Assembly (NCBI RefSeq): GCF_000014005.1
Contig: NC_008009.1
Location: 1,426,001-1,490,000 of the forward strand
DNA length: 64,000 nt
Source of the DNA: Candidatus Koribacter versatilis Ellin345
GTDB taxonomy: Bacteria; Acidobacteriota; Terriglobia; Terriglobales; Acidobacteriaceae
Direction: 5' to 3'
The position numbers and the translations under genes were made by a program. A model generated the notes under the pieces. It worked only from the letters and a program-made list of their open reading frames with translations, was not told where the DNA came from and ran no database searches. Numbering within the stretch: the first letter of the stretch is position 1; each line of letters starts with the position of its first letter. Positions 1-64,000 of this stretch are shown here, in pieces.

Positions 1-1
1 G

Positions 2-862
2 TTTGTAGCCAAGGCGCGTGAGGTGCTTCGCAATCCGGTGCAGCCGGATGTGGCGATCGTGACGTCGCAGGCAATGCAGTTCTCAGTGATCGGCGATGCA
101 CAACTGGAGGCCCAACGGAAAGCGGTGCGTGCGCTGGCGTATGCAAACCACGTGGCGCCGTATGTAATTGCTGAGAACCAGATTGCGAAGCTGGGCAATC
201 CGAAGCTGGTCGTGCTGCCTTCGCCACAGGCGCTGAACGAGAAGACATGGCAGACGCTGGTGGCGTACGTGAAAAACGGCGGAAGTTTGCTCGTTACAGG
301 TGGCGTGGGACGTGACGAACATTGGCACGTTGTCGATCGTTTTAACGCGCTCGGCATCAAGGGGGCGACGGAGCCGCTGACGTACAAAACTGCCTCCGTG
401 AAGCTTGGCGCTAACGAAGTCCGCATGAGCTTCGATCAGACCAAGCAGGCGTGGTTGGAGACGGCGCGCTTTGCGGACGAAAAGAAAATTAGCGAAGCCT
501 CGTTGGGTCGCGGAAAGATCTACTGGGTTGCATATCCGGTAGAGCTAGCTGAGGGACTCGATGCAGCGGCGCAGGTTTACAAGTATGCGTTGGCGCAAGC
601 GGGAGTGCAGCCGCTGTATGGCGTCGAAGGTGTAGTTTCTCCGGGTGTATTGATCTATGCGACGGTGCTCGAGGATGCCGTAGCCTACCTATTCGTGTCG
701 GATGACGCGGCGGATACGAATATCGCGGTGCGCGATCGCACGACCGGAGCACGCTTGCAGGTGACGTTGCCGTCGCAACGGGCGGCGATTCGGATCATCC
801 GCAAGAAAGATAAGTCGGTGGTTGCGGAGTATTCAAACGGCGGCGTTCTAGAGGATGAGTAA
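2..862 (+). CDS. C-terminal part of a glycoside-hydrolase-like protein (5' end outside window)
   Basis: The reading frame is open from the first bases of the window, so the GTG at 23 is probably internal and the gene starts upstream. The visible part is about 286 residues. The segment VVLPSPQALNEKTW followed by VAYVKNGGSLLVTGG resembles the class I glutamine-amidotransferase-like (trimerisation) domain that follows the barrel in GH42-type beta-galactosidases and related glycosidases. The remainder looks like a beta-rich C-terminal domain. No catalytic residues of a barrel domain can be seen, because that part would lie outside. The specific substrate cannot be told. Family assignment is by inference from the domain pattern. 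Confidence 0.55.
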   Translation, partial: FVAKAREVLRNPVQPDVAIVTSQAMQFSVIGDAQLEAQRKAVRALAYANHVAPYVIAENQIAKLGNPKLVVLPSPQALNEKTWQTLVAYVKNGGSLLVTGGVGRDEHWHVVDRFNALGIKGATEPLTYKTASVKLGANEVRMSFDQTKQAWLETARFADEKKISEASLGRGKIYWVAYPVELAEGLDAAAQVYKYALAQAGVQPLYGVEGVVSPGVLIYATVLEDAVAYLFVSDDAADTNIAVRDRTTGARLQVTLPSQRAAIRIIRKKDKSVVAEYSNGGVLEDE

Positions 863-1144
863 CGATGGTGGTTCCGGCGGTAACGTCGGGACCTCGCAAG
901 GGGCTTGTTTCTTGGCTTTTGTATGTCCTTTGCAGGTCGAGAGTGAGCGGCGCATCCACTTGCTTTTAGAGGGTTTCGCGAAGTTCTGCCGCGGTCCGGC
1001 GTCGCCTGTTGTTATTTGTTACAGACCCGCTTGTCACCACGATTCTCTAACCAAAGTAACTTTGCGTTCCAGAGTAGGGCGGGGTATTGTTCTGCTCGTT
1101 CCAGCATCAACTTCCCCCTGCAGTCAGACGACAGGGAGTCTTCA

Positions 1145-1348
1145 ATGACATGTACCGAAGCCGCGCAACTCAAGAAACAGGTCCTGCAATGCACCAGCGT
1201 TTATCTGGAGGCCGACGGCCAACGGACGGATGCTGGGGAGAACGGCATTGTGGCCGACTTCGCCATGTATGCACTCGCTGAGGCCCGAAGGAAGTACTGG
1301 TTCCATGTAAACCAGCATCATTGCGAATCGTTCGAGCAAAGCAAATGA
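1145..1348 (+). CDS. small hypothetical protein, 67 aa
   Basis: This is a short soluble protein beginning MTCTEAAQLKKQVLQC, rich in charged residues, with three cysteines and a His-His pair near the C-terminus. I do not recognise the family. The frame is open upstream to 1016, but the ATG at 1145 is the more natural start. Its stop codon overlaps the next start in an ATGA arrangement (1345-1348), which suggests translational coupling to the small membrane protein downstream and supports both being real. It could still be a chance ORF. The preceding 280 bases (863-1144) hold no convincing gene. Confidence 0.5.
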   Translation: MTCTEAAQLKKQVLQCTSVYLEADGQRTDAGENGIVADFAMYALAEARRKYWFHVNQHHCESFEQSK

Positions 1349-1509
1349 ACCCGATTTCGAGTGAATGGACATATCTGCTGTGGCTGGGGCTCACGATCGT
1401 CGCCGGATTCCTGTCCGTGCGCTTTCTCGAAGGCCGTGACCTTCGCCGGGTCGTCCGGCAGGAGCGAGAGGCTCTAAAGCGCCATCCCCAGATGCGGTTG
1501 TTCCGGTAG
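1345..1509 (+). CDS. small single-pass membrane protein, 54 aa
   Basis: The ATG at 1345 overlaps the stop of the preceding small gene by four bases (ATGA). The protein has one hydrophobic segment (YLLWLGLTIVAGFLSVRFL, about residues 9-27) followed by a strongly basic and acidic tail with RDLRRVVRQERE, so it is probably a bitopic inner-membrane protein with its charged tail in the cytoplasm. No family is recognised. Coupling to the 67-aa neighbour suggests that the two products act together, but that is inference. Confidence 0.5.
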   Translation: MNPISSEWTYLLWLGLTIVAGFLSVRFLEGRDLRRVVRQEREALKRHPQMRLFR

Positions 1510-1532
1510 ATTCCGTTCTACAATAGGCGCCG

Positions 1533-2459
1533 ATGTGGGTCGCTCGGGCGCGAACGTATTTCCTCGTAGTTCTCCTCTTCCTTTTCTTCGCCACGCTGAG
1601 CGCGGCGCAGAGTAAGTCGATCTCCATTGGCGGCGGCTCAATCGATATCACGCTTCCGAGCGGAGAACCTGCGGCATTCCAGGACGACTTAATGGAGTGG
1701 GTGCGGCGCGCGGCAGATGCCGTGACGACTTACTACGGGCGCTATCCGGTGAAGCACCTGACACTGAAGATCAGCGCCGACGACCGTGATGGAGTGCATC
1801 ATGGCGTGACCTATCCGGAAAACGGCGGGCTGATCGTAATTTCAGTGGGACGAGGGACGACCAAAGAACAGCTGATGAACGATTGGATGCTGACACACGA
1901 GATGATTCATCTTGCGTTTCCTTCTGTGCCACGGCGGCAGCACTGGATTGAAGAAGGAATTTCTGTATACGTGGAACCGGTGGCGCGAGTGCAGGCGGGG
2001 CAGTTATCGGTGGAAGAGATGTGGTACGAGACGGTTCGCGACATGCACCAGGGCGAGCCGGAGTCAGGCGATCAAGGACTCGATCGCACCCACACTTGGG
2101 GACGAACGTACTGGGGCGGCGCGATGTTCTGCCTGATGGCCGATGTGCGTATCCGTCGACAGACGAAGAATGCGAAGGGGCTGCAGGATGCGCTGCGGGC
2201 CATTATGAACGGCGGCGGCACCATCGCCGAAGATTGGGAGATCGATCGTGCGCTGGCGATGGGCGATAAAGCGACAGGGACGACGGTGCTGATGGATCTC
2301 TACCACGAGATGAGCGATAAGCCGGATCCGATGGATCTCGATGCGATGTGGAAGAAACTCGGCATCACGGTGGAAGGGAAGACGGCGAAGTTCGACAACT
2401 CCGCGCCGGACGCCGGGATCCGTGAGGCGATAACGCGTAAACCATCAGCGCAGAAGTAG
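1533..2459 (+). CDS. secreted zinc metallopeptidase-like protein (HExxH, peptidase MA-like)
   Basis: The 308-aa product starts with a clear signal peptide (hydrophobic run FLVVLLFLFFATLSA ending in AQS). Around residue 119 it carries THEMIHLAF, an HExxH zinc motif. A glutamate-containing segment WIEEGISVYVEP follows about 22 residues later and would supply the third ligand, as in gluzincins of the peptidase MA-like type. It probably acts in the periplasm or outside the cell; the substrate is unknown. A TACAAT hexamer at 1519-1524, with TTGTTC 15 bases before it, lies just upstream and may be its promoter, although the spacing is short. Its 3' end overlaps the convergent transporter gene by 15 bases. 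Confidence 0.65.
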   Translation: MWVARARTYFLVVLLFLFFATLSAAQSKSISIGGGSIDITLPSGEPAAFQDDLMEWVRRAADAVTTYYGRYPVKHLTLKISADDRDGVHHGVTYPENGGLIVISVGRGTTKEQLMNDWMLTHEMIHLAFPSVPRRQHWIEEGISVYVEPVARVQAGQLSVEEMWYETVRDMHQGEPESGDQGLDRTHTWGRTYWGGAMFCLMADVRIRRQTKNAKGLQDALRAIMNGGGTIAEDWEIDRALAMGDKATGTTVLMDLYHEMSDKPDPMDLDAMWKKLGITVEGKTAKFDNSAPDAGIREAITRKPSAQK

Positions 2460-2870
2460 CAAGCCGATGATGCAGAGAACGAATCCGCTGGCACTGCGAA
2501 GGGTAAAGCTCTCGCGATACACGACGGTGCCGACAACGAGAAGCACAAGCGCGACCATGGTGTTGCAGGCGAACGAAGTGATATTCAGCTTCAGGCCATA
2601 GCGATAGCCGATCAGATAGCCAGACTCGATGGCGACGAGAGAAGCCGCCAGTCCGACCGAAACCCAATTCAAACGATGCAGTTGTTCCAAAGAGACGCTG
2701 TGATGCGAGGCGGCGATGCAGAGGCACGTGAGTGAGGCGAGTCCGAAGGAAATGAAGAGCGCGAGAAACGGATCGAGCGTGGAAGGCGTGGCTTTCTGGC
2801 AAAGGTGATAGAGGACCCCGCCGCCGATGATCATGCCGACCGTGATGATTTCCGAAGTGCTGAGATTCAT
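2445..2870 (-). CDS. EamA/DMT-like small membrane transporter, 141 aa
   Basis: The product consists almost entirely of hydrophobic segments, about four to five membrane helices, in the size range of half-size drug/metabolite transporter (EamA or SMR-like) proteins. The last helices (TVVYRESFTLRSASGFVLC followed by IIGLLLLR) match the usual EamA end, in which a short E-containing loop precedes the final helix. The start MNLSTSEI at 2870 overlaps the stop of the GNAT gene in an ATGA arrangement, so the two are coupled. The substrate is not predictable. Confidence 0.6.
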   Translation of the reverse strand: MNLSTSEIITVGMIIGGGVLYHLCQKATPSTLDPFLALFISFGLASLTCLCIAASHHSVSLEQLHRLNWVSVGLAASLVAIESGYLIGYRYGLKLNITSFACNTMVALVLLVVGTVVYRESFTLRSASGFVLCIIGLLLLR

Positions 2871-3394
2871 GCCGTTCCCTTCTGTTCGTCGCGCCGCATA
2901 AGGAAGTCTTCCTGGGGATCGTTGCCGACGAGGAATTGCTGCGTGCCGATGATCTTGAATCCGAAGCGCTCGTAGAAGCGAATGGCGCGCGGGTTTTCGG
3001 AGAAGACGCCGAGCCAGACCGGATGGGCGGCATACGCCAGCATCTCGAGCATCAGCGCATGGGCGACACCGCTCCCGTGGAAATTCGGCCCGACATAAAG
3101 TTTGCGCACCTCGGAGGGATGCGGCTCCGTCAATTGCGGATGAGGGCTGTCGTGCCACAGCTCGCCATACCCGGCAATCTTTTGTTCAAACTCCGCGATG
3201 AAAAGCACGACATTGGTATCTGCGATGGCTTCGCGGAACCGATCTGGCGTGAGCTTCTCCTCGAAGTAGGCATCGAGGTCGGCCTGTGCAGCGCCCGGGC
3301 GTCCGCCGAGAGGGAACACCGCGCGCGCAAATTCCGACAAAGCTTCGGCATCGCTGGTGCTCGCGCGTCGGGTAAAGAACACAACTCGAGGCAT
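2867..3394 (-). CDS. GNAT-family N-acetyltransferase
   Basis: The 175-aa protein has the GNAT core. A strand with VRKLYVGPNFHGSGVAHALM supplies the acetyl-CoA-binding R/Q-x-x-G-x-G/A-type loop (here NFHGSGVA). It is followed by NPRAIRFYERFGFKIIG, the characteristic motif B end with the N-x-x-A-x-x-x-Y-x-x-x-G-F pattern. The acceptor substrate is unknown. It is upstream of and translationally coupled to the small transporter, which suggests modification and export of one compound, but that is inference. Confidence 0.8.
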   Translation of the reverse strand: MPRVVFFTRRASTSDAEALSEFARAVFPLGGRPGAAQADLDAYFEEKLTPDRFREAIADTNVVLFIAEFEQKIAGYGELWHDSPHPQLTEPHPSEVRKLYVGPNFHGSGVAHALMLEMLAYAAHPVWLGVFSENPRAIRFYERFGFKIIGTQQFLVGNDPQEDFLMRRDEQKGTA

Positions 3395-3421
3395 GGAAGG
3401 GATTGTAACGGAGGCGGAAAT

Positions 3422-3460
3422 CCCCGCCCTGTCCGCTGTGCGGATAAGGACGGGGCACCC
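3422..3460. repeat. imperfect hairpin with GGGGCACCC flank
   Basis: CCCCGCCCTGTCC and GGATAAGGACGGGG pair as an imperfect stem around a short loop, and GGGGCACCCGAAG follows. It lies between the end of galM and the GNAT start. The shared flank with the elements at 8791, 54265 and 61008 suggests a small REP-like family. It could also act in galM termination, but there is no T-run. Confidence 0.4.
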
Positions 3461-3464
3461 GAAG

Positions 3465-4571
3465 TTACTTCGTCGAGAAACGGAAGATGATGATGTGGTG
3501 GAATTTCTGGCCGGGCTTCAGCACGGCGCTGGGGAAGTTGGGCTGGTTCGGAGCGTCGGAGAAATTCTGGGCTTCGAAGGCATAGGCATTGCGGAAGGCG
3601 TATTTGTGTCCACCTTTGCCGGCTACGCCGTCCATGTGATTGCCGCTGTAGAAATGCAGGCCGGGCTGGTCGGTGAGCACGGTGAGAACGCGTCCGCTGG
3701 CAGGATCGTAGGCTTCGGAGGCGGGCACGAGCTTACCGTTGTTGTCGAGAACGTAGGTGATGTCGTAGCCGATGCCGTACTTGAGTTGGTCGTTCGACTT
3801 GTCGTCAACGTGCGCACCGATGGGAGTGAGCTTGCGAAGATCGAGGGGCGTGCCGGCGACATCAGCGAGTTTGCCGGTGGGAATCAGGCCATCGTTTACG
3901 GGGACAACTTTCGCGGCGTTGATCTGCACTTCCTGCTTGGCGACGTCGCCGCTACCTTCACCAGCCAGGTTCCAGTAGGCGTGGTTGGTCAGGTTGAGGA
4001 CGGTGTCCTTGTCGGTGGCAGCGGAGATGTCGAGCTTGAGGTCTTTGCCGATCAGCGTGTAGCGGACGACTGTGGTCAGGGTGCCGGGGAAACCGGCTTC
4101 GCCATCTTTGCTGACGTAAGTCAGTTCAACGCCATTGGCAATCTGCTTGCCTGTCCAAAGCTGCTTGCCAAAATTTTCGGGTCCGCCGTGCAAGGTGTTG
4201 GGGCCGTCGTTCTTGGGGGTATGGAAGTCTTTGCCATCGAGGTTGAAGGTTGCGTTGCCGATGCGACCGGCGTAGCGGCCGACGAGCGAACCGAAGGATG
4301 CACCGTCTTTGACGTAGCCGTCAACGTTGTCGTAGCCGAGGGTGATGTCGGCGGTTTTGCCGTTCTTGTCGGGGGCAAGCAAGGAGACGATGCGCGCACC
4401 GTAGGTGGTGATACGGGCTTCGATGGCGCCGTCTTTGAGGGTATAGATGTCGACGGAGCGGCCGTCGGGCATTTTGCCGAACTCAGATTTGCTGACGGTG
4501 GTTGCGGCGTGGGCAAGTGAGGCGAGAACAGAAAGCGTGAAGAAGACTGCCAAGATGCGGTTATGGAGCAC
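3465..4571 (-). CDS. galM: aldose 1-epimerase (galactose mutarotase), exported
   Basis: Interconverts the alpha and beta anomers of aldoses such as galactose or glucose. The 368-aa length suits the family plus an N-terminal signal peptide (ILAVFFTLSVLASLAHA), so this copy is probably periplasmic. Family marks are GRYAGRIGNATFNLDGK near the N-terminus, the catalytic-histidine segment NLTNHAYWNLAG, and the C-terminal AFEAQNFSDAPNQPNFP with the catalytic glutamate. A GGAGG ribosome site lies about eight bases upstream of the ATG. It appears monocistronic; an exported mutarotase fits sugar scavenging at the cell surface. Confidence 0.9.
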   Translation of the reverse strand: MLHNRILAVFFTLSVLASLAHAATTVSKSEFGKMPDGRSVDIYTLKDGAIEARITTYGARIVSLLAPDKNGKTADITLGYDNVDGYVKDGASFGSLVGRYAGRIGNATFNLDGKDFHTPKNDGPNTLHGGPENFGKQLWTGKQIANGVELTYVSKDGEAGFPGTLTTVVRYTLIGKDLKLDISAATDKDTVLNLTNHAYWNLAGEGSGDVAKQEVQINAAKVVPVNDGLIPTGKLADVAGTPLDLRKLTPIGAHVDDKSNDQLKYGIGYDITYVLDNNGKLVPASEAYDPASGRVLTVLTDQPGLHFYSGNHMDGVAGKGGHKYAFRNAYAFEAQNFSDAPNQPNFPSAVLKPGQKFHHIIIFRFSTK

Positions 4572-4786
4572 GAAGCCTCCGCAGAACTAGGATTGCGATC
4601 CGGATAAATGTAAATCATTGTTGCCAGATTGGAATAATCGCGAAGCGAAGTATCCCCGGAAAGTAGCGTCCAGCGTGGTTTTTGCGACGACTCGCCCCTT
4701 TCGATGAAAAGCCCGCCTTAGCAGGAACAACCCTGGACAGAGCTGCTCGTTCTTAATCGGCAAATCCCGCGGTTCGGGTCTGGGCC

Positions 4787-6838
4787 ATGAACACTTCGTG
4801 TCGCTTCGTCTCCTTCCTCTCTCTTGCCACCTCGTTAACCATTTTGCTTGCCAGCTGCGGAGGAAACTCCGGCAGCACAACCCCGCCGCCACCCGAGGCC
4901 GCGCCGTCGCTGACATTTTCCGCGGCTGCAACGTCGGTTGCGGACGGGACCTCTACCACGTTGACATGGAAGGCTTCCAACGCCGACTCGGTATCGATCG
5001 ATAACGGAATCGGCACCGAGCCGGTGACGGGTTCGGTAAAGGTCACTCCCACGAAAACTACCACTTACACAGCTACCGCGGTGCACGGAAGCAAGAGCGC
5101 TACCCAAACCGTGACGGTGACGGTTACACCCAAGGGCCCGGCGCTGCAGTCGATTTCGATTTCACCGGCCAGCTTCTATCTACGGGTTGGCGAAAAGCAG
5201 CAGTTGAAGGCAACAGGCAGCTTTGACGATGGCAGTTCTTCGGACATCACATTGCAACTCACGTGGACGTCGGCAAGTTCGACCACTGCAGGAGTCGGGG
5301 AAGGACTGGTGACAGGCGCGGCTGCGGGTGCTACGGACATCACCGCCAGTCTCGACGGGTTGAGCGCAAAGGCGCATGTTGCGGTGAGCGCTGCGGCTTC
5401 GACGAACGTCCTCACTTATCACTACGACAATACGCGGGACGGCGCGATCGCAACCGAGACCACTCTCACTCCTGCGAACGTTACCAAGAGCGGCTTCGGT
5501 AAGCGTTTCACTTATGCGGTGGATGGTCAAATTTATGCGCAGCCGCTGTACATGGCGAGCCTCAAGATCGCGGGCGCTACGCACAACGTTGTGTTCGTCG
5601 CGACGGAGAACGACTCGGTCTATGCCTTCGATGCGGATGGGCGACAGACATCTCCGTTATGGAAGGTGAGTATCGGCAAGCCGGAGACGGTAAGCGATCC
5701 GCTCGGCATCAAACCATTGCTGGGAATCACTTCGACGCCAGTAATCGATGCGGCGACCAACACCATGTACGTTGTTGCGCGCGACGGATCGAAGTTCGTG
5801 TTGCATGCGCTCGACGTGACCACCGGCGCGGAGAAGGCTGGGTCGCCCGTAACAGTGACGGGGTCGGTGAGCGGCTCCGGCGGCGATAGCAAGGGCGGCG
5901 GCATTACGCTCGAAGGCGGTTGTTATCAGCGTTCGGGGCTGGTCCTGGCGAACGGCAATGTTTACCTCGCCTTTGCTCATTGCGCCCACGGGTGGCTCAT
6001 CGCCTACGACGAAACTTCGCTGCAGCAGACGGCGATCTTCAACAGCACCCCGGATGGTTCGGGCGGGACGTTCTGGATGAGCGGCGGTGCTGGCGCGGTC
6101 GATGCTGGCGGCGATATTTACTGGATGACCGGTACAAACTTTGGCGACTCGCAGCCGGGCTACAACAATGCGTTCTTGAAGATGTCGCGCACTTTGACGA
6201 TTGACGACTACTTCATGCCGAGCAACACCGACACCTTGATCAAGAACGATGCCGATCTCGGCAGCGGTGGCCTGGTGCTGATGCCCGACAACTCGTCCGG
6301 TACGCCACACGAGGTCATCGGAGGCGGTAAGGATGGACGCATCTTCGTGCTGAATCGCGATCGGATGGGCGAGTACCAATCCACGGATGATGTGTTGCAA
6401 GTGGTGCAGACCGGAACGCAGCAATACAACAACCTGCACTGCACGCCGGTGTACTGGAACGGCAGCCTGTATGTGCACTCCGCCAGCGATGTCATTCGGG
6501 CGTACGGCTGGTCAAGTAGCACGGGGATGCTGACCACTGCGGCGACGTCGAAGGGAAGCACGGTGTTCGGGTCGCATGGCGCGACACCGATCGTCTCGTC
6601 AAACGGCAACAGCGATGGGATCCTCTGGGAAGTCGAGTACACCGACTATTCCAGCGGAGGCGCGGGCATCCTGCATGCGTACGACGCAACCGATGTCTCG
6701 AAAGAGCTGTACAACAGCACGCAGGCGGGATCGCGAGATACGGCTGGTCCGGCGATCAAGTTCACGCCGCCGGTGGTGGCAGACGGCCAAGTCTTCGTCT
6801 CAACCAGCAATGAGCTCGATATCTACGGGCTCCTGTAG
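4787..6838 (+). CDS. lipoprotein with Ig-like domains and a PQQ-type beta-propeller
   Basis: The 683-aa product has a lipoprotein signal with lipobox LLASC (Cys24), then a Pro-rich spacer. An Ig-like segment follows (about 40-110, containing TLTWKASNADSVSID), then a Big_2-like domain (about 120-205, with SISISPASFYLRVGEKQQL). The rest is a long C-terminal region with repeated strands such as VVFVATENDSVYAFDADG and GGKDGRIFVLNRDRMGEY, typical of PQQ-like quinoprotein propellers. It would be anchored in the envelope facing out. Acidobacteria often carry such large surface lipoproteins; binding of PQQ itself is not shown. It ends 2 bases before the convergent MFS gene. Confidence 0.75.
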   Translation: MNTSCRFVSFLSLATSLTILLASCGGNSGSTTPPPPEAAPSLTFSAAATSVADGTSTTLTWKASNADSVSIDNGIGTEPVTGSVKVTPTKTTTYTATAVHGSKSATQTVTVTVTPKGPALQSISISPASFYLRVGEKQQLKATGSFDDGSSSDITLQLTWTSASSTTAGVGEGLVTGAAAGATDITASLDGLSAKAHVAVSAAASTNVLTYHYDNTRDGAIATETTLTPANVTKSGFGKRFTYAVDGQIYAQPLYMASLKIAGATHNVVFVATENDSVYAFDADGRQTSPLWKVSIGKPETVSDPLGIKPLLGITSTPVIDAATNTMYVVARDGSKFVLHALDVTTGAEKAGSPVTVTGSVSGSGGDSKGGGITLEGGCYQRSGLVLANGNVYLAFAHCAHGWLIAYDETSLQQTAIFNSTPDGSGGTFWMSGGAGAVDAGGDIYWMTGTNFGDSQPGYNNAFLKMSRTLTIDDYFMPSNTDTLIKNDADLGSGGLVLMPDNSSGTPHEVIGGGKDGRIFVLNRDRMGEYQSTDDVLQVVQTGTQQYNNLHCTPVYWNGSLYVHSASDVIRAYGWSSSTGMLTTAATSKGSTVFGSHGATPIVSSNGNSDGILWEVEYTDYSSGGAGILHAYDATDVSKELYNSTQAGSRDTAGPAIKFTPPVVADGQVFVSTSNELDIYGLL

Positions 6839-6840
6839 CG

Positions 6841-8109
6841 TTAGCTGACCTCGGCAGACTCGGTGACGACGCGCGCAGGGATGCGCTCCGTCGGCGAGCT
6901 GCTGAGGAACGCACAGACGAGCGTGAGCAACGAGGCCACGGCGATCGCGGCAACGCAGGCGTGCCAGCCGCGCCAGAGCCACACCCAACCGAGCGCTGTC
7001 GCGCCCACGCTGCCACCAATGTAGTAGAGAGTGACGTAGAGTCCGGCGGCAGAAGAGCGGGCGCGGCCGGCGTTGATGCCGGTCTGTACCGTGGCGGCGG
7101 CCTGGTAGATGAAGATGCCGGAGGAGAACAGCGCCAGGCCCACGATCACTATGCTGAGGTGCTGCGAGAGCGTGCAGGCAAGTCCTGTGAGCGCGAACGC
7201 CGTGGCCACAATCGCGGTATTGCGGAAGCCGCTGCGGTCCAGGAAGCGTCCGGAGAGCGGCGTAATGATGAGACCGAGCAGGTAGACGCAGAAGATCGTG
7301 CCCAGAGCGGCACTGCTGAGGTGGAATGGCGGCGCTGCCAAGTAGAAGTTCACGTAAGTGAATGCGCCGACCAGCGAGAAGAGTACGCCGAATCCCATGG
7401 CGACCGTGGCCAGCAGCCGCGGATTGCGCAGGTGCATCCGCATGTCATTGAGCGTTGCGTTAATGTCTTCGGCTTTTTTGAAGTTCCTGGCTTTGGGCAG
7501 CCATTGTCGAACGGCGATCGCTCCGCACAGGTTGATGACGCCGATGACGACAAAAGCGGCGCGCCAATGCCAGTGGGTGGCGACCAGTCCGGCGATGAAA
7601 CGGCCAAGAAAACCGCCGAACACGGTGCCGGTCACATAGGAAGCCATCACGCTGCCTACATTGATGCCGCTGAATTCTTCGCCGATGTAGGCGATCATCA
7701 CCGCAATAATTCCCGGGACGCAGATGCCTTGCAGGAAGCGCCACAGCACCATCGACCAGATGCCAGTGGAGGTTGCAGCGAGCAGAGTTGGAACGGTAAG
7801 CCAGAACAGCGCGGGAACAATGACCTTCTTGCGTCCAATGCGCTCTGCCATTAAGCCGACGATGGGCGCCGCGATGGCGACACCGAACGTGGTCGCGCTC
7901 ACCGTAAGACTGACCTGGAGTTCCGATGCGTGAAATAAGCGTCGAAGAAATGGCAGCAGAGGCTGGGTGCAATAGACGTTGAGAAATGTGCACGCGCCCG
8001 CGAGCATGACCGCGATCAGGCTCATGCTGGTACTTCTGTCCGGGTTCGGGGCCGACGAATTCACTGGGTCCTGTTTTCCATGATGCAGCGCGCGTGCGAT
8101 GATGTGCAA
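6841..8109 (-). CDS. MFS transporter, YnfM/Bcr-like exporter
   Basis: The roughly 422-aa protein has the 12 hydrophobic segments of a major facilitator. The N-terminal FLNVYCTQPLLPFLRR and the segment MAERIGRKKVI (the MFS loop 2-3 motif) match the YnfM group of putative effluxers for arabinose- or drug-like compounds. The C-terminal half has RFLDRSGFRN, the equivalent loop. The start is uncertain: ATG 8109, GTG 8064 (with AGGA upstream) or ATG 8025, directly before the first helix, are all possible. It is divergent from the next gene. Confidence 0.85.
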   Translation of the reverse strand: MHIIARALHHGKQDPVNSSAPNPDRSTSMSLIAVMLAGACTFLNVYCTQPLLPFLRRLFHASELQVSLTVSATTFGVAIAAPIVGLMAERIGRKKVIVPALFWLTVPTLLAATSTGIWSMVLWRFLQGICVPGIIAVMIAYIGEEFSGINVGSVMASYVTGTVFGGFLGRFIAGLVATHWHWRAAFVVIGVINLCGAIAVRQWLPKARNFKKAEDINATLNDMRMHLRNPRLLATVAMGFGVLFSLVGAFTYVNFYLAAPPFHLSSAALGTIFCVYLLGLIITPLSGRFLDRSGFRNTAIVATAFALTGLACTLSQHLSIVIVGLALFSSGIFIYQAAATVQTGINAGRARSSAAGLYVTLYYIGGSVGATALGWVWLWRGWHACVAAIAVASLLTLVCAFLSSSPTERIPARVVTESAEVS

Positions 8110-8136
8110 ACATCACGCTCGAATTCTGGAGAGAGA

Positions 8137-8790
8137 ATGTTCGTTGGACACTTTGCGGTAGCGCTTGCCGGGAAGAAAGCTGCACCGCGCGCAAGCCTCG
8201 GCACGCTGGTGATGGCCGCGCAGTGGCTCGACCTGCTCTGGCCGATTTTCCTGCTGCTAAATTTGGAACAGGTGCGGCCGGCGCCGGGAATCACGAAGTT
8301 CACGCCATTCGATTTCGTCAGCTATCCGTGGACGCACAGCCTGGCTTGCGTGCTCGGATGGGCCGTTGTCTTCGGCGGAGTTTACTTCGCGGTGAAGCGG
8401 TTCGGGCGCGAGTCGTGGGTGCTCGGCGCCTTGGTAGTTAGCCACTGGATTCTCGATTGGCTCACCCATCGTCCTGACCTGCCGCTGTATCCTGGTGGAC
8501 CGAAAGTTGGGCTCGGCTTGTGGAACTCCATCGGCGGAACCCTTGCGGTAGAGCTGCTGATCTTCTGCATGGGATCTTATGTGTATCTCACCACCACGCG
8601 GGCCAAGGACAAGATCGGCAGCTGGGCGCTATGGGCGTTCTTGTGGTTCCTGCTGGTGATGTATTTGGTGTCGACGTTCGGCCAGACGGTGCCGGACCAG
8701 AAGCAGTTGGGTTGGGGAGGACTGGCGATGTGGATGTTTGTGCCGTGGGCTTATTGGATTGATCGGCACAGATTGGTGCGTGCGGCGTAG
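8137..8790 (+). CDS. integral membrane protein of the YdjM/metal-dependent hydrolase-like type
   Basis: The 217-aa product has about five to six hydrophobic segments. It begins MFVGHFAVALAGKK, a start common to membrane proteins annotated as metal-dependent hydrolases of the YdjM group. Histidines and aspartates sit in membrane-edge motifs: GHFA, PWTHSLACVLG, and SHWILDWLTHRPD (H-x-x-x-D-x-x-x-H). These are the candidate metal ligands. The ATG at 8137 is preceded by GGAGAGAGA, better than the upstream in-frame ATG at 8080. Enzymatic function is unproven. Confidence 0.7.
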   Translation: MFVGHFAVALAGKKAAPRASLGTLVMAAQWLDLLWPIFLLLNLEQVRPAPGITKFTPFDFVSYPWTHSLACVLGWAVVFGGVYFAVKRFGRESWVLGALVVSHWILDWLTHRPDLPLYPGGPKVGLGLWNSIGGTLAVELLIFCMGSYVYLTTTRAKDKIGSWALWAFLWFLLVMYLVSTFGQTVPDQKQLGWGGLAMWMFVPWAYWIDRHRLVRAA

Positions 8791-8830
8791 GTCCCACCCT
8801 GTGGCTGAAGCCACAAGGGTGGGACACCCA
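8791..8830. repeat. near-perfect palindromic hairpin element
   Basis: GTCCCACCCTGTGGCT and AGCCACAAGGGTGGGAC are inverted copies, with one unpaired base, around a GA loop. ACACCCACATC follows the right arm. The element sits immediately after a stop codon, between two convergent genes. There is no T-run, so it is not a standard terminator. The very regular stem and the GTGGGACACCC flank suggest a REP-like repeat family. The convergent position would let it act as an RNA 3' end for both genes. Confidence 0.65.
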
Positions 8831-8837
8831 CATCTTC

Positions 8838-10916
8838 TTACTTAAGTTTCTTGTCGAAATACTGCTCCTCCACCGAGTAGGCCTTGATCCACGATTTGAA
8901 CATCAGGAACCCGTGGATCTCATCAGGGAAGATCAGCTCTTCAAACTCCACGCCCTGGTTCTTCAGTTTCTCCGCGAGGGTGGTCGTTTGCGAGAACGGT
9001 ACGTTACGGTCGTCGTCGCCGTGAATCAACAGCACTGGAGACTTCCACGTGCTGATCGATGCCTCAGGCGATGAATCGAAGGCCAGTTTCTGGGCTTCCT
9101 TCGCATCGGGCGCAGCCGTCGCATTGTTCTCCCACTCACCAATGAAGGCCGACCAGTCGTGTACGCCATGGAAGTCCACGCCGGCAGAGAAGATGTCGGA
9201 GTTGCGGGCTAGGCCCATGGCCGTGAGGAATCCTCCGTACGATCCGCCCCAGAGGCCGATCTTCGATTTGTCGACGTTAGACAGGGACTGCAGGTACTTC
9301 GCTCCAGCGACAACGTCGTTGTACTCGGCCGCACCGCGCCAAACTGTGTTGGGTGGGTTGAGGAAGTCGTATCCGTACATGATGCCGAGGCGGTAATTCA
9401 CGGACAGCACCACATAGCCCTTGCTCGCCAGGTATTGATTCATGGCGTAGGCGTTGTGGTAGTAGTCCATGTAGTGGAAGCCGAGCATCATCTGTCGGAC
9501 CGGTCCGCCGTGGGTGAAGATCAGCGCGGGATGGGTTGATTTGCCATCCTTGGGGACGAATAGTTGGCCGTGGATCTTCAGGCCGTCACTATCGAAGATG
9601 ACTTGCTGGGGTGTTACCAACTGGTTCGAGGGGAAATCTTTCAGCATGTCGGCGGCAATCAGCCTGCGGCTGCTGCCGGTTACTTCGTAGGGCATGGCGG
9701 GCGAAGTCGCACTTGATCCGAGACAGATGACTTTGTCGCCGACAAGCGTGGGCGACCATTCGATCGTCTCACCGCTGCTGAGTTGCTGGCGCTGACCGCC
9801 AGTTGCCGGGACGCGCCAGAGATGACGCCGGTCTTCGTCCTTGGAATCACTCGTGTACTCATTCGACGAGTAGGTGATCCACTTTTGGTCTTTGCTAAGG
9901 GTCACGTCTTCGACTTCGAAATTGCCTTGCGTGAGTTGCGTCGCTTCACCCCCGGCGGCCGGAACCGAGTAGAGGTGATTGCGGTTGTCGCGCGTGGAGA
10001 CGAAGACAATGCGATCACCCGCGAAATAAAACGACGTACCGATGAACATCGGGAATGAGTCTCGAGGTTGATCGCCGCTGTGCCAGACCTCTTTGCCCTG
10101 TGCGGTGCTGGCGTCGGCGACCCAGATCGACCAGGGGTGCGGACGTACCGGGATCAACGGCAATTTCGCCTGCACTCCGGGCTGACGAACGAAGGCGATC
10201 TGCTTGCCGTCCGCGGACCATCGCGGAAGATCGTCACGATTGGTGCTTGGAGCTAGATAGCGGACTTCGGTTCCGCCGATTTCCTGCAGCCCGATAAAAC
10301 TATGGTCGGTGCGATTGACGACGAACGCGAGCCGCTTTCCGTCCGGCGACCACCGTGGTTCGGAGAGTTCGCCGCGAAGCTCATTGAGCTTCTTGGCCTG
10401 CTGTTTGCCGTCGATGGGTGCCAGAAGGATGCCGGTCTTGTTCGCCCATGCGGCCCACTTGCCGTCAGGAGAGATTTGGATGTCCTCGCAACCTTCTTCG
10501 CCACAGCCCATGTCGCCAAGTGTGCGCGGCTCTCCCTTCGCTACATCAATAGCGAAGACCTGCTGCTTTGCGCCTGCGGTCAGACTCTGAGGATTTGCGG
10601 AAGAGCCGCCGCCATTTACTTCGGTTCCGCGAGCGTAAAGAATCGTCTTGCCGTCGTTGCTGATGGTGAGCGCAGCGATCGGTTGGCCGTCGTCGCCGTG
10701 GTAATGGGTGAGTTGGCGCGCTTTGAAGTCGGGAGCGTCGGCGATCCAGACGTTGCGCTCGCCCCGATTGTCGAAGACCCAAGCGACGCGCGAAGCATCT
10801 TTGGCAGCGACGAGTTCACTCGGGAATGGAGAACTAAGAACCTGCTCGATGGTGAATTGAGGAAATGCGAAGGTGGATGCGATCAGAAGAGCCGAGAGAA
10901 GAATCCTGTTGCGCAT
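8838..10916 (-). CDS. S9-family prolyl oligopeptidase / acylaminoacyl-peptidase-like, exported
   Basis: The serine peptidase is about 692 aa. The signal peptide (RNRILLSALLIASTFAFPQF) indicates the start at 10916 rather than 11090, where the extra 58 residues look like translated repeat. The N-terminal half is a TolB/WD40-like propeller with repeated ISPDGKWAAWAN, WSPDGKRLAFV and WSADGKQIAFV. The C-terminal alpha/beta-hydrolase domain has the nucleophile in GLWGGSYGGFLTAMG, the aspartate in HGDDDRNVPFSQ and the histidine in DEIHGFLMF. It probably cleaves oligopeptides in the periplasm. Confidence 0.9.
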   Translation of the reverse strand: MRNRILLSALLIASTFAFPQFTIEQVLSSPFPSELVAAKDASRVAWVFDNRGERNVWIADAPDFKARQLTHYHGDDGQPIAALTISNDGKTILYARGTEVNGGGSSANPQSLTAGAKQQVFAIDVAKGEPRTLGDMGCGEEGCEDIQISPDGKWAAWANKTGILLAPIDGKQQAKKLNELRGELSEPRWSPDGKRLAFVVNRTDHSFIGLQEIGGTEVRYLAPSTNRDDLPRWSADGKQIAFVRQPGVQAKLPLIPVRPHPWSIWVADASTAQGKEVWHSGDQPRDSFPMFIGTSFYFAGDRIVFVSTRDNRNHLYSVPAAGGEATQLTQGNFEVEDVTLSKDQKWITYSSNEYTSDSKDEDRRHLWRVPATGGQRQQLSSGETIEWSPTLVGDKVICLGSSATSPAMPYEVTGSSRRLIAADMLKDFPSNQLVTPQQVIFDSDGLKIHGQLFVPKDGKSTHPALIFTHGGPVRQMMLGFHYMDYYHNAYAMNQYLASKGYVVLSVNYRLGIMYGYDFLNPPNTVWRGAAEYNDVVAGAKYLQSLSNVDKSKIGLWGGSYGGFLTAMGLARNSDIFSAGVDFHGVHDWSAFIGEWENNATAAPDAKEAQKLAFDSSPEASISTWKSPVLLIHGDDDRNVPFSQTTTLAEKLKNQGVEFEELIFPDEIHGFLMFKSWIKAYSVEEQYFDKKLK

Positions 10917-10940
10917 GGTTGAGGAGGATAACAGAGCGAA

Positions 10941-10965
10941 ATCTTTCACCAAGGAGACCACGAAG
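10941..10965. repeat. dispersed CACCAAGGAGACCACGAAG-type repeat
   Basis: The stretch with TTCACCAAGGAGACCACGAAG in the leader of the S9 peptidase gene is a variant of the CACGAAGGACACGAAGG repeat seen at 21488 and 49121. It is part of the 419-base gene-free stretch 10917-11335. That stretch otherwise holds a second repeat at 11027, a terminator at 11092 and about 200 bases in which I see nothing else. Confidence 0.5.
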
Positions 10966-11026
10966 AGATTCTGAAATCTGGAATAGATTCGAAGAGTTCC
11001 TGTGATCGGCAGGTCATCGCCCCAAG

Positions 11027-11070
11027 CAAAACCCTTGTTGCCCTTGGTGTCCTTCCTGTTGAGGGTTTTG
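11027..11070. repeat. repeat unit inside a 9-bp inverted repeat
   Basis: CAAAACCCT (11027-11035) and AGGGTTTTG (11062-11070) are exact inverted copies. They enclose a CCCTTGGTGTCCTTCC core, which is the reverse strand of the same GGACACCAAGGG repeat type as the neighbouring element. It reads like a small fold-back element. No coding potential is evident. Confidence 0.45.
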
Positions 11071-11091
11071 TCTTGAGGAAAAACTTGCACA

Positions 11092-11130
11092 AAGGAAAAG
11101 GCCGCCCGGCAACTCAGGCGGCCTTTCCTT
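11092..11130 (-). terminator. bidirectional-looking rho-independent terminator
   Basis: AAAGGCCGCC (11097-11106) pairs exactly with GGCGGCCTTT (11117-11126) around a 10-base loop. On the minus strand the stem is followed by TTTTCCTTTG, so it fits as the end of the DUF6599-type gene, which stops at 11336. The stem is strong and the T-run moderate. Confidence 0.7.
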
Positions 11131-11335
11131 CAAGGGAGAATAGTTCCAACGGAGGCTAGACCGTAGAAACTTTCTGGACAAATACTATGAGGTGGGTAGG
11201 GGGGTGTCAAGCCATTTTTCAAACTTAAATGTCTTGTTTTTCAATAACTTACGTTTTTGTCCTCAGGGAAGTAAAAGTGACAAAAAATGTCAAGACGGGA
11301 GGAATCAAACTCGTAAGTAATCCAATTCCAGACAC

Positions 11336-12400
11336 TTACCGGAGGTCGAGACTGATGATCGTGTCCTCATCCTCTTTATGGAAGCGTCCGGGGAGAATTC
11401 GCTGGAAGAGGACCCGGATTCCGCCGAAAAACACCCCAAAGATAAGGCCGACGAGCATGAGAATTCCGGCTAGCGTAAACATCGCGACGACGAGGTTGCC
11501 GATATTGTCACGCGCGCGAAGTTTGGTCGCTTCGGTCCAGCTCACGGTCGCGTCGAAGTTCACACTGCCGACAAGAGCCTTCTCATCGCCGCTCGACAGG
11601 TTGCCGGTCATGATCACGACTTTGTCGCCGCTGCGTTTTGCGACGAAGCCCGGCGCGGTACTCATCGTGTTCTCAAAATTCTGTAAACGCTCCGTGGCAA
11701 TTTGTGGTGTTGGATAGGACACGACCACCATTGTGGAGCGATCGCCATGATCGGCGTAGTCGGCGAAGGCTGCTTCCGCGGCAGTGCCGTATTTCTCGAA
11801 GTTGATTTGATCGGTGCTCACCGGCGCGTGCAGTGCGGTCAGGGCATTCGGTCCGAGGACGTACTTGAGTGTGCCTTGGACGGACTTCTCATGGGGCAAG
11901 TACCCGGGAAGTATCGGTGCGGTGGCGTCATTGCCAGCCGCCTTCGGCAATTCCTGGGCCAGGGCGCGCAGGTCGGCAGCCGACATCGCGGTCACCTGGT
12001 CGAGGTTGGCATCCACGAGAACGTTGCTGCGGTAGAACAGAATGCGCGTGTTGGCCGAAGCGGCGTCATCGCCGATCTTCTCCTGGATCATCTCCGGTTG
12101 GCGATAGAACGTGAATGCGCCATAGGAGCCGGTGACGTTGTCGAAGCGCGCGGCCTTGATCGTGATCTTGCGTCCGCCGCGGGTGTACTGCGCTTCTTCG
12201 AAGTCGTGGAAACCGTATTCCTTCAGCACGGCGGGCATGGCCGCATCAGCTTGAGCGGGATCATTGCCATGCTTCAGAGTCTGCGTCTTGTCCCATCCGG
12301 CAAAACTTTGCGGCAGCAAAGGCGCGGGAGCCGGGGGATCGGCAGCAAAGGCCCCAAGGGCGAAGCAAAGTACGGCGACGAACGTAAAAAGGCGGTTCAT
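11336..12400 (-). CDS. DUF6599-type exported/membrane-anchored protein
   Basis: The 354-aa protein has an N-terminal signal peptide (LFTFVAVLCFALGAFAA), a globular domain of about 250 residues, and a hydrophobic segment near the C-terminus (LVVAMFTLAGILMLVGLIFG). A short charged tail ends in EDTIISLDLR. The FAGWDKTQTLK and RFDNVTGSYGAFTFYRQPE segments resemble a family (DUF6599) that is widespread in Acidobacteriota and has no known function. It sits next to cell-wall enzymes, which hints at an envelope role. The terminator at 11092-11130 probably ends this transcript. Confidence 0.7.
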   Translation of the reverse strand: MNRLFTFVAVLCFALGAFAADPPAPAPLLPQSFAGWDKTQTLKHGNDPAQADAAMPAVLKEYGFHDFEEAQYTRGGRKITIKAARFDNVTGSYGAFTFYRQPEMIQEKIGDDAASANTRILFYRSNVLVDANLDQVTAMSAADLRALAQELPKAAGNDATAPILPGYLPHEKSVQGTLKYVLGPNALTALHAPVSTDQINFEKYGTAAEAAFADYADHGDRSTMVVVSYPTPQIATERLQNFENTMSTAPGFVAKRSGDKVVIMTGNLSSGDEKALVGSVNFDATVSWTEATKLRARDNIGNLVVAMFTLAGILMLVGLIFGVFFGGIRVLFQRILPGRFHKEDEDTIISLDLR

Positions 12401-12449
12401 GGACTGTTTATTAGACTACACGGATTGCAGGGAAGTTTCCGGAATCGTC

Positions 12450-14645
12450 TTAATCGCCTGGCGCCTTTTGCGTTTGCTGCGCCACCTTCACGCTACTCAG
12501 GCTACTGACGTACTTCGAGACGCCCTTGTATAGCGATTCGGCGATCTTCTGGCGGTACTCAGGCGTCTTCAGCTTCTTTTCGTCGGCGGGATTGCTGAGG
12601 AACGATATCTCAGCAAGGATACTCGGCATATTGGCGCCGATCAGCACGATGAAAGGCGCTTTCTTCACGCCGCGGTTGCGCATTGGGGCGCTCTTGTTCG
12701 AAAGACCGGTGGCGAGCGAACCTTCGATGTCGCTGGCAAGTTCGCGCGATTCGTCGATCTTTTCTTTCAGGGTGATCTTCTTCACTAGGTCCTGAAGTTC
12801 GTGAATCGACTTCTCCGACACTGCGTTTTCGCGAGCGGCGACATCGAGCGCTGCCGGATCAGAGGTGAAGTTCAGGTAATAGGTCTCAACGCCACGGGCG
12901 CTCTTGTCGCGGCTGCTGTTGGCGTGAACAGAGACGAATAAGTCGGCCTCGTGCTGGTTAGCGATCGCGGTTCGGGTCTCGAGCGGGATGAACGTATCGT
13001 CGTCGCGGGTATAGATGACTTCCGAACCGAGGCGGCTTTCGAGCAACTTGCCTAGGCGAAGTGCCACGTCGAGGACGAGCTCTTTCTCGGAGTAGCCGCT
13101 TGGGCCCACGGTGCCGGTGTCGTGGCCGCCGTGTCCGGCATCGACCACAATGCGATTGATCTTCAGGCCAAGCGCGCGGATCAGTGAGCGGTCACCGGCG
13201 GCGGTTGGGGCGGCCTCATGAATTTCAGCGACCTCGGAGGCTTTCGATTTTTTGCCCTTGGAAGTGGATGCAGTCTCGGTTTTTGGGGCCTTCGGTTCGA
13301 CCGCTTGATACGTCGGCTTGCTCGTCGGTGCCGTCGTGGCCTTTACGCCTGATTTGGTGGCGGCCAGGTCAGCATCGGGCTTGGGAAGCGGATTGCCCTC
13401 TTCCTTGGCTGCTTTGTACTTGCGCTCGTAGTCTGCCGCCTCGGTGCGCATTTGCTCCTGGGACTTCTTGACGCCAGCGGCGTCTGCTTGCGGTGACGTG
13501 GGCGGGGTGCTGTCAGCCTTCTGCGCGACTTCCGGCCGTTTGGTCTCGTTTGAGGGAGGCTCCGCCTTTGCTGTTTCCTTCTTCGCCGGCTTCGGAGTTT
13601 CCTTCGGAGTCTCAGGTTTGGGCGCTGGTTTCGCTTCTGCGAGTTCCGTCTTCTTTTCAGCCCTCGGTTCTTCCGCCTTTTTCTCCGGCTTATTGGTGGC
13701 GACCGCGGTTGCCGGCTTCTTGCCGTGAATATCGATGATTAGCCGGTACGGGTTCGGCAGGAGGAATGCCGAGTAATCGGCGACATCCTCGACGTCGAGC
13801 ACGATGCGTACGACATCTTTCTGATACGGAGCGACTCGCACTGTTCGGAGGAATCCGTCGCCCACCTCAAAGCTCTTGCCGACGAGAGTCGAGGCGAGCT
13901 TGGCGTTATGCAGGTCGAAGAAGATGCGGTCGGGATGCGGAATCCGCCCGGCCTCGTACTTCACCTCGTCATCGAGGTCAATTGCGACGCGGGTGTAATC
14001 GGGCGTGGACCAGTAGCGGATGCCGTTCACCGTCGGCATTGCAGCGTGTTTCTTCTCGGCCACGGCGGCCGCCTGAACTTCGGTTGGCGTCAGCGGCGGC
14101 GGTGCGCTCAGATCAGCCAGCGCCTTGTGCGCCTGGTCAACGAGCTGCGATTTTGGATAGCGCTGAAGAAATTCCTCGAAGGTCGCCTTCGCCGCGGCGG
14201 GATCTTTCAGGTCTTCCTTCTGGATCTGCCCGATGGTGAACAGAGCGTCCATGCGGTATTTGCTGCCGGGGTATTCCTTACGCAGGAACTCGTACTGGGC
14301 GATCGCGTCCTTCAGCGGCTTCTGGTCCTGAAAGTGGCGGCCTTCTTCCGCCATCACTTCGGCGACGGCAAGAATGCTGGCATCGGCCTTCGACGAAGCT
14401 GGGGTGGTGAAGTACACCTTTTTGTAAGCTTCAATCACCTTCTGATAGGCGGCCTTGGTGCGATCTTTTTCGGGCTGGCCGTTGAGGGCCTCGCGCATCT
14501 TTTCGGCGTCTTCGTAGGCGGAAAGCGCGAGTTCTTTCTTGCGGGAAGTGGAAGGTGCGGAGAAGGCGACGAAGGTTGCGGTGGTCAGCAATAAGAGCAG
14601 CGCCGCCCACTGTCTGCCTCGGAACGTACGAACCCTGAACCCCAT
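12450..14645 (-). CDS. N-acetylmuramoyl-L-alanine amidase with TPR-like, AMIN and Amidase_3 domains
   Basis: Cleaves the amide bond between N-acetylmuramic acid and the stem peptide during cell separation. The 731-aa protein has an N-terminal membrane/signal segment and a TPR/YbgF-like repeat region (about 40-180). The AMIN domain follows (about 200-310, with RVAIDLDDEVKYEAGRI), then a long Lys/Pro/Glu/Ala linker (about 310-480). The catalytic domain has DAGHGGHDTG, GYSEKELVLD, FVSVHANSS and the late ILAEISFLSN, supplying zinc ligands and the catalytic glutamate. The N-terminal repeat region and long linker make it much larger than E. coli AmiC. It is upstream of the DUF6599 gene on the same strand. 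Confidence 0.9.
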   Translation of the reverse strand: MGFRVRTFRGRQWAALLLLLTTATFVAFSAPSTSRKKELALSAYEDAEKMREALNGQPEKDRTKAAYQKVIEAYKKVYFTTPASSKADASILAVAEVMAEEGRHFQDQKPLKDAIAQYEFLRKEYPGSKYRMDALFTIGQIQKEDLKDPAAAKATFEEFLQRYPKSQLVDQAHKALADLSAPPPLTPTEVQAAAVAEKKHAAMPTVNGIRYWSTPDYTRVAIDLDDEVKYEAGRIPHPDRIFFDLHNAKLASTLVGKSFEVGDGFLRTVRVAPYQKDVVRIVLDVEDVADYSAFLLPNPYRLIIDIHGKKPATAVATNKPEKKAEEPRAEKKTELAEAKPAPKPETPKETPKPAKKETAKAEPPSNETKRPEVAQKADSTPPTSPQADAAGVKKSQEQMRTEAADYERKYKAAKEEGNPLPKPDADLAATKSGVKATTAPTSKPTYQAVEPKAPKTETASTSKGKKSKASEVAEIHEAAPTAAGDRSLIRALGLKINRIVVDAGHGGHDTGTVGPSGYSEKELVLDVALRLGKLLESRLGSEVIYTRDDDTFIPLETRTAIANQHEADLFVSVHANSSRDKSARGVETYYLNFTSDPAALDVAARENAVSEKSIHELQDLVKKITLKEKIDESRELASDIEGSLATGLSNKSAPMRNRGVKKAPFIVLIGANMPSILAEISFLSNPADEKKLKTPEYRQKIAESLYKGVSKYVSSLSSVKVAQQTQKAPGD

Positions 14646-14694
14646 CGGTGACTGCTAAATTTCTCCTGCTCTTAGCTTGGAGCGGTGTGGGCGG

Positions 14695-15546
14695 TTAGTC
14701 AACGTTATTGAAGGTCAGGACACCTTGCTGGTCACGGTACACCTTGATCGGTGCGCGCGTGGGAGCGAACTGGATATTCATGCCGCCGTTGTAGAGGCGC
14801 GTGATCGTCTTCACGTAGTTCTGGGTTTCCTGGTAGGGCGGAATGCCACCGTGATCGGTAACTGCTTTTTCACCCGCGTTATAGGCAGCGAGCGAGAGCT
14901 TCACATCGCCTTTGAAATCTTCCAGCAACTGGCGGAAGTGCTTCACGCCTGCGTCCACATTCTGGTGAACGTCGAACGGGTTGCTGACGTTCAACTTGCG
15001 GGCGGTGCCCGGCATGAGTTGCATCAGGCCCATGGCGCCCTTGTTGGAAACGGCGTGCGGGTTGAAGTTCGATTCGACCTTGATGATCGCCTTCACGAGG
15101 TTGGGATCGACGCCGTGATTGGCCGCCGCATCGGCGATGGCTTGCTCCACCTCCGCGGTGGTCACGGCATAGCCCTTCGCAATCTTGCCGAAGTTCGGGT
15201 CTTTATCCGCCGTGTCGACCACGCCCTTAACGGGATCTTCTTTCTGCGTCGGTTGCGAAGCAACGAAGTTCTTTACGTCGGCTGCAGCACTGCGGGCAGC
15301 TTCGATCGCGGCTGGATTCTGGTGCGGTACAGGCTTCCAGCGGTGTTCTGTCCCACTCCAGAAGATAAGCGTCTTGGCGGAGTGTGTCGGAGTGCCGTCG
15401 GCGGACTTGAACTTGGGAAGGTCGTCGTCGTTGACGAAGACCTTACGACCGTCCACATCCACGGTAGAGATGCTGCCGGCAAACGCCGGAGCGCAGGCCA
15501 AAACGAAGCCCATGCCTGCCAAGCCGAGATGTCTAAGCAAAGTCAT
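14695..15546 (-). CDS. lytic murein transglycosylase (SLT domain)
   Basis: Cleaves the glycan strand of peptidoglycan. The 283-aa product has a signal peptide (GLAGMGFVLACAPAFAG) and a roughly 100-residue N-terminal region with a short DUF4124-like stretch (VDVDGRKVFVNDD). The C-terminal SLT domain has KVESNFNPHAVSNKGAMGLM with the catalytic glutamate, then QLMPGTARKLNV and LAAYNAGEKAV. A near-consensus promoter lies at 15629-15657. It is upstream of the amidase gene on the same strand, with a 49-base gap, so a cell-wall remodelling operon is plausible. Confidence 0.9.
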   Translation of the reverse strand: MTLLRHLGLAGMGFVLACAPAFAGSISTVDVDGRKVFVNDDDLPKFKSADGTPTHSAKTLIFWSGTEHRWKPVPHQNPAAIEAARSAAADVKNFVASQPTQKEDPVKGVVDTADKDPNFGKIAKGYAVTTAEVEQAIADAAANHGVDPNLVKAIIKVESNFNPHAVSNKGAMGLMQLMPGTARKLNVSNPFDVHQNVDAGVKHFRQLLEDFKGDVKLSLAAYNAGEKAVTDHGGIPPYQETQNYVKTITRLYNGGMNIQFAPTRAPIKVYRDQQGVLTFNNVD

Positions 15547-15628
15547 AAAGTGGTCGCGTAAAAACCCTAGGCCATTCCGCGAACGGGCGACAACATGGAA
15601 TCCTTATGGAATCCTTTAGAGTGGCTGG

Positions 15629-15657
15629 ATTATAAAGCCGCTCCGGGCAAGGTTCAA
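15629..15657 (-). promoter_or_regulatory. sigma-70 promoter for the lytic transglycosylase gene
   Basis: On the minus strand TTGAAC (15657-15652) and TATAAT (15634-15629) are separated by exactly 17 bases. This is the best match to the sigma-70 consensus that I found in the window. The -10 lies 83 bases upstream of the ATG at 15546. Confidence 0.75.
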
Positions 15658-15711
15658 TCGGGGATTTCCCTACCTTAGTCCATGACCTCCTGAGTGTTCG
15701 CGGATCGAATG

Positions 15712-16176
15712 TTATCGAGCCGCGTACGCCTGGGGTGGGGCAAACGCCGCCTTTACATGCGGTTGCATGAGGTACCAGATCACCAGCACCGCGATTCCCA
15801 TGCGCACCAGCGTCAGGAACATCGTAATCAAGTTGAAGTGGAGCATCGAGACGAAGAGCCCGAGCACCGCAAACACGAGGCCGATGCCGGTGAGAATAAT
15901 GGTCAACATCCGTCCCCATTCCTTCAAGCCCCAGAGGCCGAATCCGCATACCGCATTCAAGGCTCCGATGAAGATGAAGACCACGCCCACCACGGCGCCG
16001 ATCGCAGCGCCGATTCCCGCTCCCGCCGCTCCAGCGCCGGACTGCTTTGCTGCCGCTCCTATAAACGAGCCGATGAACGCACCACCCACGAAACAGGCAA
16101 CCGCGATCAACGCGCAGAACGCGGTTCCAATGAAGAGAAGGATTGCAAGCACAGTCACGCCGGTCGGTCGGTTCAT
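15712..16176 (-). CDS. Gly/Ala-rich multi-pass membrane protein, 154 aa
   Basis: The protein consists of about four hydrophobic segments separated by Gly/Ala-rich stretches (AGAAGAGIGAAIGAVVGVVF). The end VIWYLMQPHVKAAF is the feature I would use to place it among small membrane proteins often annotated as DUF2127-like or hypothetical; I cannot name the family surely. The start MNRPTGVTV at 16176 has GGCGGGAAC upstream and is preferred over the ATG at 16203. It is divergent from trpC, 125 bases apart. Confidence 0.6.
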   Translation of the reverse strand: MNRPTGVTVLAILLFIGTAFCALIAVACFVGGAFIGSFIGAAAKQSGAGAAGAGIGAAIGAVVGVVFIFIGALNAVCGFGLWGLKEWGRMLTIILTGIGLVFAVLGLFVSMLHFNLITMFLTLVRMGIAVLVIWYLMQPHVKAAFAPPQAYAAR

Positions 16177-16301
16177 CAGTTCCCGCCTTGGATGGATTTG
16201 CACGAAACGCTAGTCCATTGGGGCGAGAGGGTCAAGTTCGAAAGGATGTTCGGCGCCATCGCAAATCCACGATGGCACGGCATTTATACTGTTGATACCC
16301 C

Positions 16302-17084
16302 ATGTCCTCGACCCTACAGGCGATCCTGGACGACACCCGGCGTGATCTCGCGGCCCGGAAGTCGGCTGCGCGGACCAAAGAGTTCGAAAAGCGAGCCGCG
16401 GAGCATACACCGCGCGGATTTCGCACGGCACTGTGGGAGCGTGCCCAGGCCGGCGTCGCCGTGATCGCGGAGTTGAAGAAGGCGTCGCCGTCGAAGGGGC
16501 TGATTCGGGCGAACTTCGACGTGATAGCTCTAGCAAAAGAGCTAGAAGAAGCGGGTGCTGCGGCGCTTTCAGTGCTTACCGACGTTCCGCACTTCCAAGG
16601 ATCGCTGGAGAATCTGGAACGCGCGTCGCAGACGGTGAGGATTCCATGCCTGCGCAAGGACTTCATCCTGGATCCGGCGCAGATCGTAGAGGCTCGCGCC
16701 TATGGGGCGGATGCGATCCTGCTGATTGTCGCGGCGCTCACCGACTTGGATTTGCGCAATCTTCGCGACGAGGCCAAGCGTTACGGTCTCGATGTTCTTT
16801 GCGAAGTCCACGATCGCGATGAGCTGAAACGTGCCGCTGACCTGGGTTTCGACCTAATTGGCGTGAATAACCGGAACCTGAAGACATTTCGCGTGGATAT
16901 CGAGAACTCACTGCGCTTTGCCGAGGAGTTTCCGCCGAATGCCCTGCGCGTTGCGGAGAGTGGTATTCATAGCCGTGAGGATATCGATCGCCTTCGAGAT
17001 GCGGCTTACAGCGCGTTCCTGATCGGCGAATCGCTGATGCGAGCGGATTCTCCCAGCGCCACGCTGAGGGAGTTGATCGGCTGA
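16302..17084 (+). CDS. trpC: indole-3-glycerol phosphate synthase
   Basis: Converts carboxyphenylamino-deoxyribulose phosphate to indole-3-glycerol phosphate in tryptophan synthesis. The 260-aa length is normal for a monofunctional enzyme. Active-site segments are VIAELKKASPSKG (catalytic lysine), CLRKDFILDPAQI, GVNNRNLKTF and VAESGIHSREDI. TATACT at 16285-16290 is 11 bases before the ATG, so the transcript may have almost no leader. The stop overlaps the trpF start by one base (TGATG). trpE, trpG and trpD are not in the window. Confidence 0.96.
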   Translation: MSSTLQAILDDTRRDLAARKSAARTKEFEKRAAEHTPRGFRTALWERAQAGVAVIAELKKASPSKGLIRANFDVIALAKELEEAGAAALSVLTDVPHFQGSLENLERASQTVRIPCLRKDFILDPAQIVEARAYGADAILLIVAALTDLDLRNLRDEAKRYGLDVLCEVHDRDELKRAADLGFDLIGVNNRNLKTFRVDIENSLRFAEEFPPNALRVAESGIHSREDIDRLRDAAYSAFLIGESLMRADSPSATLRELIG

Positions 17085-17749
17085 TGTGGATCAAGGTCTG
17101 CGGTACAACGAATCTCGATGATGCGAAGTTGGCCGTAGAACTCGGCGCGAATGCATTGGGATTCATCTTTGCGCCCAGCCCGCGACGAGTCTCGCCGTTC
17201 GAGGCCAGCAAGATTACGGCGCAGGTAGATCCAAAGGTGGAGACAATTGGAGTCTTCATCAACCAGGCACCGTCAGTCATTCTTGATACGGCGCGTCGGG
17301 CTGGTATCTCCGGTGTGCAGTTGCACGGCGAAGAAGATCCGGGGTCGGTGCGCAATCTGCTGGCGCTCGCGTTGCGAGAGAAGACGCCGCTGAAGGTTTA
17401 TAAGGCCGTGCATATGAGCACGATTGACAACAGCTTTGCCTGGGATGCCGAGTCGTCGAAGATGCTGGCCGGTATGGTGCTCGATTCCGGTACCCCCATT
17501 CAGCGTGGCGGGACAGGGCGGACCTTCGACTGGAACGAAGCAGCGCCGCTGGTGCGGGTGCTTTCGCGTCGGACGAAGATCATCATCGCCGGTGGTCTGA
17601 ATGCACAGAACGTGACCAGGGCAATCAGCTTGTTTGAGCCGTACGGGCTCGACGTGGTAAGTGGCGTGGAGAGCGAACCGGGCAAGAAGGATCCGGCGAA
17701 ACTGCGCGCATTTTTCGAGGCGGTGCACGAGGCCGTGCAGAGACGATAG
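17084..17749 (+). CDS. trpF: phosphoribosylanthranilate isomerase
   Basis: Performs the Amadori rearrangement of N-(5-phosphoribosyl)anthranilate, the step before TrpC. The 221-aa protein has MWIKVCGTTNLDDAKLA at the start, with the catalytic cysteine in KVCG. It also has ALGFIFAPSPRRVSP, and near the C-terminus GGLNAQNVTRA and GLDVVSGVESEPGKKD, which bind phosphate and contain the general acid. It overlaps trpC by one base and abuts trpB without a gap. Confidence 0.95.
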   Translation: MWIKVCGTTNLDDAKLAVELGANALGFIFAPSPRRVSPFEASKITAQVDPKVETIGVFINQAPSVILDTARRAGISGVQLHGEEDPGSVRNLLALALREKTPLKVYKAVHMSTIDNSFAWDAESSKMLAGMVLDSGTPIQRGGTGRTFDWNEAAPLVRVLSRRTKIIIAGGLNAQNVTRAISLFEPYGLDVVSGVESEPGKKDPAKLRAFFEAVHEAVQRR

Positions 17750-18976
17750 ATGGCAACCAAACCAATCGCGAAAGTTCGTAAGTCGGTACCAAAGAAAGTT
17801 GAGTCGCAGGTCGGCTACTTCGGCTCGTATGGCGGACGCTTTGTCCCCGAGACTCTGATGGCCGCACTCCAGGAGCTTGAGGCTGCCTACGAAGCAGCCA
17901 AGCGCGACAAGAAGTTCAAGGAAGAAATCGAGTCGCTGCTGCGTGAGTACGCGGGACGTCCGACGCCCCTGTTTTTGGCCAAGAATCTTACGCAGAAACT
18001 GGGCGGGGCGAAGATTTACCTGAAGCGCGAAGACCTTCTCCACACAGGCGCCCACAAGATCAACAACTGTATCGGTCAGGGGCTGCTCGCGCGCCGCATG
18101 GGCAAGCACCGCATTATCGCCGAGACGGGCGCTGGACAGCATGGAGTCGCCAGCGCGACGGTTGCCGCACTTTTCGGCATGGAGTGCGTGGTTTACATGG
18201 GCAGCGAGGACGTCCGACGGCAGGAACTGAACGTCTTCCGGATGAAGTTGCTCGGGGCAGAAGTCGTCTCCGTCAACTCCGGTTCGCGCACACTAAAGGA
18301 CGCCATCAACGAAGCCATGCGCGATTGGGTTACAAACGTCCGCACCACGCATTACCTGCTGGGCAGTGTGCTGGGCGCACATCCGTATCCGATGATGGTC
18401 CGCGACTTCCATCGCGTGATTAGCCGCGAGGCCAAGGCGCAGATCATGAAGGCCGAGGGCAAGCTGCCGACCGCGATCATCGCTTGTGTGGGCGGAGGAT
18501 CCAACGCGATTGGCGCGTTCTACGAGTTCATCGGCGACAAAAAGGTCCAGCTCATCGGCGTGGAGGCTGGCGGTCGCGGCAAAGCGCTGGGCGAACATGC
18601 CGCACGCTTCCGCGGTGGAGCACCAGGCGTGCTTCAGGGCACGTATTCTTACGTCCTTCAGGATGAACACGGCCAGATTGCTGGCACGCATTCGGTGTCG
18701 GCGGGATTGGATTACCCGGCGATTGGTCCGGAGCACGCCGCTCTTGCCGAAGCGGGACGCGCCGAGTATGTAGCCGCCAGTGACGCAGAAGCGCTTGCAG
18801 CGTGCAGTATGCTTGCTAAGACGGAAGGCATTATTCCGGCACTGGAGTCGTCGCACGCGGTGGCGGAGTGTGTTCGCCGCGCGCCGCAGATGCGTAAGAG
18901 TGACGTCGTCATCGTCAATATCTCGGGACGAGGCGATAAAGACATCGGTATTCTCCGAGAGCAACTTCGGTTTTAG
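17750..18976 (+). CDS. trpB: tryptophan synthase beta chain
   Basis: Condenses indole with serine using pyridoxal phosphate. The 408-aa length is normal with a slightly long basic N-terminus. Family marks are [30 protein letters not shown] with the PLP lysine, [31 protein letters not shown] (phosphate-binding glycine loop) and [16 protein letters not shown]. The ATG follows the trpF stop directly (TAGATG). It partners with TrpA, whose gene lies 560 bases further on, after an inserted lipoprotein gene. Confidence 0.97.
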
Positions 18977-18994
18977 AATCACACTAATTGCGCC

Positions 18995-19534
18995 ATGAGA
19001 AAGACCATCGTCATTGCCGTGGCTGTCGTGTTGTTATCGCTCTCGCTCGCATGCAGCAAGAAGCCTGTGAATCCGGACGAACCGGAGCCGCAAAAGCCCG
19101 AACCGACGCCGCTCTTCAAGCCGGCGATGAGCTACTGGAGCTTCGATAAAACGAAGCAGACACTTGGCTACACGAACTGGGAGATTGTGGAAGACCGCCG
19201 CCCGCTGGTGAGCGATCGTCGGCCACCGTTCCGGTTAGTGGTGATCAAGGTACCGAACTTCAAGGACGGCGGCTACACCGGCGATCTCGTGTTGTGGTTT
19301 TATAACGACCGGTTGATGAAGACGCAGTTTTACGTGCAGAACCTAAAGGAATACTTGCCGCACGCCGAGGGCGACCAGGGCATGATGATGAGCAACGAAG
19401 GCTCCACGTTCATCTCGCCCCATACTCGGGTGTGGGCGGGAAAAGACGCCGACGGCAAGACCTACCTCGGCATGCAGGATGAGATCCTGAAGAACAAAAT
19501 GGACGACTGGGTCCTGCGGTACTCGAACCAATAA
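18995..19534 (+). CDS. putative lipoprotein inserted between trpB and trpA
   Basis: The 179-aa product starts with a signal sequence and lipobox LSLAC (Cys20), then an acidic Pro-rich spacer (NPDEPEPQKPEPTP). A globular domain follows with SYWSFDKTKQTLGYTNWEI and MMMSNEGSTFISPHTRVW. No enzyme family is recognised. It lies 18 bases after trpB and two bases before the trpA start, all on the same strand, so it is almost certainly in the trp operon although its role in tryptophan synthesis is unclear. It may simply be co-transcribed. Confidence 0.8.
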   Translation: MRKTIVIAVAVVLLSLSLACSKKPVNPDEPEPQKPEPTPLFKPAMSYWSFDKTKQTLGYTNWEIVEDRRPLVSDRRPPFRLVVIKVPNFKDGGYTGDLVLWFYNDRLMKTQFYVQNLKEYLPHAEGDQGMMMSNEGSTFISPHTRVWAGKDADGKTYLGMQDEILKNKMDDWVLRYSNQ

Positions 19535-19536
19535 CG

Positions 19537-20322
19537 ATGGCAATCCAATTTCACAAGCGTCCAGGGCTGGTCGCGTACATCACGTGCGGTGATCCCGATG
19601 TGGATACCGCGATCAGGATCATTCTTGCGGCGGTCGAGGCCGGCGCGGATGTGATCGAACTCGGAGTCCCATTCAGCGATCCAGTCGCGGATGGGCCGGT
19701 GATCCAGGCGGCAAGCGAACGCGCGCTGCATGGCGGCACTAGTGTGAAAGATGTGCTTCACGTTGCACGAGAAGTACGCCGGCACACCGACGCGGGATTG
19801 ATCGTTTTCTCGTACATGAACCCCTTGCTGCGTTATGGCCTCGAAAAATTCTGCGCCGATGCTGCGAATGCCGGCGTAGATGGCGTTCTTGTGACCGATC
19901 TGCCAGTCGAAGAAGCAGGACCGTACCTGGCGGCGATGTCGAAGCACAATCTCGACCCGATTTTTCTTGTTGCGCCGACAAGTCCCGACGCTCGGTTGAA
20001 GCTCATCGCAGAGCACAGCCGAGGTTTTGTTTATGCGGTTTCTCGAACCGGTGTGACCGGCACGCGCCAGGAAGTCGCAAGCGATGCTCGCGACCTCGTG
20101 AAACGGTTGCGGCAATTTACGAAGTTGCCGATCGCCGTCGGCTTTGGGGTTTCAAACGCCGAGCAGTTTGCGGAAGTGGGTCGCTTCGCCGACGCCGCCG
20201 TAATCGGCAGCGCGATCATGCAGCGTGTTTTCGATAACCCGGGCAGCGAGCCCGAAGCGGTGAAGGCCTTCCTACGCGGACTTACTTCCTCAATGAAACC
20301 AGCGGCGGCAAGGAAGGGCTGA
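19537..20322 (+). CDS. trpA: tryptophan synthase alpha chain
   Basis: Splits indole-3-glycerol phosphate into glyceraldehyde 3-phosphate and indole, which is channelled to TrpB. The 261-aa length is normal. Active-site segments are VIELGVPFSDPVADGPVIQ (catalytic glutamate, then family signature), GVLVTDLPVEEAGPY (catalytic aspartate), FVYAVSRTGVTGTRQ and VGFGVSNAEQ plus VIGSAIMQ for phosphate. It is separated from trpB by the lipoprotein gene. Seven bases separate it from the chorismate mutase gene. Confidence 0.96.
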   Translation: MAIQFHKRPGLVAYITCGDPDVDTAIRIILAAVEAGADVIELGVPFSDPVADGPVIQAASERALHGGTSVKDVLHVAREVRRHTDAGLIVFSYMNPLLRYGLEKFCADAANAGVDGVLVTDLPVEEAGPYLAAMSKHNLDPIFLVAPTSPDARLKLIAEHSRGFVYAVSRTGVTGTRQEVASDARDLVKRLRQFTKLPIAVGFGVSNAEQFAEVGRFADAAVIGSAIMQRVFDNPGSEPEAVKAFLRGLTSSMKPAAARKG

Positions 20323-20329
20323 ACCACGG

Positions 20330-20590
20330 ATGGAAATAGCGGACTGGCGCAAGAAAATCGATGCCATAGATTTGCAGATGCTGGAACTGCTGAACGAACG
20401 AGCGCGCGCGGCACACGCGATCGGCGTACTCAAGCGCGGAAACCAAGCGCCGATCTACGAAGGCGATCGCGAACGCGCCATCTTCGCTAAGTTGCAGGAA
20501 GCCAACCACGGCCCACTTACCAACGAAGACATTACGCTCATCTACACGCAGATCATCGCGATCATGCGAGATCTCCAGACCCGTCCCTGA
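20330..20590 (+). CDS. chorismate mutase, AroQ class
   Basis: Rearranges chorismate to prephenate, opening the tyrosine and phenylalanine branches. The 86-aa protein is a typical stand-alone AroQ helical domain. It begins with WRKKIDAIDLQMLELLNERARAA in outline, with the conserved arginine and the I-D-x-L-L/M-x-L-x-N-x-R-A pattern, then AIGVLKR and PIYEGDRERAIFAKL. It sits between trpA and tyrA, so the operon covers two aromatic branches. It is not fused to a dehydrogenase or dehydratase. Confidence 0.9.
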   Translation: MEIADWRKKIDAIDLQMLELLNERARAAHAIGVLKRGNQAPIYEGDRERAIFAKLQEANHGPLTNEDITLIYTQIIAIMRDLQTRP

Positions 20591-20593
20591 TTC

Positions 20594-21454
20594 ATGACCA
20601 TTCAGCGCATCACCATCGCGGGTCTCGGCCTCATCGGAGGCTCACTCGCGCTGGCGCTGCGCAAAGCTGGGTTCGACGGTGAATTGGTCGGCTGCGATCG
20701 CGCGGAAGTGATTGCTACCGCCACCGAACGCGGCGTGATCGACAGCGGCAATATCGATCCCGTGACCGCGGCGCAAGGAAGCAATGTTGTAGTGTTGGCT
20801 ACGCCGGTGGGCGCAATTATCGATCTGATCGAACGTCTTGGGCCGGTGGTTCCAGCCAGTACCCTTTTGACCGACGTAGGCAGCACCAAGCACGAGATTG
20901 CGGAGCGCGCGCAGCAAGTTTTCGGCAGTGCCGCCGGAGCGCGGTTCTTGCCGTCGCATCCGATGGCGGGCGCGGAGCACTGTGGACTGGAACACGCGAA
21001 CGCCGATTTGTTTCGCGGCGCTCCCTGGGTATTCACGCTGATCAACGGACAACCGGAGCAGGCAAGTCACGCCGCCGAATGGATATCCCTTGTCGAGAAA
21101 CTCGGGGCCATCCCGGTCTTTTTCGATGCTGTACGCCACGATCGTCTCATCGCGTGGAGCAGCCATCTCCCGCAGATGGTCTCGACGGCTTTGGCTTCTG
21201 CGCTCGAGGCTGAATTCGGCGACGATCCGGCGATTCGCCAGATCTGCGGCCGCGGTCTGAATGACATGACCCGCCTTGCCGCCAGCGGCTACCCGATGTG
21301 GCGCGATATCGTCGCGACCAATAGCAACAACCTTCGCGACGCACTCCTGAAGTATGAACAGCAACTCTCGCACTTGCGCGAAAATCTTCGCGGTCCCGCG
21401 CTTCGCGAAGAGTTCGACGCAGCGAATCGCTTCCGGAAAAACCTAAAGTCTTAA
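20594..21454 (+). CDS. tyrA: prephenate dehydrogenase
   Basis: Oxidatively decarboxylates prephenate to 4-hydroxyphenylpyruvate with NAD(P). The 286-aa product has an N-terminal Rossmann fold (ITIAGLGLIGGSLALALRKAG), VVLATPVGAIIDLIE and TDVGSTKHEIAE. Then FLPSHPMAGAEHCGLEHA contains the conserved histidine of the prephenate site, and SHLPQMVSTALA and ASGYPMWRDIVATN follow. Three bases separate it from the chorismate mutase gene, completing the visible aromatic operon. No ACT domain is present, so feedback control by that route is not seen. Confidence 0.94.
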   Translation: MTIQRITIAGLGLIGGSLALALRKAGFDGELVGCDRAEVIATATERGVIDSGNIDPVTAAQGSNVVVLATPVGAIIDLIERLGPVVPASTLLTDVGSTKHEIAERAQQVFGSAAGARFLPSHPMAGAEHCGLEHANADLFRGAPWVFTLINGQPEQASHAAEWISLVEKLGAIPVFFDAVRHDRLIAWSSHLPQMVSTALASALEAEFGDDPAIRQICGRGLNDMTRLAASGYPMWRDIVATNSNNLRDALLKYEQQLSHLRENLRGPALREEFDAANRFRKNLKS

Positions 21455-21487
21455 AAGACGAACGGCACCAAGGATAGGAAATTAATT

Positions 21488-21536
21488 GTGAACCCCTTCG
21501 TGTCCTCGGTGGCCTTCGTGTTGAAAGCCTTTCGCT
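21488..21536. repeat. dispersed CTTCGTGTCC-type repeat
   Basis: CCCCTTCGTGTCCTCGG and TGGCCTTCGTGTTGAAAG are two tandem degenerate units of the repeat also present at 10941 and 49121, here on the opposite strand sense. It fills the gap between tyrA and scoA and overlaps the suggested scoA promoter. Confidence 0.5.
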
Positions 21537-21547
21537 TTTAGTACAAT
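21521..21547 (+). promoter_or_regulatory. possible promoter for scoA
   Basis: TTGAAA (21521-21526) and TACAAT (21542-21547) are good hexamers, but the spacer is only 15 bases. The -10 is 24 bases before the ATG at 21572. The -35 lies within the repeat unit, so the repeat may supply part of the promoter. Confidence 0.35.
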
Positions 21548-21571
21548 CCTCTGTTCCGTGGGGCTCAACAT

Positions 21572-22279
21572 ATGAACAAGGTAGTGGCAAACGCGGAAGA
21601 GGCCGTCCGCGACATTCCCGATGGCGCAACTCTCATGGTCGGCGGCTTCGGCTTGTGCGGCATTCCGGAAAACCTGATTGCCGCGCTCGCGAAGAAAGGC
21701 GTCAAGAACCTCCACACCATCAGCAACAACGTGGGCGTAGACGAGTTCGGCCTCGGCATCCTGCTTTACAACAACCAGATCACCAGCCACAAAGGCAGCT
21801 ACGTCGGCGAGAACAAGTTACTTGAAGATATGGTCATCTCCGGTCGTATTGATCTCGAACTCATTCCGCAAGGCACGTTTAGCGAACGCATTCGCGCCGG
21901 CGGTGCAGGCATCCCCGCGTTCTACACGCCGACCGGCTACGGAACGATCGTCGCCGAGGGCAAAGAGACCCGCGACTTTAATGGCCGCATGTACGTGATG
22001 GAAAGAGCGCTCACCGCCGACTTCGCGCTCATCAAAGCATGGAAGGGCGACAAGTGGGGCAATCTCGTCTATCGCAAAACGGCGCGTAACTTCAACCCAA
22101 TGATGGCCACAGCCGCCAAGATCACCGTCGCCGAAGTTGAGTACCTGGTCGAGCCCGGCGAACTCGAGCCCGATCTCGTGCATACCCCTGGCGTCTACGT
22201 GAAGCGTATCTTCCAGAGCGCCGGCCAGGAAAAACGCATTGAGCGCCGCACGTTGCGCAAAAAGCCCGAGGGAAACTGA
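21572..22279 (+). CDS. scoA: 3-oxoacid CoA-transferase subunit A
   Basis: The alpha subunit of succinyl-CoA:3-ketoacid CoA-transferase, which activates acetoacetate. The 235-aa protein shows the family start NAEEAVRDIPDGATLMVGGFGLCGIPENLI, including the GGFGLCG glycine-rich stretch. It also has TISNNVGVDEFGLGILL and IPAFYTPTGYGTIVAEGKE. The stop is followed directly by the scoB ATG, giving an operon of the two subunits. Confidence 0.95.
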   Translation: MNKVVANAEEAVRDIPDGATLMVGGFGLCGIPENLIAALAKKGVKNLHTISNNVGVDEFGLGILLYNNQITSHKGSYVGENKLLEDMVISGRIDLELIPQGTFSERIRAGGAGIPAFYTPTGYGTIVAEGKETRDFNGRMYVMERALTADFALIKAWKGDKWGNLVYRKTARNFNPMMATAAKITVAEVEYLVEPGELEPDLVHTPGVYVKRIFQSAGQEKRIERRTLRKKPEGN

Positions 22280-22969
22280 ATGTCCACGGCTCCGAACATC
22301 AATAAGCAGAAGGACCACGAAAAGCGTGAGCGCATCATCCGCCGCGTGGCGCGCGAACTCCGCGACGGCTACTACGTGAACCTCGGCATCGGTATGCCGA
22401 CGCTGGTCGCGAACCACGTGCCGGCGGGTGTGCAAGTCGTATTGCAATCCGAGAACGGCATGCTTGGTGTTGGGCCGTATCCGTATCCCGGCGACGAAGA
22501 TCCTGACCTCATTAACGCCGGTAAAGAGACAGTCACGGAGCTTCCGGGAACGTCATATTTCTCCAGTGCCGATTCCTTTGCGATGATTCGCGGCGGGCAT
22601 ATCGATCTCAGCGTGCTCGGCGCGATGGAAGTGGACGAAGAGGGCAACCTCGCGAATTGGATGATCCCCGGCAAAATGGTGAAGGGCATGGGTGGCGCCA
22701 TGGATCTCGTTGCCAGTGCACGCCGCGTGGTCGTCGCCATGGAACACACGACCCGAGAAGGTTCGCCCAAGATTTTGACGAAGTGCACCCTGCCGATTAC
22801 CGGACTGAAGGTTGTGAACACCATCGTTACCGAGATGGCCTACATCCGAGTGACCGATAAAGGTCTCGTACTCGAAGAAGTTGCGCCAGGACTCACGGCG
22901 GACGACGTGCAAAAGGCGACCGGACCGAAACTGATTGTGAGCGAGAAATTGAGAACTATGGAGTTTTAA
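22280..22969 (+). CDS. scoB: 3-oxoacid CoA-transferase subunit B
   Basis: The beta subunit that carries the catalytic glutamate of the CoA-transferase. The 229-aa protein has [18 protein letters not shown], then [17 protein letters not shown] with the SENG active-site glutamate, and [20 protein letters not shown]. It works with ScoA to move CoA between succinate and acetoacetate. Its stop overlaps the start of a 22-codon ORF by one base (TAATG). Confidence 0.95.
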
Positions 22970-23037
22970 TGAAAGCTCCGGGAGCGATTATGATCTTCGG
23001 CGGACTGATCCTGTTCGGGTGGTCACGCATCGAATAG
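22969..23037 (+). CDS. possible 22-aa hydrophobic peptide coupled to scoB
   Basis: The ATG at 22969 uses the last base of the scoB stop codon (TAATG). The ORF encodes a 22-residue peptide with hydrophobic core IMIFGGLILFGW flanked by a lysine and an RIE end, the shape of a minimal single-pass membrane peptide. One-base overlaps of this kind are common for real coupled genes in this window (trpC/trpF, dcd/GNAT, the HipA pair). Its size means that chance cannot be excluded. Confidence 0.35.
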   Translation: MKAPGAIMIFGGLILFGWSRIE

Positions 23038-23078
23038 GTTCTACGGATGGACTTCTCGGGTTCTTGGAGTTTGCCAGC

Positions 23079-24056
23079 ATGAGAATCGCAGTTGTCTCCT
23101 TGGCACTCGGCATCGTATTCAGCGGGTTCGGCTTCGCTCAAAATCTCCTCGTCCTCGAGAAATCCGACCGTACGCTCGCCATCGTCGATCCCGCCACGCA
23201 GAAGGTGCTCGCGCGCACGCCCGCCGGCGAAGATCCGCATGAAATCGTCGCCTCTGCCGACGGCCATTTTGCTTACATCACCAACTACGGCGCGTTCGAC
23301 AAGCCGCATCACACATTGACGATTGTCGATGTAACGCAGCGTAAGACGATAGGCACTCTTGATCTCGGATCGCTGCTTGCGCCGCATGGCCTCAGCCTAA
23401 GTGAAGGAAAGGTTTACTTCACGGCCGAAGGCAGCAAGGCCATCGGTCGCTACAACCCTGATACTAAGCAGGTGGACTGGACGCTCGGCATCGGTAACAA
23501 CCGTACCCACATGATCGTGGTGCATGGCGACCGCATCTTCACTTCCAACGTCAACTCCGATTCCATTAGCATCATCGAGCGCGACGCGAAGGCCGACGTC
23601 TCTGGCTGGACGCAAACAGTCGTTCCCGTCGGTAAAGGTCCCGAAGGCTTCGATGTCTCACCGGACGGCACACAGCTCTGGGCCGCCAACTCGGGCGACG
23701 GTACAGTTTCGATCGTGGATGTCACTTCAAAGAAGGTCGCAGCCAATTTCGACATCCATGTGAAGCGCTCGAACCGCCTCAAGTTCACGGTCGACGGCAA
23801 ACTCGTCCTCGTCTCCGATTTGGGCTCTGGCGATGTCGTCGTGCTCGACGCGGCGACGCACAAGGAAGTGAAACGCCTCAACGTCGGTAAAGGCGCCGCA
23901 GGAATTCTCATTCCGCCGGATGGTGCACGCGCTTACGTCGCGTCGAGCGGCGATGGCAACATCGCGATTGTCGATCTGAAGTCGTTGTCGATTACAGGGC
24001 ACATCCCTGTCGGCAAAGGTCCGGACGGCATGGCTTGGGCGACTCCAGCGCGGTGA
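23079..24056 (+). CDS. exported YVTN/cytochrome-d1-like beta-propeller protein
   Basis: The roughly 325-aa protein begins with a signal peptide (RIAVVSLALGIVFSGFGFAQN), which sets the start at 23079 rather than 23019. The rest is repeated propeller blades with motifs such as RTLAIVDPATQKVLARTPAG, DGTVSIVDVTSKKVAANF and DGNIAIVDLKSLSITGHIPV, the YVTN-type lactonase-like repeats. The function of such proteins varies, including surface binding and redox; no ligand residue is evident. It may be co-transcribed with scoAB. Confidence 0.8.
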   Translation: MRIAVVSLALGIVFSGFGFAQNLLVLEKSDRTLAIVDPATQKVLARTPAGEDPHEIVASADGHFAYITNYGAFDKPHHTLTIVDVTQRKTIGTLDLGSLLAPHGLSLSEGKVYFTAEGSKAIGRYNPDTKQVDWTLGIGNNRTHMIVVHGDRIFTSNVNSDSISIIERDAKADVSGWTQTVVPVGKGPEGFDVSPDGTQLWAANSGDGTVSIVDVTSKKVAANFDIHVKRSNRLKFTVDGKLVLVSDLGSGDVVVLDAATHKEVKRLNVGKGAAGILIPPDGARAYVASSGDGNIAIVDLKSLSITGHIPVGKGPDGMAWATPAR

Positions 24057-24062
24057 CACTTG

Positions 24063-26333
24063 TCAGTGTGTCGAGAGCACCAGCGGATCGAGAAAGTCCC
24101 AGTGCCAATTGTTGTCCACCTTATAACCGTGGCTTATCAGGAACTGGCTGATTTCCAAAATCTCGTCGCGATATTCGGCGGTGAATTCGTACGCGAAGGT
24201 GAAAGTTGATCCCGTCGGGAACTGCACCAATTTTTGCTTCAGCGCCTTCAGGCCTTCGCAGCCGTACTGGTTCACCGAGTAGGTCAGGCGTTCTGGGGAA
24301 TTGAGGAATTGCATCGGCGGCATCGTCCAGTCCCGTATCGGTCGCCCATAGATGTAATACCTCTGCGGGCCGGGTGGCGTCGCCAGAGTCGCCCCGCAAC
24401 TAAACGTGCACGCAACGCCGTTGGAAGCGTCTTCGCCCAACAATGCCGACAATCGCGTGGCGTCATCGGACGTGAGCGTCCACCCTACTGCGCCCGCGTA
24501 GCTCATGATGAGCTCATGAAAGTCGCCGTAGTGCTCGCTGCTGGGCCCCTCGTGGTCGGCTTCCATCGTTTTGCGCCAGTGCACCAGTTCGTTCCACAGG
24601 TTTTGCTTCGACGGGAGAGTTCCGTATCGCCGCAGATAGTCGGCGGAATCGCGGGTCATGATGGTTCGTGCGTGGATCTGCTCCAACGCCAGTTTCTCCA
24701 GCACCTGGCTGGCTTGCAGGCGTCCGATAGCGCTCAGATATTCATTGCATCGGCCATCACGAATCTGCGGCATCCCCCGCCGGATGCGCGCCTCCGCCTC
24801 GCGTGGCGCAACCTTCAGCAAGTACGCCGAGATTGGCACCTTTACTTGGCAGGACCAATCGGGCAGTTTCCCGTCCACAAACGGCAGTACAGTCGGCAGC
24901 ACTTTGGCCGTTGCATAGCGGTGCAGCAGCGACGCCTCGTACGCCAGCGCGAATTCTCCCGATAGCGCGACAAAGTTCTTCGCCATTTGCTCTTCGAGGT
25001 CGGGCAGCGTGGCATCCGGCAGGCGTAATCCGTAGGCAGAGAAGCGCGGCATGGGGCGCCCGATTTCGGCACGAATGAACGGCGTTGCCGCAGAGGGATC
25101 CAACTCCAGCCAACGCACAAGTGCCAGTTCATCGGGCGCCTCGGCTTTCTTGCGGACGACGGGCAGCATTAAGGGCGAGCGCACCTGCGGCCATCCGCCG
25201 CGCATCAACCATTGCTGGCGCTCGTAGGGAATCAGATCGAAATTCTCGGCAACGAGCGCAATCACCGACGCCGGCAACGGTAGTGGTCGAGTGCCGCCGC
25301 CGTCCTGCGCGCGCGGCGGATTCTGAACCACTGTTAGTAGGGAAGCGAGCCTGGCTGTCTCCTCTTTCTGGGGCAGGGCAGCAATCAGCGAGTCGAGCAC
25401 TTCGTTAGTAGAGTCAATCCATCCGTTCTGCTTATTGGGATCGCCGTATTGCTGATTCAAATATTGCGCCACGAAGTTCAGTTCCACGGAGTTCACGCGG
25501 GTGTCGGAGGCAATGAGCTGACGTTTGAGTTCTTCCGCGGCCGCCTTGCCGCTCGGCGTCACTTCCAGACAACGCTGCGCTTCGAATACTCCGTGGAGAA
25601 ATGCTCGTGCCAAAATGCGCGCTGCTTCTGGCGTGCCGAGAACGCACAAAGCCTCGGTTTTACTCTCGTAGCTCAGTCGCTCTGCGGTCGGTGGATCAGT
25701 CACCAGCGGAATCGGCTTCGCATGCGCGTCCGCCCCTTCCGATTCCACACGTTTTTGCCATTCCGGGTCGGCCGCTACGATTTGCAACTCCATGTCGCGG
25801 CTGACGGTCACGCCCCGTTGAGGGGAGTTCAATTCGCGCAGTCCCCCGGTGGCTTGATTCACGGGATCATCGAGCCCCACGGTCATCGTGAATCGGACGG
25901 TGTACGAGCCAGGCCGATCGAACCGGTAGCGCTTGTTCAGTGTGTAGTTATACTTCGCGGGTTCGGTCGTCAGGTCCGGGTTGGGTACTTCGAACGTCGA
26001 TCCGCCACCAGTCCGCACTCCAAATCCGATCTTCGTCAGGTCTACGGCGCCGTCCATCGGCGTAACCGCGAACGACCACACGTTGGTGAACCGGCACATC
26101 GGGAATCCAAAATTAGACTCACGGAACGGAAGGCATGGCGCCAGGTAGCGTCCCTTACTGGTGCTGGAGAACAGCATTTCGAGCGGGATGACCTCGCCTA
26201 CCTGGAAACGGTTCGAACCCGTCGCCGATCTCAATTGCACATTTAAATCGGCGGAACCCTGGCTCGCGAGCGTCTGCGCGTGCAGTGCGGCAGCAAGGAC
26301 AATCCACACCGTAGCAATCCAACTGACGCGCAT
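24063..26333 (-). CDS. large exported protein of unknown function, 756 aa
   Basis: The signal peptide (WIATVWIVLAAALHAQT) and an AGGAGAG ribosome site support the start at 26333. The N-terminal 200 residues look beta-rich with a carboxypeptidase/cohesin-like feel (FQVGEVIPLEMLFSS, YRFDRPGSYTVRFTM). The rest looks helical, possibly HEAT-like, with many short A/L/E-rich helices. Cysteines occur in pairs (PCLPF/PMCRF and ACTFSCGA), so disulfides outside the cytoplasm are plausible. I recognise no named family. It ends six bases from the convergent propeller gene and stands alone on its strand. Confidence 0.7.
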   Translation of the reverse strand: MRVSWIATVWIVLAAALHAQTLASQGSADLNVQLRSATGSNRFQVGEVIPLEMLFSSTSKGRYLAPCLPFRESNFGFPMCRFTNVWSFAVTPMDGAVDLTKIGFGVRTGGGSTFEVPNPDLTTEPAKYNYTLNKRYRFDRPGSYTVRFTMTVGLDDPVNQATGGLRELNSPQRGVTVSRDMELQIVAADPEWQKRVESEGADAHAKPIPLVTDPPTAERLSYESKTEALCVLGTPEAARILARAFLHGVFEAQRCLEVTPSGKAAAEELKRQLIASDTRVNSVELNFVAQYLNQQYGDPNKQNGWIDSTNEVLDSLIAALPQKEETARLASLLTVVQNPPRAQDGGGTRPLPLPASVIALVAENFDLIPYERQQWLMRGGWPQVRSPLMLPVVRKKAEAPDELALVRWLELDPSAATPFIRAEIGRPMPRFSAYGLRLPDATLPDLEEQMAKNFVALSGEFALAYEASLLHRYATAKVLPTVLPFVDGKLPDWSCQVKVPISAYLLKVAPREAEARIRRGMPQIRDGRCNEYLSAIGRLQASQVLEKLALEQIHARTIMTRDSADYLRRYGTLPSKQNLWNELVHWRKTMEADHEGPSSEHYGDFHELIMSYAGAVGWTLTSDDATRLSALLGEDASNGVACTFSCGATLATPPGPQRYYIYGRPIRDWTMPPMQFLNSPERLTYSVNQYGCEGLKALKQKLVQFPTGSTFTFAYEFTAEYRDEILEISQFLISHGYKVDNNWHWDFLDPLVLSTH

Positions 26334-26540
26334 CTACTCTCCTGTGAGCAATAGACCTGCATTGCTCGATTCCGTCAACCCTCATGTTTCGTGACTCTAT
26401 CGGGTTAGTTCCAAAGAATCTCAGCGTCTCACCCTAGCTCCGCTGAGGGATACTCAATCCGCCACGAAGGTGCGATCCTCATTGAACGCGCAATGACTCG
26501 CGCGGTGCACCGCTAATTCCGCATTCATACCTGAGGACCC

Positions 26541-27296
26541 GTGCTTCGTTTTTCTTTTCGTTTTTATTTTTTTGCAGCTTTTTTTCTCTTCCTCATCACG
26601 CCTGCGCTCATCGCCCAGGTTCCCGCGCCACCTTCCGGATCGAAGAGTCTGACGCGGCTCGAGGAATCTACCGACTGGGACACCTGCGGCAGTTGTGGCA
26701 ATTCAGGTGGCACTGGCGCCGTCGCTACTTACAGCATGGAGCGCGGCATTACCAGCCCCAACCTCGACGGCAGCGCCACGCAATTCAGCATCGGCGGAAC
26801 GTACGCATTCAAGAATGCCTACTGGTTCGTTAAGCACTACACCGGTTCACCGACCGCGCCAGTCTCGTACCTGAAATATGAGTTCTATCTCTGGGTTCCG
26901 GCGGTCTTCGAAAAAATTCCTCAGGCGATTGAATTCGAATGCCAGCAAAAAGTTGGAGGCTATCTTTACAACTTCGCCTGGCAAATGGACTATAAAAGCA
27001 AGACTTGGCGCACCTTCAATTTCACGCAGAAGCAGTGGGAGAGTGCCGGCGTCAGCTTTGCCGGGCTGGCCGGCGGCAAGTGGCATCACGTCATCGCCGA
27101 GTACCACACCGCTAACAAACAGGTGATTCACGATGCGATCACCCTCGATGGTGTGCGCCACGTGGTCAACATCCATCACCCCGCGCGGGTCTGGAACACC
27201 GGCCACTATCTCTCGAACGCGTTCCAACTCGATCTGAATGGCACTGCGACGGACTACCACGTGTACGTGGACAAGATGAGCGTGACTTACAAGTAA
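26541..27296 (+). CDS. exported protein of unknown function, paralogue of the 56332 gene
   Basis: The 251-aa product starts at a GTG with GAGGA four bases upstream and has a strongly hydrophobic signal peptide (FFAAFFLFLITPALIAQ). Its mature part has a W-D-T-C-G-S-C-G-N-S-G-G motif, AIEFECQQ, GGKWHHVIAEYH, ITLDGVRHVVNIHH and YHVYVDKMSVTY. The same series of motifs, in the same order, occurs in the protein at 56332. The LamG/concanavalin-like pattern of short strands and the VDGVRRVVN motif suggest a beta-sandwich, perhaps carbohydrate-binding. That is inference; no catalytic residues are evident. Confidence 0.75.
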   Translation: MLRFSFRFYFFAAFFLFLITPALIAQVPAPPSGSKSLTRLEESTDWDTCGSCGNSGGTGAVATYSMERGITSPNLDGSATQFSIGGTYAFKNAYWFVKHYTGSPTAPVSYLKYEFYLWVPAVFEKIPQAIEFECQQKVGGYLYNFAWQMDYKSKTWRTFNFTQKQWESAGVSFAGLAGGKWHHVIAEYHTANKQVIHDAITLDGVRHVVNIHHPARVWNTGHYLSNAFQLDLNGTATDYHVYVDKMSVTYK

Positions 27297-27299
27297 GCA

Positions 27300-27716
27300 C
27301 TACGCAGAGGGCTTCGCCGTCGCCCCTGCGAACACAAGCATGTAGCCGTTCACGTCTTCCACATCGAACTCAGTCTGCCCATATTCCTGAGGACAAAGTT
27401 CGCGCGTGATGCGGATTTGCGGGTTCGTCGAAAGCTCGCGGAAGAGCGCTTCCACCTCGTCGGTCTCGATGTAAACGTCCCAAGCGCCGCGCTCGCGTGC
27501 TGCCGGATCGTCAGGCTTCTTGTAACCCGGCTCGTGCTGTAAGAAAAGCTTGATGCCGTCGCGCCACACGATAGCGAAGCCCGGCGGATAGTACTTCGAC
27601 TCGAACCCGAGTTCGCGGTACCAACCGAGCGTCTGCCCCATGTTCCCGACGAGCAGGACAACAGTGGTGCGTATTAGTCGTGCAGCCTGACGTTCCATTG
27701 GCATATTCATCCGCAC
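27300..27716 (-). CDS. glyoxalase/bleomycin-resistance (VOC) family protein
   Basis: The 138-aa protein has the VOC pattern. TTVVLLVGNMGQTLGWYRELGFE is an N-terminal beta-alpha-beta unit, IVWRDGIKLFLQHEP is the strand with a metal-site position, WDVYIETDEVEALFREL is the second unit, and the final TEFDVEDVNGYMLVFAG contains the usual D-x-x-G-Y/N end. The ligand is unknown. It lies downstream of the TPR regulator on the same strand with a 6-base gap, so the two probably form one transcript. Confidence 0.8.
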   Translation of the reverse strand: MRMNMPMERQAARLIRTTVVLLVGNMGQTLGWYRELGFESKYYPPGFAIVWRDGIKLFLQHEPGYKKPDDPAARERGAWDVYIETDEVEALFRELSTNPQIRITRELCPQEYGQTEFDVEDVNGYMLVFAGATAKPSA

Positions 27717-27722
27717 TCTTGG

Positions 27723-29495
27723 TTAAAGCAGACCCAAATGGTCCGGGTATTTCGCCTGCAGTGAACTCACCAGCAGCCCAAACTCCGGCATCGCACGCAG
27801 GTTCTCCAGACAAGGATCTTTGAGGAAAAACGGCCAGCAGGCAAAACCCGTATTCACGGTTCGCTCCAGCCATGCAAAGGCCGTCTCCGGACGACCGACC
27901 AGCGCGTGGATACAGGCAATCTGGTAGTAGCTGTGATGTGCGTGCCCAAATGATTGAGGGTAAGAACATGCCTTCATCACGCAATCCATCGCTGCTTCGG
28001 CCTTCCCCATCCTGGCGTGCAGAAGCCCCTGCATACTGATCATCAGCGGATCGTGCGGCGCTGCCGCGAGCGATTCCTCCATGCATTGCGACGCCGCGTC
28101 CCAGTCGCCGGTCATCATGGCGGGGAACGGAGCCCAGTGCAGCGCGTACTTATTGTTGGGACTCTCCTCGCGCCACGCTGCGATGACTTCCGCTGCTCGT
28201 TCGAATTCGCCTTTCCAGCCGTACACTTGCACCACGCTTGGACTGACCGCCCGCTTTGGATGGAACGGCCTCCCGCGCTCAAACATTTCCAGCGCGTGAT
28301 CAAGTAACCCAACGTGCGCGAGAATCGTTCCTAGTCGGTTGTAGGCGTGTGGCAAGTTTTTTTGTAGCGACAGCGCCCGCTTCAGATCTGTGATCGCCTC
28401 CAGGTGCTGAAAATTTTTGGACGGTCCCCACACCAGGAACGCACGCGCCACCAGCGCTTCGGGCAGTTCGGGGTCGAGTTCGAGTGCGCGGCTACCGTGG
28501 AACTCAGCTTTCTCCAATAGCGCACTGGTCGGGTCTGACTCGAAGTGCTGCACCGCAAACACAAAAGATAGCGTGGCGTGCGCGAGTGCGAAATTGGGGT
28601 CGCGAGCCACCGCAGTCCCAAGATGCTGGCTGGCACGTGCCACCTCCGCGGGGTCTCCGGATCCACTGAGCTTGTAGCCACGCATGAACTCCGCATACGC
28701 CAAGGGATTGCGGCTATGCCGTGGACGCTGCTGCGGCGCGTTGAGCGGTAACTTCAACGCTCTCGCGACTTCCCGGGCGACCTCGCCTTCCACCTGCGCG
28801 AAGCGGTCCAAACTTGTATCAAAGCTCTTCGAGAAACACACCCTTCCGGAGTGCGCGTCCAGCATCTCGACAGAGAGCCGCCACTCCCCCTTCTGCAAAC
28901 GAATCGCACCGTGTACAACGAACCGCGTCGCCAGTTTGGCAGCAACTTCCTTCGGCGATACTGCGGCCGAGAAATGTATCGTCGCCGAACTCGGCAACAC
29001 CACGACGCCTTGCAACTTCCCTAGCTGCGCAGCCAGTGCATCGGCGAAGCCAATGCCCACGCCTTCGTCGTCGTTCGCCTTCCCAGCCATGACAAGAGGC
29101 AACACGGCGATCGAACGTGAGGTCTCATCAATCGGAATGTCCAGCGTCTCTGCGCGCGGGAACTGTGCCTCCACCACGCGCATGGGCCCAATAAAGCGGT
29201 AGCCAACGCCAACCACAGTTTCCAAAAAGCGGGGACGGTCGGGATCGTCTCCGAGGGCCGTGCGGATTTTTCGCACGATGTTGTTCAGATTTCTTTCGGC
29301 GTCGATAAAGAGGTCGGTTCGCCAGATCTTGCGAATGATTTCTTCCCGCGTCACCATCTGCTCGCGCCGGCTCACTAGGAACATGAGCAGTTCCATCGGC
29401 TTTTTCTCGAGCTTCACCCGACTGCCCGAGCGTCGTAGCTCATAACGCCCCAAGTCGAGTTCGAATTCAGCCGCAGATCGCTTCGCAGTGCTCAT
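27723..29495 (-). CDS. winged-helix (OmpR/ToxR-type) regulator with TolB-like and TPR regions
   Basis: The 590-aa protein has an N-terminal transcriptional regulatory C-terminal-type winged helix (about 10-105; EKKPMELLMFLVSRREQMVT, then DAERNLNNIVRKIR and ETVVGVGYRFIG). A segment like the FlgO/TolB N-terminal domain follows (about 130-250, SIAVLPLVMAGK and FVVHGAIRLQKG). The rest is TPR repeats (about 260-580). No membrane segment separates the parts, so it is cytoplasmic, unlike CadC. The ATG at 29495 is chosen because the frame upstream to 29582 looks non-domain. It is divergent from the cupin gene and may regulate its neighbours. Confidence 0.85.
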   Translation of the reverse strand: MSTAKRSAAEFELDLGRYELRRSGSRVKLEKKPMELLMFLVSRREQMVTREEIIRKIWRTDLFIDAERNLNNIVRKIRTALGDDPDRPRFLETVVGVGYRFIGPMRVVEAQFPRAETLDIPIDETSRSIAVLPLVMAGKANDDEGVGIGFADALAAQLGKLQGVVVLPSSATIHFSAAVSPKEVAAKLATRFVVHGAIRLQKGEWRLSVEMLDAHSGRVCFSKSFDTSLDRFAQVEGEVAREVARALKLPLNAPQQRPRHSRNPLAYAEFMRGYKLSGSGDPAEVARASQHLGTAVARDPNFALAHATLSFVFAVQHFESDPTSALLEKAEFHGSRALELDPELPEALVARAFLVWGPSKNFQHLEAITDLKRALSLQKNLPHAYNRLGTILAHVGLLDHALEMFERGRPFHPKRAVSPSVVQVYGWKGEFERAAEVIAAWREESPNNKYALHWAPFPAMMTGDWDAASQCMEESLAAAPHDPLMISMQGLLHARMGKAEAAMDCVMKACSYPQSFGHAHHSYYQIACIHALVGRPETAFAWLERTVNTGFACWPFFLKDPCLENLRAMPEFGLLVSSLQAKYPDHLGLL

Positions 29496-29637
29496 GGTTT
29501 GGGCAGCAATTATCGTGTATTCAGCGGCTTGCGGCGATACAAAAAAGATACCCAACGGCCATACTGTAGCCATTGGAATCATGGGGAGTTCCGGGCATCA
29601 TGGCCTTCGTCACATCAATCTCCTGGAGGCAATCCAT

Positions 29638-30123
29638 ATGAAACCGTCCCGGTTCCTCTCCCTTACGATCTGCGTTCTCTTGTTCGGCGCAACGCAGGCG
29701 CGCATTGTCGGCGCGCATGGACACGAAAACACCGCCCACACTCCCGACACGATCCAGTGGGCTCCTGCACCCCCAGTGGTTGAACCGGGTGCGCAGATCG
29801 CCGTGCTCGAGGGCGATCCGATGGCCAGTACGGGCGACTACACCATTCGCCTCAAGATGCCGAATGGATACCGCATCAATCCGCATTGGCATCCACTGCG
29901 CGAGAACGTCACCGTGATCTCCGGCACGTTCAAAGTCGGAATGGGGGATACCTTTGACGCCGACAAGATGGCAGCGTTTCCGGCGGGCAGCTTCGCCTAC
30001 CTCGATCCTGATATGCACCACTACGCCATGGCCGTTGGCGAAGTCGTGGTACAGGTGCACGGACAATCGCCGGTGAAGTTCAACTACGTTAATCCATCTG
30101 ACGATCCGTCACGGCGCAAGTAA
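29638..30123 (+). CDS. exported single-domain cupin protein
   Basis: The 161-aa protein has a signal peptide (FLSLTICVLLFGATQARIVG) and a cupin core. The metal-site segment PHWHPLRENVTVISGTFKVGMG and the second motif FPAGSFAYLDPDMHHYAM carry the histidines (H-x-H and H-H) of the cupin fold. GGAGG nine bases before the ATG at 29638 sets the start. It probably binds a divalent metal in the periplasm; the substrate is unknown. It is divergent from the TPR regulator. Confidence 0.85.
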   Translation: MKPSRFLSLTICVLLFGATQARIVGAHGHENTAHTPDTIQWAPAPPVVEPGAQIAVLEGDPMASTGDYTIRLKMPNGYRINPHWHPLRENVTVISGTFKVGMGDTFDADKMAAFPAGSFAYLDPDMHHYAMAVGEVVVQVHGQSPVKFNYVNPSDDPSRRK

Positions 30124-30245
30124 ATCGCATTCGTCCTCAAATCGCGTGGTCTGTCCCACGAATTCCATTTCGTGCAGCGACGTGACACGCGTGTGACACG
30201 CCGATAACAAACGCCCTGCCGCTGCTCTGTATTTTTCAAAGAACC

Positions 30246-30265
30246 GTCTCGCCATTTGGCGAGAC
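30246..30265. promoter_or_regulatory. perfect 8-bp hairpin in the leader of the methyltransferase gene
   Basis: GTCTCGCC (30246-30253) and GGCGAGAC (30258-30265) pair exactly around ATTT. The element ends 26 bases before the ATG at 30292. There is no T-run. As an inverted repeat it could be an operator or a 5' RNA hairpin; the sequence alone cannot tell. Confidence 0.5.
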
Positions 30266-30291
30266 CGAACAACATAAAGGATGGATGAGTA

Positions 30292-31347
30292 ATGGCTGTA
30301 AGCGAAGCAAAACTGCACGACTTTCTCGGCAAATTTGTCTCCGATCTTGGCGCCACGGCCCATGCGGGCATGGTGGTCATTGGAGAACGGCTCGGCCTCT
30401 ATAAAGCGCTGGCCGGAAAGAATCTCACTGCCGATGAACTCGCGCAAGCCACGGGGACAGACGCACGTTACGTACGCGAATGGGCAGCCTCCCAGGCCGC
30501 CGGCGGATACCTAACTTACGACGCACATACGCAGAAATTCGGCATGACCGAGGAGCAAACTCTCACGCTCGCTCACGAGGACGGACCCGCCTATATTCCT
30601 GGAGCATTTGAACTCGCTCTCGGATCGCTCGCTGCCGTCCCGCGCATCACCGACGCTTTCCGCAGCGGCGCCGGCATGGGTTGGTACGAGCACGATGAAG
30701 CGGTCTTTCATGGTTGCGAGAAGTTTTTCCGGCCCGGCTACACGATGAATCTCGTCAGCTCATGGATCCCTGCGCTAAGCGGCGTGAAGGAGAAACTCGA
30801 GCGTGGAGCGAAGGTCGCTGATATTGGCTGCGGAAAAGGCGCATCGACCATCCTGCTCGCAAAGGCGTTCCCGAACTCCAATATTTTCGGCTTCGACTAT
30901 CACGATAAGTCCATCGAGATGGCTCGCGAAGCAGCGCGGCTCGAGGGCGTGGATGATCGCGTCACCTTCCAGCTAGCCAGCGCGAAAGAGTTTCCCGGCG
31001 ACGGCTACGATTTTGTCTCCGTCTTCGACTGCTTGCATGACATGGGCGATCCCGTTGGTGCTGCTGCTCACGTGCGTCGCGCTCTCAAAGACGATGGCTC
31101 ATGGATGATCGTGGAACCCTTCGCGCACGACGAGATGCACGACAACTTCAACCCGGTCGGACGCGTGTACTACTCGTTCTCCACCTTGCTCTGTACGCCG
31201 TGCTCGCGTTCGCAGGAAGTGGGCGCGTGTCTTGGCGCGCAAGCTGGCGAGAAGAGAGTGCGACAAGTCGTCGAATCTGCCGGCTTCAGCCAGTTCCGCC
31301 GCGCAACGGAAACGCCATTCAACCTGATTTACGAGGCCCGTCCGTAG
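30292..31347 (+). CDS. SAM-dependent methyltransferase with N-terminal winged helix
   Basis: The 351-aa protein has an N-terminal helical/winged-helix part (about 1-80; LGLYKALAGKNLTADELAQA, then GTDARYVREWAASQAAGGYL) of the type that provides dimerisation in O-methyltransferases. A Rossmann methyltransferase core follows, with VADIGCGKGASTILLAKAFP (SAM motif I), then FGFDYHDKSIEMAREAA and FDCLHDMGDPVGAAAHVRRA. The Rv2258c-like group is the nearest I can name. The substrate is unknown. A hairpin precedes it and a hairpin follows at 31355. Confidence 0.85.
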   Translation: MAVSEAKLHDFLGKFVSDLGATAHAGMVVIGERLGLYKALAGKNLTADELAQATGTDARYVREWAASQAAGGYLTYDAHTQKFGMTEEQTLTLAHEDGPAYIPGAFELALGSLAAVPRITDAFRSGAGMGWYEHDEAVFHGCEKFFRPGYTMNLVSSWIPALSGVKEKLERGAKVADIGCGKGASTILLAKAFPNSNIFGFDYHDKSIEMAREAARLEGVDDRVTFQLASAKEFPGDGYDFVSVFDCLHDMGDPVGAAAHVRRALKDDGSWMIVEPFAHDEMHDNFNPVGRVYYSFSTLLCTPCSRSQEVGACLGAQAGEKRVRQVVESAGFSQFRRATETPFNLIYEARP

Positions 31348-31354
31348 TCAAATC

Positions 31355-31387
31355 AGTTCCGGGTTTCCCATAGAGAAGCCCGGAACT
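31355..31387. terminator. stem-loop between convergent genes
   Basis: AGTTCCGGGTTTC (31355-31367) and GAAGCCCGGAACT (31375-31387) pair along 13 bases with one G-T pair, around a 7-base loop. It lies between the methyltransferase and the minus-strand 64-aa gene and would serve both. The T-run is weak: a short TTTTT appears 9 bases later on the plus strand. Confidence 0.55.
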
Positions 31388-31411
31388 TGCACATGTTTTT
31401 GCGAGAGAAGA

Positions 31412-31606
31412 CTACGCGATTTTTCGAACTAGCCTTCCGGGCAGGGTGAAAATCGCCCAGATCAGATCGAGTACCCCGTCCACGGCAACGCCCAGGATGC
31501 GAAATGGCAGCAGGAGCAGCCACACGATGGGATAGAGAACGAGTGCGATGATCGCCAGGGGCCAGCAGAAGATGAGTACCACACACCACACCAGGAACGT
31601 GAGCAT
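31412..31606 (-). CDS. small two-segment membrane protein, 64 aa
   Basis: The product is almost all hydrophobic (MLTFLVWCVVLIFCWPLAII, then ALVLYPIVWLLLLPFRILG) and ends with a basic tail RLVRKIA. Two membrane helices with an amphipathic end are likely. I do not recognise the family; similar short proteins are common in Acidobacteria. It is downstream of the dienelactone hydrolase gene on the same strand with an 18-base gap. Confidence 0.6.
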   Translation of the reverse strand: MLTFLVWCVVLIFCWPLAIIALVLYPIVWLLLLPFRILGVAVDGVLDLIWAIFTLPGRLVRKIA

Positions 31607-31624
31607 ACGTACCTCGCCACTCAG

Positions 31625-32299
31625 TTATACGGCTTTCGGCTCGCTGAAGTTCGCGGAATCGTGCAGGTGCTTCCTTAAAAAGAAATAAGTGCGCTGCGCG
31701 GCGTCGAGCATGTCGAGCCCGCGAAAGCCGTGGCCTGCACCTTTGTAGATCTTCATCTCATGGGGCACCTTGCGCGATTTCAGCAACGACTCGAGCTTGA
31801 ACGCCTCAGTGACCCGCACCGTCAAGTCTCGATCACCGTGCAGGATCAACACGGCAGGGCAATGCTTCATTTCCGCGATGATCTCGTCCGGCATGCCGCC
31901 GAAGTAATCCACCACAGCACGAACTCCGGGCCGCATGGCACTCAGCGTCAGACCGAGATACGCTCCCAGCGAAAACCCGACGATGCCCACCGAACTTGCG
32001 TCCGCAAACTCCTGCTGGCCCGCCCACTCAATCGCATCGGAGATCACCCCGATCCAGCGTCGATGATGCTCGCGAATCTCCTGCGGATATGCCCACGTAG
32101 TACCGGTGGCGTCGAAATAATGCGGCACGAACACAGCAAAGCCGCGGTCGGCGAGCATGTGCGCGAACTCGTTATAGTTGAGGTTTGCGAAGCCACCGGA
32201 CCCATGCAGCGCCAGCACAATTGGGTAGCGCCCTGCGGTTTTAGGACGGTGGCTATCGATTCGGATACGAGTGTCGTCGCTGAGGAATGTGGTTTCCAA
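31625..32299 (-). CDS. dienelactone hydrolase family alpha/beta-hydrolase
   Basis: The 224-aa protein is a compact alpha/beta hydrolase. It has VLALHGSGGFANLN as the oxyanion loop, GIVGFSLGAYLGLTLS with the nucleophile serine, ILHGDRDLTVRV with the aspartate, and GAGHGFRGLD with the histidine. The nucleophile is serine, not the cysteine of true dienelactone hydrolase, so it is probably a general esterase or peptide/lipid hydrolase of the family. It has no signal peptide. It is divergent from the isochorismatase gene. Confidence 0.8.
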   Translation of the reverse strand: METTFLSDDTRIRIDSHRPKTAGRYPIVLALHGSGGFANLNYNEFAHMLADRGFAVFVPHYFDATGTTWAYPQEIREHHRRWIGVISDAIEWAGQQEFADASSVGIVGFSLGAYLGLTLSAMRPGVRAVVDYFGGMPDEIIAEMKHCPAVLILHGDRDLTVRVTEAFKLESLLKSRKVPHEMKIYKGAGHGFRGLDMLDAAQRTYFFLRKHLHDSANFSEPKAV

Positions 32300-32355
32300 G
32301 ATGCCTGATTAGATGCACGTTACGACGCATCGCTTCATGTGCCAAAATTGGATTC

Positions 32356-32937
32356 ATGCCGAAAGTTGCAGTAGTGGTGATCGACGTCCAGGAGGGAATT
32401 CTCGCCGGAATTTCACGCCGACGTCCGGAAGAGACTGAGAGGGCGCTGGATGCCTGTGTCTGGCGGATCAGCGAGCTGCTCAAGCGAGCGCGCGCGGCAA
32501 AAGTACCGGTGATTTACGTCCAGCATGAAGGCGGAGTCGGCCATCGCCTGGAGCCCGGCAGCGCCGGGTTTCCGATCCGCGAAGAAATTCAGCCCAAGCG
32601 CGGGGAAGTCATCGTTCACAAGAAATTCTGCGATTCGTTTTTCGAAACCAGCTTGCTGGACGAGCTGAAGAAACTTGGCGCCGAACAACTGGTTATCGCT
32701 GGATGCATGACGCAGTACTGCATCGACACTTCCACACGGCGTGCGGTTTCCGTTGGGTTCGACGTGACTCTTGTTGCCGATGGCCACATGTGTGGCGACA
32801 CCCGAACGCTCACATTCGATCAAATCATTGCGCATCACAATGCGCTGCTGGATGGGTTTGATGCCGGAGGAAAAAGCGTGACGGTGAAACCCGCGGCGGA
32901 GATCGACTTTGCTAACGCAAGCGTCGCGACGTCCTGA
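32356..32937 (+). CDS. isochorismatase-family cysteine hydrolase
   Basis: The 193-aa product has the family triad: Asp in VAVVVIDVQEGILAG, Lys in VIVHKKFCDSFFETSL, and Cys in LVIAGCMTQYCIDTSTRRA. The cis-peptide G-C-M-x-x-Y-C-I signature matches nicotinamidase-like amidohydrolases more than true isochorismatases. The start at 32356 gives MPKVAVVVIDVQ, the normal family start, and the longer frame from 32287 is dropped. The substrate is uncertain. Confidence 0.88.
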   Translation: MPKVAVVVIDVQEGILAGISRRRPEETERALDACVWRISELLKRARAAKVPVIYVQHEGGVGHRLEPGSAGFPIREEIQPKRGEVIVHKKFCDSFFETSLLDELKKLGAEQLVIAGCMTQYCIDTSTRRAVSVGFDVTLVADGHMCGDTRTLTFDQIIAHHNALLDGFDAGGKSVTVKPAAEIDFANASVATS

Positions 32938-33073
32938 CATTCGCAAACTCCGCGCGCCAGCTATTGAACAGCTCCACCATCGCGGTGGCAATTGCGCCGC
33001 TGAATCCCAGCGTCACCATGGGCAGGATGGTCTGGGAAGTGACGCGTTCGAAGAGGGAGCGTGCGAGTTGCAT
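32912..33073 (-). CDS. possible small membrane protein, 53 aa
   Basis: The frame from the ATG at 33073 (or 33103) encodes a basic N-terminus, a hydrophobic stretch (TILPMVTLGFSGAIATAMVE) and an Arg-rich end. It overlaps the tail of the isochorismatase gene by 26 bases and fills an otherwise empty 188-base gap. It may be a real single-pass protein or chance. Confidence 0.35.
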   Translation of the reverse strand: MQLARSLFERVTSQTILPMVTLGFSGAIATAMVELFNSWRAEFANVRTSRRLR

Positions 33074-33125
33074 GTCGGTTGACTCACTGACAGTAACCCG
33101 CATTCAGCTACAAAGTTGTCGAGAT

Positions 33126-34190
33126 TCAGGCTGAAACGGTCTCGGTTTCTGCGAGTTTCCGTAAAGATTCGTCGTACGGAGCCTTCGCCACGCCACGTTC
33201 GGTGATGATCGCCGTCACATACTTGCTGGGCGTCACGTCAAACGCCGGGTTCTCGATGCGCACGTTGTCGGGCGTCATCTGCTTGCCCGCGATGTGCGTC
33301 ACCTCGCGCCCGTTGCGCTGCTCAATCGGAATCTTCGAACCATCCGGCGTATCGAGATCGATAGTGGACCACGGCGCCGCAACATAAAACGGAATGCCGT
33401 GCTCCTTGGCGAGCACCGCAACCGTGTACGTGCCGATCTTGTTGGCCACGTCGCCATTCGCCGCGATGCGGTCCGCGCCCACCACCACCGCCTGGATCTT
33501 GCCCTGCGCCATCATCGCGCCCGCCATGTTGTCGCTGATGACGGTGGTATCAATGCCATCCTTCATCAGCTCCCATGCGGTCAGGCGTGCGCCTTGCAGG
33601 AACGGGCGGGTCTCGTCCGCGAATACCCGAATGTTCTTGCCGCTCTCCACCGCCGCTCGAATGACGCCGAGCGCCGTGCCGTAACCTGCGGTAGCGAGCG
33701 CGCCGGCGTTGCAATGCGTCAGCACGCCACCTTCACTCGGCATCAGCACCGCGCCGTTGCGTCCCATTGCCTGGTTCGCCGCGATGTCTTCGAGATGAAT
33801 GCGCTTGGCTTCGAAGACCATCTCAGCCTTGATCACCGCCAGCGGCATGTTGCTCAGCTCTTCGAATTTGCGCTGCATGCGGCGGATCGCCCAGAAGAGG
33901 TTCACGGCGGTCGGCCGCGTCTCGCCCATGGTCCGGCAAATCATGCCGAACATCTGGCGTAATTCACTCAGCGTCGAAGCCTTCGCATCGCGCACGCCGA
34001 GGGCAATTCCCATCGCCGCGGTTACTCCGATGGCCGGCGCGCCGCGCACGATCATGTCCTTGATCGCCACCGCGACTTCTTCGTAGGTGCCGCAAGTTAC
34101 GTAGACTTCCTCGGTCGGAAGCTTGGTCTGGTCAACGAGCACAACGCCTTCGTCCGACCATTCAACAGTCTTGATCACGGATTTCGTCAT
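33126..34190 (-). CDS. mtnA: methylthioribose-1-phosphate isomerase
   Basis: Isomerises 5-methylthioribose 1-phosphate to methylthioribulose 1-phosphate in methionine salvage. The 354-aa length is normal. Motifs are [41 protein letters not shown] with the active-site cysteine, and [21 protein letters not shown] with the catalytic aspartate. It can be confused with the eIF-2B alpha fold, which it resembles. The start overlaps the pyrE stop by one base, so it is translated after pyrE. Other salvage genes are not nearby. Confidence 0.94.
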
Positions 34191-34777
34191 TACTTCGCCG
34201 CGCCCTTCAATTCAACGTGTCTCACACGAACCTCGTCGGAGGTGAAAACTGAGACGAACGGCGCGCCGCCGGCTTCGGATTCCACCGCCGGACGACCCAT
34301 CGCTTCCAACCGTTCTACCAGGCACATCACGCCTGTGACCTCGAATCCGAACTCGCGGGCGGCAGCAATGGCCTGGATCGTCGAAGAGCCGGTGGTGCAT
34401 ACGTCGTCCACGATCACGACGCGCGAGCCTTTGCCTTTGAAGCCCTCAATGCGGTTCTTCATGCCGTGTTCTTTCTCGGCCTTACGCACGAGAAAGCCCT
34501 CGATCTCGCCAGTACCCTCAAGCACGCTGGCAATGGAGACGGCGGTCACAATCGGGTCGGCGCCCATGGTCAGTCCGCCAATCGCCGCAGGGTTCCACCC
34601 GCGATTGCGGATTTCGTTGAGGAAAACCAGACCGGTCAGGTGGGCGCCGGCGGCGCTAAGGGTCGTAACCCGACAATCCACGTAGTAGTCGCTGGTGCCC
34701 CCGCTAGAGAGCTTGAACTGCCCCAAGGCAAAGCTCTTCTGGGCCAATAACGACAGGAGTTCGCCGCGATGATTCAT
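34190..34777 (-). CDS. pyrE: orotate phosphoribosyltransferase
   Basis: Joins orotate to PRPP to make OMP in pyrimidine synthesis. The 195-aa protein has the PRPP motif [20 protein letters not shown]. The N-terminal part has [17 protein letters not shown], typical of the short OPRT type, and a flexible loop [13 protein letters not shown]. Cytoplasmic. It is first in a pair with mtnA, with a one-base overlap; the pairing of pyrimidine synthesis and methionine salvage has no obvious pathway link other than shared ribose-phosphate chemistry. Confidence 0.94.
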
Positions 34778-34860
34778 GCTTCTAAAACGATAACACGCGG
34801 GGCTACTCGCTTCGTTAAAACGTCCGATTCGCAGTCGACAGTTCTGTTCGATTACCGATG

Positions 34861-34885
34861 ACCGTTACCGTGGTGCCATAACGGT
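34861..34885. promoter_or_regulatory. inverted repeat ACCGTTA-N11-TAACGGT
   Basis: ACCGTTA (34861-34867) and TAACGGT (34879-34885) are exact inverted copies spaced by 11 bases, a size fitting a dimeric repressor site. The element is in the gap between pyrE (minus) and the pseudopilin gene (plus). A half-site CAACCGTTG appears just downstream at 34911-34919. No regulator gene is adjacent. Confidence 0.4.
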
Positions 34886-34934
34886 TACTGACGTGAGTTT
34901 CCGGTAAAGGCAACCGTTGAGACACTACACGAAT

Positions 34935-35471
34935 ATGCCGATAGAGTTCGACGTGCCGTTGAGCACCGAAAACTCACGTACGACGGCCCTCCGTTGTTCA
35001 ACGCGGGCGCATTTTCGCGCGCCTCGGAAACAGCAGGGGTTCACACTGATCGAACTGGTTGTGGTGGTCGCGATCATCCTGACGATCGCGGCGATTGCCA
35101 TTCCCAATTTCATGCAGGCCGTACGGCAAGCGCGAATTGCAAGGGCAGTGGGAGATATTCGCGCGATCGTGAATGACATCCAGGCCTACAACGTCACCTA
35201 CGATAAGTATCCCGACACCCTCGATGACATCGGTCGCAGTGATACGAAGGATCCCTGGGGAGATCCCTACCAATACCTGAATTTCGCCGATACCAAAGGC
35301 AAGGGGAAGCAGCGCAAGGACCGCTTCCTTGTGCCCATCAACAGCTATTTCGACCTGTACAGCATGGGCGAAGACAAACTAAGCGTTCCGCCACTGACGG
35401 CTAAACAGAGCCAGGACGACATCATTTATGCCAGTGATGGGTCGTTTGTCGGCTTGGCCTCTGACTACTAA
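34935..35471 (+). CDS. type IV pilin / GspG-like pseudopilin
   Basis: The prepilin has the cleavage and methylation site QQG-FTLIELVVVVAII, followed by the helix and a globular domain of about 120 residues. It contains DIQAYNVTYDKYPDTLDDIG and DPWGDPYQYL, the pattern of the type II secretion pseudopilin GspG (calcium-loop region). The leader before the G-F site is unusually long (about 38 residues from ATG 34935; more if the TTG at 34917 with AAAGG upstream is used). No other secretion genes are nearby, so it may be an orphan minor pilin. It precedes the HD-GYP gene by 12 bases. Confidence 0.85.
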   Translation: MPIEFDVPLSTENSRTTALRCSTRAHFRAPRKQQGFTLIELVVVVAIILTIAAIAIPNFMQAVRQARIARAVGDIRAIVNDIQAYNVTYDKYPDTLDDIGRSDTKDPWGDPYQYLNFADTKGKGKQRKDRFLVPINSYFDLYSMGEDKLSVPPLTAKQSQDDIIYASDGSFVGLASDY

Positions 35472-35483
35472 GGAGCAACACTG

Positions 35484-37103
35484 ATGCAGTTTACGACCGC
35501 AGTAGTGAAGAGCAAGGTAGCGCGTCGCATCCTGTTGTTGTTCATCGGTTGCGCCCTGTTGCCGGTCACGGTGCTGGCTGTGTTGTCGTTTTACCAAGTC
35601 TCCTCACAGCTTCGCGAACAGAGCCTGAAACAATTGCAGCACTCGAGTAAAAGCGAAGGAATGGCCATCTTTCACAACCTCGAGATGGCAGATACAGATC
35701 TACAACTTCTCGTGTCCGAGGCGGAACCTTCGTCGAAGCTATCGGCGAGCGATCTCTTGGCGAAACACTTCTTGCGCGTGGGGGCATTCGGTCCCTCTCG
35801 AGAGGCGCAGGCGGTCCTCGGCAATTCCATTTCGATGCCGGACCTGACGGAGCAGGAACTACACCACCTCGGAACCGGAAAGGCCTTGCTGCGAAGCATC
35901 CCTTGCCGAGTTAACGCCGGCATGGAGTGTCTGCTGATGCTGCGCAAGAGCAAGAATACGAATCTCGTGGTGGCCGGTGAACTCGACCTCGTATTCGTGT
36001 TCGAGGCGCGGACGATTCCCCCGGGGCTCGACATGTGTGTATTTTCGGCAGACCGGGCACCGATCTTCTGCCCCGCCGGGGATGCGGCGCTCCAGTCGAA
36101 TGCGGCGGGGCGGTTCGACCACAGTTCCGACCTTTTTTCCTGGCGGAGTGGATCGGAGACCTATGACGCGGCATATTGGAAGCTGCTGATTACGCCGAGC
36201 TTCTTCCAGCAGTCATGGACGATTGTAGTGAGCGCCAACCGTCAAGACGTTCTCGCCCCCATGGCACGCTTTCGCCAGTCGTTCCCATTGCTCATCCTGT
36301 TAGTGTTCTGGGTCGTTTTGCTGCTGAGCCTGGTCCAGATCCGCCGCACGCTCGGTCCGCTCGAGAGGCTCGAAGAAGCCACCAAACAGATTGCGGGACG
36401 AGACTTCAAAATCTCGCTTGATGTGCACAGCGGCGACGAGTTCGAGAACCTCGCAGACTCCTTCAATGAGATGGCGCGGCAACTGGAGATGCAGTTCAAA
36501 GCGATGGAGGAACTCCATTGGGGGACTCTCACAGCGCTTGCCCGAGCCATTGACGCTAAATCCGATTGGACGGCCGGTCATTCCGAACGCGTAACGGTGC
36601 TTGCAACTTCGATTGGACGGCGGATGGGACTCTCGCCCGAAGAACTCAACATCATGCACATGGGTGGCTTGTTGCATGACATCGGGAAAATTGGAACGCC
36701 GCCCGATGTCTTGGACAAACCTGGCAAACTCACCCCCGACGAGATGCTCACCATGATGAGCCACGTGCAAATCGGCGTGAGAATCCTGGAGCCCATCGCA
36801 GGTTTCCGCAAAGCGCTCTCGATCGTGTCACAGCATCACGAGTGGTACGACGGTACCGGCTACCCCAACAAGCTGAAGGGTGAGGAGATCAGTCTTCATG
36901 CCCGCATTTTCGCCGTGGCCGACTGCTTCGATGCCCTGACTTCCGATCGCCCTTACCGTAAGGGTCTTCCCACCGTGCAGACGCTGGCGATCATGAAGAG
37001 CCAATCAGGAACCCACTTCGATCCCGCCGTCCTAATCGTCTTTTTGGAGATGATGGCCGAAAAAGAGGAGACTCAGCTTGTCGCAAGTACCATCACAAAC
37101 TGA
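35484..37103 (+). CDS. membrane HD-GYP phosphodiesterase with HAMP domain
   Basis: The 539-aa protein has two membrane segments (about 15-37 and 266-286) flanking a periplasmic sensor of some 225 residues. A HAMP linker follows (about 287-335, EEATKQIAGRDFKISL), then the HD-GYP domain with LLHDIGKIG (His398-Asp399) and HHEWYDGTGYP (GYP at 459-461). Such domains cleave cyclic di-GMP. An AGGAG ribosome site precedes the ATG. It sits right after the pseudopilin gene, which suggests control of surface motility or adhesion, and overlaps the next lipoprotein-like gene. Confidence 0.93.
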   Translation: MQFTTAVVKSKVARRILLLFIGCALLPVTVLAVLSFYQVSSQLREQSLKQLQHSSKSEGMAIFHNLEMADTDLQLLVSEAEPSSKLSASDLLAKHFLRVGAFGPSREAQAVLGNSISMPDLTEQELHHLGTGKALLRSIPCRVNAGMECLLMLRKSKNTNLVVAGELDLVFVFEARTIPPGLDMCVFSADRAPIFCPAGDAALQSNAAGRFDHSSDLFSWRSGSETYDAAYWKLLITPSFFQQSWTIVVSANRQDVLAPMARFRQSFPLLILLVFWVVLLLSLVQIRRTLGPLERLEEATKQIAGRDFKISLDVHSGDEFENLADSFNEMARQLEMQFKAMEELHWGTLTALARAIDAKSDWTAGHSERVTVLATSIGRRMGLSPEELNIMHMGGLLHDIGKIGTPPDVLDKPGKLTPDEMLTMMSHVQIGVRILEPIAGFRKALSIVSQHHEWYDGTGYPNKLKGEEISLHARIFAVADCFDALTSDRPYRKGLPTVQTLAIMKSQSGTHFDPAVLIVFLEMMAEKEETQLVASTITN

Positions 37104-37503
37104 GCAACGGTTCTTAGTCAGGTCTCTTGCGATTATAACGACCGTTCTGATGCTGAGCTGGTGCTTGGCTTGTCAAGACGCGATTCCTGTTGTTCCGCAA
37201 CACCTGCTGGGGACTTGGGTCACAGACGATCCGCGCTTTGCCGGCCGCACCTTCGAGATTACCCATACCCACGTCAAAATTGTCCAGGAGCAGGGCGGAC
37301 AGCCGGTGGTTGAGTCGATTCATAAAATCGAACGCAAGCCCGTTGGGCGCAATACCCTCTTTACTTTCTATACTAGGGACGACGCAGATCCCGACCAGAA
37401 ACCGGGGAAGATCATCTTCGAGTATGATCCGGGGGACGATGGCGTGATCCATTTCAAGAACCAAGCTCCAGCCTGGAAGAAGCGAGTCGAACCCTTGCTG
37501 TGA
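37078..37503 (+). CDS. putative lipoprotein, 141 aa, TTG start
   Basis: The TTG at 37078 has GAGGAG six bases upstream and lies inside the end of the HD-GYP gene (26-base overlap), so translation is probably coupled. The product has a hydrophobic start with SWCLAC near residue 32, a loose lipobox. Its roughly 100-residue domain has LLGTWVTDDPRFAGRTFEI and FYTRDDADPDQKPGKIIFEY and looks like a small lipocalin-like or beta-barrel fold; the GTW start is common in such proteins. No family is named. Confidence 0.6.
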   Translation: MSQVPSQTEQRFLVRSLAIITTVLMLSWCLACQDAIPVVPQHLLGTWVTDDPRFAGRTFEITHTHVKIVQEQGGQPVVESIHKIERKPVGRNTLFTFYTRDDADPDQKPGKIIFEYDPGDDGVIHFKNQAPAWKKRVEPLL

Positions 37504-37571
37504 TGTCGCTGGTTCCATTCGATTTCAAGGTTGACGATTCGCGGCACGAACGTGCTTCAATACATTTCGTC

Positions 37572-39125
37572 ATGCGAAGACTTCTCTGTTGGGTTCTGAT
37601 TCTCGCCGGGACGTGCGTCGCCCAGAAGCCGGCGCCCATTGCGGCGCAACTCGACGCACGCGAACAGCAATTGGAAAAGCTATACGCCGATTATTGGCGG
37701 ATGGAGTACAAGATCGCCCTCGGCGAATCGAACTTGTCCTCGCGCCCGATTCAAGAACAGATCCGCACCGTCGTCTCGGACGACAAGTTCCTCGTACAAC
37801 TGAAGAAGGCCAAGTTCACCGATCCGCTGCTGCAAAAACGCCAGAAACTGTTTCTGAACGAAGCGGTGTACACCAAGATCACCAACGATCCGGCCCTCAC
37901 GGCCGTAGTCGAACAAGTTACCAATCAGGACAATGCAATCCGATACAAGGTCGGTGATCGCTCACTGACTCGCGCGGAACTCACCGATCTGCTCGAGCAC
38001 AACCCCGATCGCCGTATTCGCGAAGCGGCCTGGCGTGCCGAGACCCAAATCACGAAGGCGAATGGCGACCACATCCGGCAGGCAATCCGTCTGCGCAACG
38101 ACCTCGCCAGCAAGTACTCCGACGAAATCTTCTCGATGTTCATGCTGCACCGCAAAGGCCTTGAGGTGCAGGACCTCTTCTCCTGGTTCGACCAGATCAA
38201 GGAACAAACTGAGCCGGAGTACCAGCGCCTGCTGGCGCAGATGCGGAAAGTCCTCGGTGTTGCGAAGATTGAGCCGTGGGACCTCGACTTCTACTTCGCG
38301 AATTTCACCCAATCGTTCGAAGCGCAGAAATTTCCGGTAGCGGAAGGCTGGCCAAAAGCCAAGCAACTCGCACAAGCCCTCGGCTACAACCTCGACTCGG
38401 TAGAAATGCACGACGCGGACCTCGGTTTCGGCGGGGCGGCCTATCCGGTCCTGTATGGAAAAGAAGCCAAGATACTGGCGAACCGGTACAAGGGCATCGA
38501 TTATTACGATCATCTTTTTCACGCCACCGGTCACGCTCTGCACTACGAGCTAATGGATGAGCCCTCCTATCTCATACGCGCGAACTACGCGGAGCCAATG
38601 GATGAAGGCACGGCGCAGGTTTTCACTCTTCAGCTTTATCGTCCCGAGGTTGAGATCAAAACGTTTGCTTTGAGCCCGGCACAGGCACGGCAGATGGGAA
38701 CCAGCTATCGTCTGCGCCAGCTAATGGAGGTGCGGGGCACTATCGCCGACGCGCTCTCGGAGTTCGAGACCTATGGCGATCCCGATCAGGATCCGTCGGC
38801 GGTATACAACCGCATCCACTCGCAGTATCTCGGCGTGGATATGCACGACGAGCCAGTGTGGGCATTCAATTCACTGTACGGATCTGACCCGATCTACCTT
38901 CAGAGTCTTGTTGTCGGCGACATGGTGGCTCACCAGATCGTTCATCACATCGACCAGCAGTACGGCCGCACTTGGGGCAAGGCCGCCGGGGAAGAACTTA
39001 AGGCTGATTTCTTCGCGCGCGGCGCCGAGATGACCATTGACGAGTACATGAAAAAAGGCACCGGCGAGGCCCTGACGCCGCGCTACCTGGTCCGCTTCCT
39101 CAGCGGATCACTCACGCTGCAATAG
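37572..39125 (+). CDS. exported M2/M3-like metallopeptidase with altered zinc motif
   Basis: The 517-aa protein has a signal peptide (RLLCWVLILAGTCVAQ), which sets the start at 37572. It has a largely helical body like peptidyl-dipeptidases of the M2 (ACE) and M3 clans. The zinc motif reads FHATGHALHYEL at residues 316-327: His317-Ala-Thr-Gly-His321, with the expected catalytic Glu after the first His replaced by Ala. The third ligand, MDEGTAQVF with Glu345, is present. It may bind zinc without normal hydrolysis, or the alanine may be a local feature of a subfamily. Confidence 0.72.
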   Translation: MRRLLCWVLILAGTCVAQKPAPIAAQLDAREQQLEKLYADYWRMEYKIALGESNLSSRPIQEQIRTVVSDDKFLVQLKKAKFTDPLLQKRQKLFLNEAVYTKITNDPALTAVVEQVTNQDNAIRYKVGDRSLTRAELTDLLEHNPDRRIREAAWRAETQITKANGDHIRQAIRLRNDLASKYSDEIFSMFMLHRKGLEVQDLFSWFDQIKEQTEPEYQRLLAQMRKVLGVAKIEPWDLDFYFANFTQSFEAQKFPVAEGWPKAKQLAQALGYNLDSVEMHDADLGFGGAAYPVLYGKEAKILANRYKGIDYYDHLFHATGHALHYELMDEPSYLIRANYAEPMDEGTAQVFTLQLYRPEVEIKTFALSPAQARQMGTSYRLRQLMEVRGTIADALSEFETYGDPDQDPSAVYNRIHSQYLGVDMHDEPVWAFNSLYGSDPIYLQSLVVGDMVAHQIVHHIDQQYGRTWGKAAGEELKADFFARGAEMTIDEYMKKGTGEALTPRYLVRFLSGSLTLQ

Positions 39126-39127
39126 AA

Positions 39128-39153
39128 AAACCCCGCGTTCGCGGGGTTTGTTT
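39128..39153. terminator. rho-independent terminator
   Basis: AAACCCCGC (39128-39136), loop GTTC, GCGGGGTTT (39141-39149), followed by TTTGTTT-type run. It stands 3 bases after the stop of the peptidase-like gene and can serve the convergent SYLF gene from the other side. Confidence 0.85.
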
Positions 39154-39166
39154 GAATCACGCCCGC

Positions 39167-39883
39167 CTAATTTTGCAGAGACTTCGGGTCCGACTTATTG
39201 ACCGGCGAGTGATGATTTAACACGGAGAGCAGCTTCGACGCCGATGCCGGCGCGCCGACTTTGCCGAGGCGAATAATGTCTTTCGCCGAGAGCTCGCGTC
39301 CGTAGAGCTTATGGTTAGCGCTACCATCCGAGCGCAGTGTCGTGCCTTCGAGCGAGATACCCGCGAACAATCCGCGCGATCGAGAATACGACAAGATCTC
39401 CGCGCGCATCACTACGTCGGTCGCGGCCTGCGCGTTGCGACCCTTCGGACCAGCAGCAGCCGCGGCATCCGCTCCAAGCTTCACTTTGCTCTTCAATAGT
39501 GAGGACGCGCCACGTGTGTTCATCACCAGCAGCACGAAGTCTGTCTCTTCGCCGCCAAGCTGAAAGCCAATGTTCCCGCCCTCAAGCGCATAGAGCGCCG
39601 GTGCGCTCCAGTGCCCGGTGTAGTGTTCGCCCGTGCGGCAGGTCATAATGCCGCGCCCGTAATTTCCTCCGATACCGATCGCAAACTTCTTCACCGAAGG
39701 CAGCACGATCACGCACTCAGCTTTGTCGAGCAGGTCTTGCGGGATGTTGTCGGGAATATTCAGGATCTCGCCCATCACGGTGCCGGCTTCTTCAACGCGA
39801 TCAGCTTCGTGTTCACCGGTGGATGCGAGAGACAATGTGGGAGCCATCAGCAGCCCAAGCAGGGCCGCAATCCAGCGCTTCAT
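39167..39883 (-). CDS. exported SYLF-domain (Ysc84-like) lipid-binding protein
   Basis: The 238-aa product has a signal peptide (RWIAALLGLLMAPTLSLAS). The SYLF/DUF500 domain has AECVIVLPSVKKFAIGIGGN, YGRGIMTCR, and GGEETDFVLLVMNTRGASSLLKSK, ending LSYSRSRGLFAGISLEGTTL. SYLF proteins bind phosphoinositides in eukaryotes; the role in bacteria is unknown, probably a periplasmic or outer-membrane lipid contact. It is downstream of the M50 peptidase gene on the same strand, three bases apart. Confidence 0.88.
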   Translation of the reverse strand: MKRWIAALLGLLMAPTLSLASTGEHEADRVEEAGTVMGEILNIPDNIPQDLLDKAECVIVLPSVKKFAIGIGGNYGRGIMTCRTGEHYTGHWSAPALYALEGGNIGFQLGGEETDFVLLVMNTRGASSLLKSKVKLGADAAAAAGPKGRNAQAATDVVMRAEILSYSRSRGLFAGISLEGTTLRSDGSANHKLYGRELSAKDIIRLGKVGAPASASKLLSVLNHHSPVNKSDPKSLQN

Positions 39884-39886
39884 TCC

Positions 39887-40867
39887 TTACCCTCCGTGTT
39901 TCCAATACATGATGAAGTCATAAATCGAGAGGCCAGCGAAGGGGCGCGGTGCAATCGTTATCACCAACATTACCAGACCGCAGAACGCTATCCAACGTCG
40001 CGGCTTATCGAGCGGCGGATATTCCGGCACCCACGGGTGGCGAATTGCGATCGCCAGGAAAATGGCCCACAGCAACCAACCCAGGAACAAGAAAAACGAC
40101 AGCCCAAAGAGAGCGATGATGGTGCAAATCGAAATCCATCGATGTGTGCGCGGCCAGACGCTGGCAAGAATGTGCCCGCCGTCGAGTTGCCCGCCGGGCA
40201 GCAGGTTCAGTGAAGTGGCAAACATGCCGAACCATGCCGCAATCGCGATCGGATGCAGCGCGGTTTGGCTCAGGGCCACGCGCGGCCCGCAGACAATATG
40301 TGCCAGATGGAATACCAGGGGAAAGCCAAAATCAATCGGTTCGCCAGATCCCGCGCGCGAAAGCGCCAGCCCGAGGAACAGCAAAGGCATCGCGACGACG
40401 AATCCGGCAATCGGTCCACCAATGCCGATATCGAAGAGCGCCTTGCGCGATCGGATCGGCGACTTGATCCGGATGAACGCACCAAGTGTCCCAATCAAAG
40501 TCGGCGCCGGAAGAAAATAGGGCAGCGTCGCAAGCACATGGTAACGCCGGCAATAGACGTAGTGCCCCATCTCGTGCGCGAGCAGGATCCCCATCAGGGA
40601 CAGCGCAAACGGCAGGCCAAGCAGCAAGTTCGAAGGTTGATGCAGAACCCAAAGCAGCGGGAAAGGGAAGCCATCGCCAATCAGCGGCTGATGGTGCATG
40701 AAGTTGTCCTGAAACTTAGCTCCCACCGTCAGCGTTGTAAAGAACGTGAGCGCCAGCAACAGTGCATGCAGCCAATACCGCGTCTTTACGCGGGGATAGT
40801 AGTACACCGGTACGGGATAATCGTATTCCGGGGATTCCGTTGGCAGAGGGGTATTCGGGTCAGACAT
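39887..40867 (-). CDS. site-2 protease family (M50) membrane metallopeptidase
   Basis: The roughly 326-aa integral membrane protein has the zinc motif LLAHEMGHYVYCRRY in one membrane segment and LNLLPGGQLDGGH (with the N-P/L-x-x-G-x-x-D-G motif) in a later one, the hallmark of the S2P/RseP/SpoIVFB family. It cuts membrane-spanning substrates. No PDZ domain is apparent. The start MSDPNTPL at 40867 has GGAGG upstream; the longer frame to 40963 is not needed. It precedes the SYLF gene. A regulated-proteolysis partner is not obvious nearby. Confidence 0.88.
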   Translation of the reverse strand: MSDPNTPLPTESPEYDYPVPVYYYPRVKTRYWLHALLLALTFFTTLTVGAKFQDNFMHHQPLIGDGFPFPLLWVLHQPSNLLLGLPFALSLMGILLAHEMGHYVYCRRYHVLATLPYFLPAPTLIGTLGAFIRIKSPIRSRKALFDIGIGGPIAGFVVAMPLLFLGLALSRAGSGEPIDFGFPLVFHLAHIVCGPRVALSQTALHPIAIAAWFGMFATSLNLLPGGQLDGGHILASVWPRTHRWISICTIIALFGLSFFLFLGWLLWAIFLAIAIRHPWVPEYPPLDKPRRWIAFCGLVMLVITIAPRPFAGLSIYDFIMYWKHGG

Positions 40868-41012
40868 GCTCAGGACGCCCTCCATAATCTCATGTCGGTG
40901 CCAGTTGAGATACCGACCCTGCCCGGGAACGGAACTACCGCAAATCGTCACAAAAGTATGCACTGTTCGGCCCGACTCTGGTGCTATACCAGAGTCGAGT
41001 CAGGAGTCCTGT

Positions 41013-41795
41013 ATGCGGATTGGTATGCGGGCGTCCCTGGTAGCATCGTTACTTTGGATCGCGGTTCCCGTTTTCGCGCAGCATGGCGCGAGCAGTTCCT
41101 CGGGATCCACCGGCGCATCTTCGAGCGGATCCTCTTCGTCTGGTGGTGGTGGCGGACACTCTTCGGGTGGCGGATCGAGTTCCAGTGGGGGTTCTTCTTC
41201 GAGCCACAGCAGCGGCGGAACGAGTTCTTCTGGCGGTTCTCACAACAGCAGTTCCGGAAGTGGTGGGCACTCCGCTTCTCCATCGCCCGGTAACGTGGCC
41301 CGCTCCGAAGTCTCACCACGGGATAGCGGACACAAGCAGCCGCCAGCCTCTCAGTCAGTGACCGATCGCGCGAAAACCAGCCGGGATAAAGATAAGAATG
41401 TTCCGAAACATCCGCAGCCGGCGACCGCCCAGCGGAAAACCGGTCTACGCAGCGATCATAACGACCACGACCACGATCACCACCATCATCACGACCACTG
41501 GTGGAAACATCATCATCACCATCACGGCGCATACGCCGCGAACGATTTCTCGTATGAACCGTGCCGCTTCGAGCCCGACGAACAGTTTGACAGCATGGAA
41601 ATTCGGCTTTCGCCCGATAGCCAGCAGCGGTGGGAACTTCTAGGGAACTGCTCAGATCGGCGATGGAGGTTGACGAACTGGGGGTTTGGATTGCCCAGCA
41701 AAACTGAGCAGAATGGCTCGAAGACGGGATCGCAGCCAAGTGGGACGGACCTGCCGCTGCCTAACATTCCGACGGATCCGCCAACGCCGAACTAA
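41013..41795 (+). CDS. exported Ser/Gly-rich and His-rich low-complexity protein
   Basis: The 260-aa protein has a signal peptide (RASLVASLLWIAVPVFAQ) and AGGAG before the ATG at 41013. A low-complexity stretch of Ser and Gly follows (about residues 21-105), then a basic Pro/Lys-containing region and a remarkable His-Asp tract (about 160-190, with HDHDHHHHHDHWW and KHHHHHH). The C-terminal 70 residues look folded (FDSMEIRLSPDSQQRWELL, two cysteines). The His tract should bind divalent metal. No family is recognised; it may be a cell-surface metal sink or an adhesin-like protein. Its stop overlaps the convergent HU stop by four bases. Confidence 0.7.
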   Translation: MRIGMRASLVASLLWIAVPVFAQHGASSSSGSTGASSSGSSSSGGGGGHSSGGGSSSSGGSSSSHSSGGTSSSGGSHNSSSGSGGHSASPSPGNVARSEVSPRDSGHKQPPASQSVTDRAKTSRDKDKNVPKHPQPATAQRKTGLRSDHNDHDHDHHHHHDHWWKHHHHHHGAYAANDFSYEPCRFEPDEQFDSMEIRLSPDSQQRWELLGNCSDRRWRLTNWGFGLPSKTEQNGSKTGSQPSGTDLPLPNIPTDPPTPN

Positions 41796-42061
41796 TCGAT
41801 CGACTGTAGTTCTTTTCCCGGCTTAAACCGCACCGCCTTGCCCGGCGGAATGTTCACTTCCGCGCCGGTGCGCGGATTGCGGCCAATGCCGGTTTTGCGA
41901 GGGCGCACGTTAAAGACGCCAAAGCCGCGGAGTTCAATGCGGTCGCCGCGCGACAAGGCCTTCTTCATGCTCTCAAACACGGTCTCGACGGCCAGCTCGG
42001 CTTTGGTCTTGGTTACGCCGGTCTTGTTCACCACTTCGTTGATGATGTCCAGCTTGATCAC
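41792..42061 (-). CDS. HU/IHF family DNA-binding protein
   Basis: A histone-like nucleoid protein of 89 aa from the GTG at 42061. The GTG has GGAG about nine bases upstream, and the start then reads M-IKLDIINEVVNKTGVTK, the normal HU beginning, so the longer frame to 42124 is not chosen. Motifs are DRIELRGFGVFNVRPRKTG and GRNPRTGAEVNIPPGKAV, the DNA-binding arm with the RNPRTG signature. It works as a dimer that bends DNA. IHF-like and HU-like types are not told apart. Confidence 0.9.
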   Translation of the reverse strand: MIKLDIINEVVNKTGVTKTKAELAVETVFESMKKALSRGDRIELRGFGVFNVRPRKTGIGRNPRTGAEVNIPPGKAVRFKPGKELQSID

Positions 42062-42242
42062 GGTTGGGCTCCGGGTAAAGGTGGTGACAGCACGCCTATC
42101 CTGCTCTAAATCCATGACATACACAGAATGGCTGAATGCGAATCGTAAGTGGAACCGCGCCCATTGTCAATCATGGTCATTGCCTTTTAAGATGGCCACT
42201 GACTTCCCAAGTTCCACGACCTGACCTTCTCAACGGAGACCC

Positions 42243-42797
42243 ATGGCCATCAAGAGTGACCGCTGGATACGCCGCATGGCGCAAGAACACGACATGATCA
42301 ACCCCTTTTACGAGAAGCAGATGCGCCAAGGGGTCATTTCTTACGGCCTGTCGTCCTACGGCTACGACCTGCGCGTGGCGGACGAATTCAAGATCTTTAC
42401 CAACGTCAACAACGCCATCGTCGACCCCAAACACTTCGACGAGAAGTCCTTTGTCACCATAACCAGCGACGTCTGCATCGTGCCGCCGAACTCCTTCGCC
42501 CTCGCGCGCTCGGTCGAATACTTCAAAATCCCGCGCGACGTGCTGACCATCTGCGTTGGCAAGAGCACCTACGCTCGCTGCGGCATCATCGTGAACGTCA
42601 CGCCCTTCGAGCCCGAGTGGGAGGGCTACGTCACCCTCGAAATCTCGAACACCACGCCGCTGCCGGCGAAGATCTATGCCAACGAAGGCCTCTGCCAGAT
42701 CCTGTTCTTCCAGAGCGATGAGGTTTGCGAGATCAGCTATAAGGACAAAAAGGGCAAGTACCAGTCGCAGAAGGGAATCGTGTTGCCGAAGCTGTAA
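42243..42797 (+). CDS. dcd: dCTP deaminase
   Basis: Deaminates dCTP to dUTP for thymidylate synthesis. The 184-aa protein has [16 protein letters not shown] at the start and the active-site region [20 protein letters not shown], then [20 protein letters not shown] with the catalytic glutamate and the I-S-N-T motif. The end [13 protein letters not shown] is normal. It may also carry the dUTPase activity of bifunctional forms, which cannot be told from here. Its stop overlaps the GNAT start by one base (TAATG). Confidence 0.94.
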
Positions 42798-43267
42798 TGC
42801 CCATCGAAATTCGAATAGCGAACGCCGCGGATATCCCCGCCATGCTGGGGGTGATCAACGCGGCGTTCGCTATCGAGACCTTCCTCGAAGGCCAGCGCGC
42901 CGATGCAGCGCGAATCGAAGAGATGATGGAGAAGGGCAAATTCTTCGTCGTGCTCGACAACGGCGAGATCGTTGCATCCATCTACGTCGAACCGCGCGGT
43001 GAGCGATCCCTCCTCGCGATGCTCGCAGTACACCCGAAGAAGCAGGGCAGTCCTCTGGCCTTCCGATTGGCGCGTGCTGCCGAAGCCCACTGCCGCGAGC
43101 AGGGCTGCAAGTTCGCCGACATCACCGTACTCAGCCAGCGGACCGAATTGCCACCGGTGTATGAACGGTTCGGCTATCGTCTGACCGGGACGAAGGAGTT
43201 CGAATCCACGCAGCAGTTGAAAGACGGCGTGCAGTGCCACACGCTGCTGCTGACCAAAGAGCTCTGA
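42797..43267 (+). CDS. GNAT-family N-acetyltransferase
   Basis: The 156-aa protein has the GNAT pattern: IRIANAADIPAMLGVINAAF at the start, LLAMLAVHPKKQGSPLAFRL with the acetyl-CoA loop, and YERFGYRLTGTKEF near the end. The substrate is unknown. The start uses the last base of the dcd stop, so the pair is translated together, a link between nucleotide metabolism and acetylation that may be only positional. A terminator follows at 43276. Confidence 0.82.
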   Translation: MPIEIRIANAADIPAMLGVINAAFAIETFLEGQRADAARIEEMMEKGKFFVVLDNGEIVASIYVEPRGERSLLAMLAVHPKKQGSPLAFRLARAAEAHCREQGCKFADITVLSQRTELPPVYERFGYRLTGTKEFESTQQLKDGVQCHTLLLTKEL

Positions 43268-43275
43268 CCAATGCA

Positions 43276-43298
43276 AAAGCCCCGCTCAGCGGGGCTTT
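43276..43298. terminator. rho-independent terminator between convergent genes
   Basis: AAAGCCCCGC and GCGGGGCTTT are exact inverted copies around TCA, with a T-run on each strand. It ends the dcd-GNAT transcript and, from the other side, the Hfq-like gene. Confidence 0.85.
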
Positions 43299-43319
43299 CA
43301 CGTTCAATCTTGTTCCGAC

Positions 43320-43706
43320 CTATTTCTCGGATTCCTTGTAGATGTATTTGATGCTGGGCTTATAGATCAGCAGGTTCGCGCCATTGCTTCGCGTGATCTT
43401 CAGGCAGGTCTTGTCGTACCACTCGATGCTGCCGTGGATCTCTTCGCCGTCCTGCAGCACGAAGACCATCGGCGTTTTTGCCTGCATCTGTTTCTGGTAA
43501 TAGAAATTTTCGGCGTGGGTCTGTTCGGCTGGAGGTGTCTTCTTGCCCGCGCCCCCGCCGCCATTCATGGGGCGTTCGCGTCGTTCCTGCATCTGCTCAC
43601 TGCGTGCGTGGTCGGGACGTCCGAGCGAAGGCCGAATCAATTTACGATTCGAGAAATCCGGTTCCAGGGCGCGGCCGACCGCAGTGGAATCCATAGAATC
43701 TTTCAT
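43320..43706 (-). CDS. Hfq-like (Sm-fold) RNA-binding protein with N-terminal extension
   Basis: The 128-aa product has a basic, low-complexity N-terminal region of about 65 residues (Gly-rich GGGGAGKK). An Hfq-like core follows at about 66-124: ENFYYQKQMQAKTPMVFVL, then DGEEIHGSIEWYDKTCLKI and LLIYKPSIKYIYKES. The Sm1 strand pattern and the Sm2 YKPSIKYI (Hfq usually Y-K-H-A-I-S-T) fit Hfq, but the conserved His is replaced by Pro. It could be a divergent Hfq chaperone for small RNAs. The N-terminal tail is unlike the short tail of E. coli Hfq. Confidence 0.72.
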   Translation of the reverse strand: MKDSMDSTAVGRALEPDFSNRKLIRPSLGRPDHARSEQMQERRERPMNGGGGAGKKTPPAEQTHAENFYYQKQMQAKTPMVFVLQDGEEIHGSIEWYDKTCLKITRSNGANLLIYKPSIKYIYKESEK

Positions 43707-43923
43707 GGTGCGTCTCCTGATAAGGCGACGTCACTCCCAAAAGCACTCACCGTGGTGGCGCGCACAGGTGGCTTCGTAAGACAGCTCAGCCGAGGGATGC
43801 GCTGGTCCGCGAGTGTACTAAGGTGTGAACTTGCTGCCTACCGTATCACAGGCTTTTCCGGGAGACAATCACCCTAAGTATTAGGGACGGTTACTTTCGG
43901 CTAACCCCACCCTCCATTGCCCC

Positions 43924-45024
43924 TCAGGCGCGTTCCAGCGACGTGGCAAAGGCGTCTAGGGATAAGCTGCGCAACAGGTTACGCCGCATGCCCGTCTCCA
44001 CCTCACCAAGCTTGAGCGCCGCCTTTTGCACCCATCCCAAATCAACCGATTGTGCCAGCTTGGTTAATTCGCTGCCCAAGTCCGTGTTTCGGACCAATTT
44101 GGGAGTACCGGAAAGTAAATACAGAAGGTCCTGCAGCAGAGAGTAGCTCGCCCGGATCAGTTGGTCGGTTTTCTCTTTTCCTTCCGCTCCTGCGCGGTAG
44201 CCCTCCGTCACTTTGAAGAGCTCGGTATGGTCCTGCGCCGCGACGGAAGATCGCAACAACGTCAGGGCATCCTGACGCGCCGCCGTGTACGCCGCGAGAT
44301 CGAAGGTCCTGGCCTGGCCGATACCACCCCCGCAGAGACGTGCCACCAGCGCCCGCTGCCGCGCCGCCCACTCCGGACGCTCTTTCTCCAGATAACTCTC
44401 CACATCTTCCGGCGCGATCGCTTCCAGCCGCAATTGCACACAACGCGAACGAATCGTCGCCAGCAGGGAACTGGGATTTTCCGAAAGCAGGAAGATCGTC
44501 GCAAATTCCGGCGGCTCCTCCAGAATTTTCAGCAGCGAGTTCGCCGCCTCCTTCATGAAGTTGGCGGTAGGGAAGATGTAAACCTTGTGCTCGCCCTGCG
44601 TCGGCTTGTAATAGATGTGCCCAATCACGTGGCGCACCTGGTCCACCTTCACCAGCATCTGCGGCGGATCAGGCGGAATGATGAGCACGTCCGGATGCGT
44701 CTGCACCAGGATGCGAGTTTCCTTTTTGTCGGTCTCGCGCAGGCCCTCACGCGCCTCGACAGCCTCCGTAAATCGCGCATCGAGATCGTCCGCTTGCGCA
44801 ATCCGCTCGCAGTTTGAGCAGCGTCCACAGAAATCGGGCAGGCCGTCGTCGGTCATCGGCGGCTCAAGGCAGTTCATCGCCTTGGCAATCATCTGCGCCA
44901 GTGTGAACTTGCCGCTACCGCGCGGCCCGCTCAGGATCACCGCATGTGGGAACCGCCCGCGCCCAAGCATTTCGCGCGCTGATTGAACCGTGGCAGGATT
45001 GCCGTGGAAGTCGGAGAAGGGCAT
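43924..45024 (-). CDS. holB: DNA polymerase III delta-prime subunit
   Basis: A clamp-loader subunit of about 366 aa. The AAA+ region has ILSGPRGSGKFTLAQMIAKA (Walker A) and the zinc module CGRCSNCERIAQADD. LLKILEEPPEFATIFLLSE and SRCVQLRLEAI complete the sensor part. The C-terminal part is weakly conserved, as usual. It works with tau/gamma and delta to load the beta clamp. Convention would call it holB; dnaX has a similar AAA+ fold but is longer. Confidence 0.88.
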   Translation of the reverse strand: MPFSDFHGNPATVQSAREMLGRGRFPHAVILSGPRGSGKFTLAQMIAKAMNCLEPPMTDDGLPDFCGRCSNCERIAQADDLDARFTEAVEAREGLRETDKKETRILVQTHPDVLIIPPDPPQMLVKVDQVRHVIGHIYYKPTQGEHKVYIFPTANFMKEAANSLLKILEEPPEFATIFLLSENPSSLLATIRSRCVQLRLEAIAPEDVESYLEKERPEWAARQRALVARLCGGGIGQARTFDLAAYTAARQDALTLLRSSVAAQDHTELFKVTEGYRAGAEGKEKTDQLIRASYSLLQDLLYLLSGTPKLVRNTDLGSELTKLAQSVDLGWVQKAALKLGEVETGMRRNLLRSLSLDAFATSLERA

Positions 45025-45051
45025 TGAGAATAAGTTAGCAGGTTCGGGCTT

Positions 45052-45876
45052 CTATTTCCGTCGTCCCTGCACCTCAAGATATTCCGCATCATGCGACATC
45101 CCGCCGCTCGGATGATTGTTCGCATTCGCAAAAATCTGCTCGATGTCCGAAGCGAGTTTCTGCTGGTTCTCTGGATCGAGCCGCGCAAATGCCATCTTCG
45201 TCGGCCCAAACCATTCGCGGAAGAGGTTCACGACGTCCATCGGTTTCATCTCGGCGTATTCAGCGCGGGCCCGCACCTTCTGCATTTTCAACTCGAACCC
45301 ATCGCCGAGCCGCTGGCGAACCACGTCCTCCACGCCCCACATCGACGGCGGCTGCAGCCCCGGAGGTGGCGGAAGATATTTTGCAGTTGCACGGAAGATC
45401 TGGCCCGGAACGCCTTCTGGCGTCCAATTGCCCATCGCGACCATCCCTCCAGGTTTGCAAACCCGTTTCAACTCTGCCGCTACGCGCTCCGGACGCGGCG
45501 CGAACATCGCGCCAAACATCGAGTACACCACGTCGAACGACGCATCTTCAAACGGCAACTCTTCGGCATCGCCTTCGATGAAGTTGATCGCCAGTTTTTC
45601 CGCGGCGGCTCGCTCCCGCGCCTGCGCGAGCAGGTTCGTCGCTATGTCAACACCGGTCACATTTGCGCCCTTGTGTGCCGCCGGAAGTGCTTGGTTGCCG
45701 GTCCCGCACGCGATGTCGAGTACCTTCATCCCCGGCTTCAAATCGAGCCGATCCACGAAGTCCTCGCCCCACTTGCGGTTCAGTGCAGCGATCTTGCCGA
45801 AGTCGCCGGCCATCCAACTGGCCTTCATCTGGCCCTTCAATGCAGATAAGTCCGGCGCTTGCGCTCCCATCATCAT
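45052..45876 (-). CDS. class I SAM-dependent methyltransferase (UbiE-like)
   Basis: The 274-aa protein has MKVLDIACGTGNQALPAAHK as SAM motif I, then GVDIATNLLAQARERA, FVDRLDLKP before it, and FDVVYSMFGAMFAPRPERV with ELKRVCKPGGMVAMGNW, the series of a Methyltransf_11/25 domain. No ubiquinone-specific features are seen, so the substrate is unknown. It is upstream of holB on the same strand with a 27-base gap and may be in one transcript. Confidence 0.85.
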   Translation of the reverse strand: MMMGAQAPDLSALKGQMKASWMAGDFGKIAALNRKWGEDFVDRLDLKPGMKVLDIACGTGNQALPAAHKGANVTGVDIATNLLAQARERAAAEKLAINFIEGDAEELPFEDASFDVVYSMFGAMFAPRPERVAAELKRVCKPGGMVAMGNWTPEGVPGQIFRATAKYLPPPPGLQPPSMWGVEDVVRQRLGDGFELKMQKVRARAEYAEMKPMDVVNLFREWFGPTKMAFARLDPENQQKLASDIEQIFANANNHPSGGMSHDAEYLEVQGRRK

Positions 45877-45893
45877 CCTCCGTGGCGAGGATT

Positions 45894-46415
45894 CTACAAG
45901 GATTGTCCGTCACCTTGGGCGGGTTCGTCCCGCAGCCATTTGCGCATTTGGGGAAACGGAGGCCGCCCGAGTTTCTCGGCTTGCCTCGGCTCCGCAGTCA
46001 TCTCCATCCATTGCAGCAGCGGCACTCCGAAGAATTGTCCCTTGCGAAAATTCTCTACGATGTTGGCGCCGCCGCCCTTATATCCATTCGCATGGAAGAC
46101 GATGAGCGGATCGATCCCGATGTGCAGCGCCGCCGCATACGACCACGCGATCGCCGCCATCTCAAAGCCGGCGTCCTCGCCTGCGTGTTCCCCCGTTGTG
46201 CGCCGATCTTCTGGCGTCATCACCGCGAGGTGTCCTGCTTCATGCAATATGTCGCCCGGATACAGCAGCTGTGCCTCGTCCACAAGGATCACGCTGCCTT
46301 CAATCCTCAGGCCCGGCAGGAAATTCTCGCCCGTCAGTTCGACAGTACGAATCTCCAGTCCGATTTCTGTGACGAACGCGGCAATCTGCGCGGTGACTGG
46401 ATCGCGAAATGGCAT
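45894..46415 (-). CDS. hypothetical protein with an HEAGH motif
   Basis: The 173-aa product (start MPFRDPVTAQ at 46415; 46430 is also possible) has a single zinc-type motif GDILHEAGHLAVMTPEDRR and no signal peptide. The sequence around AAIAWSYAAALHIGI is helical. HExxH-type proteins with a small fold and no clear family are frequent; a peptidase function is inference only. It lies upstream of the methyltransferase gene on the same strand, 17 bases apart, and diverges from the next gene. Confidence 0.6.
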   Translation of the reverse strand: MPFRDPVTAQIAAFVTEIGLEIRTVELTGENFLPGLRIEGSVILVDEAQLLYPGDILHEAGHLAVMTPEDRRTTGEHAGEDAGFEMAAIAWSYAAALHIGIDPLIVFHANGYKGGGANIVENFRKGQFFGVPLLQWMEMTAEPRQAEKLGRPPFPQMRKWLRDEPAQGDGQSL

Positions 46416-46448
46416 ATGCTTCCGCGACAATTATCGGTTGTCCGTCAA

Positions 46449-47183
46449 ATGCCTATGAAACTCGTTGCCCTCATCGCCGCCCTTGCTCTCACCACCGCCT
46501 GCGCCAAAAGTCCCGCGCCCATCACCCAGCAGGAAGTCGTCCAGAGAAGCCAGGAACTCTTCGACGCCGTGGCCGTAGGCAACAAGGACCCCTGGCAGAA
46601 GTACTTCGCGGACGACGTTCTCTACTTCGACGAAAAAGGCCGCGCCATGGACAAAACGGCACTCGTGGCCGACGTCGAACCCCTGCCCAAGGGTTACTCC
46701 GGTGAGATCAAGCTCGTGAACTCGAAGTTCCATCTCGAGGGCAACACCGCCATCAATTCCTACGACATGAATGAGACAGAGACGATCTTCGGCCAGGAAA
46801 TGCACGCCCGATATCACGAGACCGACACCTGGATGTATCGCAACAGCCAATGGCAAATCGTAGCCGGACAAGTGCTGCGCTACTACGAAGATCCTGCCCC
46901 AGGCGCGGTTGACGAGAAGAAACTGAAAGACTACGTCGGCACCTACGAACTCGCCGCTGGCGACCGTGCCACCGTCGCCGTGGAAGCAGGGCGCCTCACG
47001 TTGAAGCGTGGCTCACGCCCTGCGGTCGAACTCATTCCCGAAGGCTGCGACATTTTCTTCCGCAAGGGTGTCGAAGGCCGACGTGTCTTCCACTTCACCA
47101 AAGGCAAGGTCGATTCCATGATCGACCGCCGTAACAACGAAGATGTTGTCTGGAAGAAAGTCTCGGACAAGACGGCCAGCTAG
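46449..47183 (+). CDS. putative lipoprotein with SnoaL/NTF2-like and C-terminal domains
   Basis: The 244-aa protein (MPMKLVALIAALALTTACAK) has a lipoprotein-like signal with Cys18. An NTF2-like domain of the DUF4440 type follows (QRSQELFDAVAVGNKDPWQK, YFADDVLYFDEKG and YHETDTWMYRNSQWQIVAG). A C-terminal region of about 80 residues (DYVGTYELAAGDRATVAVE, ending WKKVSDK) looks like a small beta-barrel of the kind found after beta-lactamase-like domains. The function is unknown. The frame upstream to 45663 is not coding. Confidence 0.68.
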   Translation: MPMKLVALIAALALTTACAKSPAPITQQEVVQRSQELFDAVAVGNKDPWQKYFADDVLYFDEKGRAMDKTALVADVEPLPKGYSGEIKLVNSKFHLEGNTAINSYDMNETETIFGQEMHARYHETDTWMYRNSQWQIVAGQVLRYYEDPAPGAVDEKKLKDYVGTYELAAGDRATVAVEAGRLTLKRGSRPAVELIPEGCDIFFRKGVEGRRVFHFTKGKVDSMIDRRNNEDVVWKKVSDKTAS

Positions 47184-47190
47184 TCGGCTT

Positions 47191-47220
47191 TTGCTCAACC
47201 TGCCTTTTGCCATTTAGAAT
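47191..47220 (+). promoter_or_regulatory. possible promoter for recO
   Basis: TTGCTC (47191-47196) and TAGAAT (47215-47220) are separated by 18 bases. The -10 is 54 bases before the recO ATG at 47275. The hexamers are fair matches to sigma-70. Confidence 0.5.
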
Positions 47221-47274
47221 CAACGCTTGAGCCTCACGCCCTCAATCTTGCCAGAGCAGTCTGAGTAGACCGTC

Positions 47275-48009
47275 ATGCTCAAGCAATCTGAGGCGATTGT
47301 CCTCCGCACCTATCCAATGCGCGAGGCCGATCTGCTGGTGACGCTGTTTACCCGCGCGGAAGGCAAAATCAAAGGCGTGGCGAAAGCGGCCAAGAAGTCG
47401 CGCCGCCGGTTTGGCGGGGCACTCGAACCGCTGACGCATGTGCGGGTGTATTACGAAGATCGCGAGCGACAGGAACTGACCCGGTTGGACTCGTGCGATG
47501 TGCTGGCGAGTCCGATGTCGGCAGAGGTGGATTATCCGCGAGCGCTGGCGTTAGGGCACGTCGCCGAAGTCATCGACGACCTGCTGCCGGACCGCGAGCC
47601 GAATGACGCGGTTTTCCGGCTCTCGTTGGCGGTGCTGGGACAGTTGGTTCCCGGAGCGGTCTGGATGCCGCTGACGTATTTCGATCTTTGGATGGTGCGG
47701 CTGGCAGGCTTTCTTCCCGACCTGATGCATTGCGTGGTCTGCGGAGAAGAGCTGGATGACCGGGCGTTCTTCCATCCGCTGGTGGATGGCCTGGTGTGCG
47801 CGAACGATAAGCGCCTGGCCTCAACCGAGTTGACGGTGGAATCGCGCGCCATCGCGGATTTGATGTTTCGGGCCCCGTTAGAGAATTTTGCCGGCGCGCC
47901 ATGGCCGCGCCAACGTTGTGCCGACTTACGCCGCTTCTTGGTGCAAATCCTGGAGCGGCACTTAGAAAAGAAGCTGGTCACCGTGACCATGCTCGACAAA
48001 TTGGACTGA
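47275..48009 (+). CDS. recO: DNA repair protein RecO
   Basis: Helps RecR load RecA on SSB-covered DNA in the RecFOR pathway. The 244-aa product has the N-terminal OB-fold start QSEAIVLRTYPMREADLLVT and FTRAEGKIKGVAKAAKKSRR. The LEPLTHVRVYYEDRERQEL stretch and the later MHCVVCGEELDDRAFF follow; of a zinc site only the CxxC half and one further Cys (LVCAND) are clear. Its length is normal. It stands in front of the glycyl-tRNA synthetase genes on the same strand but with its own likely promoter. Confidence 0.9.
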   Translation: MLKQSEAIVLRTYPMREADLLVTLFTRAEGKIKGVAKAAKKSRRRFGGALEPLTHVRVYYEDRERQELTRLDSCDVLASPMSAEVDYPRALALGHVAEVIDDLLPDREPNDAVFRLSLAVLGQLVPGAVWMPLTYFDLWMVRLAGFLPDLMHCVVCGEELDDRAFFHPLVDGLVCANDKRLASTELTVESRAIADLMFRAPLENFAGAPWPRQRCADLRRFLVQILERHLEKKLVTVTMLDKLD

Positions 48010-48109
48010 CCCACCGCTTTTGGCACTTCTCAGGTTAATTTTCCGCAAAGGCGGCGGGCTTTCAGGAGATTGATGGCTGTCAATCTCTGTAGAATTGGAA
48101 TTTAAGACC

Positions 48110-49111
48110 GTGTCCTCTGACTGTCATAAGAATCCGCTCACTTTCCAGCAACTCATCCTTCGCCTGCAAAATTTCTGGGCCGAACATGGCTGCATCCTGC
48201 AACAACCGCACGACGTGGAAGTAGGCGCCGGCACCATGGCCCCGGAAACTTTCCTTCGTGTGCTCGGCCCCAAGCCCTACAGTGTCGCCTATGTGCAGCC
48301 CTCGCGGCGCCCCGCCGATGGCCGCTACGGCGAGAACCCGAATCGGCTCTACAAGCACACTCAGTACCAGGTCATCCTCAAGCCACCGCCGCAGAACGTG
48401 CAGGAGTTGTACCTCGAATCACTGGCGGCGATCGGCATTGATCTCTCGAAGCACGATATCAAGTTCGAGGAAGACAACTGGGAGTCGCCAACGCTCGGCG
48501 CGTGGGGCATTGGCTGGCAGGTGATGCTCGACGGCCTCGAGATCACCCAGTTCACGTACTTCCAGCAGTGCGGCGGCGTCGATCTCGACCCGATCGCGGC
48601 CGAGCTGACCTACGGTCTGGAGCGCATCGCTGCGTTCTTACAAGACGTGGATTCGATTTACGACATCGTGTGGGTCGTCGGGCCAGACGGCAAGCCGGTC
48701 ACCTATGGCGACGTTCGTCTTGCCGACGAATTGCAGTACTCGGTTTACAACTTTGAAAAAGCCGATGTAACGAAACTCTGGCAGCACTTCGATCTGTTTG
48801 AAGCCGAAGCCAAGGCGCTACTCGACGAATATCACGCATCAAGCCGAGCGCCAAAGAAGGGCAAGGCTCCGGAGGCCCCGCAGTTCACGGCCTCGGAGAA
48901 ATCGCGTTTCCCGATCCTCGCGGCTTCGGATCTGACCTTGAAATGCTCGCACATGTTCAACATCCTCGACGCCCGCGGCGCGATCAGCGTAACCGAGCGT
49001 GTAGGCGTAATCGCGCGCGTCAGAGCACTGGCCGTAGCCGCAGCCAAGGCGTGGGTAAGCCAGCAAGCGGCTGCACCAGAAGAAGCAGCCGAGGCAACCG
49101 CCAGTGCATAG
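48110..49111 (+). CDS. glyQ: glycyl-tRNA synthetase alpha subunit
   Basis: Charges tRNA-Gly together with GlyS. The 333-aa protein has [19 protein letters not shown], then [59 protein letters not shown] and [14 protein letters not shown], all marks of the alpha2beta2 type. The GTG at 48110 (reading VSSDCHKN) is chosen over the TTG at 48095, because TAGAAT at 48090-48095 looks like a -10 box that would overlap the TTG. The C-terminus has an Ala/Glu-rich tail of uncertain role. A repeat-filled gap separates it from glyS. Confidence 0.93.
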
Positions 49112-49120
49112 AGTCAAAAC

Positions 49121-49209
49121 AGTGAACCACGAAGGACACAAAGGACCACGAAGGAATCAGAAAAATCTCGAAAAACCTTCGTGATCCTTCGTGCCCTTCG
49201 TGGTGAAAG
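49121..49209. repeat. long imperfect inverted arrangement of CCACGAAGGACAC repeats
   Basis: The left arm (GAACCACGAAGGACACAAAG then GACCACGAAGGA, 49121-49154) and the right arm (CCTTCGTGATCCTTCGTG then CCCTTCGTGGTGAAA, 49175-49207) are inverted copies over about 33 bases with several mismatches. Each arm contains two to three tandem 10-12-base units. Between them lie about 20 A-rich bases. It can fold into a long hairpin in the glyQ-glyS gap. The same unit occurs at 10941, 11027 and 21488. Confidence 0.6.
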
Positions 49210-49295
49210 ATTTTGATTTTTGACGGCAGTAACGAACCTTTGTGACCCGGCTCACATACGAATGGGCCGCTGAAAATTGAGAATAAAGAGATTGC

Positions 49296-51485
49296 ATGGC
49301 TGATTTCCTGCTCGAGATAGGCACTGAAGAGATTCCCGCCCGCATGATCGATTCGGCCCGCGAAGAACTCGCGAAGCGGGTCAGCGATCTCGTCCAGCGC
49401 GAACGCCTCGCCGAAGGGGTGCACGTGGAGTCCTATTCCACGCCGCGACGCCTCGCCGTGGTTGCGAAATCGCTCCGTACTTCCCAGCCCGACGTCGAAG
49501 AACAGCTCATGGGGCCCTCGACGAAGGTCGCCTACAAAGACGGTGAACCGACGCCCGCCGCGCACGCCTTCGCCAAGAAAGCCGGTGTGGACCTCAATGC
49601 CATCGAGAAAGTTTCAACCCCGAAAGGCGAATACATCGCCGCAACCGTTGCCAGGAAGGGCCGCTCTGCTTCCGAAATCCTGAGCGAGTTGCTGCCAAAA
49701 GAAATCAACGGCGTCTACTGGGCGAAAAGCATGTACTGGCGTCCCGGCAAGACTTCGGAGCGTTTTGTGCGCCCGGTACGCTGGATGGTCGCGCTACTCG
49801 ACAACGACGTTGTTCCCCTCGAGTTCGACGGCGTTACCGCAGGCAATCGCAGCCGCGGACACCGCATCCTCTCGCACGGCGTGGTCACACTTCCCGATCC
49901 CAGTCACTATCGCGACACGCTCGCCGCAGCCGCGGTCGTGGTCGATCGCAAAGACCGTGAATACAAGATCCGCAAAGCGCTCGATGCCGCCACCCGCACC
50001 ATCACGGGCGCGCGCTGGCGCGAAGATAAAGACCTGCTCGACACCGTGGTGAACCTCACCGAGTCGCCATCGGCGCTACTCGGCAGCTTCGACCCCGAAT
50101 ATCTCTCGCTTCCGGAAGAAGTGCTGGTCACCGTGATGCGCGATCACCAGAAGTACTTCGCTGTCGAAGACGCCGGCGGCAAACTCGCGCCGCACTTCCT
50201 CGCCGTGCTCAACACCAACGGCGATCCCGACGGCCTAATCCGCCACGGCAACGAGCGCGTGCTGCGCGCCCGCTTCAACGACGCGCGCTTCTTCTGGAAC
50301 ACCGACCAGAAACTCGACCTCCGCCAGCGCGTGGAACTGCTCAAGTCGGTCACCTTCCAGAAAGACCTCGGGAGCTACTACGACAAGACCTGCCGCTTCC
50401 AGAAACTCGCGAGCCTGATCGCGGAAGTCGCGATGCAGGCCGGTATCACCGTTCGCGCCGGTGTGGTGCACAAAGCGGCGCTGCTCTCCAAGACCGACCT
50501 CACTACCGAACTAGTGAAGGAATTCACTGAACTTCAGGGTGTCGTCGGCGGCCTCTACGCAAAGGCGCAGGGCGAGCGTCTCGACTGCAACCAGGAAGTC
50601 GCCAACGCCATCGGCGACGTCGTGTACGACCACTACAAACCCGTGTCCATGGACGACAGTGTTCCGCGCAGCATCGAAGGCGCGATCGTCGCCGTCGCCG
50701 ACAAAGCCGACACCATCGCCGGCATGTTCGCCCTCGGCCTGATCCCCAGCGGCTCCAAAGATCCCTTTGCGCTGCGTCGCGCCGCGAACGGCGTCGTCAA
50801 GATCATCGCCGAGCACAAGCTGCCGATAAGCCTACGGACCACGTTCGACGACGCGCGCACCGAGTACAAGGGAAGCGAAGCTGAACTGCGATTCGCCGCC
50901 GACGACAAGTGCACCGAAAACATCGCGGCCTTTATGCGCGAGCGCCTCGACTTCTACCTTCGCGAGGTGAAGGGCTTCCATTACGACGTAGTCAACGCCG
51001 TGCTCGCCTCCAACGCCGACGATGTCGTCGACGCCATTGCGCGCGCTGAAGCGGTTACCGCAGTCCGCGGATCGGAAGACTTCATCGCCGTCTCCGCTGC
51101 GTTCAAGCGCATGAAGAACATCCTGAAGCAGGCGGAGGAGAAGAAAGTTCATCCGCTTATGAACCTTGGCGAAGACGTGGCCAGCGTTCGTTTCAAGATG
51201 GAAGAGTACGAAAAGCGCGCCGAGCATCCCGAAGAGGCTGCCCTCATCCGCGCCTTCATGGATGTTTCGCCGCGCGTCCAGGCGGCTGTGCAATTGAAAA
51301 GTTACCAGGAAGCAGTTTCGCTGGTTGCAGGGCTGCGTAAGCCAGTCGACGCGTTCTTTGACAAAGTCATGGTCATGGTCGACGACGAACAGAAGCGTAC
51401 CGCGCGTCTGCTGCTGCTGCTGGCGATTGTCTCGCAATTTGAAATCATCGCTGACTTCAGCGAGATCGTAACCGAAAGAACTTAG
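49296..51485 (+). CDS. glyS: glycyl-tRNA synthetase beta subunit
   Basis: The tRNA-binding subunit of the alpha2beta2 enzyme. The 729-aa length is normal. It starts ADFLLEIGTEEIPARMI, the usual start, and has the MGPSTKVAYKDGEPTPAAHAF stretch, FVRPVRWMVALLDNDVVPL, VTVMRDHQKYFAV and the HD-like FTELQGVVGGLYAKAQGE. SIEGAIVAVADKADTIAGMF and the C-terminal anticodon-region end in VMVMVDDEQKRTARLLLL. It is expressed with glyQ, 184 bases upstream, across the repeat-filled gap. Confidence 0.95.
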   Translation: MADFLLEIGTEEIPARMIDSAREELAKRVSDLVQRERLAEGVHVESYSTPRRLAVVAKSLRTSQPDVEEQLMGPSTKVAYKDGEPTPAAHAFAKKAGVDLNAIEKVSTPKGEYIAATVARKGRSASEILSELLPKEINGVYWAKSMYWRPGKTSERFVRPVRWMVALLDNDVVPLEFDGVTAGNRSRGHRILSHGVVTLPDPSHYRDTLAAAAVVVDRKDREYKIRKALDAATRTITGARWREDKDLLDTVVNLTESPSALLGSFDPEYLSLPEEVLVTVMRDHQKYFAVEDAGGKLAPHFLAVLNTNGDPDGLIRHGNERVLRARFNDARFFWNTDQKLDLRQRVELLKSVTFQKDLGSYYDKTCRFQKLASLIAEVAMQAGITVRAGVVHKAALLSKTDLTTELVKEFTELQGVVGGLYAKAQGERLDCNQEVANAIGDVVYDHYKPVSMDDSVPRSIEGAIVAVADKADTIAGMFALGLIPSGSKDPFALRRAANGVVKIIAEHKLPISLRTTFDDARTEYKGSEAELRFAADDKCTENIAAFMRERLDFYLREVKGFHYDVVNAVLASNADDVVDAIARAEAVTAVRGSEDFIAVSAAFKRMKNILKQAEEKKVHPLMNLGEDVASVRFKMEEYEKRAEHPEEAALIRAFMDVSPRVQAAVQLKSYQEAVSLVAGLRKPVDAFFDKVMVMVDDEQKRTARLLLLLAIVSQFEIIADFSEIVTERT

Positions 51486-51516
51486 GTTCTTATTACCGCT
51501 GTTCAAGGACTAATAA

Positions 51517-54255
<2,739 letters not shown>

Positions 54256-54264
54256 CAACACCGC

Positions 54265-54299
54265 GGGTGCCCCCTTCCCGAAGGGAGGGTGGGCGCCCC
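54265..54299. repeat. imperfect hairpin with GGGCGCCCC flank
   Basis: GGGTGCCCCCTTCCC and GGGAGGGTGGGCGCCCC form an imperfect stem (with G-T pairs) around GAA, just after the ppdK stop, and the GTGGGCGCCCCGAAAC end resembles the flanks of the elements at 3422, 8791 and 61008. The true terminator follows separately. Confidence 0.35.
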
Positions 54300-54311
54300 G
54301 AAACATCAAAG

Positions 54312-54337
54312 GCACGGCTCCGGCCGTGCTTTTGTTT
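54312..54337 (+). terminator. rho-independent terminator after ppdK
   Basis: GCACGGC (54312-54318), loop TCCG, GCCGTGC (54323-54329), then TTTTGTTT. It has a strong seven-base stem and a clear T-run. Confidence 0.9.
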
Positions 54338-54385
54338 GCGGCGATAAAATTTAGTTTTTTGGAATGAGGCCGCCGGTGGGAATGG

Positions 54386-55288
54386 CTAGAGTCGGAGTTC
54401 GGCCCGAGCGATTCGCGCCATGTCAGCTACCTGATACATGTGTCTGAGCACGATCCCATGCTCATCGAAATGCCTCTTGGCGAATTCCAGGTTCTTATTA
54501 TCTGGAGCCAGAGAGTCGTCGATTACCGCGGTCAAATGACCGAATGCATTTTCCTTCTTGCTCATCCCCTCCCGGATCTCCGGCCATGCATATCCGAGCG
54601 TCCGCGCCCCATCGATACTATTTCTCAAACTGACTGCCTGAATTAAGCGGAAGACTCGTCGAGACGTCGAAGGAATGCCGTCAAGATCAATCGCTGCATC
54701 AGAATCAACTTCGTACTTGTAGTGGATTGGGGAAGGATCGGCGCTATCCACGTACTTAGCAATCTTGAAATTCCGGGTCACAAGTGTTTTGTCAATCCCG
54801 TAGTAATCGAATGCCTTGTCGATACTGCGTTTGATGAGGTTTACACCGGTGCGTTCCCGATCAGGCAAGGCCGCGGGGATTTTAAAGTAGCTGGTCGATA
54901 GAGTCTTAGAAGCTGCTTTCGCATCTTCCGCCATCAGCCCCTTAACTTCCGAGATTCGAATCGAGTTCGAGAAAGAATCTTCGATCACGTGACGAAGCCA
55001 TTCGCTTTCGGCCATTACCACGCCACCGCTGGAGCAAATCTTGGCCGCGGAGTTGAATTGCGCAAGAACGCTGTTCTTGAATTCGTAGAAATAGTCCAAT
55101 TCGGAAGCAGGATCGAGTAACCGAACAAGGCGCCAGTCCGAGGTGAGAACCACGTCGAAAAACGGGGCACCGTCGGAGTCGAGTCCGGTCAGGATAAAGC
55201 CAAAAACTACGGCGACCTCCTGCTCCGGATGCGGCACAAACCGCAATACGTAATAGTCAAAGAGTCGAAGAGTTTCTCTTTCCGCCAT
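54386..55288 (-). CDS. DUF3037-like protein with long C-terminal extension, partner of the HipA-like kinase
   Basis: The 300-aa product starts MAERETLRLFDYYVLRFVP at 55288. The start overlaps the kinase stop in TGATG form, so the two are translated together; the frame upstream to 55387 lies inside the kinase gene and is dropped. The first 100 residues (YVLRFVPHPEQEVAVVFGFI, LDPASELDYFYEFK) resemble DUF3037, a short family found beside HipA-like kinases. DUF3037 proteins are usually near 120 aa; here an extra 170-residue part with no recognised domain follows (KRSIDKAFDYYGIDK, DLDGIPSTSRRVFRL). It may be the partner, target or control protein of the kinase. Confidence 0.65.
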   Translation of the reverse strand: MAERETLRLFDYYVLRFVPHPEQEVAVVFGFILTGLDSDGAPFFDVVLTSDWRLVRLLDPASELDYFYEFKNSVLAQFNSAAKICSSGGVVMAESEWLRHVIEDSFSNSIRISEVKGLMAEDAKAASKTLSTSYFKIPAALPDRERTGVNLIKRSIDKAFDYYGIDKTLVTRNFKIAKYVDSADPSPIHYKYEVDSDAAIDLDGIPSTSRRVFRLIQAVSLRNSIDGARTLGYAWPEIREGMSKKENAFGHLTAVIDDSLAPDNKNLEFAKRHFDEHGIVLRHMYQVADMARIARAELRL

Positions 55289-56124
55289 CAGTTCACCTTC
55301 TCCGACCAGTTCACGAAAGGTTTGCGGGACGAGGTTGCGAACGACCAGATGAGTTCTTCCACGCGCGAGCGCCGCTGGATCAGGCAATCGACTAAACGTG
55401 CGAGATCGTCCCAGTCACCGCACCACTCCGGAGGAATGCTTTCGGCCAGTTCGCGAATGGAGTCTTCGTCGAAGTTCTGAATATTTTCCAGCCAAGGGTG
55501 AAAGCTCTTCCAACCGGTCACGCCCGCATAGACTTCATTGCGTCCGTAAACACCGCGCAGCGGAGAATCGGGGAACGACCATTCGCCGGCATTGAAGCAG
55601 TATCCCTGATCAATGAACGTCGCAGTGAACTTGCGCTCGCGGCCCTTTTTCCAGAACGCAGCCTGACGGCCGTTGGCGTTGCAGGTCCATTTGTCGAGAG
55701 CCAGCATCCCGGCGAACTGGTTGAGGTTCTTCACGCGATCGAGCATCGTCTCGGGAAGATAATCGTAGACCAGCCCTTCGTGCGGCGGGCACACATATCG
55801 TGATCCGAATTGCATCCCGGCGCACACGGGTATGGTCTTTCCCGGCAGCTCCAAGCGTAACTCAGACGTGTGCTTGATGAGCCACTCGTCGACCTGGACA
55901 ATCTCCGTTTTAGGTACGTCGAGCCCAACGCGCTCGGCCAACCGTGTGGCGAGAAGATCGTTGGCGAGGACGCGCAGATGCTGCGGGTTGTTCTGGAACT
56001 TGACGACGTAAAGACCGCCGTCGGAGCAGCGCATGAGGTGGGCCTGGGCACCGCCGCGCATGCGTTTTACGTGTTGTACAGCCTGTAACAACGGGGTCTC
56101 TCGACCCTTATCGTAGCGAGACAT
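55288..56124 (-). CDS. HipA-like kinase family protein, stand-alone
   Basis: The 278-aa product is shorter than E. coli HipA (about 440). It has a HipA-like start GGAQAHLMRCSDGGLYVVKF (Lys42) followed by LANDLLATRLAERVGLDVP. A later kinase part LDKWTCNANGRQAAFW (Asp144 and nearby) could be the catalytic loop, and FIDQGYCFNAGEW (Asp172) the metal-binding segment. No HipB-type DNA-binding partner is adjacent. The kinase may phosphorylate a protein or other target; nothing indicates which. It is the first gene of a two-gene minus-strand unit. By eye the pair looks less GC-rich than ppdK, but that needs counting. Confidence 0.75.
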   Translation of the reverse strand: MSRYDKGRETPLLQAVQHVKRMRGGAQAHLMRCSDGGLYVVKFQNNPQHLRVLANDLLATRLAERVGLDVPKTEIVQVDEWLIKHTSELRLELPGKTIPVCAGMQFGSRYVCPPHEGLVYDYLPETMLDRVKNLNQFAGMLALDKWTCNANGRQAAFWKKGRERKFTATFIDQGYCFNAGEWSFPDSPLRGVYGRNEVYAGVTGWKSFHPWLENIQNFDEDSIRELAESIPPEWCGDWDDLARLVDCLIQRRSRVEELIWSFATSSRKPFVNWSEKVN

Positions 56125-56331
56125 CGGTGGGAATCGATGTGCGCTGCGTCACAAAGGCCGGGAGATTCTAAGGCACTTCTTTCATTACCAAAGAACACAT
56201 ATCTTCTCTGGATTATCGCTAAGCCTTTCGGAACTTGTCGGAAAACGAGCTGCTTCGTAATCTCACGGTACTAAGTACACGACAGAGCGAACTCGCAAGT
56301 TGAAGTTTGCCGTACCAGAGGCGAAGTTCCC

Positions 56332-57054
56332 ATGAAGACTGCCATTTTGGCAACCGTCCTATCCCTGATGCTGATCGCAAGTTGCATCTCCTCCTCCGCA
56401 CAAACCAAAAAGACTTTTTCCAACATCCAGAACATGACCGCCTGGACCTCCTGCGACGTTTGCTCGGGTTCCGGCGGCAACGGCAACACCGCTGTCCATT
56501 GGCAAGCCCAGTTCCAGAGCACTCCATCCATGAGCGGTTCTTCCTCGCAGTTCTACTTCGGTGGGGTACAGGCGTATACCTCGGCGCTCTGGTGGGAGCA
56601 GCTTGGATCCAACCCGCAGTACAGCCACTTCAATTACGATTTGCAGTTCTATGTAACGGATATCACCGCGCCGCAGGCGCTCGAGTTCGATGTCAATCAG
56701 TCGCTCAACGGCAAGAAGTACGTCTTCGGCACCGAGTGCGACCTGCGTGGCACCTACAAGGGCTACTGGCGGGTATGGGATGCCACTCTGCATTGGCAGA
56801 ACACCGGCATCGCGTGTACCGGTATCACCGCCAATGCCTGGCACCACCTGGTATGGGAATTTGAACGCACCACCGACGGCCACACGCACTTCATCGCCGT
56901 TACCGTGGATGGAGTTCGCCGCGTGGTCAACCGCTACTACAATCCGTTGAATTCCACGGCGAAAGAATTGAACGTCGCGTTCCAGACGGATGGCAACAAG
57001 TACCCGAATACCTATTCGGTTTGGCTCGACAAAGTCTCACTGATCGCCTGGTAG
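56332..57054 (+). CDS. exported protein of unknown function, paralogue of the 26541 gene
   Basis: The 240-aa protein has a signal peptide (TAILATVLSLMLIASCISSS) with a cysteine that could be a lipid site, though the box is weak. Its mature part has W-T-S-C-D-V-C-S-G-S-G-G, ALEFDVNQSLNGKKYVFGTE, AWHHLVWEFERTTDG, AVTVDGVRRVVNRYYN and YSVWLDKVSLIAW, matching the order of motifs in the 26541 protein. A LamG-like beta-sandwich is suggested. A terminator follows at 57079. It diverges from the HipA-like kinase gene, 207 bases away. Confidence 0.75.
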   Translation: MKTAILATVLSLMLIASCISSSAQTKKTFSNIQNMTAWTSCDVCSGSGGNGNTAVHWQAQFQSTPSMSGSSSQFYFGGVQAYTSALWWEQLGSNPQYSHFNYDLQFYVTDITAPQALEFDVNQSLNGKKYVFGTECDLRGTYKGYWRVWDATLHWQNTGIACTGITANAWHHLVWEFERTTDGHTHFIAVTVDGVRRVVNRYYNPLNSTAKELNVAFQTDGNKYPNTYSVWLDKVSLIAW

Positions 57055-57078
57055 TGGCACCAACCCCCTGTAAACAAT

Positions 57079-57107
57079 AAAGCCCGGTCCCCGCCGGGCT
57101 TTTGTTA
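57079..57107 (+). terminator. rho-independent terminator
   Basis: AAAGCCCGG (57079-57087), loop TCCCCG, CCGGGCTTT (57094-57102), then TTGTTATT. It ends the transcript of the exported protein. Confidence 0.85.
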
Positions 57108-57123
57108 TTCCTAGAAGTTTCGG

Positions 57124-57151
57124 TTGCCCACCTGCCACTCCGGAGTACAAT
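57124..57151 (+). promoter_or_regulatory. promoter for the coiled-coil exported protein
   Basis: TTGCCC (57124-57129) and TACAAT (57146-57151) are separated by 16 bases. The -10 is 26 bases before the ATG at 57178, which has GGGAG upstream. Confidence 0.55.
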
Positions 57152-57177
57152 CTCGGCACACTTGTGGGAGATGGCAT

Positions 57178-57681
57178 ATGAAATTGGTCCTCGCAACCCT
57201 GCTGCTGGGTGGTTTGGCCTTTGCTCAAGCCGCCAACGATAACTCCGATTCCGTCGTCGCTGCCGCGAAGAAAGCGCGCGAAACAAAAACCGCGACCGCT
57301 AAAAAGGTCTATACCGACGACGACATGCCGAGCAGTGGCGGAGCCGTTAGCACGGTCGGAAACCCCGATGCTCCGACGACGACGAACACTTACAACCCTT
57401 CCAACGATCCCGTTCGTGACCAGAAGGCCCTCGACGCCGAATGGCGCCAGCGCATCCGCCAGCAGAAGGACCGCGTCAGTTCGCTTGAGCAGCAATTGAG
57501 GGTAGCGGACGAGAACGTGTCGCGCTCATCGCACTACTACACGGTGAACACCAACCCGAACTACGCTCACTTCAAACAGCAGGCCGACAACCTGCGCGAG
57601 CAACTTGCGAACGCCAAAAGGGACTTAACCGACCTTCAGGACGAGGCGCACAAGGCTGGGGCAAATAAGGCATACGACTAA
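57178..57681 (+). CDS. exported coiled-coil protein, 167 aa
   Basis: The product has a signal peptide (KLVLATLLLGGLAFAQA), a Lys/Ala-rich and Asn/Thr/Pro-rich N-terminal half, and a C-terminal coiled coil (about 85-160, QKDRVSSLEQQLRVADENVS and FKQQADNLREQLANAKRDL). No family is recognised. It would lie in the periplasm, perhaps as an oligomer. Its promoter is at 57124, and the glycosyltransferase gene follows 57 bases later with its own TACAAT box (57697-57702). Confidence 0.65.
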   Translation: MKLVLATLLLGGLAFAQAANDNSDSVVAAAKKARETKTATAKKVYTDDDMPSSGGAVSTVGNPDAPTTTNTYNPSNDPVRDQKALDAEWRQRIRQQKDRVSSLEQQLRVADENVSRSSHYYTVNTNPNYAHFKQQADNLREQLANAKRDLTDLQDEAHKAGANKAYD

Positions 57682-57738
57682 AGAGTCGGCACGGATTACA
57701 ATCGGAATATCGTTAATCTAGCGGGTTCCGGAGGAATC

Positions 57739-59772
57739 GTGCCGCAAACTCCGCGCCCTTCCCGGCGCGTTTTCGTTGTCCTCGGTGTTGTCGTCCTTCT
57801 CGGCGTCCTCTACCTGCAGTTGGGCCTTTCTGCTAACGCAAACTCCATCACCTGGGACGAAGACGACCACATCTTCGCCGGCTACATGATGTGGAAGACC
57901 GGCGACTTCGGGTTGAATCCCGAGCACCCGCCGCTGGTAAAGCTCGTCGCAACCCTGCCGATGCTTACGATGCATCTGAACCAGCCTCCCCTGCAGCAGC
58001 GGTCGTTCAAGATCGAAGCCTACCTCGACGGTCGCGACATGCTCTTCAAGAGCGGCAACGATGCCAACGCGATCCTGCTGCGCGTACGACTGGCAGCCGC
58101 ACTCTTCACGGTTCTTTTGGGACTGCTGGTCTTTCTGGTCGGGCAAGAGATGTTCGGCACCGTTGCGGGCTTCATTGGACTGGCCTTGCTAGTGTTCGAT
58201 CCCAATATCCTCGCCCACGGCATGGAGGTCGCCACCGATACCGGCATTTCCTGTTTCATGCTGGCCACGGTGTACGCGTTCTATCGCTATAACAAAAAGC
58301 CGACGATTGGCAGACTGCTGCTGGTTGGGCTCGCCCTCGGTTGTACGCTGGGCGTGAAGCATACCGGCATCCTCGTTCCGCCGATGGTTATCCTGCTCGC
58401 AGCCGTGGAACTGTTCTTAGGCCCCCGCGCGGAAGAAGGGGGTGTCGACCACGCCGAGACTCGCAGCCACATGGCGAAGCGCCTGGCGGTTGCCGTGCTC
58501 GCGATCTTCGCGATCACCATCTTCGTTGTGTGGGCGATGTACGGCTTCCGCTACGCGGCCCGCCCCGACGGCATGGTGCTGAATCCCTCGCTGAATGAGG
58601 CCATTGCGAACATCTCGCGGCCGCACGAACAGTGGGGCATGCGCATGATCGCGCACTACAAGCTACTACCCGAGTCCTACATCGCCGGCGTTACCGACAT
58701 CCGTAATATGTCCGACTTCTACACCAGTTACGTGCTCGGCAAGAGTTATAGGCACGGCGTCTGGTTCTACTTTCCGTTCGCGTTCGTCATCAAGTCCACT
58801 CTCGCGCTGCTCGCGCTGTGCGTGATCGCATTATTCGCAATCGCCACGAGAAAACTGAAGCACGGCCGTGAACTGCTCTTCCTCGCAGTACCTGCCGGGT
58901 TCTACCTGTTCATTGCGATGTTCTCGCGCATGAATATCGGGGTGCGTCACATCCTGCCGGTATATGCGTTTCTTTTCGTAATGATTGGGGGCGCCTGTGC
59001 GGCGCTCATCCAGCGCAATCGCATTTGGGTTTATGTTGTCAGTTTCCTGCTCGCCTATCAGGCTTTCGTCGAGGTCCGCATCTACCCCGCGTACATGGCC
59101 TACGCCAACGAATTATGGGGAGGTCCGACCCAGACATGGAAACTGCTTGCCGATTCCAACGTCGATTGGGCACAACAACTGAAGCGCACGAAGAAGTACA
59201 TCGACCAGAACAACATCAAAGATTGCTGGATGATCTACTTCGCCTATCCGGTAGTCGATTACCACGACTACGGCATCCCATGCCGTCCGCTGCCGACCAT
59301 GGACCAGATGTGGATTGGCGACGAACTGGAGGTGCCCACGGAAATCGATGGCCCACTGTTCTTAAGCGCCGGAGACCTCACCGGCTTTGAGTTCGGCGAA
59401 GGCCATATGAATCCCTACGAGCAGTTCAAGAGTATGAAGCCTGTGGCGAATATCGACTACGGCATCTATGTATACGAGGGCCATTTCAACATCGCGCAGG
59501 CCGCGGCCGTCAGCCATAACTTCAAAGCCGGGCATCGGCTGGAAGCCAGGCAATATGATGCGGCACTCGCGGAAGCGCAGCAGGCGGTACAACTCGATCC
59601 GCAGATGGCGGCCGCGCATTTGAGCGTTGCCCACGCCCTCGACGGGCTCGGTCGCAAGGACGAAGCAAAAGCCGAATATCAGAAGGCACTGGAGTTGGCG
59701 CAGACCATTCAGCCGACGTTCCAGGAAGGCACCGCCAACGCCGCTAAGGAGAAGCTCGCAAGTTTGAAATGA
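57739..59772 (+). CDS. GT39/ArnT-type membrane glycosyltransferase with C-terminal TPR repeats
   Basis: The 677-aa protein has many hydrophobic segments, typical of GT-C enzymes. After the first helix it has SITWDEDDHIFAGYMMWKTG (D-E motif) and LNPEHPPLVKLVATLPML (EHPPL motif), the marks of dolichyl-phosphate-mannose-type or ArnT/PMT_2 transferases. SNVDWAQQLKRTKKYIDQN follows late in the chain. The last 80 residues are TPR-like (KAGHRLEARQYDAALAEAQQ). The GTG at 57739 has GGAGG upstream. It transfers a sugar from a polyprenyl donor to an unknown acceptor at the membrane. The TPR end is uncommon for the family. Confidence 0.85.
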   Translation: MPQTPRPSRRVFVVLGVVVLLGVLYLQLGLSANANSITWDEDDHIFAGYMMWKTGDFGLNPEHPPLVKLVATLPMLTMHLNQPPLQQRSFKIEAYLDGRDMLFKSGNDANAILLRVRLAAALFTVLLGLLVFLVGQEMFGTVAGFIGLALLVFDPNILAHGMEVATDTGISCFMLATVYAFYRYNKKPTIGRLLLVGLALGCTLGVKHTGILVPPMVILLAAVELFLGPRAEEGGVDHAETRSHMAKRLAVAVLAIFAITIFVVWAMYGFRYAARPDGMVLNPSLNEAIANISRPHEQWGMRMIAHYKLLPESYIAGVTDIRNMSDFYTSYVLGKSYRHGVWFYFPFAFVIKSTLALLALCVIALFAIATRKLKHGRELLFLAVPAGFYLFIAMFSRMNIGVRHILPVYAFLFVMIGGACAALIQRNRIWVYVVSFLLAYQAFVEVRIYPAYMAYANELWGGPTQTWKLLADSNVDWAQQLKRTKKYIDQNNIKDCWMIYFAYPVVDYHDYGIPCRPLPTMDQMWIGDELEVPTEIDGPLFLSAGDLTGFEFGEGHMNPYEQFKSMKPVANIDYGIYVYEGHFNIAQAAAVSHNFKAGHRLEARQYDAALAEAQQAVQLDPQMAAAHLSVAHALDGLGRKDEAKAEYQKALELAQTIQPTFQEGTANAAKEKLASLK

Positions 59773-59775
59773 GGA

Positions 59776-60363
59776 TTAGCGCGCAGAGCTGAGGGCATGG
59801 GGAACGGCAGCGAAGAAGTGCTCCGCTGCCGTCATCGCCCGCATGTCGTTTCGGATGTCGCCGGGCTTGGAACCGCTGCCGATGAGTTCGCCGCCCCATT
59901 TCATATCCATGTACTCGGCGCTGCGGCGTAGCGTATGGATCAACAATTCCGCGCCTTTGGGGTCGTTGTCCGACTGTACGCAAACCCCCCATAGCGTCTT
60001 GCCAGCCATGTTCTTCCGGAACTGCGCGCCGGGCACACGCATCCAGTCGCTCCAGTGGTCTAAGTAGAGCTTGGCGCTTGCCGGCATGCTGTACCAGTAG
60101 AGCGGAGTGACAAAAACGATATCGGTTGCCGCTAGCGTTTCATCGAGGAAACGCTTCTCGTTGCCTTCCGGTATCGGCCACGGCGTGTTCTTCTCAGTGT
60201 GGTGCCGGATGTCTTCGAAGCGGTCGAGCGGAAACTCGTCGAGGTGTAGCCACTGCTGCGGGACCTCGGCTGGCAAGAAAGATGCGGCATGGCGAGCCAG
60301 CGTTTCGGTGTTCCCCTCACGCCGGCCGCTCGCCACGAGGAAAAGTATCCGCCGCGTGCTCAT
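59776..60363 (-). CDS. flavodoxin-fold NAD(P)H-dependent oxidoreductase
   Basis: The 195-aa protein has the FMN-binding start ILFLVASGRREGNTETLARH, then ATDIVFVTPLYWYSMPASAK and LYLDHWSDWMRVPG, the series of the NADPH-dependent FMN reductase/flavodoxin_2 family. The exact substrate is unknown. Its start overlaps the stop of the next upstream gene in an ATGA arrangement, so the two are translated together. It ends three bases after the convergent glycosyltransferase gene. Confidence 0.85.
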   Translation of the reverse strand: MSTRRILFLVASGRREGNTETLARHAASFLPAEVPQQWLHLDEFPLDRFEDIRHHTEKNTPWPIPEGNEKRFLDETLAATDIVFVTPLYWYSMPASAKLYLDHWSDWMRVPGAQFRKNMAGKTLWGVCVQSDNDPKGAELLIHTLRRSAEYMDMKWGGELIGSGSKPGDIRNDMRAMTAAEHFFAAVPHALSSAR

Positions 60364-60956
60364 TGTGCCGTTTGCAGTTTCGCGATCAGCTTCTGCGCCA
60401 AGTTCTCTTCAGACTCCGACCACAGCAGCCGTCCGCTAAGCGCAGTGTTCTGCTCCAGCTTTTGTGAATAATCAATCAGTTTCGCAACATTGAATTTCAC
60501 CCGGTCCGCCATGAACGGCGTCAGGTCCAGCTCGTCATGCAGAAACGGAGTGTCCAATCCGAAGTCGATCTCGAGGTGTCCGCGGTCGGTGTAGATGCCT
60601 TCCTCGAACTGCTTGCCATGCAGCACAAATCGCACCGCGATGGGTCGCTGCGTCCACGGTTCCGCGGGGTCTTCCTGCGGCGCCCAGAGGTCCCAGAAGG
60701 CCTCGAAGACAAAAGCGTAATCGTCGTGCAGGAAGTCCTGCATCAGGTCCACGGCCTCTTCCGGCGAGATGCCCTGGTCGAAACGGCGCTCCAGCACCGT
60801 TGGTTCGGTCCACGCAATCGGGTGCACGGACAAATAAGTAATTCCCGGCCGCACCGGGGAGAACGGGAACTCGCGCATGACCGCCGCGCTCCGCGTCATC
60901 ATCTCCTCAGGACTAAAGCTCGGGAACCACAGGCTCAAATAAAGTGGGTCAGCCAT
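60360..60956 (-). CDS. hypothetical soluble protein, 198 aa
   Basis: I do not recognise this protein. It has no signal peptide or membrane segment. The N-terminus is SLWFPSFSPEEMMTRSAAVM and the acidic body has many Phe/Trp residues (YAFVFEAFWDLWAPQEDP, LHDELDLTPFMADRVKFNVA). It overlaps the flavodoxin-fold gene by four bases, so the two products may act together. The start MADPLYLSLWF at 60956 is the first possible. Confidence 0.6.
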   Translation of the reverse strand: MADPLYLSLWFPSFSPEEMMTRSAAVMREFPFSPVRPGITYLSVHPIAWTEPTVLERRFDQGISPEEAVDLMQDFLHDDYAFVFEAFWDLWAPQEDPAEPWTQRPIAVRFVLHGKQFEEGIYTDRGHLEIDFGLDTPFLHDELDLTPFMADRVKFNVAKLIDYSQKLEQNTALSGRLLWSESEENLAQKLIAKLQTAQ

Positions 60957-61007
60957 ATCACTATTCTAGATGAGTTCGGCCGGCGTATGGATTCCGAGGC
61001 CATTCGG

Positions 61008-61044
61008 GTGCCCCATGTCGCGCGATTTTCGAGACATGGGAAAA
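61008..61044. repeat. inverted repeat with GGGGCACCC flank (minus sense)
   Basis: CCCATGTC (61012-61019) and GACATGGG (61033-61040) are exact inverted copies around a 13-base loop. Reading the minus strand the arm runs into GACATGGGGCACCCGAATG, the same GGGGCACCCGAA flank as the element at 3422. It lies in the 200-base gap 60957-61156, with a terminator further on. Confidence 0.45.
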
Positions 61045-61101
61045 CGACAAGGCCAACCCCATCGAAGTACGAATTGGATTGTGACGCAACGCACGTCACG
61101 A

Positions 61102-61132
61102 AAAAGAAGCTCGCATTGTGCAAGCTTCTTTT
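61102..61132 (-). terminator. rho-independent terminator of aspS
   Basis: AAAAGAAGCT (61102-61111) pairs exactly with AGCTTCTTTT (61123-61132). On the minus strand the stem is followed by the TTTTT run that precedes CG. It stands 25 bases beyond the aspS stop. Confidence 0.8.
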
Positions 61133-61156
61133 GATGCGCGTCTTTGTGGATTCCAG

Positions 61157-62962
61157 CTACTCCCGCTTCGTAACTTTGATGTTCAACTGCTGCAACTGTT
61201 CGGCGCTCACGGGGGTCGGCGCGTCCATCATCAAGTCCGTTGCAGCCGCTGTTTTCGGGAAGGTGATCACTTCGCGCAGGCTGGTCGCCCCCGCCAGAAT
61301 CATCACGATGCGGTCCAGACCCAAGGCAATGCCGCCGTGCGGAGGCGTCCCGTACTGCAACGCTTCCAGGAAGAACCCGAAGCGCTGCTGCTGCTCTTCA
61401 GGTCCCATCCCGAGCGACTTAAAGATGATGCTCTGGATGTCCTGCCGGTGAATACGGATCGACCCCGAGCCCAGTTCAGTGCCGTTCAGCACCACGTCGT
61501 AAGCCAGCGCGCGCACGCCGCCGGGATCGCTTTCCAGCTTGCCCATGTCTTCTTCGTGGCACGAGGTAAACGGATGGTGCGCCGCGTTCCAGCGTTTGTC
61601 GTTCTCGTCCCATTCGAAGAACGGAAAATCCGTGACCCACAGGAACTTGAATTCGCCCTTCTTGAAGCAGCCGTGGCGGTCGGAATACTTCTGCGCAATC
61701 GCCAGCCGCACCTGTCCCGCCGCTCCATACACCGCGTAGGATTGGTTGCGCGTCACGATCTCGCTGGCCTTCTCCGCACGTTGCGCGCCCGCGACCACGA
61801 CGAGCAGGTCGCTCTCTTCCGGTTTCACGATTTCCTTGATCTTCGCCGCAGCCTCGGGGAACGATTTCTCCAGCCGCTTGAAATCTTCAAACAGCTTGGC
61901 GCCCGACTTCGCGTTGAGCATCGGTTTCAGGTCGTCGCGCTCTTTGCGCGAAAGCTCGCCGATCTTCGGCACGCGCACGCACACCACCGGCAGATCGAGA
62001 TCGATGCCTAGCGTTTGCAGGTTCTCAGCCGCGAAGGCCGATTTCACGTCGTTCATCGCCGGCAGCCGAAGGTCTGGCTTGTCGATCCCATACTGCCGAA
62101 TCGCGTCGTCGTACGACATGCGCGGGAACTTGCCTTCGAGCTTGTGTCCCGCCGCCGCCCAAGCCGCAGTCAGAAAGCCCTCCACCACGCCAAACACATC
62201 GTCCTGTGTCGGGAAGGTCATCTCCAAATCGATCTGCGTGAATTCCGGCTGGCGGTCGGCGCGCAGGTCTTCGTCGCGGAAGCAGCGCGCGATCTGGAAG
62301 TAGCGCTCGCAATTGGAGATCATCAAAATCTGCTTGAAGATCTGCGGCGACTGCGGCAGCGCATAGAACTCGCCCGGATGCACGCGGCTCGGAACGAGAT
62401 AATCGCGCGCGCCCTCTGGAGTCGAGCGCGTCATGATCGGCGTTTCGACCTCGAGGAAATTCTGCGACGCAAGATAGTTGCGGATCGCAAAAGTCACGTC
62501 GTGCCGCATCTGCACGTTCGCCTGCATCTCCGGCCGCCGCAGGTCGAGGTAGCGATACTTCAGCCGCACCTCTTCGTTGACGTTCGAATTGTCGGCAATG
62601 GAGAAGGGCAGCACCTTCGAATCGTTGAACAGCCGCATCTCTTTCGCGACGACTTCGATCTCGCCGGTCGGCAGGTTCTTGTTGACGGTGTTCGCCTCGC
62701 GCTTCGCGACCGTGCCAATCACTGCGATGCAGTATTCGGAGCGCAGGTCCCCGGCCTTCGCCTGGAGCTCGGAATTCGAATTATCGAAGACGATCTGCGT
62801 AATGCCCGTGCGGTCGCGCAGGTCGATGAAGATCAGCCCGCCGAGATCGCGGCGACGATTCACCCATCCCATGAGCACCACGTTTTTGTTGGCATCCGCC
62901 GCGCGGAGTTCTCCGCACTTGTGCGTACGCTTGAGTTCACCGAGAAAATCCAGTTTCGCCAC
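61157..62962 (-). CDS. aspS: aspartyl-tRNA synthetase
   Basis: Charges tRNA-Asp, possibly also tRNA-Asn in a non-discriminating form. The 601-aa protein has the N-terminal OB fold (LMGWVNRRRDLGGLIFIDLR), class II motif 2 region RYFQIARCFRDEDLRADRQP with EFTQIDLEM, the bacterial insertion, and motif 3 GGIALGLDRIVMIL. The GTELGSGSIRIH segment is also typical. It lies 22 bases downstream of hisS on the same strand, a frequent gene order in bacteria. Confidence 0.96.
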   Translation of the reverse strand: MAKLDFLGELKRTHKCGELRAADANKNVVLMGWVNRRRDLGGLIFIDLRDRTGITQIVFDNSNSELQAKAGDLRSEYCIAVIGTVAKREANTVNKNLPTGEIEVVAKEMRLFNDSKVLPFSIADNSNVNEEVRLKYRYLDLRRPEMQANVQMRHDVTFAIRNYLASQNFLEVETPIMTRSTPEGARDYLVPSRVHPGEFYALPQSPQIFKQILMISNCERYFQIARCFRDEDLRADRQPEFTQIDLEMTFPTQDDVFGVVEGFLTAAWAAAGHKLEGKFPRMSYDDAIRQYGIDKPDLRLPAMNDVKSAFAAENLQTLGIDLDLPVVCVRVPKIGELSRKERDDLKPMLNAKSGAKLFEDFKRLEKSFPEAAAKIKEIVKPEESDLLVVVAGAQRAEKASEIVTRNQSYAVYGAAGQVRLAIAQKYSDRHGCFKKGEFKFLWVTDFPFFEWDENDKRWNAAHHPFTSCHEEDMGKLESDPGGVRALAYDVVLNGTELGSGSIRIHRQDIQSIIFKSLGMGPEEQQQRFGFFLEALQYGTPPHGGIALGLDRIVMILAGATSLREVITFPKTAAATDLMMDAPTPVSAEQLQQLNIKVTKRE

Positions 62963-62984
62963 AGTTGCTATCTTCCTTTACTGA

Positions 62985-64000
62985 CTATTGCTCGTCGGGT
63001 TCAATGTTTTCGCCGCCAGTCTTCCTGGCGCCGTGGTTGCGGATGTAGAACGCCAGTTCCGCGCGTGCCACGCTCTCTTGCTTGCCGGTCGCGAGTTCCT
63101 TCACCGAGAACTCGTTGTTCGCCACTTCGTTCTCGCCGCAGATGACGATGTACTTCGCGCCCGCACGTTCAGCAGCCTCAAAGCTCTTCTTCAACCGGAA
63201 GCTTTCATCGCCAAGCTCCACTCTTAGTCCTTGGCGGCGCAACTTGCGGCAAATGCCCAGCGCCTCCGCGTTCGTGCCCGCTCCGAGCGGTGCAACATAG
63301 GCGTCGATCGTCATCGGCTCCGCCGGTTTCGCCGCCTGCAGCGCCATGACCAACCGGTCTTCACCGATTGCGAAGCCGATGCCCGGAGCTTTAGGCCCGT
63401 CGAGCGCTTCGCTCAATCCGTCGTAGCGACCACCGCCTAGCACCGCACTCTGCGCGCCGAGTTCGCCGTGGGTGAATTCAAACGTTGTGCGCGTGTAGTA
63501 GTCGAGTCCACGCACCATCCGCGGATTGACCGTGTACGGCACGCCAACTTTGTCGAGCATCGCACGCACCGCCGCGAAGTGCGCCTTGCACGCATCGTCG
63601 AGATAGTCGCCGATCTTCGGCAGTGTCTCGATAATCGGCTGGTCTTCCGGAACCTTGCAGTCGAGCACGCGCAGCGGATTGGTCTCCGCGCGCCGTTGGC
63701 AGTCGCCGCACATCTTGTCTTTCACGCTCGCGAGCGCTTGCCGCAACGCCTCGTTGTACGCCGGACGGCAATTCGCATCGCCCACGGAATTCAGATACAG
63801 CGTCCATCCCGTCAGCCCCACTTCTTCCAGCAGCGTCGCCAGCATCTCGATCACTTCGGCATCGCGCGCCGGAGATTCGCTCCCTGACGGCGGCGGCCCG
63901 ATCACTTCCGCCCCGATCTGGAAGAACTGCCGGTAGCGCCCTTTCTGCGGACGCTCGCGCCGGAACTGCGGCCCAATGTAATACAGCTTCTGCAGCCCGC
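62985..64000 (-). CDS. hisS: histidyl-tRNA synthetase (5' end outside window)
   Basis: Charges tRNA-His. The gene runs off the right edge. The visible frame continues above the GTG at 63905, reading QFRRERPQKGRYRQFFQIGA just before it, the class II motif 2, so the true start is upstream. Inside, MVRGLDYYTRTTFEFTHGEL and GGGRYDGLSEALDGPKAPGI and the motif 3 IGFAIGEDRLVMAL confirm the family. The C-terminal anticodon-binding domain ends KTGGENIEPDEQ. It is upstream of aspS. Confidence 0.95.
   Translation of the reverse strand, partial: GLQKLYYIGPQFRRERPQKGRYRQFFQIGAEVIGPPPSGSESPARDAEVIEMLATLLEEVGLTGWTLYLNSVGDANCRPAYNEALRQALASVKDKMCGDCQRRAETNPLRVLDCKVPEDQPIIETLPKIGDYLDDACKAHFAAVRAMLDKVGVPYTVNPRMVRGLDYYTRTTFEFTHGELGAQSAVLGGGRYDGLSEALDGPKAPGIGFAIGEDRLVMALQAAKPAEPMTIDAYVAPLGAGTNAEALGICRKLRRQGLRVELGDESFRLKKSFEAAERAGAKYIVICGENEVANNEFSVKELATGKQESVARAELAFYIRNHGARKTGGENIEPDEQ

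Follow-up and report, generated by a model that had tools for sequence, protein, structure and literature searches.

A HipAD-type kinase and DUF3037 gene pair in Candidatus Koribacter versatilis, most likely displaced from a phage-derived head-gene cluster

HipAD, formerly DS-6, is already known: it was recently described in E. coli prophages and is credited to Brenes and Laub 2025 in PMC13092281. That article and PMC12548924, on Retron-Sda1, describe systems of this kind: the kinase protects against phage, and deletion of the DUF3037 gene is toxic. For DS-6/HipAD it is further stated in PMC13092281 that a kinase mutant loses defence and that DUF3037 is combined with DUF1829, a complex with DNA being predicted. 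Another setting is found in Gratiaviridae, where, according to PMC8008677, a HipA-family kinase gene lies within the late head-gene block, between portal and MCP and together with an ATPase and a glycosyltransferase.

The pair described here is located in a 64,000-nucleotide stretch of the genome of Candidatus Koribacter versatilis Ellin345 (NC_008009.1, positions 1,426,001 to 1,490,000), hereafter the window. An earlier note, made from the letters of this stretch, had called pairs of a HipA-like kinase and a DUF3037 protein without known function, which is out of date since HipAD has been published. It had also proposed a two-gene immunity or toxin-antitoxin-like module, and this overall reading is partly supported, namely by homology to HipAD with its published defence and antidote action. 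On the basis of sequence homology we assign the pair to the HipAD-type (DS-6, PDC-M66) modules.

The gene pair and its products

The window encodes a 278-aa kinase whose stop codon overlaps, in TGATG form, the start codon of a 300-aa partner (Table 1), as had been noted before; the partner's length is counted from its ATG, an alternative ORF of 333 aa starting at an upstream TTG. The pair is flanked by ppdK, assigned by Pfam, and by a 240-aa ORF at 56332 that gave no Pfam match and whose product looks secreted as judged by eye; a 'LamG-like' name for this ORF was dropped for want of Pfam support. Promoter and terminator scans remained at about chance level (1 found vs 0.7 expected; 4 vs 2.8). 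A palindrome is present at 56067-56088, inside the kinase gene.

Table 1. Coordinates of the features of the gene pair and its surroundings in the window
Feature	Coordinates	Strand	Basis
HipA_2-family Ser/Thr kinase, 278 aa (HipAD HipA / PDC-M66A relative)	55288..56124	-	Pfam, PADLOC, phrog_3162, structure
DUF3037 partner (300 aa) as putative antidote; related to HipD / PDC-M66B	54386..55288	-	Pfam, family profile
Partner N-terminal domain, ~residues 1-136 (DUF3037)	54881..55288	-	Pfam residues 12-133; boundary from model
Partner C-terminal domain, residues 149-300, restriction-endonuclease-like resemblance	54389..54844	-	VIA-align, motif count
TGATG stop-start overlap	55286..55290	-	sequence; kinase TGA 55290-55288, partner ATG 55288-55286
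Lys42 codon, kinase	55999..56001	-	invariant 27/27
Asp144 codon, kinase (DKW..N motif)	55693..55695	-	invariant 27/27
Asp172 codon, kinase (FIDQG motif)	55609..55611	-	invariant 27/27
Approximate insertion span vs congener's empty site	54334..56184	.	L228 alignment; edges +/- tens of bases, intergenic DNA diverged
Terminator-like hairpin after ppdK	54307..54334	.	alignment with congener's empty site at 89% identity over 27 bases
Left copy of 10-bp direct repeat CGGTGGGAAT, 2 bp past partner stop codon	54374..54383	+	possible insertion footprint, putative
Right copy of CGGTGGGAAT, immediately before kinase start codon	56125..56134	+	sequence

The kinase matched the Pfam family HipA_2 (E 1.7e-10; 41 bits, cut-off 27), for which the whole genome (5,650,368 bases, single contig) holds one match, as well as phrog_3162 of PHROGs (8.1e-14) and the PADLOC model PDC-M66A (E 1.6e-7). 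An AlphaFold model (pLDDT 84.8, pTM 0.85) matched the structures of CtkA (E 2.4e-7), HipT and HipA with probability 1.00, other kinases with the same broad fold also being among the matches, and bears out the HipA-like kinase fold proposed earlier. All 27 aligned kinases, the window's among them, carry Lys42, Asp144 and Asp172, the residues that had been tentatively named before, and Asn149 is likewise invariant. As modelled, the window's kinase is of HipA-like fold and carries the catalytic Lys/Asp/Asp.

HipBA and HipBST have this kinase fold and these catalytic residues in common with the window's kinase, the gene partner of which is DUF3037, not HipB or HipS. The absence of a HipB-like gene from the earlier reading was reproduced when ORFs of at least 80 aa were listed and searched against Pfam: none was recognised beside the kinase, the downstream gene being the DUF3037 gene and the two short upstream ORFs (56222-56527 and 56274-56531, minus strand) giving no Pfam match. 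Membership in HipBA or HipBST was therefore rejected. As a difference from Retron-Sda1, no reverse transcriptase was recognised by eye among the ORFs neighbouring the pair.

In the partner, Pfam DUF3037 was matched by residues 12-133 only (E 2.3e-6; 28.2 bits, cut-off 22.6), consistent with the previous likening of its first ~100 residues to this family, and the C-terminal half gave no Pfam match above cut-off. The model (pLDDT 85.5, pTM 0.60) consists of two domains. Comparison of residues 139-300 by VIA-align returned BstEII (Z 8.6), PspGI (8.5), Can2 (8.2) and XPF (7.3), a Z near 8 being moderate by the tool's own note; most top matches are restriction-endonuclease-like enzymes and unrelated folds come next, with acyl-CoA synthetase at Z 7.2 and Rab GTPases at Z 5.5-5.8. 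Foldseek returned Card1 (E 3.7e-3) and, against the PDB, nothing below E 0.001. Of 34 aligned partners, four have the (D/E)xK motif on the third core strand and the window's does not; Asp at column 189, on the preceding strand, is present in 33 of the 34 and replaced by His in the window's partner. Judged from the model, the C-terminal domain resembles restriction nucleases but lacks their usual lysine motif, and since that motif is not conserved, binding seems likelier than cutting. It is a feature of the family rather than of this one protein, because it aligns across 31 chosen full-length relatives. The extra ~170 residues, for which a role in target recognition or as antidote had been suggested, hence stand as a real, family-wide domain with restriction-endonuclease-like resemblance.

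Whether this domain corresponds to the DUF1829 described for DS-6B was examined separately. No Pfam match to DUF1829 was found in the window's partner nor in HipD of phage PhiR5_1, and hhalign of DUF1829 against the partner's C-terminus scored 17.2, the best of 40 column shuffles reaching 19.0. The whole partner model matched a viral DUF1828 protein (E 4.3e-6). DUF1829 at the C-terminus is thus not shown by sequence and is weakly favoured by the structural model.

Phage PhiR5_1 offers a direct comparison. Its annotated HipA and HipD genes overlap by four bases, similar to the TGATG overlap in the window. As in the window the kinase gene comes first, and both products belong to the Pfam families found here, HipA_2 and DUF3037 (the DUF3037 protein has 275 aa there, 300 aa in the window). 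Our kinase profile matches its HipA (E 2.4e-13, 25% identity in the profile alignment) and our partner family profile matches the N-terminal part of its HipD (E 4e-9), whereas the C-terminal parts of the partners are not alignable by sequence and the phage's pair is placed beside cI, not among head genes. Likeness to PDC-M66 and to the HipA-DUF3037 pair of Retron-Sda1 (PMC12548924) is seen in the PADLOC models: PDC-M66A is matched by all 27 aligned kinases (E <= 0.001) and PDC-M66B by 31 of 32 aligned partners (E <= 1). The exception is the window's own partner, for which PADLOC gave no match to PDC-M66B up to E 10. Its membership therefore rests on the DUF3037 match, the alignment to the other partners and the kinase.

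Conservation in the family and the phage-derived cluster

A sample of 396 genomes was drawn from the phylum, 44 of which belong to the window's family, its own genome included. The window's kinase was matched in 64 of the 396. Of the 43 other family genomes, 38 (39/44 with its own) have a full-length match at 51-67% identity, and outside the family the best matches reach 41-46%. Its partner was matched in 38 of the 396 genomes, all in the family (38/44, own included). In every one of the 38 other carriers the kinase is directly followed by an ORF that matches the window's partner (phmmer, E <= 1e-3), so the pair is conserved together in related genomes, far more than chance would give and as had been expected. 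A scan of genome contigs, from which the best 80 of 549 relatives were kept, gave for these 80 the titles of Acidobacteria or included taxa (Granulicella, Terriglobus, Acidobacterium) in 78 cases, of Rhodanobacteraceae in one and of a 'bacterium' in one.

The identity of AspS to the window's protein ranges from 59 to 69% (29 genomes), and pairwise kinase identity follows that of AspS with r 0.82 (435 genome pairs). Quick trees of kinase and AspS place the window's genome in the same 8-genome clade with SH-aLRT supports of 100 and 99, respectively, though support within the kinase tree is weak, 15 of its 27 inner branches being open. From these comparisons the kinase looks vertically inherited within the family.

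In 33 of the 38 other carriers a terminase large subunit gene lies upstream of the pair and a portal gene beyond the partner, on the same strand; the other five (G257, G273, G281, G241 and G007) have neither beside it. The profile models used for gene order were built from these loci's own proteins and thus report arrangement rather than independent homology, the independent test of the partner being phmmer, and the names terminase and portal derive from Pfam and PHROGs on one genome. Among the best 80 of the 549 loci, 47 show the order terminase-kinase-partner-portal, another five combine terminase and portal with a partner beyond our distance rule, seven have the partner and neither phage gene, eight have no partner within the distance rule and no phage genes, and 13 are mixed or cut by contig ends. 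In one of the eight partnerless loci (L146) a partner was seen at 411 nt, and three others have a short partner on the opposite strand. All ten IMG/VR contigs found with the kinase bear a terminase or portal label beside it.

The cluster around these genes includes a capsid-like protein that gave no Pfam or PHROGs match and that we call MCP-like from its position and size. Terminase was found in 35, the MCP-like protein in 35 and portal in 36 of the 44 family genomes, each at one place per genome, and none of the three was found in three class relatives. Pairwise identities follow AspS for terminase (r 0.78) and portal (r 0.70; 300 pairs each). The cluster lies beside purE and purK in G297, G217 and G313 (by Pfam on L048 of another genome) and near a 2-oxoacid dehydrogenase E2 gene in the window's genome as well as in G217, G313 and G265. 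In G313 the opposite end of the cluster bears a gene for a sigma-70 region 4 protein. With single-copy structural genes, one place per genome and identities tracking AspS, the relatives' cluster appears vertically inherited. A compact structural cluster of such apparent descent, once per genome, is what it has in common with gene transfer agents, and it looks like a gene-transfer-agent candidate in Acidobacteriota. With Gratiaviridae (PMC8008677) the relatives share a HipA-family kinase gene among late head genes, which in Gratiaviridae stands between portal and MCP but here between terminase and portal and with DUF3037.

This arrangement raises the possibility that the pair works within the phage-derived, gene-transfer-agent-like cluster, as one of its parts or as its regulator, for instance a switch of host physiology or packaging, its likeness to HipAD defence being secondary. 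The position between terminase and portal in most carriers, the single terminase and capsid-like genes of 35 of the 44 family genomes and the recurrent neighbourhood of purE, purK and the E2 gene in several genera speak for such a role, as do the head-gene kinases of Gratiaviridae and the precedent of PMC13236601, which reports a gene transfer agent that makes use of a defence-like system. However, three genomes (G257, G281 and G241) retain the pair although neither terminase, capsid-like protein nor portal was found in them, and in two others, the window's and that of G007, it stands apart from the cluster. Solo and displaced pairs of this sort speak against a function limited to the cluster, and we regard this alternative as unlikely. 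Between G281 and G241 the dN/dS of the solo pair is 0.082 for the kinase and 0.035 for the partner, within or close to the ranges of five in-cluster comparisons (0.035-0.203 and 0.028-0.116); these estimates fit purifying selection on the solo pair where the cluster genes are gone.

Persistence could also reflect addiction: if loss of the antidote is lethal, the pair would stabilise the cluster or itself with no benefit to the host. Toxicity on DUF3037 deletion, as published for the relatives cited above, agrees with this, and so do the three sampled genomes that have the pair but no cluster genes and the two further ones in which it lies away from them. Loss is nevertheless possible, since five of the 44 family genomes have neither an orthologous kinase nor any of the three cluster genes searched, and no kinase or portal was found in the congener G396, with the caveat that its assembly is only 93% complete. 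The five genomes weigh against strict addiction, and we consider a mere relic of this kind rather doubtful.

The displaced copy and its divergence

In the window's genome the cluster is located at ~5.163-5.183 Mb and the pair at 1.48 Mb. The slot between terminase and portal of this cluster is occupied by a 23S-rRNA-IVP four-helix protein (6.5e-34) and a TonB_C protein (4e-20); a pair hidden in the slot was sought by tblastn and rejected, no remnant of kinase or partner scoring better than chance. The E2 gene near the cluster is 58% identical to the E2 of a relative, and its proximity suggests that the cluster stands at the ancestral site.

At the locus corresponding to that of the pair, the congener G396 has ppdK (93% identical), then the aligned terminator-like hairpin, then a counterpart of the 240-aa ORF, and no pair. 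No kinase, partner or portal match was found in this assembly, which is 93% complete and 6% contaminated. The empty site could in principle be due to deletion rather than to the pair never having been inserted there; displacement is the likelier, because the slot is present in the cluster of all in-cluster relatives. The copies of CGGTGGGAAT flank the pair exactly and might be a target-site duplication, but a third copy is present in the window at 3875, and in the congener the site has diverged too far for a comparison. Most likely, the window's copy has been displaced from an ancestral terminase-portal gap.

The copy has diverged, its partner above all. At near-invariant positions the partner differs at 41 of 76 (median 1.4%) and the kinase at 14 of 120 (median 1.7%), the highest of 39 kinases, and the end branch of the partner measures 3.87 (median 0.22), that of the kinase 0.41 (median 0.19). 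Across the other genomes partner identity tracks kinase identity, and the window's partner falls 0.213 below this fit on average (residual sd 0.056, 703 pairs). Its two domains are alike affected, with mean identities of 25% and 27%. Replacement by a foreign partner finds no support, and rapid divergence is the reading preferred, because the nearest matches among the best 80 of 549 loci, at ~100 bits, are partners of related bacteria and no relative was found in the viral contigs searched. Given the missed PDC-M66B model, the changed conserved positions and the long end branch, the antidote function of the window's partner may be altered or lost.

Carried further, these observations could mean that the copy is decaying, with partner function gone and the kinase tolerated or inactive; the heavily changed partner, the most deviant kinase of the set and the one congener examined that is without the pair all point that way. 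Yet both frames are open, the overlap and the catalytic residues are intact and the partner model is a confident one, so that we judge decay to be improbable.

Proposed function and significance

The reading we prefer, and hold to be probable, is that of a displaced HipAD-type toxin-antidote defence pair, moved out of the terminase-portal gap as a bare two-gene unit. The roles as toxin, antidote and defence are those of published relatives and would apply here by analogy; what is said on the trigger, on the kinase's target and on what the C-terminal domain does is conjecture on our part. The small HipA-family Ser/Thr kinase, when free, would stop growth or abort phage infection, and the DUF3037 protein would restrain it, the DUF3037 domain presumably binding the kinase. 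The nuclease-like, probably inactive C-terminal domain may sense or bind DNA or a phage component, infection then releasing the kinase to phosphorylate a host target. The unit would have moved to the site between ppdK and the gene of the predicted secreted protein, its kinase frame remaining intact and its partner open though strongly diverged. Two further points count against this reading: the pair is inherited vertically and almost fixed, whereas a typical defence gene is patchy in occurrence, and the DUF1829 part of DS-6B was not recovered by sequence in the C-terminal domain.

A wider reading, which we offer tentatively as possible rather than expected, joins the two sides. A HipAD-type kinase and its antidote, placed between terminase and portal, would be one of the core parts of an ancient, vertically inherited gene-transfer-agent-like element of this family, where it either ties the making of particles to what becomes of the cell that produces them or guards the element; the pair would outlive a lost or broken element as a host gene, and the window's copy would be one that moved and whose antidote is being remade.

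In the open-access literature we found no report of such a pair between terminase and portal, nor any account from Acidobacteriota of a comparable gene transfer agent or conserved phage-derived cluster. PMC5900883 lists prophages of Koribacter and its relatives; the accessible text of PMC11924767 does not mention HipA or gene transfer agents, nor that of PMC8262856 DUF3037.

What is added to the known HipAD is a pair of this type that is near-fixed in a family of soil bacteria and built into a phage-derived head-gene cluster. The fate of defence genes on domestication of their phage carrier becomes a question with natural replicates: the cluster with the pair, the pair alone, the pair displaced, and both lost. 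With an old, inherited phage-derived cluster as its home in the relatives, the role of the pair becomes newly testable.

Phage-derived cluster and its separation from the pair

The phage-derived cluster of the window genome (G000), a candidate gene transfer agent, contains sigma-like, long fibre-like, terminase, portal, MCP-like and tail-like genes, and an E2 acyltransferase gene lies near it. The 10-mer CGGTGGGAAT, which flanks the pair of HipA_2 kinase and DUF3037 partner, was observed three times in the 64-kb window versus 0.19 copies expected. In one further genome, G007, the pair is separated from terminase and portal, the three being distributed over three contigs (C16, C25 and C88; loci L070, L105 and L106), which reflects either another displacement or an assembly fault; they are kept together in G171, G345 and G388, genomes of the same genus.

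Layouts around the kinase

In five loci that lack the phage-derived cluster, a dual-specificity-phosphatase-like gene of 153-161 aa is found directly upstream of the kinase, a layout that corresponds to a phosphatase-kinase(-DUF3037) operon. The motif HCAAGVHR was recognized by eye in all five, and the DSPc scan covered L146, L154, L163 and L177. An alternative layout is seen in four loci, where a short DUF3037-only partner of 127-148 aa adjoins the kinase; among these, Pfam evidence covers that of L182.

Locations of the cluster, kinase neighbours and additional repeat copy
Feature	Location	Remarks
Phage-derived cluster	G000:C1:5163001-5183492	Loci L098, L099
Phosphatase-like gene	L146:3777-4244	DSPc over cut-off
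Phosphatase-like gene	L154:1210-1695	DSPc below cut-off (27.8 of 33.5 bits)
Phosphatase-like gene	L163:5042-5512	DSPc over cut-off
Phosphatase-like gene	L167:8502-8969	Motif by eye
Phosphatase-like gene	L177:8509-8970	DSPc over cut-off
Short partner	L165:8259-8705	Strand opposite kinase
Short partner	L182:8188-8622	Strand opposite kinase; Pfam
Short partner	L215:8375-8761	Strand opposite kinase
Short partner	L199:1909-2292	Strand opposite kinase
Third CGGTGGGAAT copy	window 3875-3884	Same 10-mer as flanks pair

Remoter kinases and their neighbours

Remoter HipA_2 kinases (27-30% identical; L079, L080, L081 and L082) are each followed by an ORF of 130-144 aa. The window's DUF3037 partner (P0002) did not match these ORFs, and the one scanned, that of L080, had no Pfam match. 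Genome G329 holds two loci of this type and a third in two pieces. On a Peribacillus plasmid (L087:2901-4792) the end of a glycosyltransferase gene is overlapped by a HipA-family kinase gene, which recalls the glycosyltransferase-kinase neighbourhood of Gratiaviridae described in PMC8008677.
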